A DNA stretch of 24,034 nucleotides from a virus. The translations under genes were made by a program, and so were the position numbers. The notes below the pieces were generated by a model. That model had not been told where the DNA came from. It ran no database searches and worked only from the letters and a program-made list of their open reading frames with translations. Shown piece by piece: positions 1-24,034 of this stretch. The stretch spans positions 1-24,034 of the IMG/VR virus record IMGVR_UViG_3300005935_000139. One strand, written 5' to 3'. Positions within the stretch are counted from its first letter, which is position 1. The number at the start of each line of letters is the position of its first letter.

Positions 1-81
1 GGCAAAAGTTTGAACTTTCCCGTTTATCTTTATCTCCTTATCATCCATATCCCGAAATACATAAAACGTGTCAATTTTCAC
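1..81 (-). CDS. Start of an unidentified gene, cut by the window edge
   Basis: The first 27 codons of a minus-strand gene are visible. The likely start is the GTG at 81-79, which has a strong AAGGAGG ribosome binding site seven bases upstream and overlaps the previous stop codon as GTGA. The peptide begins MKIDTFYVFRDMDDKEIKIN and continues open to position 1. It is short, charged, and shows no signal peptide or membrane segment. It follows the lysis genes in the same transcript, so it may be another late gene, but its function cannot be judged from 27 residues. Confidence 0.6.
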   Translation of the reverse strand, partial: MKIDTFYVFRDMDDKEIKINGKVQTFA

Positions 82-254
82 TTAATAACCTCCTTCAAGG
101 ATTCATGGTATCCCCAGCCATTGTTATCCATAACCTGCAAAACGTATTTCAGAAATGGACATGCAACACAGATTTTACATGGACGTTTCGTATTACTTCG
201 ACAGACTCTGGTAATATGACTAATGAAATCTCGACTATTAACGTTTATCTTCAC
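78..254 (-). CDS. Small four-cysteine protein, 58 residues, function unknown
   Basis: This short gene starts with GTG at 254-252, overlapping the holin-candidate stop as GTGA, and ends with TGA at 80-78, overlapping the next GTG start in the same way. A GGAG sequence precedes the start by about seven bases. The double overlap in a compact operon is the main reason to believe it is real. The product contains Cys18, Cys26, Cys29 and Cys32 in the stretch RPCKICVACP, which could bind zinc or another metal, followed by an amphipathic, charged C-terminus. There is no membrane segment or signal peptide. Its place just after the lysis genes suggests a late accessory role. I do not recognise a family, and chance occurrence of a 58-codon frame is the main alternative. 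Confidence 0.6.
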   Translation of the reverse strand: MKINVNSRDFISHITRVCRSNTKRPCKICVACPFLKYVLQVMDNNGWGYHESLKEVIK

Positions 255-526
255 TTAACACTCCACTTCGCCGGTAAAAGTGGAACACCAGCCTGAATAA
301 TGTCGATAAGTTCATCCGCAAACTCTTGTTTCTCCTTCACCGTGAGGGCTTTTCCTCCAGGGGATCCGGGTCTCGTTGCTTTCCAATAATGTGACCCGGC
401 TTCCATGACTTGTTTCGCAAAATTCTTATACTTCGCCCCCATGGTTTTCCCGACGAATACACCGACAAGGGCAACAATAACACTGATGCCCCATTTACTG
501 AGAATTGCACTAAGAACTGCACTCAT
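251..526 (-). CDS. Holin candidate with one membrane segment
   Basis: The 91-residue product has one clear hydrophobic segment at about residues 10-30 (WGISVIVALVGVFVGKTMG), followed by a basic, then mixed charged, soluble C-terminal part. The start at 526 has a strong AAGGAGG site seven bases upstream. Size, the single N-terminal membrane segment and position directly downstream of the endolysin gene all fit a small phage holin, which would accumulate in the inner membrane and open it at lysis. No diagnostic holin motif is visible, so the call rests on topology and context. Alternatives are an antiholin or another small membrane protein. The gene overlaps the following 58-residue frame by four bases. 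Confidence 0.55.
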   Translation of the reverse strand: MSAVLSAILSKWGISVIVALVGVFVGKTMGAKYKNFAKQVMEAGSHYWKATRPGSPGGKALTVKEKQEFADELIDIIQAGVPLLPAKWSVK

Positions 527-581
527 GATAGTTCCTCCTTAATTAATGTTTAATGTGTTTATATAAAATAACTTATTACCT

Positions 582-1011
582 TTACAAAAGCAAGTCCTTT
601 TTGAACCGGGATACATCAAATAACTTCCCGGGACAGGATTTGTAACTTGCATAATCCCGATGCCCCTGAATATGATTAATCGGGATGGAGAAGATGGATT
701 TTAATGCCTTCACCAGTTGAACCCCCTTATTCCACTGTTCAGATGGGACTGGGGCAAGGTCGAAATTACCAAGGAAACAAATCCCTAATGATAAATGATT
801 CATGCCTCTCGTGTGAGCACCAGTAGTGTTTAACATCCGTCCTACCAATATTTCATAATCTCCTCTAACAAGCTCAATACCGAAATAACTAATGATACCC
901 AATTGCATTCCAACCAAGAGTTTCTGTGTGATATCGTCTAATAGCACTCCATGAGACCGTTTTGCTATCTTTTGTCAAACTATGGTGTAATATGATGTAT
1001 TTGGGTTTCAT
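582..1011 (-). pseudogene. N-acetylmuramoyl-L-alanine amidase (endolysin), disrupted by a frameshift
   Basis: Two overlapping frames together encode an Amidase_2/PGRP-type amidase, which cuts the bond between N-acetylmuramic acid and L-alanine in peptidoglycan. The first part, from ATG at 1011, reads [15 protein letters not shown] and ends GWNAIGYH at a TAG at 891-889. The second part resumes one frame over as FGIELVRGDYEILVGRM and runs to QGHRDY and KSCPGKLF, with the stop at 582. The expected zinc ligands of the T7-lysozyme type (His of ILHH, His of QGHRD, Cys of SCPG) are present, split across the two frames. Joining H directly to FGIEL leaves seven surplus bases, TAGTTAT. It may be a true mutation, an assembly error, or a recoding site at CAT TAG T. 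The start has an unusually strong ribosome binding site. Confidence 0.8.
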
Positions 1012-1015
1012 TGGC

Positions 1016-1026
1016 ATCACCTCCTT
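1016..1026 (-). promoter_or_regulatory. Extended Shine-Dalgarno sequence of the amidase
   Basis: The minus strand reads AAGGAGGTGAT, eleven bases complementary to the usual 3' end of bacterial 16S rRNA. It decides the start: the ATG at 1011 lies eight bases after GGAGG, a good spacing, whereas the ATG at 1017 is too close. The other amidase start copy at 1616 has only a weak GAGG and relies on overlap with the tail-fibre stop. Confidence 0.6.
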
Positions 1027-1060
1027 CAACTCTGTATTAGTATTGTTTATAACTTTACTA

Positions 1061-1089
1061 TTGACATTGTGTTTATATTTTATTACATT
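1061..1089 (+). promoter_or_regulatory. Probable sigma70-type promoter of the HNH gene
   Basis: On the plus strand TTGACA (1061-1066) is followed after 17 bases by TACATT (1084-1089), a consensus -35 box with a moderate -10 box. It lies in an AT-rich stretch immediately before the ribosome binding site (1098-1104) of the only plus-strand gene. It would let that gene be expressed independently of the late operon, although the predicted leader is very short. Confidence 0.45.
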
Positions 1090-1110
1090 ACTATTAGAAA
1101 GGAGTTCAAT

Positions 1111-1590
1111 ATGCCTCAAATTAGAAAAGTATGTCAACAATGTGGAAAAGTATTTCATGTTTATCCTTATCGCAAAGACACTGCAAAGTTTTGCTCAAAA
1201 TCATGTGGTTGTAAATCTCGAACTGGTAAATTAAGTAATAATTTCAAGACAGGACGTATAACAGATGTTAATGGATACGTTAGTATCAGAACTAACGGAA
1301 AATATATGTATGAACATCGATACGTGATGGAGCAACACTTAGGTAGAAAGTTATTAAAAGATGAAGCAGTCCACCATATTAATGGTGTTAGAGCAGATAA
1401 CAAAATCAAGAATTTAATTGTTATGAAGAAAAAGGCACATGATTCTTTTGAGTCGAAAAAGCGGTGGAGGGAAAACCCAGAGTCTTTCATAAGTAAAAAT
1501 AAAGAAAGATGCAATGCTGTAATAACAGAAAGACATCGCCGAGGGCAAAGATGCCAACGGTTCAAACCGTGTCCATTCCATACAATATGA
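1111..1590 (+). CDS. HNH endonuclease, probably a homing endonuclease
   Basis: The 159-residue protein has an N-terminal zinc-ribbon-like set of cysteines (Cys8-x2-Cys11 and Cys28-x3-Cys32) and then an HNH nuclease core, with Glu68-His69-Arg70, the His88-His89-x-Asn91 pair in [17 protein letters not shown], and Asn97 and Asn101. Such phage HNH proteins cut or nick DNA and often promote their own spread. The ATG at 1111 is chosen because AAAGGAG lies just upstream. It is the only gene on the plus strand, is visibly AT-richer than its neighbours, has its own promoter, and sits between two copies of the amidase start, so it looks like a mobile insertion. Its 3' end overlaps the right-hand amidase remnant. 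Downstream of its stop the plus strand is antisense to the tail-fibre gene, with no terminator seen. Confidence 0.88.
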
Positions 1591-1616
1591 TGCAGGATTA
1601 TGTATTTTGGTGTCAT
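1587..1616 (-). pseudogene. Remnant of a second amidase start ([10 protein letters not shown])
   Basis: Ten codons starting at ATG 1616-1614, which overlaps the tail-fibre stop as ATGA, encode [10 protein letters not shown]. This matches [10 protein letters not shown] at the start of the amidase at 1011. After the second His the frame runs into sequence antisense to the HNH gene and no longer resembles an amidase. The two copies share residues but differ at several third positions and one leucine first position (for example CTG CAT CAT versus TTA CAC CAT), so this is not a recent perfect duplication. It is probably the original, translationally coupled start, cut off by the HNH insertion. Confidence 0.7.
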
Positions 1617-3541
1617 GTTAAGTCCTCAGCAATGTGACCATCTTCAATTTTATAATCAATACTATCGATTGTTACAGGCGATTTATCTATGTAACCGTCA
1701 TGTCCGTGCTGTGCGTCGCTTCCTACATGGGTATTGAAAGCGGAAACAAGGATATCAAATTCAGCTTTAGTCGCGTAGTTCGTGGTATGGTGAGTATTAT
1801 CATGGTTTTCCGCATGATGGGCATTGTCATTACCAACATGGGTATCATACCCGGATTTAAACACCGAAACATCAACCCCGTCTATCGTCATCGTATGTGC
1901 ATCATTGGCATGATTTGTAGGTGTAAAAGCTGTATGATGAGCATTGACATTACCCACATGATCGTCATACCCAGATTTAAACGTTGCAATATTTACCGCA
2001 TCCACATTACCGGTAACGGCAATATCCCCAGTCACAGCAAGTCCAGATTGGAGTGTGAGAAGTCCTGCAATATTAGCCACTCCTTCAATATCTGCCCCAC
2101 CATCCGCATTAAGGAGACCATCAATTTCTAATGAACCTTTAAAATATCCAAGCCCAGTGTTCTCAACTTTAAATACCTGCACGGAATCTTTCTGAAAAGC
2201 TATCTGCGATACTCCCATATATGCGTAACTGTTCCCATCATCACTACCTAAATATATAGCAGCATTATCAGATTTAACTTCCATTCCAGGGGTAGCACTC
2301 CACCACAAAGTATCATCAATTATTATGACAGGGTCATTGGCGTCATTATATAATATGAAATTATTAGTTGCGTGGCTAAGAACTATCCGTTGATTGGCAG
2401 CAGCAGTTTGAATTGTGAGACCCGTGAGACTGCCTGCAGTAACTGCTCCTACTGCTGTAATTTCCAGAGCATTTACATAACCAGTATCTATGGTATTCCC
2501 AACGATTGTAGTTACTCCTGCTGCGTCCTCAGCAGTTCCGATAGCAACATTTGTTCCTACTGTGAGATTTGACACTGTAATGATTGAAGCATTTATTGTT
2601 CCAGCAGTGAGCTTATCAGCGGAAAGGTCATTGATTTTCCCATCATTCACAGCAAGATTGTCGATTTTAGCCGTGGTAACTGCGAGATTATCAATTTTGG
2701 CTTCCGTGATAGCGGCATTAAGGATGAAGGCAGAACCGATTACCATGTTAGCAGACGAGTTCCAAACTAACTGGACAACGCCACTTTCATTCGTTGCAAT
2801 CATAAACACTCCGGCACCAGAGGTATATCCTGCTGTGCCAGCATAATTCGAGACATACGGATCTATTATAGTTCCGGAACCACTTGCAATTGCTCCTCCC
2901 CAATATATATAAATATGGGAAGTGTTTCCAGTCACAATCTTATAATAGGCACCTCCATAAACCAAGTAATGCTCATTCCATGTGACGATTCCTGGTGCAG
3001 GTGTATTATCACTCCACGAATCTCCGGTGAGGACGATGGTATTATCAAAGCGTTTCGTTGCAGTTATGGCGAAATCGGCGATTTCTGTTGGGGTGATCCC
3101 AGCAGTCGTTCCAGAAACTCCGGCAGTGGTTGTAGGGTAAAATGAGCCTGTAACTCCTGATGTATTCCTCGCTCTTATCCAATAGTACCGTGTGACACCG
3201 GAACTCCCCAGTTCATCAACGTAGTAATCTGCCCTGACTTCTGCAATCTTGGACGAACTTCTTCGAGTATTTACTGTATTTCTCCAGATTTCCATGACAT
3301 CAAAATCTGTGTCTTCCGGGTCACTCCAAGATAGATAAAGCTGAGTAATACCCGCGGTGACCGTAAGGCTTGACCCGTCACCCGGGCCCGTGGTCTTTCC
3401 CTGAATTTCTACCGTGATTTTCGGACTATCTTCTGCTGCTTGAAGCCTCCCGCCTCGACCAACAGATTGCACCATAATTTCCATTTCATGTCCAACAATC
3501 AAGTCTTTCGTAATAGTAACTTCTCTATCTCTCGTTCTCAT
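1613..3541 (-). CDS. Tail fibre protein with FN3-like domain and His-rich tip
   Basis: The 642-residue protein is probably a trimeric fibre at the tail tip. Residues about 58-140 resemble a fibronectin type III fold (LYLSWSDPED, then RYYWIRARNTSG). Residues about 278-310 carry the tandem helical unit AKIDNLAV, followed by DLSADKLTAGTI, a signature common in phage tail-tip and fibre proteins. A long glycine-, alanine- and threonine-rich beta region follows, then a C-terminal tip rich in histidine with repeated FKSGYDxHVGNxNAHH units. The start overlaps the preceding stop as ATGA and has only a weak ribosome binding site, so translation is probably coupled. The C-terminus is likely the receptor-binding end. 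It resembles the C-terminal portion of a lambda gpJ-like protein encoded as a separate gene. Confidence 0.75.
   Translation of the reverse strand: MRTRDREVTITKDLIVGHEMEIMVQSVGRGGRLQAAEDSPKITVEIQGKTTGPGDGSSLTVTAGITQLYLSWSDPEDTDFDVMEIWRNTVNTRRSSSKIAEVRADYYVDELGSSGVTRYYWIRARNTSGVTGSFYPTTTAGVSGTTAGITPTEIADFAITATKRFDNTIVLTGDSWSDNTPAPGIVTWNEHYLVYGGAYYKIVTGNTSHIYIYWGGAIASGSGTIIDPYVSNYAGTAGYTSGAGVFMIATNESGVVQLVWNSSANMVIGSAFILNAAITEAKIDNLAVTTAKIDNLAVNDGKINDLSADKLTAGTINASIITVSNLTVGTNVAIGTAEDAAGVTTIVGNTIDTGYVNALEITAVGAVTAGSLTGLTIQTAAANQRIVLSHATNNFILYNDANDPVIIIDDTLWWSATPGMEVKSDNAAIYLGSDDGNSYAYMGVSQIAFQKDSVQVFKVENTGLGYFKGSLEIDGLLNADGGADIEGVANIAGLLTLQSGLAVTGDIAVTGNVDAVNIATFKSGYDDHVGNVNAHHTAFTPTNHANDAHTMTIDGVDVSVFKSGYDTHVGNDNAHHAENHDNTHHTTNYATKAEFDILVSAFNTHVGSDAQHGHDGYIDKSPVTIDSIDYKIEDGHIAEDLT
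1690..1984 (-). repeat. His-rich repeat units in the tail-fibre tip
   Basis: Two good copies of about 20 codons (1925-1984 and 1805-1864) encode FKSGYDxHVGNxNAHH, and a third, degraded copy near 1690-1750 encodes FNTHVGSDAQHGHD. Copies are 120 bases apart and differ mostly at synonymous positions. The intervening segments also contain His pairs (NHANDAH, NTHHTTN). Clustered histidines at a fibre tip may bind metal ions, as known for HxH motifs in the tip of the T4 long tail fibre; here that is inference. Confidence 0.65.
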
Positions 3542-5436
3542 TTATTCCAGACCCCCTGTATTAATCGTGTCCAATGCTGGTAACTCGTTGTGGGAATGTT
3601 TCCTACATTATGATTACTTTTACTCACGAAACCATGATATTCACCATCATCCGTTACATATAAAACTACATCCCGGTCATCATAGGATGTCAAGGCATTC
3701 CATTCGCCCATCCAGTTCAGGTAGTCCGGAATCAGAAGCCAATTAGGATTCTGCCCGGACGTGGCACCGGAGAAATCCATCTCTGCGTCGATAACCATCC
3801 ACTTACCGGTACGGTTACCGCTACTGATTTCAGCCTCCACAGTAGCCTCAATGGGTGTCTGGATAGCTTTAGTGGCTTCCAGTTCCGCTTCCACAGTGGC
3901 TTCAACATTGACCTGTAGGGCTAAATCAATATCTATTTCCGCTTCCACAGTAGCTTCGATAGGTGTGGTTAATGATGTATTGACTTCTACTTCCGGCTCT
4001 ACCGTTGCCTCGATGGGTGTCGTTATCCTGCTCGACGTACTTAATTCCGCCTCTACAGTTGCCTCGATGGGGATGGTTATAGCCATGGTCGTCCCGACTT
4101 CGACTTCAGCCTCTACCATGGCTTCGATAGGCGTGGTCAGGGCTTTATCTCCCTCAATTTCAGCCTCAACTGTGGTTTCTATTGGAACTTGTAAAGCAAT
4201 ATCAACGTCAATTTCAGCCTCAAGTGTTGCTTCCGCCCCAACAGTAATATCTTGTGAAACTGTATATGTAAATGATATATAAGGATCTGTAGCCCCCAAA
4301 TGGCTGGCAAACCGTACATATTCATCATCGGCAGGGAATGAATACAATTGGTCTTCTCTTGAAATTACACATATTTTAAGTGTTCCCTCTGATTGTGCTA
4401 ACACCGCAGCTTTTCCAGAGGCATTAAAGACCAATGTGTTCCAGTCACCAAGAGAAAATCCAGATGTATTCCAAGAATTATTCAATACTGTACCATTATG
4501 TTTGTGGCCTGCTCTCCATCCATCAAATGTGTTATAATCTGATACTTGGATGGCGGTATAGTCCGATGTATATATATAAATATGAAAGTCCGTAGTTGAT
4601 GCGTTAAGAGTCCCATACATAATTAAAGAGCAGGAGTCACAGGAAGTCATTTCTGGGATGCCAACGAAACTCATAAAAGTTCGAAATACATTATTAGTTG
4701 GACCTGCTGTTAATCTTTGCCCTGCTGATAAAAAATCAGCCGCAACACCAACACCTGTAACAGCATCTCTCGCTGTAGGATAATCAGTCACACCACCGCC
4801 ATAAATAAGCCCATCAGTAGAGGCTTTAATTGTTGTTGGGTCAACTATTATTGGAAATTTTTTACCATCAGTATTAATTGTATAAGTGAGTATATTTCCA
4901 ACAATAGAGGATTCAATATTTACTCTATTATAATTGGCATCCTCAGCAGTGGGTTGGCATAATGATATATTATTAGATGTGAATTTCCAGTTCAAAACAG
5001 TTGGGGCTTCATTATTTAGTAGCGTAATGTTTTCTTTAATACCCAATTTTGTGGTTTCAACTTCAATGGTTAAATTTTCAGATTCATCAAATAATGCTTC
5101 AAATTCAATCCATCTATCATCAGCCTCAAACCTGTAATTCCATGGTTTATCCTTATCAAAATGAGCACGATAATTCCCTGCGTTTGTTTCATATTGATAT
5201 TTATGAGTACCTTTCTTTTTCTTCACACTCGTGTCAATAGATTTGAACTCACCATCTATATCTTTATAATGAATTGGACCAGAATATATCTTGGCTCGTC
5301 TCTTATTGCCCCCAAGACTGGATACTTTAGCATTCGCAGTCCGCTCGGATAATATTTCACTAATCTCAACTTTATCAATCGGCTTAATGCCTGATACGGA
5401 TTTGGGATTAGAGGCTATGAAATTTTTAACATCCAT
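3538..5436 (-). CDS. Putative tail-associated protein with repeat array and C-terminal tryptophan module
   Basis: The 632-residue product has three parts. The N-terminal half (to about residue 400) is beta-rich, with many aromatic residues and segments such as YEVETT-like strands and NAGNYRAHFDKDKPWNYRF, reminiscent of wall-associated or DNRLRE-type surface proteins, though I cannot assign a family. Then come eight tandem units of 18-20 residues with core PIEATVEAEIE. The end (about the last 60 residues) carries a module with spaced aromatics, WMGEWNALTSYDDRDVV, then GEYHGFVSKSNHNVGNIP and a final tryptophan pair, resembling small chitin-binding (CBM5/12) modules. It lies between tail-tip and fibre genes, so it is probably a virion adhesin. 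Start 5436 has AAAGGTG just upstream; the stop overlaps the next start as ATGA. Confidence 0.6.
   Translation of the reverse strand: MDVKNFIASNPKSVSGIKPIDKVEISEILSERTANAKVSSLGGNKRRAKIYSGPIHYKDIDGEFKSIDTSVKKKKGTHKYQYETNAGNYRAHFDKDKPWNYRFEADDRWIEFEALFDESENLTIEVETTKLGIKENITLLNNEAPTVLNWKFTSNNISLCQPTAEDANYNRVNIESSIVGNILTYTINTDGKKFPIIVDPTTIKASTDGLIYGGGVTDYPTARDAVTGVGVAADFLSAGQRLTAGPTNNVFRTFMSFVGIPEMTSCDSCSLIMYGTLNASTTDFHIYIYTSDYTAIQVSDYNTFDGWRAGHKHNGTVLNNSWNTSGFSLGDWNTLVFNASGKAAVLAQSEGTLKICVISREDQLYSFPADDEYVRFASHLGATDPYISFTYTVSQDITVGAEATLEAEIDVDIALQVPIETTVEAEIEGDKALTTPIEAMVEAEVEVGTTMAITIPIEATVEAELSTSSRITTPIEATVEPEVEVNTSLTTPIEATVEAEIDIDLALQVNVEATVEAELEATKAIQTPIEATVEAEISSGNRTGKWMVIDAEMDFSGATSGQNPNWLLIPDYLNWMGEWNALTSYDDRDVVLYVTDDGEYHGFVSKSNHNVGNIPTTSYQHWTRLIQGVWNK
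3805..4242 (-). repeat. Eight tandem 54-60 bp repeats encoding PIEATVEAEIE units
   Basis: The reading frame contains eight successive units of 18 residues (one of 20), each with a core close to PIEATVEAEIE followed by a variable, charged or Ser/Thr spacer. The DNA copies are clearly related but diverged, mostly at wobble positions, so the array is not a very recent expansion. The strict alternation of hydrophobic and acidic residues predicts beta strands. Such arrays can change copy number by slippage or recombination and so alter adhesin length. Confidence 0.85.
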
Positions 5437-5445
5437 AAATCACCT

Positions 5446-5859
5446 TTATTCAGGAATATCAAGTTTCAGGGCAATAGGGTCAAGTGTGAATGTATCACCA
5501 TCCGCAAATGTCTTAACACCGAAATTCTCAGCACCATAAATCTTGTCACTGGTCACACCCTTGACAGCCCAACCATACACGGTTAAATCGCCTGTGATGT
5601 TAAATACCACGCCAGTTCCCGTCTGGTACGTGGAAACCACTGGGTCGGCATCTGTTGCAGCATCCCAGTTTGCCTTGGTCAATGTAACCTTTTCCCCACC
5701 AACGGTTGTGATTTCAGTGAGGTCAGCGTTTACAGTTGCATCCGTAATTGCTTCATCGTTCGAGAATAAAATTACTTCTTTGTCTTCAGGGGTAGCGTTG
5801 TCTAAATAGACTGCATCAGATAATTCCCTGAGACCTTCTTTCGTCATCTGTCCTGCCAT
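5446..5859 (-). CDS. Putative tail-tip associated protein, paralogue A
   Basis: The 137-residue protein is rich in Thr, Val, Asp and Gly and has no Lys-rich or membrane segment, as is usual for virion beta-sandwich proteins. Its C-terminal half contains VYGWAVKGV, then IYGAENFGVKTFADGDTFTL, which matches in pattern the end of the next gene upstream (EITEWGIFNA, LMDRAVFTARSVANG). This pattern of a tryptophan-glycine turn followed by F....V..G....F is common in small proteins encoded beside phage tail-tip genes. I see no enzymatic motif. A good AAGGAG site lies seven bases before ATG 5859. It is probably a small structural component or adaptor of the fibre. Confidence 0.55.
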   Translation of the reverse strand: MAGQMTKEGLRELSDAVYLDNATPEDKEVILFSNDEAITDATVNADLTEITTVGGEKVTLTKANWDAATDADPVVSTYQTGTGVVFNITGDLTVYGWAVKGVTSDKIYGAENFGVKTFADGDTFTLDPIALKLDIPE

Positions 5860-5870
5860 TGTACTTCTCC

Positions 5871-6332
5871 TTATCCACCGCTTAATGCGGTATGATTGTA
5901 AGTGAATTGAAATTGATATCCGTTTGCTACTGATCTCGCTGTAAATACTGCTCTATCCATAAGGGTGTTACCTGTAAGGGCATTGAATATTCCCCATTCT
6001 GTGATTTCATAATTACCATCATAGGTAATTGTTGCAATACTCTGAAACGTCTTTACTGTTGCTCCTTGTACCTGTGTGCCAGTTACTCGGGCTATTCCTG
6101 TCGGGGTTTCCAGGGTGGTGTTTCCGACAGCCTCTGCGGTAGTTCCAGTTCCAGAATCATGATATTTGAAATCTGCAATACCTGTTTCTGTTCCGAGTAA
6201 ACAATTAATGTAGTATTCCGCATAAGCATCCGTGATATATCTGGAACTAAGTAATCCTAAGTCCAGGATTTTCCCGCCCGGTGTTATTAATTTCCCGTAA
6301 AGTTCTGCTAAAATCTTAAAGTATGAATCCAT
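5871..6332 (-). CDS. Putative tail-tip associated protein, paralogue B
   Basis: The 153-residue protein begins with a helical stretch (MDSYFKILAELYGKLI), followed by a beta-rich region. Residues about 105-140 contain ITYDGNYEITEWGIFNA and LMDRAVFTA, the turn-and-strand pattern frequent in small tail proteins near phage tip genes. Middle residues with GTGTTAEAVGNTTLETPTG fit a metadomain often seen in such proteins. It resembles the following 137-residue gene in its C-terminal half, so the two may have arisen by duplication. GGAGG lies four bases before ATG 6332. It is probably a virion protein of the tail tip or fibre base; no catalytic residues are visible. Confidence 0.6.
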   Translation of the reverse strand: MDSYFKILAELYGKLITPGGKILDLGLLSSRYITDAYAEYYINCLLGTETGIADFKYHDSGTGTTAEAVGNTTLETPTGIARVTGTQVQGATVKTFQSIATITYDGNYEITEWGIFNALTGNTLMDRAVFTARSVANGYQFQFTYNHTALSGG

Positions 6333-6340
6333 GCCACCTC

Positions 6341-9004
6341 CTATATATTAACTGGTTCAATTCCCAAATTAGTATCACTTAAACTTATATATGTATATCC
6401 GTTATGTTCAACTCTTTCATATTTATCGTATGGAATGTTCGTATCCCATTCACCTTTCCAATCCGGGTCATTTGCATCAACATCCCGATAACTAACTTCC
6501 CATTCACCCGTGGGATCGCCCTCGTCTGGTTGCCATGAGACGCTAATCGAGGATTCATATTCGCCAGTTGCTCTGTTTCTGGATAACACTTCATAGACTG
6601 ACAGGGATGATGCCGTGTTAAATGGTTTCCGGTCTGGTTGGTCACGATCCGGTGCAATTTTAGGGACATTTGCTGTTCCAAGGTCTCCACCTGCCCGGGA
6701 ATCATAAACTGCTTCGTTATATTCTAAGCAGGAAATGATGCGTTTGTATTCACTGTCTCGGGAAATATCCACAACGCGGAACAACTTCACTGCTTTTCCT
6801 GTCTCTCCAAATGCCCAATTATCGTGGAGAGCTGGATTCGTTGTCCAGCCAGTCCCGGTAAGAATGGTGAAAGAACCGTTTCCAGAGAACGGATATTTAT
6901 GGTCAATAGTTCCATCACTGTGTTGGATATAGAGTTCATATGTTTTTCCCGTTACCATAGTTATAGCCTTATCCAGAGTCACATCGCCAGTTCCGGCATT
7001 ATATGATACAACCTTTCCACCTGTACCGGTCAACGTATCATGCTGTACATAAAGTACATCGCCAACTTCCAAATCCAATGCTTCCACATCGGAAATGAAT
7101 GAAACGGCTTGATTTAGTAATTCATTACAATTTAGATAGTATATTCCAAGTCCAACTGCCTGATTGTAATTTGTAGTCCCATTCAGGGATAGGCGAATTG
7201 CATCTTTCAGTTCCGTGGATGTGTCCCAGTCGGATGTTCGAACTACGAAAGTTGACCTCTCATAATCTCTGTCTTCGTCGAAAAAGGTAATCTCAATCGT
7301 GTTTGCTTTTTTAGCCTTATCTATCCATTGTTTTTTGAAAGTTCCTAAATCGATATTTCCCATGGAGAAAAGGTTTGTTGCGTCTGTTGGGATGTCCGGA
7401 AGGGCTTTATATTTCGACCCGACCGGAAATACTATCCCGCGACCCTCTATACAGATTTTGAGAATAGCGTCCCAGATAGTTGTGAAGGAATCAAACACGA
7501 TATTCAATTCGTAATCTAACCCATCTGGTCCAGTGGCATTTGCCCAAGTGAGGAAGGAAGCATAATCGAGCCTTTCATAACTTACTCCGGCACCATACAC
7601 ACCCATGATTTCGTCTGCGTCATTTGTTGTGTTTGGGTAACATGGATGATCGGGATGCCCGTTTGCAAGGATGTCATATACAGCCCAGGCGTGTATGTTT
7701 GCATCCATGTTCACCCATGATGTGCCGTTATGCACCTTTACTGTGGAGCGTTCTACGACTCCGGTTAAATCTATACTCCCATGTAGTTCTTCAGTTGCTC
7801 TGATTTTCATTCCAAGGAGTGACTCGCCCGGATACACTAATCCATCTATTTCCCCATCTGAATCACTATCTTGGGCGTAGGAGATTGTTGCAACGTTTGT
7901 CAATTCAACAGTAGTCACGGAATTGGCAAGTTCGCCATTTGGTAATCGTTTCCGAATCATTATCTCATATTGTTTTTCAGTATCAAGATATTCACCTTTT
8001 GGTTTTGCCTTGAAAGTTACACGAAATGGCTGTATTCGTTCCTGAAAAATCATGTAACTCATTGCATAATTGAATTCATTAATGTATTTTGAGTACGCAC
8101 CTTGTATTTGATTCCAGTCTTTATCTTCAAACCTTAACCATCTAGTAGTTCCTATTTCTCGGTAGACCAAATCAATACGAACGTCACGTTTAACCAAGCG
8201 GTTACTATTGATATACCCGTATAATCCTGACGGGAAAGATACCGTGACTTCTATATTTTGGGCAACAAGTGAACTGGTTTGGACAGTTACCCAGGAATCA
8301 AGTGATAATGTAGTTGTCTGTGGCAGGTTTGAATATGTTCGGTCGAATCCGTCAATCAATACCTGATTTGCAAGCCCTGGGCGAGTCTCGTAATTGATGT
8401 TATCATTATTACCTGTTATAGAATCATCAATTGTGTTTCCATTTATCTCAATGTCAGTTATTGCTCCTGTTCCGTGCCAAACCATCCAATAACTTCCTAA
8501 TACGTCATAGGGTGGATCTGTACGGCCAATGTATTGAATCCAGCTTCCAATTGCCCCATTTCTTATACATTTGAATGTTTGTCCTGGATAAAGAGATGAC
8601 CACTTTACAATAGGTGATGTTGTACTATAAGCACCTTCGTAAGCAACATCATATACGTCTATTTCGTCTATTTTATGACCAGTGAATGAATACAAGGTAT
8701 TCAGGTATTCACCGTCTCCCCCAATTGTCATAAACTGATTCTTTATTACAGGTGTAACACGTGTTTTTCCGTACACGACTGGTATAGGAAGGTTATTGGA
8801 AGCCGTAAGATTTCCCGGTCTCTTCCAGTTGTAACTTTGGCTATCTGCATCTGTTTTCTGATTTTTCGGTTGAAAGTATGGAGCAAGTATAAATGACACT
8901 GCAACTGATGCAAAATAAATTACTGGATTTGCAAGTTTTAATGGGTTTACCATTGAGAAAAGTGCCCATGCACTTCCCAAACCTGTGGCTGTGTTTCTAT
9001 CCAT
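6341..9004 (-). CDS. Central tail-tip protein, lambda gpJ-like (host specificity)
   Basis: The 887-residue product is the large tail-tip protein that joins the tail tube to the receptor-binding parts. It has a hydrophobic stretch near the N-terminus (about residues 25-40, VIYFASVAVSFILAPYF), then a motif typical of gpJ-like proteins, NLPIPVVYGKTRVTPVI, followed by long beta-rich hub domains. Near the C-terminus an FN3-like segment (ESSISVSWQPDEG) runs into a tryptophan module, WKGEWDTNIPYDKYERV, and then GYTYISLSDTNLGIEP. I chose ATG 9004 rather than 9112 because GGAGG lies six bases upstream and the start overlaps the gpL-like stop by eight bases. The long C-terminal fibre part usual for gpJ is missing here and appears in later separate genes. 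Confidence 0.8.
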   Translation of the reverse strand: MDRNTATGLGSAWALFSMVNPLKLANPVIYFASVAVSFILAPYFQPKNQKTDADSQSYNWKRPGNLTASNNLPIPVVYGKTRVTPVIKNQFMTIGGDGEYLNTLYSFTGHKIDEIDVYDVAYEGAYSTTSPIVKWSSLYPGQTFKCIRNGAIGSWIQYIGRTDPPYDVLGSYWMVWHGTGAITDIEINGNTIDDSITGNNDNINYETRPGLANQVLIDGFDRTYSNLPQTTTLSLDSWVTVQTSSLVAQNIEVTVSFPSGLYGYINSNRLVKRDVRIDLVYREIGTTRWLRFEDKDWNQIQGAYSKYINEFNYAMSYMIFQERIQPFRVTFKAKPKGEYLDTEKQYEIMIRKRLPNGELANSVTTVELTNVATISYAQDSDSDGEIDGLVYPGESLLGMKIRATEELHGSIDLTGVVERSTVKVHNGTSWVNMDANIHAWAVYDILANGHPDHPCYPNTTNDADEIMGVYGAGVSYERLDYASFLTWANATGPDGLDYELNIVFDSFTTIWDAILKICIEGRGIVFPVGSKYKALPDIPTDATNLFSMGNIDLGTFKKQWIDKAKKANTIEITFFDEDRDYERSTFVVRTSDWDTSTELKDAIRLSLNGTTNYNQAVGLGIYYLNCNELLNQAVSFISDVEALDLEVGDVLYVQHDTLTGTGGKVVSYNAGTGDVTLDKAITMVTGKTYELYIQHSDGTIDHKYPFSGNGSFTILTGTGWTTNPALHDNWAFGETGKAVKLFRVVDISRDSEYKRIISCLEYNEAVYDSRAGGDLGTANVPKIAPDRDQPDRKPFNTASSLSVYEVLSRNRATGEYESSISVSWQPDEGDPTGEWEVSYRDVDANDPDWKGEWDTNIPYDKYERVEHNGYTYISLSDTNLGIEPVNI

Positions 9005-9863
9005 AGATGCCCTCCGCGACTCCGGGGGAGCCTCCATAACGTGTGGAGTTATTGTTGGCTCGGCAAGCTGAAATGGTTTTATCACAGATGACCGTAATTG
9101 TGACAGCGGCACCCGCGGCTTCAGAAATAAGATTCACTTCTGTATCAAAATTAATATAAGTATGATTGAGGACGTTATTAGTAGTTACAGATTTGATTCT
9201 GTAATCATGATTATTACTTGCACTTCCAGTAATTCTAATTATCTGATCAGCACGGAAGAAGATGGTATCGCTTGCACTTAATGTGTAGATGTAATCATAG
9301 TCATTGTCCCTCTGAACGAAGGCGATGCCGGTATTCGAAAGTATTCCTCCAGTAAATTGGCACATGCCGTCCCGGAAACGATGACGGCAGATTGTGGAGA
9401 CGTATTTATCTCGGGGGAATCGTTTAGAGAGGGGTGCTGTTACACCAATTTGAAATACAACACTTTCATCAGTTGCCACGACTTCGAGGATAGTAAAGTA
9501 TTCGAGTATATTGGTTTCTGTGGAATTACCTGCATTATCAAAATAGATTGCTCGAACCTGTACTTCTCCGCCAGAGAAGCCATCATGAGTTTGTAGGTCA
9601 TCCCGGAGATCCTGATTAACATCGAAAATCGTTAATGTAGTCTTAGGCAGTTCCCCACGAATATTCTCCTTCACCTGTGACACTGATAATGGAGTAGCCG
9701 TATAAGTGTTTCTACCATATCTGAGGTCTTTATTATTATTAACTAATCTGTGATCCGGTATTATGGATCCCGGGTAAAATAAATCTATGAGTGTGAGCCA
9801 AGCACCAGAAGTGGAGATTGCATTTTTCTGTGTCGTGATTCCTGTGGGAAGTGTCTTCGCCAT
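8997..9863 (-). CDS. Minor tail protein, lambda gpL-like, with four iron-sulfur cysteines
   Basis: The 288-residue protein is a gpL-like tail-tip component. Its C-terminal part has Cys159, Cys168, Cys260 and Cys267, in ICRHRFRDGMCQF and VICDKTISACR. The spacing C-x8-C and C-x6-C is the same as in lambda gpL, which holds a [4Fe-4S] cluster, although the insert between the pairs is longer here. The ending RYGGSPGVAEGIYG is also typical. The N-terminal domain (residues 20-150) is beta-rich and probably forms part of the distal tail ring. It lies between the gpM-like and gpJ-like genes, the same order as in lambda. The start at 9863 overlaps the upstream stop as TAATG. Confidence 0.85.
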   Translation of the reverse strand: MAKTLPTGITTQKNAISTSGAWLTLIDLFYPGSIIPDHRLVNNNKDLRYGRNTYTATPLSVSQVKENIRGELPKTTLTIFDVNQDLRDDLQTHDGFSGGEVQVRAIYFDNAGNSTETNILEYFTILEVVATDESVVFQIGVTAPLSKRFPRDKYVSTICRHRFRDGMCQFTGGILSNTGIAFVQRDNDYDYIYTLSASDTIFFRADQIIRITGSASNNHDYRIKSVTTNNVLNHTYINFDTEVNLISEAAGAAVTITVICDKTISACRANNNSTRYGGSPGVAEGIYG

Positions 9864-10231
9864 TATACCTCCTCAAGGTCGAAACTTACCACCCAACGGT
9901 TATAATCGGTCTGTTCCCATTCCCTGTATAGAACTTTGGTGAGGAAACGAACAGTGTAGGCAACGTCATCGTCAGGATTCGTCCAGTTGAACGAGTCTCC
10001 GCCAACGCCGCGATCCTCTTCATGAGTGCGGATATCGTTTCTGTCTGCCACTGTTAATCCAGTATATACAATATGCCATTGACGAGGATACCGGGTGAAG
10101 CGTGCACGGGTTTGAACGTAACCCGCGTCTTTCGGAGACCGAATAGTTGGATTCGTGGAAATCGTATCCGTGAACTCAAGTACATCTGGTCCGGAAGGCG
10201 GTCCTGTTAAGCTTGGAAATGTAGCTGCCAT
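9863..10231 (-). CDS. Minor tail protein, lambda gpM-like
   Basis: The 122-residue protein matches small tail-tip proteins of the gpM type: RFTRYPRQWHIVYTGL, a helix with DIRTHEE, then GGDSFNWTNPDDDVAYTVRF and a final beta segment (NRWVVSFDLEEV). In lambda, gpM forms a ring at the distal end of the tail tube, next to gpL. The gene lies just after the tape measure gene and just before the gpL-like gene, as expected. ATG 10231 has AGGAG a few bases upstream. No enzymatic motif is present. Confidence 0.8.
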   Translation of the reverse strand: MAATFPSLTGPPSGPDVLEFTDTISTNPTIRSPKDAGYVQTRARFTRYPRQWHIVYTGLTVADRNDIRTHEEDRGVGGDSFNWTNPDDDVAYTVRFLTKVLYREWEQTDYNRWVVSFDLEEV

Positions 10232-10240
10232 GATTCTCCT

Positions 10241-12688
10241 TTATTTATTCACGAATATCTCTCTAAATGTTGCATCCTCTTCTGCTAATTCCAACGTAAT
10301 TCCAAGTACTGCCTGTTTTCCAGCACCACCTGATTCTGTTCTGGCAGTTCCAGTTAATGGTATCCCTGGAGGATTTGTGATTTTGACCTCAATTGCTTGC
10401 TTTTGTGCTCCTTCCCATGGGGGCATTTGAAACCCTGGTGTATAAAGACCTCCCTTTTCCTCTTGTTTTTCCATAAAAGTTCCATAACGTCCATGTTGTG
10501 CTTTTTCTTCTTCAGTTCGTGGTCGCCAGCCAGTTAGAGCTTCAATCACATTCCATCCTGATAGTATTCCAGGATGTCCCGTTTCATATTTCTTCCGTGC
10601 TTTTTCATCCATTGTCATAAGTAATAAGTTCTGTGCTATCATTTTAGAAACAAAGTCAACAAAGGACTGATAAATTACATCATAAATGTCTTTCATGAAA
10701 TCGGCGAAAGATGATCCTCTTTGCATCATTTTCCCAATTGCTTGTTCCCACCCGGAAACTATGTCTTGTTGAATTCGTTCGATTCCCCAAAGCATAGTCT
10801 TAAAGTTTTCGGCAACTGCTGATGTTGCTTCTTTCCATTTTTTTGTAAATTCACTTGTTGCCGTATCAGTGTATTTTGGAAGAGGCGCAAATAAATCTTT
10901 TACCCAATCTGGTCTTTCCCAGTCAAAGTCTAACTCGAATCCTTTTCTCCTTTTGCCTGAGAAAATGTTAAGGAGTTCAGCAAGAGCTGGAATTAGGGAT
11001 AGAATTTTGTCTTTTAGACTCCCGAGTTCTACTTTCAACAAATTTACATCGTGTTTGGCAAAATCCTTCATCTTCATACCCATGTCCACAAGAGTTAGTT
11101 TCAATTCGTCTGCTACCTCAAATTTTTGTTTTCGCCCTGCAGCACGGAAAAATATGAACGGGTCTGTGGCTTTGAATCCTAAATCTTTCTTAACTATTTG
11201 ACCCAACCCGTGTAATATAAGTCCTATTCTCACCCAACCGTCCCAGACTGAGTCAACGAAAGTCCGGAATGCCCTTGTCAGGAAGTTGGTTGTGCTTTCC
11301 CAATTAATCCCGAGAAGTCCCAAGAACCCCTTAAATTCTTTAGCAAAGTTGTTTACTGTGCCTTCCATGTCTTTCCATGAAATGTCCCAAGCTGCTCGAA
11401 TTGCATAAAATCCAGCAACGGCTAAAAGAATTGGGACAATAAGTCCTGTGAAAGCAGCATAGAGTAATCCAATGCTTGTAACGATGTTAGGTAAAACTAT
11501 TAAGAGTAACCCAAGTGGAATCAATGATGCTCCAATTGCAGTAGTCCATTTAATCACGGATGCAGTTAATTCTTTATTTTGCTCTATCCAATTTTCAAAT
11601 TGTACAGCCCGCCTATCCATCCATTTTCCTAAGTCCTGAAGTGTGGGGACAAGGGTTTCTCCAATGGTTCGGGCAAGCTTCTGCACTCTTCTCCAGACTT
11701 GTCCCATTTGATGGAGGAACGCCTTCATTTGCCATTTCGTCACATCATCGAGGGCAGTTTTCATATCATATAATTGATTCGTATAATCCCGAAGCCCTTC
11801 CCGACCCGCATCAAATACCTTAATCATACCACCGATGGCTCGGACTCCAAAGAGAACGCGGAACACCATACCTCGATATTCATCACTGGTTCCCTTAATC
11901 GCCTCAGATACATCCCCGAACACGTCTGCGAATTTCCTTGATTTTCCAGTCATGTCAAACACAGCAACTCCTAATTCATGTAGAAGGTCTCGCATTGCAG
12001 ATGACGGAGCAAGCATATTAATGATGGCACGTCTAAATACTGTGCCAGCGAGTGATCCCTTGATTCCAGCATTTGCCATGATACCAAGCACTGCTGATGT
12101 TTCCTCTAATGTGTTACCGGCAAGGGATGCGGTTGCTGATACATAGGAAAGGGCTTTGTCCAAGTCTCCGAAGACTTGATTAGATGTCGTGATAGCGGCA
12201 GTTAATGTGTTTCCAACTTCTGCGGATCGTGAGAATTCAATGTTAAATGCTCTCATGATGTCCACGAGTCCCTCTGCTGCTTCACCAACATCAACTGTGA
12301 GGGCACGTGCAAGGCTAACTACAGTGTTATAGGATTGCATCTGTTCGGTTGCAGAAAGACCCGCAGAACCGAGATAGTAGAATCCTGTTGCGGTTTCCGT
12401 GGCAGCCTTATTTAGAGCAATGGACATCTCCTCTGCCATTTCCCGCATTTGGAGAAATTCACCAGTAGTTAATCCTGCCGTAACAGCGGTTGCTTCCCGG
12501 ATAGCCTTATCAAAAGTACCAAATTCCCTCACTGTCCCTGCCATAACACCTGTGATGGCGGTTCCGAGATACATCATTTCCCGGCCAAGAACTTTCAGGT
12601 CAGCCTTGATGCTCCGGTTCTTCTTATCCCAGCCTTTCGTGTTGAGTGTCAGATAACCAATGATTCTACCGACATTTATTCCAAACAT
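10241..12688 (-). CDS. Tail tape measure protein
   Basis: The 815-residue protein resembles the TP901-family tape measure proteins. Its N-terminal 300 residues are helical and rich in Ala, Thr, Met and Gly, with typical segments FGTFDKAIREATAVTAGL, YYLGSAGLSATEQM, and ANAGIKGSLAGTVFRRAI. A hydrophobic region at about residues 377-433 (IPLGLLLIVLPNIV and VPILLAVAGFYAIRAAW) probably enters the host membrane during DNA ejection. The C-terminal part is helical and charged. By the usual relation of about 0.15 nm per residue the tail would be roughly 120 nm long. It follows the tail chaperone genes after an eight-base gap. The ribosome binding site (AAAAGG) is weak and close to the ATG. Confidence 0.92.
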   Translation of the reverse strand: MFGINVGRIIGYLTLNTKGWDKKNRSIKADLKVLGREMMYLGTAITGVMAGTVREFGTFDKAIREATAVTAGLTTGEFLQMREMAEEMSIALNKAATETATGFYYLGSAGLSATEQMQSYNTVVSLARALTVDVGEAAEGLVDIMRAFNIEFSRSAEVGNTLTAAITTSNQVFGDLDKALSYVSATASLAGNTLEETSAVLGIMANAGIKGSLAGTVFRRAIINMLAPSSAMRDLLHELGVAVFDMTGKSRKFADVFGDVSEAIKGTSDEYRGMVFRVLFGVRAIGGMIKVFDAGREGLRDYTNQLYDMKTALDDVTKWQMKAFLHQMGQVWRRVQKLARTIGETLVPTLQDLGKWMDRRAVQFENWIEQNKELTASVIKWTTAIGASLIPLGLLLIVLPNIVTSIGLLYAAFTGLIVPILLAVAGFYAIRAAWDISWKDMEGTVNNFAKEFKGFLGLLGINWESTTNFLTRAFRTFVDSVWDGWVRIGLILHGLGQIVKKDLGFKATDPFIFFRAAGRKQKFEVADELKLTLVDMGMKMKDFAKHDVNLLKVELGSLKDKILSLIPALAELLNIFSGKRRKGFELDFDWERPDWVKDLFAPLPKYTDTATSEFTKKWKEATSAVAENFKTMLWGIERIQQDIVSGWEQAIGKMMQRGSSFADFMKDIYDVIYQSFVDFVSKMIAQNLLLMTMDEKARKKYETGHPGILSGWNVIEALTGWRPRTEEEKAQHGRYGTFMEKQEEKGGLYTPGFQMPPWEGAQKQAIEVKITNPPGIPLTGTARTESGGAGKQAVLGITLELAEEDATFREIFVNK

Positions 12689-12696
12689 TACCTTTT

Positions 12697-13262
12697 CTAT
12701 CCCCCTGCCATTCTAAGTATTTCCCAAGTGTCATCATAATCTTCCTGTTTTGGCTTTGACAGTTCAAGGCTGTGGATGAAATTAGCATATCCTGCCTTAT
12801 CACTGAACCCTGCTGCCACTGCCTGTGCTGTCCTTGCCATTTCCTGTCGATGGACTCCCTCGGCTTCAGCGTAAAAATGTGCTATCAACCGAGGGTCCAT
12901 AGTTTCTAATTCTTGCCATGTAAACCGACCAGGGAAGGTGTTGGCAATTACACTTTCTGGGTTACATCTTCCCCTTGCACGTTTTTTGATTGGTATGACT
13001 GAATCTGATCTCGGACAGCGTTCATTATAAACCCCGCGGCAGCAACGAGTTTCCGGAAATCAGTTTTCTTGAAATCCTTTTCATTCCCACCAATCAATTG
13101 AGCAAATGAACCGCGGATTTTTGACGGGTTTTCCGTTGCATCCATAATTGTGTCGAGTGCTTCAGATGGTAGTGTTGTGATTTTGTAGTCTTTCCCATCA
13201 AGGGTAAACTCAATGGGTTCAAACACTTTTTCCGTGAGTTCATCAATGTTCATTTTTGGCAT
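12697..13262 (-). CDS. Tail assembly chaperone, -1 frameshift fusion (gpGT-like)
   Basis: The long form starts at 13262, is read in the first frame for 94 codons, slips back one base at A AAA AAC (12987-12981), and continues 94 codons to the stop at 12697, giving about 188 residues. The downstream frame is open from the slip site: it reads PESVIANTFPGRFTWQELET and then MDPRLIAHFYAEAEG. In lambda, gpG and gpGT are made the same way, and both coat the tape measure protein and recruit tail tube subunits without entering the virion. The position between tube and tape measure genes is the expected one. Few phages encode the second frame as an independent protein, and no ribosome binding site precedes the ATG at 12900. 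Confidence 0.88.
12931..12987 (-). promoter_or_regulatory. Programmed -1 ribosomal frameshift site with downstream stem
   Basis: The heptamer A AAA AAC (12987-12981) is in the correct phase of the short chaperone gene and is one of the best bacterial -1 slip sites. After five bases comes AGGGGAAG (12975-12968), which can pair with CTTCCCT (12937-12931) through six Watson-Crick pairs and one G-U pair, with a loop of about 30 bases. The spacing suits a stimulatory stem. Both frames around the site are open as needed. The heptamer is seen directly; the stem is a hand-made prediction. Confidence 0.85.
12948..13262 (-). CDS. Tail assembly chaperone, short form (gpG-like)
   Basis: This is the unshifted product of 104 residues, made in excess. 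It begins MPKMNIDELTEKVFEPIEF and is mostly helical, with a small N-terminal beta segment (EFTLDGKDYKITTLP). GGAGG lies five bases before ATG 13262. After the slip site the unshifted frame continues for only ten codons to TAA at 12950-12948. It should act with the long form in tail tube assembly around the tape measure protein. Confidence 0.85.
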   Translation of the reverse strand: MPKMNIDELTEKVFEPIEFTLDGKDYKITTLPSEALDTIMDATENPSKIRGSFAQLIGGNEKDFKKTDFRKLVAAAGFIMNAVRDQIQSYQSKNVQGEDVTQKV

Positions 13263-13276
13263 TACTGCCTCCTATC

Positions 13277-13798
13277 TTAGTGATCGCCAACGTGCCATAC
13301 TAAACCAGTTGTTTCATTGGCATAACATTTGAATAAGACCATAAAGCCTCGCTGATCATTGAGGTTGTATGGAATGTCGAATTGTGGAATCGGGTATGCA
13401 AGTGGAATGTGTAACCAGTATTTCCGACTGGTATCTATAACGCCATTTACAATCCTTTTCACTATTAGTTCCGATGCCAGGGATACTAAACTTGCACCCA
13501 CAATGATATGAGCGAATACTGCAACATTACCACTTTCACCACCTGAATTACTTCCACCGGGGATTATCTTTGCCAGATTTGCATAAGTGAGTCGGGTAAA
13601 TGGTGCTTCGAACTCAACCTGTTCATAACCAGTAAAGATACCATCGAGTGGGGTATTTCCGAATTCCGCCTCTTTCACATCGGGAGATACTCCCCCGGTA
13701 AAGCGGAAAGTTGCCCCACCTTCAAGCAGGGAAGTGATTACCGTGCTATTCCAGTAAATTTGGCATGGTCCTATGTCGCCTAATGGTCCAAGTGCCAT
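13277..13798 (-). CDS. Major tail tube protein
   Basis: The 173-residue protein forms the stacked rings of the tail tube. It has the features of siphovirus tube proteins: an early Gly-rich start (MALGPLGDIGPCQIYW), the segment GGVSPDVKEAEFGNTPLDG, then GYEQVEFEAPFTRLTYANLA in which an antiparallel beta sheet and the following helix are expected, and a beta-rich C-terminus. Position between the tail terminator and the chaperone genes supports the call. AAGGAG lies eight bases before ATG 13798. No immunoglobulin-like C-terminal extension is present. Confidence 0.85.
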   Translation of the reverse strand: MALGPLGDIGPCQIYWNSTVITSLLEGGATFRFTGGVSPDVKEAEFGNTPLDGIFTGYEQVEFEAPFTRLTYANLAKIIPGGSNSGGESGNVAVFAHIIVGASLVSLASELIVKRIVNGVIDTSRKYWLHIPLAYPIPQFDIPYNLNDQRGFMVLFKCYANETTGLVWHVGDH

Positions 13799-13815
13799 AA
13801 TTTATACTCCTTCTA

Positions 13816-14226
13816 TTAATTTTCTGCTCGCGTGACCATTACAGGTAAAATGAATGAATCACGTTTCTTATCATCCACGCCAATATAGTAGGGGTCATTA
13901 CAACCTATATTCACGAGGTACGTTACTCCAGACCCGGCCACGGGTAACTCTACTTGTGTTTTTCCGTGAAGGAATGTGAAGATTGAATTGACTAAGGCTT
14001 CAGGAGTAGGATAACCTGCACCCATGGCACCCCGAACAATAATGTTAAAGGGGGTTTGTCCAGTGTCAAGTAAACCATGAGAGGCACTTCTGAGTCCCGG
14101 GTCACTACGTTCTACTACAACAGCTTGTCCCTCGACACTCGGGGGGATCTTACCAGCGAATAAATTGGTTCCAAGGGTGAGGGTTGCTAAATTATTATCT
14201 ATGTATTTTGTTAATTCCTTAATCAT
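13816..14226 (-). CDS. Tail terminator protein
   Basis: The 136-residue protein has the size, place and pattern of tail terminators (lambda gpU or gp17-like). An N-terminal helix (MIKELTKYIDNNLATL) is followed by a segment GQAVVVERSDPGLRSAS, beta strands with PFNIIVRGAMGAGYPTPEAL, and a C-terminal strand ending PVMVTRAEN. Such proteins cap the tube after the tape measure has set its length and then bind the head connector. Its start overlaps the stop of the preceding gene as ATGA, so translation is coupled. Assignment is by order and general pattern rather than by a catalytic motif. Confidence 0.7.
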   Translation of the reverse strand: MIKELTKYIDNNLATLTLGTNLFAGKIPPSVEGQAVVVERSDPGLRSASHGLLDTGQTPFNIIVRGAMGAGYPTPEALVNSIFTFLHGKTQVELPVAGSGVTYLVNIGCNDPYYIGVDDKKRDSFILPVMVTRAEN

Positions 14227-14663
14227 CTAACCTTCTTTATTTCATCAGAGATAATCTTTAAGTATTTCCGTGCATTACTGTATAACTTCTTACTCATATA
14301 ACCTTTATGATACGTTGCATGTTGGAAAGCTGCATACGGTACATTCACCACCACTGCTGCCTGTTCCGTGTTCGGTGGTATCGTTTCCATCCAAGAGCGA
14401 AGAGGTTTCAGTTTTGGGTCTGGAGACAGGTCGGGTTTCCGGAGAGCGATAGATGTTTTTCGGAGAAACTTATTCACAAATACACTTATGGCAGAGCGGA
14501 GTGCAGATGTGAGTTCAGGAGCTTTTGGTTCTTCCCAATTTATATCATTCATCAAGGCTTCTCCGGCTTTCCCTAACCCTTCCCTAAGGGCAGTTTTGGA
14601 TTTGTTATCCATGAAGTTGGTAAATTTACGGTCAAAATCTTTTGTATCAAGGTAAAAATTCAT
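14223..14663 (-). CDS. HK97 gp10-like neck/tail-completion protein
   Basis: The 146-residue protein resembles the HK97-gp10-like family, found between head-closure and tail-terminator genes. An N-terminal basic helix (KSKTALREGLGKAGEALMNDI) is followed by PELTSALRSAISV, then a beta segment with the family pattern VVVNVPYAAFQHATYHKG, and a C-terminal helix rich in lysine. It probably acts in joining head and tail. Both ends overlap neighbouring genes as ATGA, so the three neck genes seem translated as a coupled set. GGAGG lies about ten bases before the ATG. Confidence 0.75.
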   Translation of the reverse strand: MNFYLDTKDFDRKFTNFMDNKSKTALREGLGKAGEALMNDINWEEPKAPELTSALRSAISVFVNKFLRKTSIALRKPDLSPDPKLKPLRSWMETIPPNTEQAAVVVNVPYAAFQHATYHKGYMSKKLYSNARKYLKIISDEIKKVR

Positions 14664-14995
14664 GCAATATATACCTCCAGGAATCTAACTGAGAAATCTT
14701 GTGCTTTCCCAATTAGAATTATGGCATGGTCGATTCCGTCATCCGTGATTAGGTCTTCATATGCAATCGTGTTCGTGGCTCTTAATGCAAAACCTGTTCG
14801 AGTAATCGTTCTTGGTCGCATGAACACCTTTGCCTTACTCACAACGAGCTCACCTGCTTCATTCTCTACTTGTCGATTTTTATAATCAATCCTCGATTTC
14901 ACGGTTACACTTGTTCGATCTTTAGGTGTTCCCCATTCATCTTCCCCTTTGAACTGTTTAAGTGTAATAGAGTTTATCAGGTATGGTCCAATCAT
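14660..14995 (-). CDS. Putative head-closure (stopper) protein
   Basis: The 111-residue product is probably the small beta-barrel protein that closes the portal after DNA packaging. Visible features are the early MIGPYLINSITLKQF, EWGTPKDR, then VTVKSRIDYKNRQVENEAGE, a strand-turn pattern frequent in head-closure proteins, and a C-terminal beta segment ending FLEVYIA. I chose ATG 14995 because it overlaps the stop of the newly recognised 50-residue gene as ATGA and has GGAG a few bases upstream; an ATG at 15016 is possible but lies inside that gene. It is followed directly by the gp10-like gene, the usual order. No enzymatic residues are visible. Confidence 0.68.
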   Translation of the reverse strand: MIGPYLINSITLKQFKGEDEWGTPKDRTSVTVKSRIDYKNRQVENEAGELVVSKAKVFMRPRTITRTGFALRATNTIAYEDLITDDGIDHAIILIGKAQDFSVRFLEVYIA

Positions 14996-15144
14996 TTCCT
15001 TCTCCTCTTCAACCATTGCTCGTATATCCCATTACATTTTTGCCAAGCATGCCCTTTATCCTTTTCTCCCTCGCGGTGAAAAAGGTAAGGGATGCAACGT
15101 GATATGAATTTCTGTTTTCCTTCTCCCTCTCTTGGCGTTGGCAT
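14992..15144 (-). CDS. Small ISRCIP-motif phage protein, 50 residues
   Basis: A short gene from ATG 15144 to TGA 14992 encodes MPTPREGEGKQKFISRCIPY and then a basic, tryptophan-containing tail (HAWQKCNGIYEQWLKRRRK). The start MPTPR, a polar lysine-rich stretch and F-I-S-R-C-I-P recall a small protein family I have seen in tailed phage genomes near portal and head genes; its role is unknown to me. The gene begins ten bases after the upstream stop, has AAGGGA about six bases before the ATG, and ends with an ATGA overlap onto the head-closure start. Two cysteines (17 and 37) might bind metal. The gene fills what would otherwise be the only sizeable gap in the connector region. Confidence 0.72.
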   Translation of the reverse strand: MPTPREGEGKQKFISRCIPYLFHREGEKDKGHAWQKCNGIYEQWLKRRRK

Positions 15145-15158
15145 AATTCATCCCTTAC
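15085..15158 (-). repeat. Perfect 10-bp inverted repeat around the start of the 50-residue gene
   Basis: GTAAGGGATG (minus strand 15158-15149) is perfectly complementary to CATCCCTTAC (15094-15085), with 54 bases between. The upstream arm holds the stop of the preceding gene and the AAGGGA ribosome binding site of the 50-residue gene; the other arm encodes its Cys-Ile-Pro-Tyr residues. Pairing would hide the ribosome binding site. Five T residues follow the second arm, but a terminator is unlikely because the sequence is inside a gene in a continuous operon. Confidence 0.5.
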
Positions 15159-15727
15159 GCGTGTGTGTGATAACGGAAATGTACCTGTACTGTGGCACTT
15201 GCCGTTTCACATTTAGCACGATAATATATTAGCTCCCCGACAGGTATATGTTCCGCCCTGACCTTCGCCTGTTGGACTGTCCCAACCTTAGTGTTCTGTG
15301 CCATATACCGTTGTCTCGACACCACCGTATGTGCCGACCCGTATGCAATCTCTAACATATATATCTTGTCTTTTACTGAAGAGTCCTCTACCATAATGGT
15401 GGATATGTGCATATTCATTGTAGCTGCGTTATCATCCAAATACCCTAGCATATTATCCACTATACGTGCCCATGCACTCCATGTATTAGCAGGCGTACCG
15501 GCTACCAATGTCACAGTCTCATCTGAGTCCTCTGGGAATATAGACGTGATGTGTTGTTCCTCGACTAGAAGCTCGTCCACATTCGTGTCCACTACTGCAA
15601 GTTCTGTTCCATTAGCTGCATTGTAGGCAACAAGAGAAGCATCATCCTGTTCCCTCACCTGTGCTACAGATAGATCATTCAATGCCGTGATTTGTGCTAC
15701 ATCAGTTGTATCTTTTAGGTCTTTCAT
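15155..15727 (-). CDS. Unidentified virion-region protein, 190 residues
   Basis: The product is acidic in its N-terminal half, with a helical start (MKDLKDTTDVAQITALNDLS), a segment rich in Val, Asp and Glu, and a beta-rich C-terminal half ending VQVHFRYHTHA. The phrase ARIVDNMLGYLDDNAATMNMH suggests helices, then VEDSSVKDKIYMLEIAYG a strand region. There is no membrane segment, signal peptide or catalytic motif that I recognise. It starts with an ATGA overlap to the preceding gene and lies among connector genes, so a structural or decoration role is likely but not shown. The tail-like TVQVHFRYH may form a beta strand in a jelly-roll or similar fold. Confidence 0.6.
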   Translation of the reverse strand: MKDLKDTTDVAQITALNDLSVAQVREQDDASLVAYNAANGTELAVVDTNVDELLVEEQHITSIFPEDSDETVTLVAGTPANTWSAWARIVDNMLGYLDDNAATMNMHISTIMVEDSSVKDKIYMLEIAYGSAHTVVSRQRYMAQNTKVGTVQQAKVRAEHIPVGELIYYRAKCETASATVQVHFRYHTHA

Positions 15728-16062
15728 GATACCCCTCCAATGTACAACTTAATTGCAATCTGATTTTCCCCGGAGACTTTCCGAATCCTGACATAGGGTG
15801 GTAGAAATCCCTCTAAGAGATACAATGTTGTTTTCCCCGTTGTCGGGGTGACGTTTTCATCGTTTGCATCAAGGTTATCGTAGGAGTCTTCCGTGTTGTC
15901 GAGACTTCCCTCAATCACCAATACGTCATTTCCACCTGCTGCTTTCCCGAAAGATAGGTACACATCCCTGCAATACATCGTCTTTACAACTTCGGCACTT
16001 CCTGTTCGGAGTCCACCAAGGTCAATTAATCGTGTTAGAAAATAATCTTGTGCATTTATCAT
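15724..16062 (-). CDS. Unidentified virion-region protein, 112 residues
   Basis: The 112-residue protein begins MINAQDYFLTRLIDLGGLRT and continues as a beta-rich sequence with CRDVYLSFGKAAGGNDVLVI, TLYLLEGFLPPYVRIRKVSG and a final IAIKLYIGGVS. Strand spacing is like a small beta sandwich. No catalytic or membrane motif is visible. AAGGAG lies five bases before ATG 16062, and the stop overlaps the next gene as ATGA, so the two unknowns are probably made in similar amounts. It lies between the adaptor and the head-closure region; a decoration or connector role is an inference from position. Confidence 0.6.
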   Translation of the reverse strand: MINAQDYFLTRLIDLGGLRTGSAEVVKTMYCRDVYLSFGKAAGGNDVLVIEGSLDNTEDSYDNLDANDENVTPTTGKTTLYLLEGFLPPYVRIRKVSGENQIAIKLYIGGVS

Positions 16063-16074
16063 AATTTCTCCTTT

Positions 16075-16539
16075 TTATACATCTCTATCTAAATTACCCG
16101 GTGCATTATAATCTGTTTTCTGCTCCTCATCCCGTTCAATATCGAAAATGTGGAAAGGTTTCTCAAGTTCATAGGTGGAAAGGAGGCTTGCGACCAAGGG
16201 CGGAATAATTATCCCTTTACCCTCTCGATGATACTCTTCCTTTACAATCCCTGCCTTCACAACCCTTTGTGCTTGTATGCCTTCCCGGATTGCCCGATCG
16301 GGTGTATGGATGAGTAAGTGGAGGGAATATTCACATTGGGCATCCTTCATCACTTGGGTTGCCACGACGGGAAATGAGTATTTCCCACAGTTATTCAGTT
16401 CCTTATATGACGTGATAAGTGCACGGGGATTTTCATCTGCATCATCTACCCAGTAATCAGTTATTCCAACGCGGTCATCGAAGTAAAGATTTGCCTCTGC
16501 CTCAGTTACCCAACTATTTGTTCCAACTGCCAATGCCAT
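16075..16539 (-). CDS. Head-tail adaptor (connector) protein, DnaT-like family
   Basis: The 154-residue protein starts with GTNSWVTEAEANLYFDDR, the pattern of the phage DnaT-like or gp6-like adaptor family, followed by ALITSYKELNNCGKY and a helical core (MKDAQCEYSLHLL), with a disordered, acidic C-terminus. Such adaptors form the ring under the portal through which DNA passes and onto which the stopper binds. It is the first structural gene after the sugar cassette. A modest AGGA site lies before ATG 16539, so a new ribosome entry is likely here. The 44 bases upstream of it (16540-16583) hold no clear gene, promoter or terminator. Confidence 0.75.
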   Translation of the reverse strand: MALAVGTNSWVTEAEANLYFDDRVGITDYWVDDADENPRALITSYKELNNCGKYSFPVVATQVMKDAQCEYSLHLLIHTPDRAIREGIQAQRVVKAGIVKEEYHREGKGIIIPPLVASLLSTYELEKPFHIFDIERDEEQKTDYNAPGNLDRDV

Positions 16540-16583
16540 AATTCATTCCTCGTTTTGTAAGATACACCAAACCTTCGTTATTG

Positions 16584-17270
16584 TCAAGACATTTCTGTCA
16601 AACACTCGTGTGTTATTTGAGGGATAACGGTTATGTGGGATCCCGGAGAACAGTTCAGGATTTCACAGTTCTTTCCCTTAAATAACTCTGGAAAATGTTT
16701 ATTGAACACCATAGTATCTATCATTATTGCCGTCTTCCTGTTTCCATGTGAATCAAATAATTCCTGATTTATATAAGTCCGTTTTTGTTCCACTATTGAC
16801 TTCCCATATTCACATCCATCCATGCCCAGTACCACGATTTTCTTCACACCGGCATCTGCAAGAGTAAGGAAAAGGATAGTCACGGAATTCGGTCGTGCAA
16901 CATTATCCTTAATTGGGAGGAATGGAGGACGTGGAACCAGGATTATCTGATTCCGGTATTTCTTGACAAATCCATTACTTTTTTCCATTAATGCCCCGAG
17001 TGCCCAAGTTGTTGTGATAAATAGATTTGTTGGATTCCTGTCTAAGAATACAGCAACATCAACACACTTTCGCACGATTTCCACTTCACTTGTTATGAGA
17101 ACAACTTCGAGTTCTTTCTTCATCAGGGCTTCAACAAACATGAAATCATTTAGTGACACATAACACCAGTCTTTTCCATTCAATGCATGTTCCGGAATAC
17201 CCTTTATAGAGGCTCCATGGAGGAGGATGCAAACGGTTCTACCGGCGATCTTTTCAGTTAAACGAATCAA
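16584..17270 (-). CDS. DUF115/GT42-like protein, possible sugar transferase
   Basis: The 228-residue protein has a Rossmann-like pattern shared by DUF115 (MptE-like or Maf-like) and GT42 sialyltransferase-type proteins: TVCILLHGASIKGIPEHAL, then VSLNDFMFVEAL, a second strand ADAGVKKIVVLGMDGCEYG, and NCSPGSHITVIPQI near the end. These families use a nucleotide-activated sugar or a similar donor. The likely start is TTG 17270, which overlaps the upstream stop as TTGA, with GAGGA about ten bases before; no in-frame ATG precedes the LHGAS motif. It is the last gene of the sugar cassette and may transfer the finished sugar to an acceptor. The donor and acceptor cannot be read from the sequence. 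Confidence 0.6.
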   Translation of the reverse strand: MIRLTEKIAGRTVCILLHGASIKGIPEHALNGKDWCYVSLNDFMFVEALMKKELEVVLITSEVEIVRKCVDVAVFLDRNPTNLFITTTWALGALMEKSNGFVKKYRNQIILVPRPPFLPIKDNVARPNSVTILFLTLADAGVKKIVVLGMDGCEYGKSIVEQKRTYINQELFDSHGNRKTAIMIDTMVFNKHFPELFKGKNCEILNCSPGSHITVIPQITHECLTEMS

Positions 17271-18484
17271 GGCAATAATTTCCTCTCCAATTTCCTGCTT
17301 GTCATTTCATTGATTTCCTTCAACACATCCATTCCGAATTTCCTGAGAACCATTTGCAGGTATTCCGTGTTTTTGTGATATTTCAACCAAGCAGTGTCAC
17401 GGAACTTCAATACTTCCTTTGCGGTTAAGTATTTTGTTGGGAGAGGTAGGAAGTCATAAGAGTATTGAGCGTACTGTGATGGTTCTTTCGGTAATTCCCA
17501 TTTCTGTTCTTTTGCATAACTTTCCAACTCTGTTCCAGGATAGGGCACTACACAATAGAAATTACTATATTCACAATTTAACTCTATTGCAAGGTCTAGG
17601 GTTTCCTGCATAGTAGAGAATGTGTCATCTGGGAAACCAAACATGAAGTTACCAAGGACAGAGATTCCAGCATCCTTCAGTCGCGTTACCGAGTTACGAA
17701 TATCTTCATTTGTGAATTTACCTTTATTCATGGATTGTCGGATTTCTTGGTTTCCGGATTCAATGCCAAGACAAATCCAATTAACTCCAGCAGTCTTTAC
17801 AATGCCCAAATTATCTGGAAGTGTATCTACGCGAGAATAACCCCAAATGTTAAAATTATTTTCCGTTTCGTTTATTATTGCTTTCAGAAGGTCACCAGAT
17901 TTCTTTGTAAGGAAGAGTTCATCCATCACCTTGACATTCTTCACTCCTGAATTAGATAAAACATTCAGGTCATTTACAACGGATTCAATGTAGCGTGTAG
18001 CGTACTTTGTTCCATAATAACTGTGGATGGTACAAAACTTGCATTTATATGGGCATGAAACGGAAGTATGGACAGTTCCGTATGGAGCTAACGTTTGTTT
18101 GCTTCCCCAAGTTTGCCAGTTATGAGCATGGTACTTATTCATGTTGAAAAGTGACCAGTCCGGGGAAACCTTTTTTGCATCAAAGGGTAAATGGTCAATT
18201 ATGGTTACATTCGTTGTTTTTAATTTGAGCCTATCTACCCCTGCCTGTTCCTGAATCCAAGCGGACGGGTGGACTCCGGTTGCCCAGATTTCAATTTCAT
18301 CACACCCTGACATGTCTGGACTAACTTCATCTACTTGTGCATCCCAGATTATCACGTCATCATGTAGCCGTTGAAGATCTTTAACTCTACATGCCATCCA
18401 ATGAGGAGGTTCTATTGCAGATAATGATGTGAGGTTTTGATAGTTCTGCATTTTGCTATCTGGTCGAATTAATCCGATAACCAT
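17267..18484 (-). CDS. Radical SAM enzyme with degenerate cobalamin-domain-like N-terminus
   Basis: The 405-residue protein has the CxxxCxxC iron-sulfur motif as Cys144-PYK-Cys148-KF-Cys151, followed by a TIM-barrel pattern including VMDELFLT, WGYSRVDTLP, GIESGN (240-245) and MFGFPDDT (281-288). These match the Elp3/MiaB/BchE-like class of radical SAM proteins. Residues 1-110 look like a remnant of the B12-binding Rossmann domain usual in the class, but I see no DxHxxG cobalamin motif. It could act on a sugar nucleotide or lipid-linked glycan, for example by epimerization, dehydration or methylation; the reaction is not readable. It overlaps the split transketolase upstream by 16 bases and the next gene as TTGA, so it belongs to the cassette. 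Confidence 0.8.
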   Translation of the reverse strand: MVIGLIRPDSKMQNYQNLTSLSAIEPPHWMACRVKDLQRLHDDVIIWDAQVDEVSPDMSGCDEIEIWATGVHPSAWIQEQAGVDRLKLKTTNVTIIDHLPFDAKKVSPDWSLFNMNKYHAHNWQTWGSKQTLAPYGTVHTSVSCPYKCKFCTIHSYYGTKYATRYIESVVNDLNVLSNSGVKNVKVMDELFLTKKSGDLLKAIINETENNFNIWGYSRVDTLPDNLGIVKTAGVNWICLGIESGNQEIRQSMNKGKFTNEDIRNSVTRLKDAGISVLGNFMFGFPDDTFSTMQETLDLAIELNCEYSNFYCVVPYPGTELESYAKEQKWELPKEPSQYAQYSYDFLPLPTKYLTAKEVLKFRDTAWLKYHKNTEYLQMVLRKFGMDVLKEINEMTSRKLERKLLP

Positions 18485-19356
18485 TTTGTGATTCCCTCCT
18501 TATCTAAACCATAGAACTTTTGAATGTTTCCTCTACCACCATAAACGTAATCGTAACTTGGAACGCCGCGGTGTTTCTTATTAAGTGCTTCGTACACTGC
18601 TGCAGCTAATCCACCACGAGAATTGTTTTCCTCAACAATTACAAAATCCTCATCGCCTATCACATTTCTAAATTTGCTTTCATCAAAAGGAAACTTAAAC
18701 ACATCAATTACTCCAACATCAGTTTCCTTTGTTACTTCAAGTGCTGTATGCACCATGTTACCTGTTGAAACAATCCATTGATGACAACCTGACCATTTAG
18801 ATACATCAAATCCATCTGCGAAATGGCTGATAGAGTCAAAGTTCAAATCATTTGGTTTTGGATAAATTTCTGGGAGATCCTTCCTATCCAATCTTACATA
18901 CATCAATCCTTTCCCAACTTCATCAGCTATCCGTACAGCCAAATGATTACTTGAGGGATTCCAAACTGTCATGTTTGGGAGGATTCTCATAATTGCCAAA
19001 TCCTCCAGGGCATGATGAGTGGGACCGCTATCCTCATAACTGAATCCGGCTCCCACACCTACTATCATAATTGGGATATTCATGAGGGCTGCTATCACCT
19101 TAATCTGTTCATAACACCTTAATGAAGCAAACGGTTGTATGGCATAACAGACTGGAATGAAACCTTCGTTTGCAAGTCCACATGCTGTGAGGATCATGGA
19201 TTGTTCAGCTATTCCAACATTAATGTAACGATGTGGATAATTTGTTCGAAAATCATCGAGGGCAGGTGCAGACATATCCGCGGTTACAATAACAAGTTTA
19301 TTCCCCATCGATGCTCGATTTACTATACTGTGAAAGAACGCATCTCGCATTGTCAT
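18469..19356 (-). CDS. Transketolase-like protein, C-terminal subunit
   Basis: The 295-residue protein covers the pyrimidine-binding and C-terminal domains of a transketolase. The catalytic glutamate lies in NVGIAEQSMILTACGLA, followed by RCYEQIKVIAAL, DSGPTHHALEDLAIMRILPN (with the conserved His) and a C-terminal domain with VDVFKFPFDE and DFVIVEENNSRGG. It must pair with the N-terminal subunit encoded just upstream to bind thiamine diphosphate at their interface and transfer two-carbon ketol units. The start at 19356 overlaps the partner stop as ATGA and has GGAGG seven bases before. Split transketolases are common in bacterial sugar-biosynthesis clusters but unusual in a phage late operon. 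The sugar substrate is unknown. Confidence 0.88.
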   Translation of the reverse strand: MTMRDAFFHSIVNRASMGNKLVIVTADMSAPALDDFRTNYPHRYINVGIAEQSMILTACGLANEGFIPVCYAIQPFASLRCYEQIKVIAALMNIPIMIVGVGAGFSYEDSGPTHHALEDLAIMRILPNMTVWNPSSNHLAVRIADEVGKGLMYVRLDRKDLPEIYPKPNDLNFDSISHFADGFDVSKWSGCHQWIVSTGNMVHTALEVTKETDVGVIDVFKFPFDESKFRNVIGDEDFVIVEENNSRGGLAAAVYEALNKKHRGVPSYDYVYGGRGNIQKFYGLDKEGITKWLSD

Positions 19357-20177
19357 GATAATTCCTCCATTGCTTGTTTAGCCTGTTCACCAGTTGGTGT
19401 CTTTGAATGCCAGAGTGGAGCATTCGTTAATTCCTCTATCCCTTTTCCCTTTATCGTGTCACAAATAATCATGAGAGGTTGCGTGGAAGATCTTCCTTTT
19501 ACATTATGAAGAACTTGGGCAAGTTCCACAAATGAATGACCGTCAATTCGAACTGTATCCCAGCCGAATGCATCCCATTTTGCTTCAAAATCCTCCAGTG
19601 AACAGGCATTCTCTGTGAAATCTGTGGCGCCGAGGCAGTTACGGTCGAGGAAAACAACTAAGTTATTCAATCGATTATGGGAGGCGAAGGCAGCGGTTTC
19701 CCAGATACTTCCTTCATAACATTCGGCGTCCCCGATGATGCAGAACACAAAGGGAAGTTCACGTTTCAGCTTTAACCCGTGAGCCATTCCTGCTGCAACA
19801 CCGAGCCCGTGTCCAAGTGAACCTGTGGTCAGTTCTACTCCGGGTACTGTATGTTGGAGATGAACAGCAAATTTCCCGCCATCTGCATTAAAGCCGTCAC
19901 ACCAGTCTCGTGGATAATAACCCACATCGGCGAGGACGCAATAGAGGACTGGACTTGCTTGTCCCTTAGAGAGGATGAATCTATCACGGGAATCTTTGTC
20001 CGGATTTTTTGGGTCATGATTAAGTATTCCTCCATGATAAAGTGCTACGAGTATTTCTACTATAGAATAACTGCTATTGACGTGTCCCGTGCCTGCCTGA
20101 CTGCACATCTCCAACACGTCTTTCCGGATTTGATTAGCTTTACTCTTCAATTTGGCTAAGGTGGTTTCTCCTGACAT
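19353..20177 (-). CDS. Transketolase-like protein, N-terminal thiamine-diphosphate subunit
   Basis: The 274-residue protein is the N-terminal, cofactor-binding half of a transketolase. Motifs are AGTGHVNSSYSIVEILVALY, FILSKGQASPVLY, PGVELTTGSLGHGLGVAAGM, and the thiamine-diphosphate motif GDAECYEGSIWETAAF with LDRN. Two usual residues differ: SKGH is SKGQ and GDG is GDA, so activity or substrate may be altered, though other split versions vary here too. I chose ATG 20177, which has GGAG six bases before; a TTG at 20198 is possible but lacks a site. It overlaps the end of the upstream gene by 38 bases, so translation is coupled. It pairs with the next gene. Confidence 0.88.
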   Translation of the reverse strand: MSGETTLAKLKSKANQIRKDVLEMCSQAGTGHVNSSYSIVEILVALYHGGILNHDPKNPDKDSRDRFILSKGQASPVLYCVLADVGYYPRDWCDGFNADGGKFAVHLQHTVPGVELTTGSLGHGLGVAAGMAHGLKLKRELPFVFCIIGDAECYEGSIWETAAFASHNRLNNLVVFLDRNCLGATDFTENACSLEDFEAKWDAFGWDTVRIDGHSFVELAQVLHNVKGRSSTQPLMIICDTIKGKGIEELTNAPLWHSKTPTGEQAKQAMEELS

Positions 20178-20517
20178 CCTGTACTCCTTCCCCAACAAGT
20201 TTATTAATTTCGTTCTTTATATTTATCCTGATACTATTTTTCCCTCGAATCCTAATTGCACGTTTTCCAACTTCGGTCGGGTCATTATCGAGTGCCCCCT
20301 GTCGAACATCGGATTCTAAATTCCAGATTTCACGATTAATCAGAATCATCTTATAGAGATAGTTAGTTAGATTGCTTTTCGGATGCCTCTCACATAAATC
20401 CATGAAACCATTTGAGAACATTACATATTCTAACCAGCTTTCTTCTTTACATATATTTACCAGTTTCAACGTTGCAATTGCAAACCGGTCAACAATATCA
20501 CCTGCATCTCGTTTCAT
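20140..20517 (-). CDS. DUF6165-like small helical protein
   Basis: The 125-residue protein has the pattern seen in DUF6165-type proteins of polysaccharide clusters: an opening DAGDIVDRFAIATLKL, a helix with NREIWNLESDVRQG, then RIRGKNSIRINIKNEINKL. It is predicted to be wholly helical, with no membrane segment. The family has no firmly known function to me; its members sit beside glycosyltransferases. Here it overlaps the cupin stop as ATGA and the transketolase start by 38 bases, so it is made together with these enzymes and may be a partner or regulator of them. The comparison is by recalled pattern and should be tested by a profile search. Confidence 0.5.
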   Translation of the reverse strand: MKRDAGDIVDRFAIATLKLVNICKEESWLEYVMFSNGFMDLCERHPKSNLTNYLYKMILINREIWNLESDVRQGALDNDPTEVGKRAIRIRGKNSIRINIKNEINKLVGEGVQDVRRNHLSQIEE

Positions 20518-20828
20518 AATTCTACCCTCATACTGTCTTCCGGATGCGGGGTACTCACTTCAATTAATGTAAGTCCCTCTGGTCCAGCAATTAACCTGTG
20601 TGTTTGGAATGGCAGAATCCGTAACACTCCACCTGCCGCGTATAACTTATTTCCTACATCCCCCTTTGTTTCCAACCCTCCATGAAGCACGTACATCGTT
20701 TCATCCTTTTCCTTATGAACATGAAGACTTGTACACATATTTGGTTTTATTACAAGTAGCTTCCCAAGATAATATCTTGTATTCGCCCACCAAATCTCAC
20801 ATCCCCAACGCTTTTCTACAACTTTCAT
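20514..20828 (-). CDS. Cupin-fold sugar enzyme or binding protein, 104 residues
   Basis: The 104-residue protein is a single small cupin. The metal site is visible as His36-x-His38, Glu43 and His77 in SLHVHKEKDETMYVLHGG and LPFQTHRL. It resembles the C-terminal cupin of type II mannose-6-phosphate isomerases and GDP-mannose pyrophosphorylases, and free-standing cupins of sugar clusters such as isomerases and epimerases. I chose ATG 20828, which overlaps the radical SAM stop as ATGA and has GGAGG five bases before. The complete metal ligand set suggests an active isomerase or dioxygenase-type enzyme, but the substrate is not readable. Confidence 0.78.
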   Translation of the reverse strand: MKVVEKRWGCEIWWANTRYYLGKLLVIKPNMCTSLHVHKEKDETMYVLHGGLETKGDVGNKLYAAGGVLRILPFQTHRLIAGPEGLTLIEVSTPHPEDSMRVEL

Positions 20829-21910
20829 ATAAACCTCCAACACATCGGATCCTCGTTATCCCAGAACAACTTCTCACATTGTTCACAGTAGACACCAAAT
20901 GTGCAACGGGTGAAACATTTTTCCGGGGTATCCCCGAACACGAGTTCCTGATGTCTTTCTTTTCCCCAGAACGTTAGGATATTTTTTGGGTTTGGGAAAT
21001 GCTGTCCGAGGATGAAATCTTTCTGATGGCGTTGATCCACACAAAAATAAACATTCCCGTCTGCACACAACTGAATAACTAAGGGGGCGCCGAAGCATTG
21101 TGAAAAACTCTTATCTGATAGGAAGTCTTTATTGAATTTATGTATTACCGTGAAGACCCGGAAATTCTCATCCTCTAGTTCATGACATTTTTCCATTTGT
21201 TCAAGGACGAGATCTATATTTACATTTGCAAGTTTTCCATCCAACTCTTTCCCCATACCCTGATGATGAAAATCCATAGGGCGAGCATGGAAATCCCGGA
21301 CACCGATTTCTTTTGCCAACTTACACGCATCATATACCTCATGTTGGTTAAGGGAGGAAATTAGGAATTTGTAAGAAACATCACAGTTACCCGAATCCTT
21401 ACTCACCCGTATGAGATTCCCGATTACATCCCGGAATCTATCCACACCTTTCAATTTCTTATATGTTTCTGGTGTAGCGGCATCCACGGATACACCGATC
21501 CAACGTAGGAGTGGAATTACATCGAGGAAGTTACCATTTAGCTTTGTTCCGTTTGTTGCAATACTTGCTTCCATCCCTGATTTTCTGGTTTCAATTATTG
21601 CAGTTTTCAATTCTGAATGGAGGGTGGGTTCACCTCCACCGCCGAAACATATTGCCTTCACTCCCCAATCACCGAGGAACTGGACAAGGTTGATTAGATG
21701 GGCATTTGTCATACGGTCAGGAGTTTTCCCTTTCATATATCTATGGGCATTACAGTGTTGGCATTTGAGATTACAGGCATGAATTGGATCAAGGGAGGCT
21801 TCGACCGGTGGGTGAAATTTACCCTTTACAATCCCTTTATACCAGTCCGCATAAAGTAAACCTTTCCAAGAGTTGAAACTATTAAACTTATTCTTATTTG
21901 ACCATTCCAT
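20825..21910 (-). CDS. Radical SAM/SPASM enzyme
   Basis: The 361-residue protein has the radical SAM motif Cys46-NLK-Cys50-QH-Cys53, followed by FGGGGEPTL, IATNGTKL and ISVDAATPETY, all typical of the family. The C-terminal region has eight cysteines (about 272, 282, 290, 332, 336, 342, 345, 357), as in SPASM domains that hold one or two auxiliary iron-sulfur clusters. Such enzymes oxidize or rearrange peptides, alcohols or sugars; in sugar clusters they can act as dehydrogenases. The start at 21910 has AAGGAGG six bases before it and overlaps the upstream glycosyltransferase by 17 bases. It is unlikely to be a host fragment, because the order of coupled genes is unbroken. Confidence 0.86.
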   Translation of the reverse strand: MEWSNKNKFNSFNSWKGLLYADWYKGIVKGKFHPPVEASLDPIHACNLKCQHCNAHRYMKGKTPDRMTNAHLINLVQFLGDWGVKAICFGGGGEPTLHSELKTAIIETRKSGMEASIATNGTKLNGNFLDVIPLLRWIGVSVDAATPETYKKLKGVDRFRDVIGNLIRVSKDSGNCDVSYKFLISSLNQHEVYDACKLAKEIGVRDFHARPMDFHHQGMGKELDGKLANVNIDLVLEQMEKCHELEDENFRVFTVIHKFNKDFLSDKSFSQCFGAPLVIQLCADGNVYFCVDQRHQKDFILGQHFPNPKNILTFWGKERHQELVFGDTPEKCFTRCTFGVYCEQCEKLFWDNEDPMCWRFI

Positions 21911-22661
21911 GTATTGCCTCCTTCAAATTATTAATTGCCAATGGAATTCCCCAGGCGCTAAAACCGTTTCTTAGCTGGCGTTGCTCTAATTTATTAAAAT
22001 GATCTGACATCCTCTTCCCCAGATGATCCTGTTTGATGTTTTTATATGAATGATAACAGATATGGTCAAGTTGGATTGGGAGTTCTAATGACCGATTAAC
22101 TTCCTTATTACTAAAAATTGTCCCAAGAAGAACATCTGCTCCCCAAGAAGGATATTGTTCCGGCATGAAATAGTTCAATGCTTTCACTGTTTCACGTGTT
22201 AATATAGGAAACCACCCCCAGTTGAATTCAGAAAGGTGAGGTTTATTCCGCGAAATATCTTTTGGGAAAGCATAAAGGATTCGGTCAGGGCGTTTCTTCA
22301 GGTAGTTCTCAATTGAGGTTCTTGCCAGTTCATCCCAGTCTGGTGTTAGGAATACCACGTCATTCCCGATTACCCAGAAAACTTTTCCCTGTGGAGTGAC
22401 TGGTGACTTATTCAGGAATACCCAGTTATAGTAATCATGTGAGATGTTTTGGCTTCTCTCACGGATTAGGAAACGTATATTCATCCCATTAAACTGTCCC
22501 CACCAACTTGCTATTGCATCTTGGGTTCTAACGTCATCGATATCAGCAATGATGATTAGTTCGAATGAGTTTAGGTTTTTCGCAGTATCCCGGATACTAC
22601 AGATTGTATTATACAATAAATCAAGTCTGTCCCGCGTTGGCATGACAATAGTAAAATACAT
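21894..22661 (-). CDS. Glycosyltransferase family 2-type protein
   Basis: The 255-residue protein begins MYFTIVMPTRDRLDLLYNTI, the nucleotide-binding start of GT-A glycosyltransferases, then FELIIIADIDD, FWVIGNDVVFLTPDW (with an acidic metal-binding motif), and a C-terminal half that should bind the acceptor. It lacks a membrane segment, so it is a soluble transferase. It starts in a TAATG overlap with the upstream transferase gene, so the pair is coupled, suggesting consecutive or paired sugar additions. Sugar donor and acceptor cannot be read. The position after a cupin and methyltransferase fits a glycan assembly cassette. Confidence 0.75.
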   Translation of the reverse strand: MYFTIVMPTRDRLDLLYNTICSIRDTAKNLNSFELIIIADIDDVRTQDAIASWWGQFNGMNIRFLIRERSQNISHDYYNWVFLNKSPVTPQGKVFWVIGNDVVFLTPDWDELARTSIENYLKKRPDRILYAFPKDISRNKPHLSEFNWGWFPILTRETVKALNYFMPEQYPSWGADVLLGTIFSNKEVNRSLELPIQLDHICYHSYKNIKQDHLGKRMSDHFNKLEQRQLRNGFSAWGIPLAINNLKEAIHGMVK

Positions 22662-23359
22662 TATAGTGTGTCCCTTATAAGTTCAAAATCATTTCCCCAG
22701 AGCAAACCCCTTCTCCTTCTTTCCTTCCACACTTTATCATCCTTTCCCTGAAATCTTCTAATGTGTTTATTCGTTTCATCCATGTAGGATGGATTTACTG
22801 CCGGATGAAAATGATCCAACTTTGCCTCCTGACTAAAGTAGAATCTGTTGTGCTTTCTTGCAAGTAACTCCATCTCACTATCCACATACATACAATAGAA
22901 GTCTTGGCAGAAGACGGCATTATCCGGAAACTGATTAAAATAATTCTTCCCGATCATGCCAAATGCCCCTTGTGCTGCTTTAACGTTTGGGGGAAAGTTT
23001 GCCTGATTAAGTCCTAAGACTCCATCAAAATTGGGAAAGTTCAGTAGATAACGTGTTCGGGCAGTACTCAGGCATCCCGGATGAAGTTGAACGTCATCAG
23101 TGAGATACATGAAAATGTCAGCATCACAAGTTTTCAAGTGAGAGTTCCAGAACTCTGCGGCGTGAAACTCAGGTTCATAAAGTCGGTACTTCAACCATGG
23201 ATGTGTACCATATTTCATAACAGTAAATTGCATATCGAATTTACTTGAAAAGTACACATAAACTGTACATTTACTTACCATATTTCCCATTATTGAATTC
23301 AAACATTTTTTAAGTTTTGTTGGTCTATTGTGACTTGGAATTACAATGTCAATTTTCAT
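22661..23359 (-). CDS. Glycosyltransferase family 2-type protein
   Basis: The 232-residue protein has the GT-A start MKIDIVIPSHNRPTKLKKCL and an acidic metal-binding motif in FMYLTDDVQLHPG (residues about 83-94), a pattern of short family-2-like transferases. The C-terminal part contains QDFYCMYVDSEMELLARKH and ends with a basic stretch. I chose ATG 23359 because GGGAGG lies five bases upstream; an ATG 42 bases further upstream lies within the preceding gene. It overlaps the upstream cupin gene by 11 bases and the next transferase as TAATG. It is probably cytoplasmic and adds a sugar to a lipid or protein acceptor. Confidence 0.75.
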   Translation of the reverse strand: MKIDIVIPSHNRPTKLKKCLNSIMGNMVSKCTVYVYFSSKFDMQFTVMKYGTHPWLKYRLYEPEFHAAEFWNSHLKTCDADIFMYLTDDVQLHPGCLSTARTRYLLNFPNFDGVLGLNQANFPPNVKAAQGAFGMIGKNYFNQFPDNAVFCQDFYCMYVDSEMELLARKHNRFYFSQEAKLDHFHPAVNPSYMDETNKHIRRFQGKDDKVWKERRRRGLLWGNDFELIRDTL

Positions 23360-23708
23360 CCATCCCTCCCTCTTTACGTCTCTCAATGTCAACACCATCA
23401 TAAAGATATTCGTATATCTCGATGCATTTCACATCTGTTACAGCATGAAACTTATGCCATTGCCCGAATCGTATATGTAGTGTATTAACGTAACCGGCAT
23501 CAGGTCTCAACTCGACTACGTAATTTCCTGCATCATCCCAGATAGTTACTTCAAGTATGCCCTCAATTATATAGAATACATTAGTTTTTTGAGCATGTTT
23601 ATGCTCTGAACAGTATCCTCCTTCATCGATTTCAATGTAATGCGTGGATGTCGTGTTGTTCCGGAAAAGTTCTGTCGTGTGACCCCAAACTTTCTTTTCA
23701 CGTTTCAT
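23349..23708 (-). CDS. Cupin-fold protein, 119 residues
   Basis: The 119-residue protein is a cupin with pattern CSEHKHAQKTNVFYIIEG, giving His36-x-His38, and later GQWHKFHAV with more His. The glutamate of the usual cupin motif is replaced by Asn43, so metal binding may differ or be lost. It resembles the other cupin in the cassette (at 20514) in motif spacing, with H-x-H, the 43rd position and a Gly at 50, so the two may be paralogues. Families of such short cupins include sugar isomerases and epimerases and mannose-6-phosphate isomerase type 2 relatives. The start at 23708 has GAGG about nine bases before, just after the methyltransferase stop. Confidence 0.7.
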   Translation of the reverse strand: MKREKKVWGHTTELFRNNTTSTHYIEIDEGGYCSEHKHAQKTNVFYIIEGILEVTIWDDAGNYVVELRPDAGYVNTLHIRFGQWHKFHAVTDVKCIEIYEYLYDGVDIERRKEGGMDEN

Positions 23709-23713
23709 AACTT

Positions 23714-24034
23714 CTACCTCTTTCTGAAGATAATCCTTCTACCGGTACGTCTGGCGATATCAAATTCGGTTACATGTTTCTCTATGAACTCTGTAATTGC
23801 CAATGTTGATGTTCCCCAAAGTTGTGATATGAAGAAGTCGTCACAGACCATAAGACCGAGTGGTGACAACCTTTCCCATACCCATTCAAGAGCATATTTT
23901 GTTGGTTTATAATGATCTAAATCTACATAGGCAAATGAGAATGTAAGTTTGTCTTTAACAGTGCCAAAGATTTCCGGGATGAAACCAGCCCAAATAGTAT
24001 AATCAGATTCAGTGTAACCACTTTTTGATAATCT
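23714..24034 (-). CDS. Methyltransferase, TylF/macrocin-type, C-terminal part only
   Basis: The last 106 residues of a SAM-dependent methyltransferase are visible, ending at TAG 23716-23714. The segment FAYVDLDHYKPTKYALEW, then LSPLGLMVCDDFF, is typical of TylF-like O-methyltransferases, where the acidic residues bind a metal and the sugar hydroxyl. The N-terminal SAM-binding part lies outside the window to the right. It precedes the cupin gene by five bases and is probably in the same transcript; it may methylate a sugar made by the other cassette enzymes. Confidence 0.78.
   Translation of the reverse strand, partial: RLSKSGYTESDYTIWAGFIPEIFGTVKDKLTFSFAYVDLDHYKPTKYALEWVWERLSPLGLMVCDDFFISQLWGTSTLAITEFIEKHVTEFDIARRTGRRIIFRKR

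Follow-up and report, generated by a model that had tools for sequence, protein, structure and literature searches.

How does an HNH endonuclease gene come to lie at the start of a phage amidase gene, with a recognizable amidase start on either side of it? This question is raised by a 24,034-base virus fragment from IMG/VR (IMGVR_UViG_3300005935_000139, positions 1-24,034), which we refer to as the window. The minus strand of the window carries tail genes. Its tail-fibre gene runs into an amidase start (copy A), whose likeness to amidases stops at a HisHis codon pair and is followed by sequence antisense to an HNH gene. On the far side of the HNH gene is another amidase start (copy B), and from there the amidase codons continue. 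The presence of two diverged amidase starts flanking the HNH gene is real. The features of the region, in coordinates of the window, are as follows.

582-884, minus strand: C-terminal part of the amidase with the other conserved motifs, in another frame (Pfam Amidase_2, 3.8e-11; aligned with the relatives L002-L004)
885-891, minus strand: 7-nt insertion TAGTTAT, giving a stop and a frame shift between the GYH and FGIE codons (homologue comparison)
892-1011, minus strand: N-terminal part of the amidase, 40 codons from copy B to GYH (frame and homologue comparison)
982-1011, minus strand: copy B, recoded amidase start of 10 codons (23/30 nt and 9/10 aa as in copy A; profile score 31.6 bits)
1020-1026, minus strand: strong Shine-Dalgarno sequence of copy B, AAGGAGG, 8 nt before the ATG (sequence)
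1061-1089, plus strand: possible promoter of the HNH gene, TTGACA-17-TACATT (a consensus match only)
1097-1104, plus strand: ribosome binding site of the HNH gene, GAAAGGAG (sequence)
1111-1590, plus strand: HNH endonuclease gene, 159 aa (Pfam HNH_3, 5.5e-10; PHROG HNH, 5e-19)
1587-1616, minus strand: copy A, stub of the presumably native amidase start, 10 codons (sequence; profile score 30.7 bits; counterpart in L091)
1613-3541, minus strand: tail-fibre gene, upstream of the amidase (open reading frame and matches to PHROG tail-fibre families)

The HNH gene and the two amidase starts

The HNH protein has a zinc-finger-like N-terminus (CxxC/CxxxC) followed by an HNH_3 domain (PF13392), which scored 39.2 bits against a cut-off of 24.8 and contains the HH...N...N/H motif. 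The stretch with this motif aligns with that of relatives, and the best PHROG match of the protein is an HNH family. A search of its sequence against solved structures gave no match. The gene is complete, with its domain and a ribosome binding site, and is probably a selfish DNA-cutting gene. Its possible promoter has to be read against the number of promoter-like sites in the region, which is about the same as in shuffled sequences. About 80 AT-rich bases separate the HNH gene from copy B (21% G+C at 1031-1110), and at the other end the TGA of the HNH gene (1588-1590) falls inside the HisHis codons of copy A.

The TGA of the tail-fibre gene overlaps the ATG of copy A as ATGA (1616-1613). This overlap, the passage from the amidase start into the antisense of the HNH gene, and the second start at 1011 with a strong ribosome binding site had all been described in the first-pass annotation, and each is seen in the sequence. 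The two copies were said to share residues and not codons, and this also held: copies A and B agree in 9 of 10 residues and in 23 of 30 bases, five of the nine shared residues are encoded by different, synonymous codons, and the longest identical run is 8 bases. The flanks of the copies are identical at chance level (9/40 nt upstream and 16/60 nt downstream). With five synonymous differences in nine shared residues, a simple target-site duplication or any other recent duplication is ruled out, as had been argued from the divergence of the copies.

We scored the window with a profile of amidase starts built from 76 homologous amidases (63 distinct 10-mers). Copies B and A scored 31.6 and 30.7 bits, respectively; the next-best 10-mer in the six frames of the window scored 10.6 bits, and the best from 30 Markov-simulated windows 16.3 bits. 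Because both copies score far above the other sites in the window and above the simulated windows, neither is a chance likeness.

Copy B reads in frame into the amidase codons behind it. The copies lie 605 nt apart and are out of phase (605 mod 3 = 2), and the frame of copy A continues for 149 codons antisense to the HNH gene before it stops at 1167. A meaningful read-through of this frame was rejected, both because the two copies are out of phase and because antisense frames as long occur, where there is no host gene, in 2 of 38 other HNH genes. The one feature that points to copy A as the native copy is its ATGA overlap with the tail-fibre gene.

The broken amidase and the empty site in relatives

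The frame from 1011 closes after 40 codons (...GWNAIGYH*) because seven nucleotides, TAGTTAT, are inserted at 891-885. At the GYH-FGIE site the window reads GGGTATCAT, then TAGTTAT with an in-frame TAG, and then TTCGGTATTGAG. Behind the insertion the amidase resumes in another frame and runs to its normal end at 582. All the conserved amidase motifs are present, split over two frames, and the C-terminal part matches Amidase_2 (PF01510) with 43.9 bits against a cut-off of 26; the single open frame by which we would have recognized a PF01510 endolysin, spanning the HisHis and the C-terminal motifs, is interrupted. A search for an Amidase_2 domain besides that of the split amidase found none in the window or in the partial, near-identical contig L009. 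In all 76 homologues GYH is joined directly to the next conserved motif, a count that is biased since most of them were fetched with a pattern containing GYHFGIE; L091 and L088, which were found with other patterns, likewise do not have the 7-nt insertion. Ribosomal bypass of the seven nucleotides was considered and rejected: RNA folding gave no structure in support of either bypass or programmed frameshifting, and there is no matching landing codon. The seven nucleotides may have arisen as a later loss, as a scar of the repair or through an error in assembly.

These results limit two statements of the first-pass annotation. The second amidase was called usable, and a full amidase is not open; the HNH gene was seen as a mobile gene that restores the gene it interrupts, and this is not supported for the present gene, whose restored frame the insertion breaks. 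In this contig the restoration is formal only.

We gathered amidase relatives from 74 viral loci and 5 genome loci, together with L091. The fetched flanks of the amidase loci contained no HNH relative. In whole records (n = 49, comprising 48 amidase relatives and L009) a single weak HNH match was seen, at 29% over 77 residues and at a distance of about 15 kb from the amidase of that record. A motif scan of the relatives, using a motif too strict for the starts of some loci, revealed no second amidase start. Relatives that have both starts and no HNH gene would contradict an insertion; they were sought, and among the relatives examined none had two starts. L091 presents a clean empty site: the stop of the upstream gene overlaps the amidase start (...CCATGACACC...) in the same ATGA overlap as in copy A, and the amidase continues uninterrupted past its start. 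The ATGA overlap at the amidase start is found in L004 too. The insertion of an HNH gene at the 5' end of the amidase, as first proposed, is supported by this empty site and by the homology of the HNH protein, although none of the relatives with an empty site is a close one.

The interrupted junction is known from one contig, and no close relative spans it. A near-identical contig (L009/L011, IMGVR_UViG_3300035698_026182) overlaps the window from about position 5,530 upward and seems to run about 2.7 kb past its right end; it stops short of the amidase region. Searches for a near DNA match to the window in the phage collection and for tail-fibre relatives in viral contigs found none. In 395 genomes from the phylum of the host of a related prophage, the amidase search returned only distant amidases besides the known locus. 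Nine relatives (L018, L025, L026, L032, L034, L047, L066, L086 and L087) have about 23 extra residues between the YHT/YHM motif and W.DIGYH; this group includes prophage-like amidase copies in Desulfobacterales genomes.

Comparison with ShiLan-type insertions and other systems

In the phage collection, the HNH protein finds its strongest matches within DNA methylase genes, both in mycobacteriophages, ShiLan and Bipolar among them, and in a cyanophage; the window and ShiLan HNH sequences are 41% identical over 112 aa. A screen that compared the peptides to the left and right of HNH loci, and that clipped part of copy A, led to these methylase loci. According to its published description, the ShiLan domain is an HNH gene concealed in a different frame of the methylase and shows no features of an intein or intron (PMC11855218). 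Read in the methylase frame, the insertion begins with 11 residues that resemble the 11 residues immediately following the insertion site, a likeness weighed by the authors of that description as a possible trace of an intron (PMC11855218). In our comparison, methylases without the insertion read ALKPAFEPIVVARKPLVG, whereas in the interrupted methylases ALKPSYEPVCVAVKPYG precedes the HNH gene and TAFEPIVVARKPLVG follows immediately on its stop, the two being 606 bases apart. The copy after the HNH stop is identical in 27 of 27 nt between Bipolar and the uninterrupted methylase of Tomaszewski; the copy on the 5' side of the HNH gene is diverged (13/27 nt).

The methylases and the window thus have the same layout. 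Their HNH genes are homologous and, in both cases, occupy a conserved motif of a phage gene without being part of an intron or intein. In both, the native copy of the motif abuts the HNH stop and the diverged one is found 5' of the HNH gene; for the window, this polarity takes copy A as native from its ATGA overlap. The spacing of the motif copies is also similar (606 nt in the methylases and 605 nt in the window). This match is probably a coincidence, because the lengths of the HNH genes differ, and the polarity tells more. The two cases differ in the target, a methylase as opposed to an amidase, and in the way in which the host gene is continued. In ShiLan the HNH gene has the orientation of the methylase and uses a different frame, and the methylase frame runs through it without a stop. 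In the window the HNH gene is antisense, lies at the start of the target gene and has its own ribosome binding site, and the target gene gets a new start instead of a read-through; no host frame is open through the HNH gene.

Hidden HNH genes of the ShiLan type also occur beyond the mycobacteriophages (L108, L109, L119, L175 from Cylindrospermopsis phage Cr-LKS3, L130, L099, L100, L141 and L179). The methylase frame is free of stops over 151-182 HNH codons in all nine of these loci, at 37-67% G+C, while nearly all other HNH relatives have stops in the corresponding frame. A diverged motif copy before the HNH gene was present in every one of the ShiLan-type methylase loci that were translated.

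Fungal mitochondria are known to contain endonuclease elements that come with a diverged version of one end of their target gene, there the 3' end (PMC3630166); the cases are atp6, atp9, cox2 and nad3 of Glomus and atp6 of Allomyces. As in the window, the diverged copy of the gene's end restores the gene, in the window formally, and the copies have high protein identity and low DNA identity (PMC3630166). The mitochondrial elements encode LAGLIDADG or GIY-YIG endonucleases, supply C-terminal ends in sense orientation, and the resulting hybrids were demonstrated in RNA (PMC3630166). In contrast, the window is a phage sequence with an antisense HNH gene at the N-terminal end and a restored gene that is broken, and it is known from sequence alone. 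The mobA gene and gene 60 of phage T4 are similar to the window in that a free-standing HNH gene lies in an important phage gene and in that the gene part behind it contains a further small insertion (PMC2988022, PMC5009743). However, the 50-nt insert in T4 is bypassed by ribosomes, whereas the 7-nt insert of the window comes with neither a supporting structure nor a matched landing codon, and T4 has no duplicated start. In the Streptococcus phage Javan616, an HNH relative (L005 / L093 2302-4687) in the sense orientation separates two parts of a lysin gene; this layout is intron-like, at another cell-wall hydrolase.

Origin of the interrupted amidase

From the observed architecture, the divergence of the copies, the empty site in relatives, the HNH homology and the frame break, we lean, with reservation, towards a homing-type insertion: the HNH gene would have arrived together with a foreign, recoded amidase start that formally restored the gene, and a small insertion would have damaged the amidase. 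The first-pass annotation had suggested that the element carried its own amidase start or that the gene was repaired from another phage after cutting, and this was supported as the likely origin. HNH insertions of this general kind are already known in phages; the window is a different form, present in one contig. The case is weakened because the amidase is broken and because there is no second example of the same junction.

The following route would lead to such a locus. The inserted element would be a ShiLan-related HNH gene, equipped with a ribosome binding site and possibly a promoter of its own and placed antisense at the HisHis codons of an endolysin amidase. A donor phage with the HNH gene beside its own amidase would have co-infected with a phage whose amidase had no HNH gene, and the putative nuclease would have cut the latter amidase at or near the HisHis codons, which are conserved and would therefore offer a dependable cut site. 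The break would have been repaired from the donor, using homology on the side of the amidase body and illegitimate joining on the side of the tail-fibre gene; one-sided, illegitimate break repair and co-conversion have been documented in phage homing (PMC2988022). In this way the amidase start of the donor would have entered along with the HNH gene, with the native start left behind as the stub, copy A. Copy B with its ribosome binding site, in frame with the amidase body, would give a formal restoration of the amidase that involves no splicing, and its recoding may protect it from being cut again. The 7-nt insertion, 40 codons in, would have disabled the restored gene in this contig, either later or at the entry of the HNH DNA.

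The main rival to a homing-type insertion (ALTERNATIVES: module swap) is that illegitimate recombination replaced the resident amidase with a cassette of HNH gene plus amidase that came from another phage and in which the HNH gene was a passive passenger. This would leave a 30-base stub of the old gene and predicts that the amidase body is foreign. It explains the diverged copies, the stub and the ribosome binding site of copy B equally well. The exchange of lysis genes is common among phages, nuclease genes have been reported at the boundaries of such exchanges (PMC10448857), and the G+C content of the amidase (38-41%) does not set it apart from its surroundings. However, the exact position of the break, at a conserved codon pair of the catalytic site and at the HNH stop codon, fits the target of a nuclease better than it fits a random joint, and the ShiLan-type insertions have the same polarity. 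We regard the replacement of the amidase by a cassette as a possible but rather unlikely origin.

It is quite improbable that the assembly joined two related phages or populations and in this way created the double start or the 7-nt insertion. The window is a metagenomic contig with a unique architecture, and its near-identical counterpart ends before the amidase region. A false join at the copies is unlikely, however, because their longest identical run, 8 bases, is too short to connect assembly paths; moreover, the junction falls on both a gene stop and a conserved motif, and the HNH gene and copy B each have sensible signals of their own. An intron on the minus strand, the other alternative offered in the first-pass annotation, whereby the amidase RNA would be spliced from the HisHis codons of copy A with removal of the HNH region, is very unlikely: although splicing at this point would keep the frame and phage introns do carry HNH genes (as between the lysin parts of Javan616), an Rfam search for the conserved ribozyme core of group I or II introns over 300-2000 on both strands was empty up to E = 10, the intron would hold a near-perfect amidase start with a strong Shine-Dalgarno sequence by accident and an HNH gene in antisense, and splicing would leave the break caused by the 7-nt insertion in place.

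By the usual view, homing genes reach conserved genes only together with an intron or intein, and otherwise occupy the spaces between genes. A nuclease gene bringing with it a recoded part of its target would open a further route into conserved genes, a natural parallel to gene drives with a recoded rescue. We tentatively raise the idea, which we think more doubtful than the homing-type origin of this locus, that some phage HNH elements carry a built-in, recoded target segment on the 5' side of the nuclease gene and so enter genes without an intron or intein. If this were true, the recoded copy would rebuild the gene, by read-through in the ShiLan-type methylases and by a new start in the window, and escape recutting; the same polarity in two unrelated targets would then reflect a general, splice-free homing strategy. 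The route is known from fungal mitochondria, and the comparison made here suggests that it is possibly common to ShiLan-type phage elements. Given this common layout, one can test whether the element includes the diverged motif copy. The recoded start of the window may be a fixed part of the element or may have been picked up once by repair, and a single contig is compatible with either.

Beyond its structural genes, the window carries on the minus strand (16584-24034) a series of genes for two transketolase-like halves and for radical SAM, cupin-like and glycosyltransferase-like proteins; of these, the Radical SAM and Transketolase_N domain matches were tested. These genes form an unusual sugar-modification cargo for a phage fragment.
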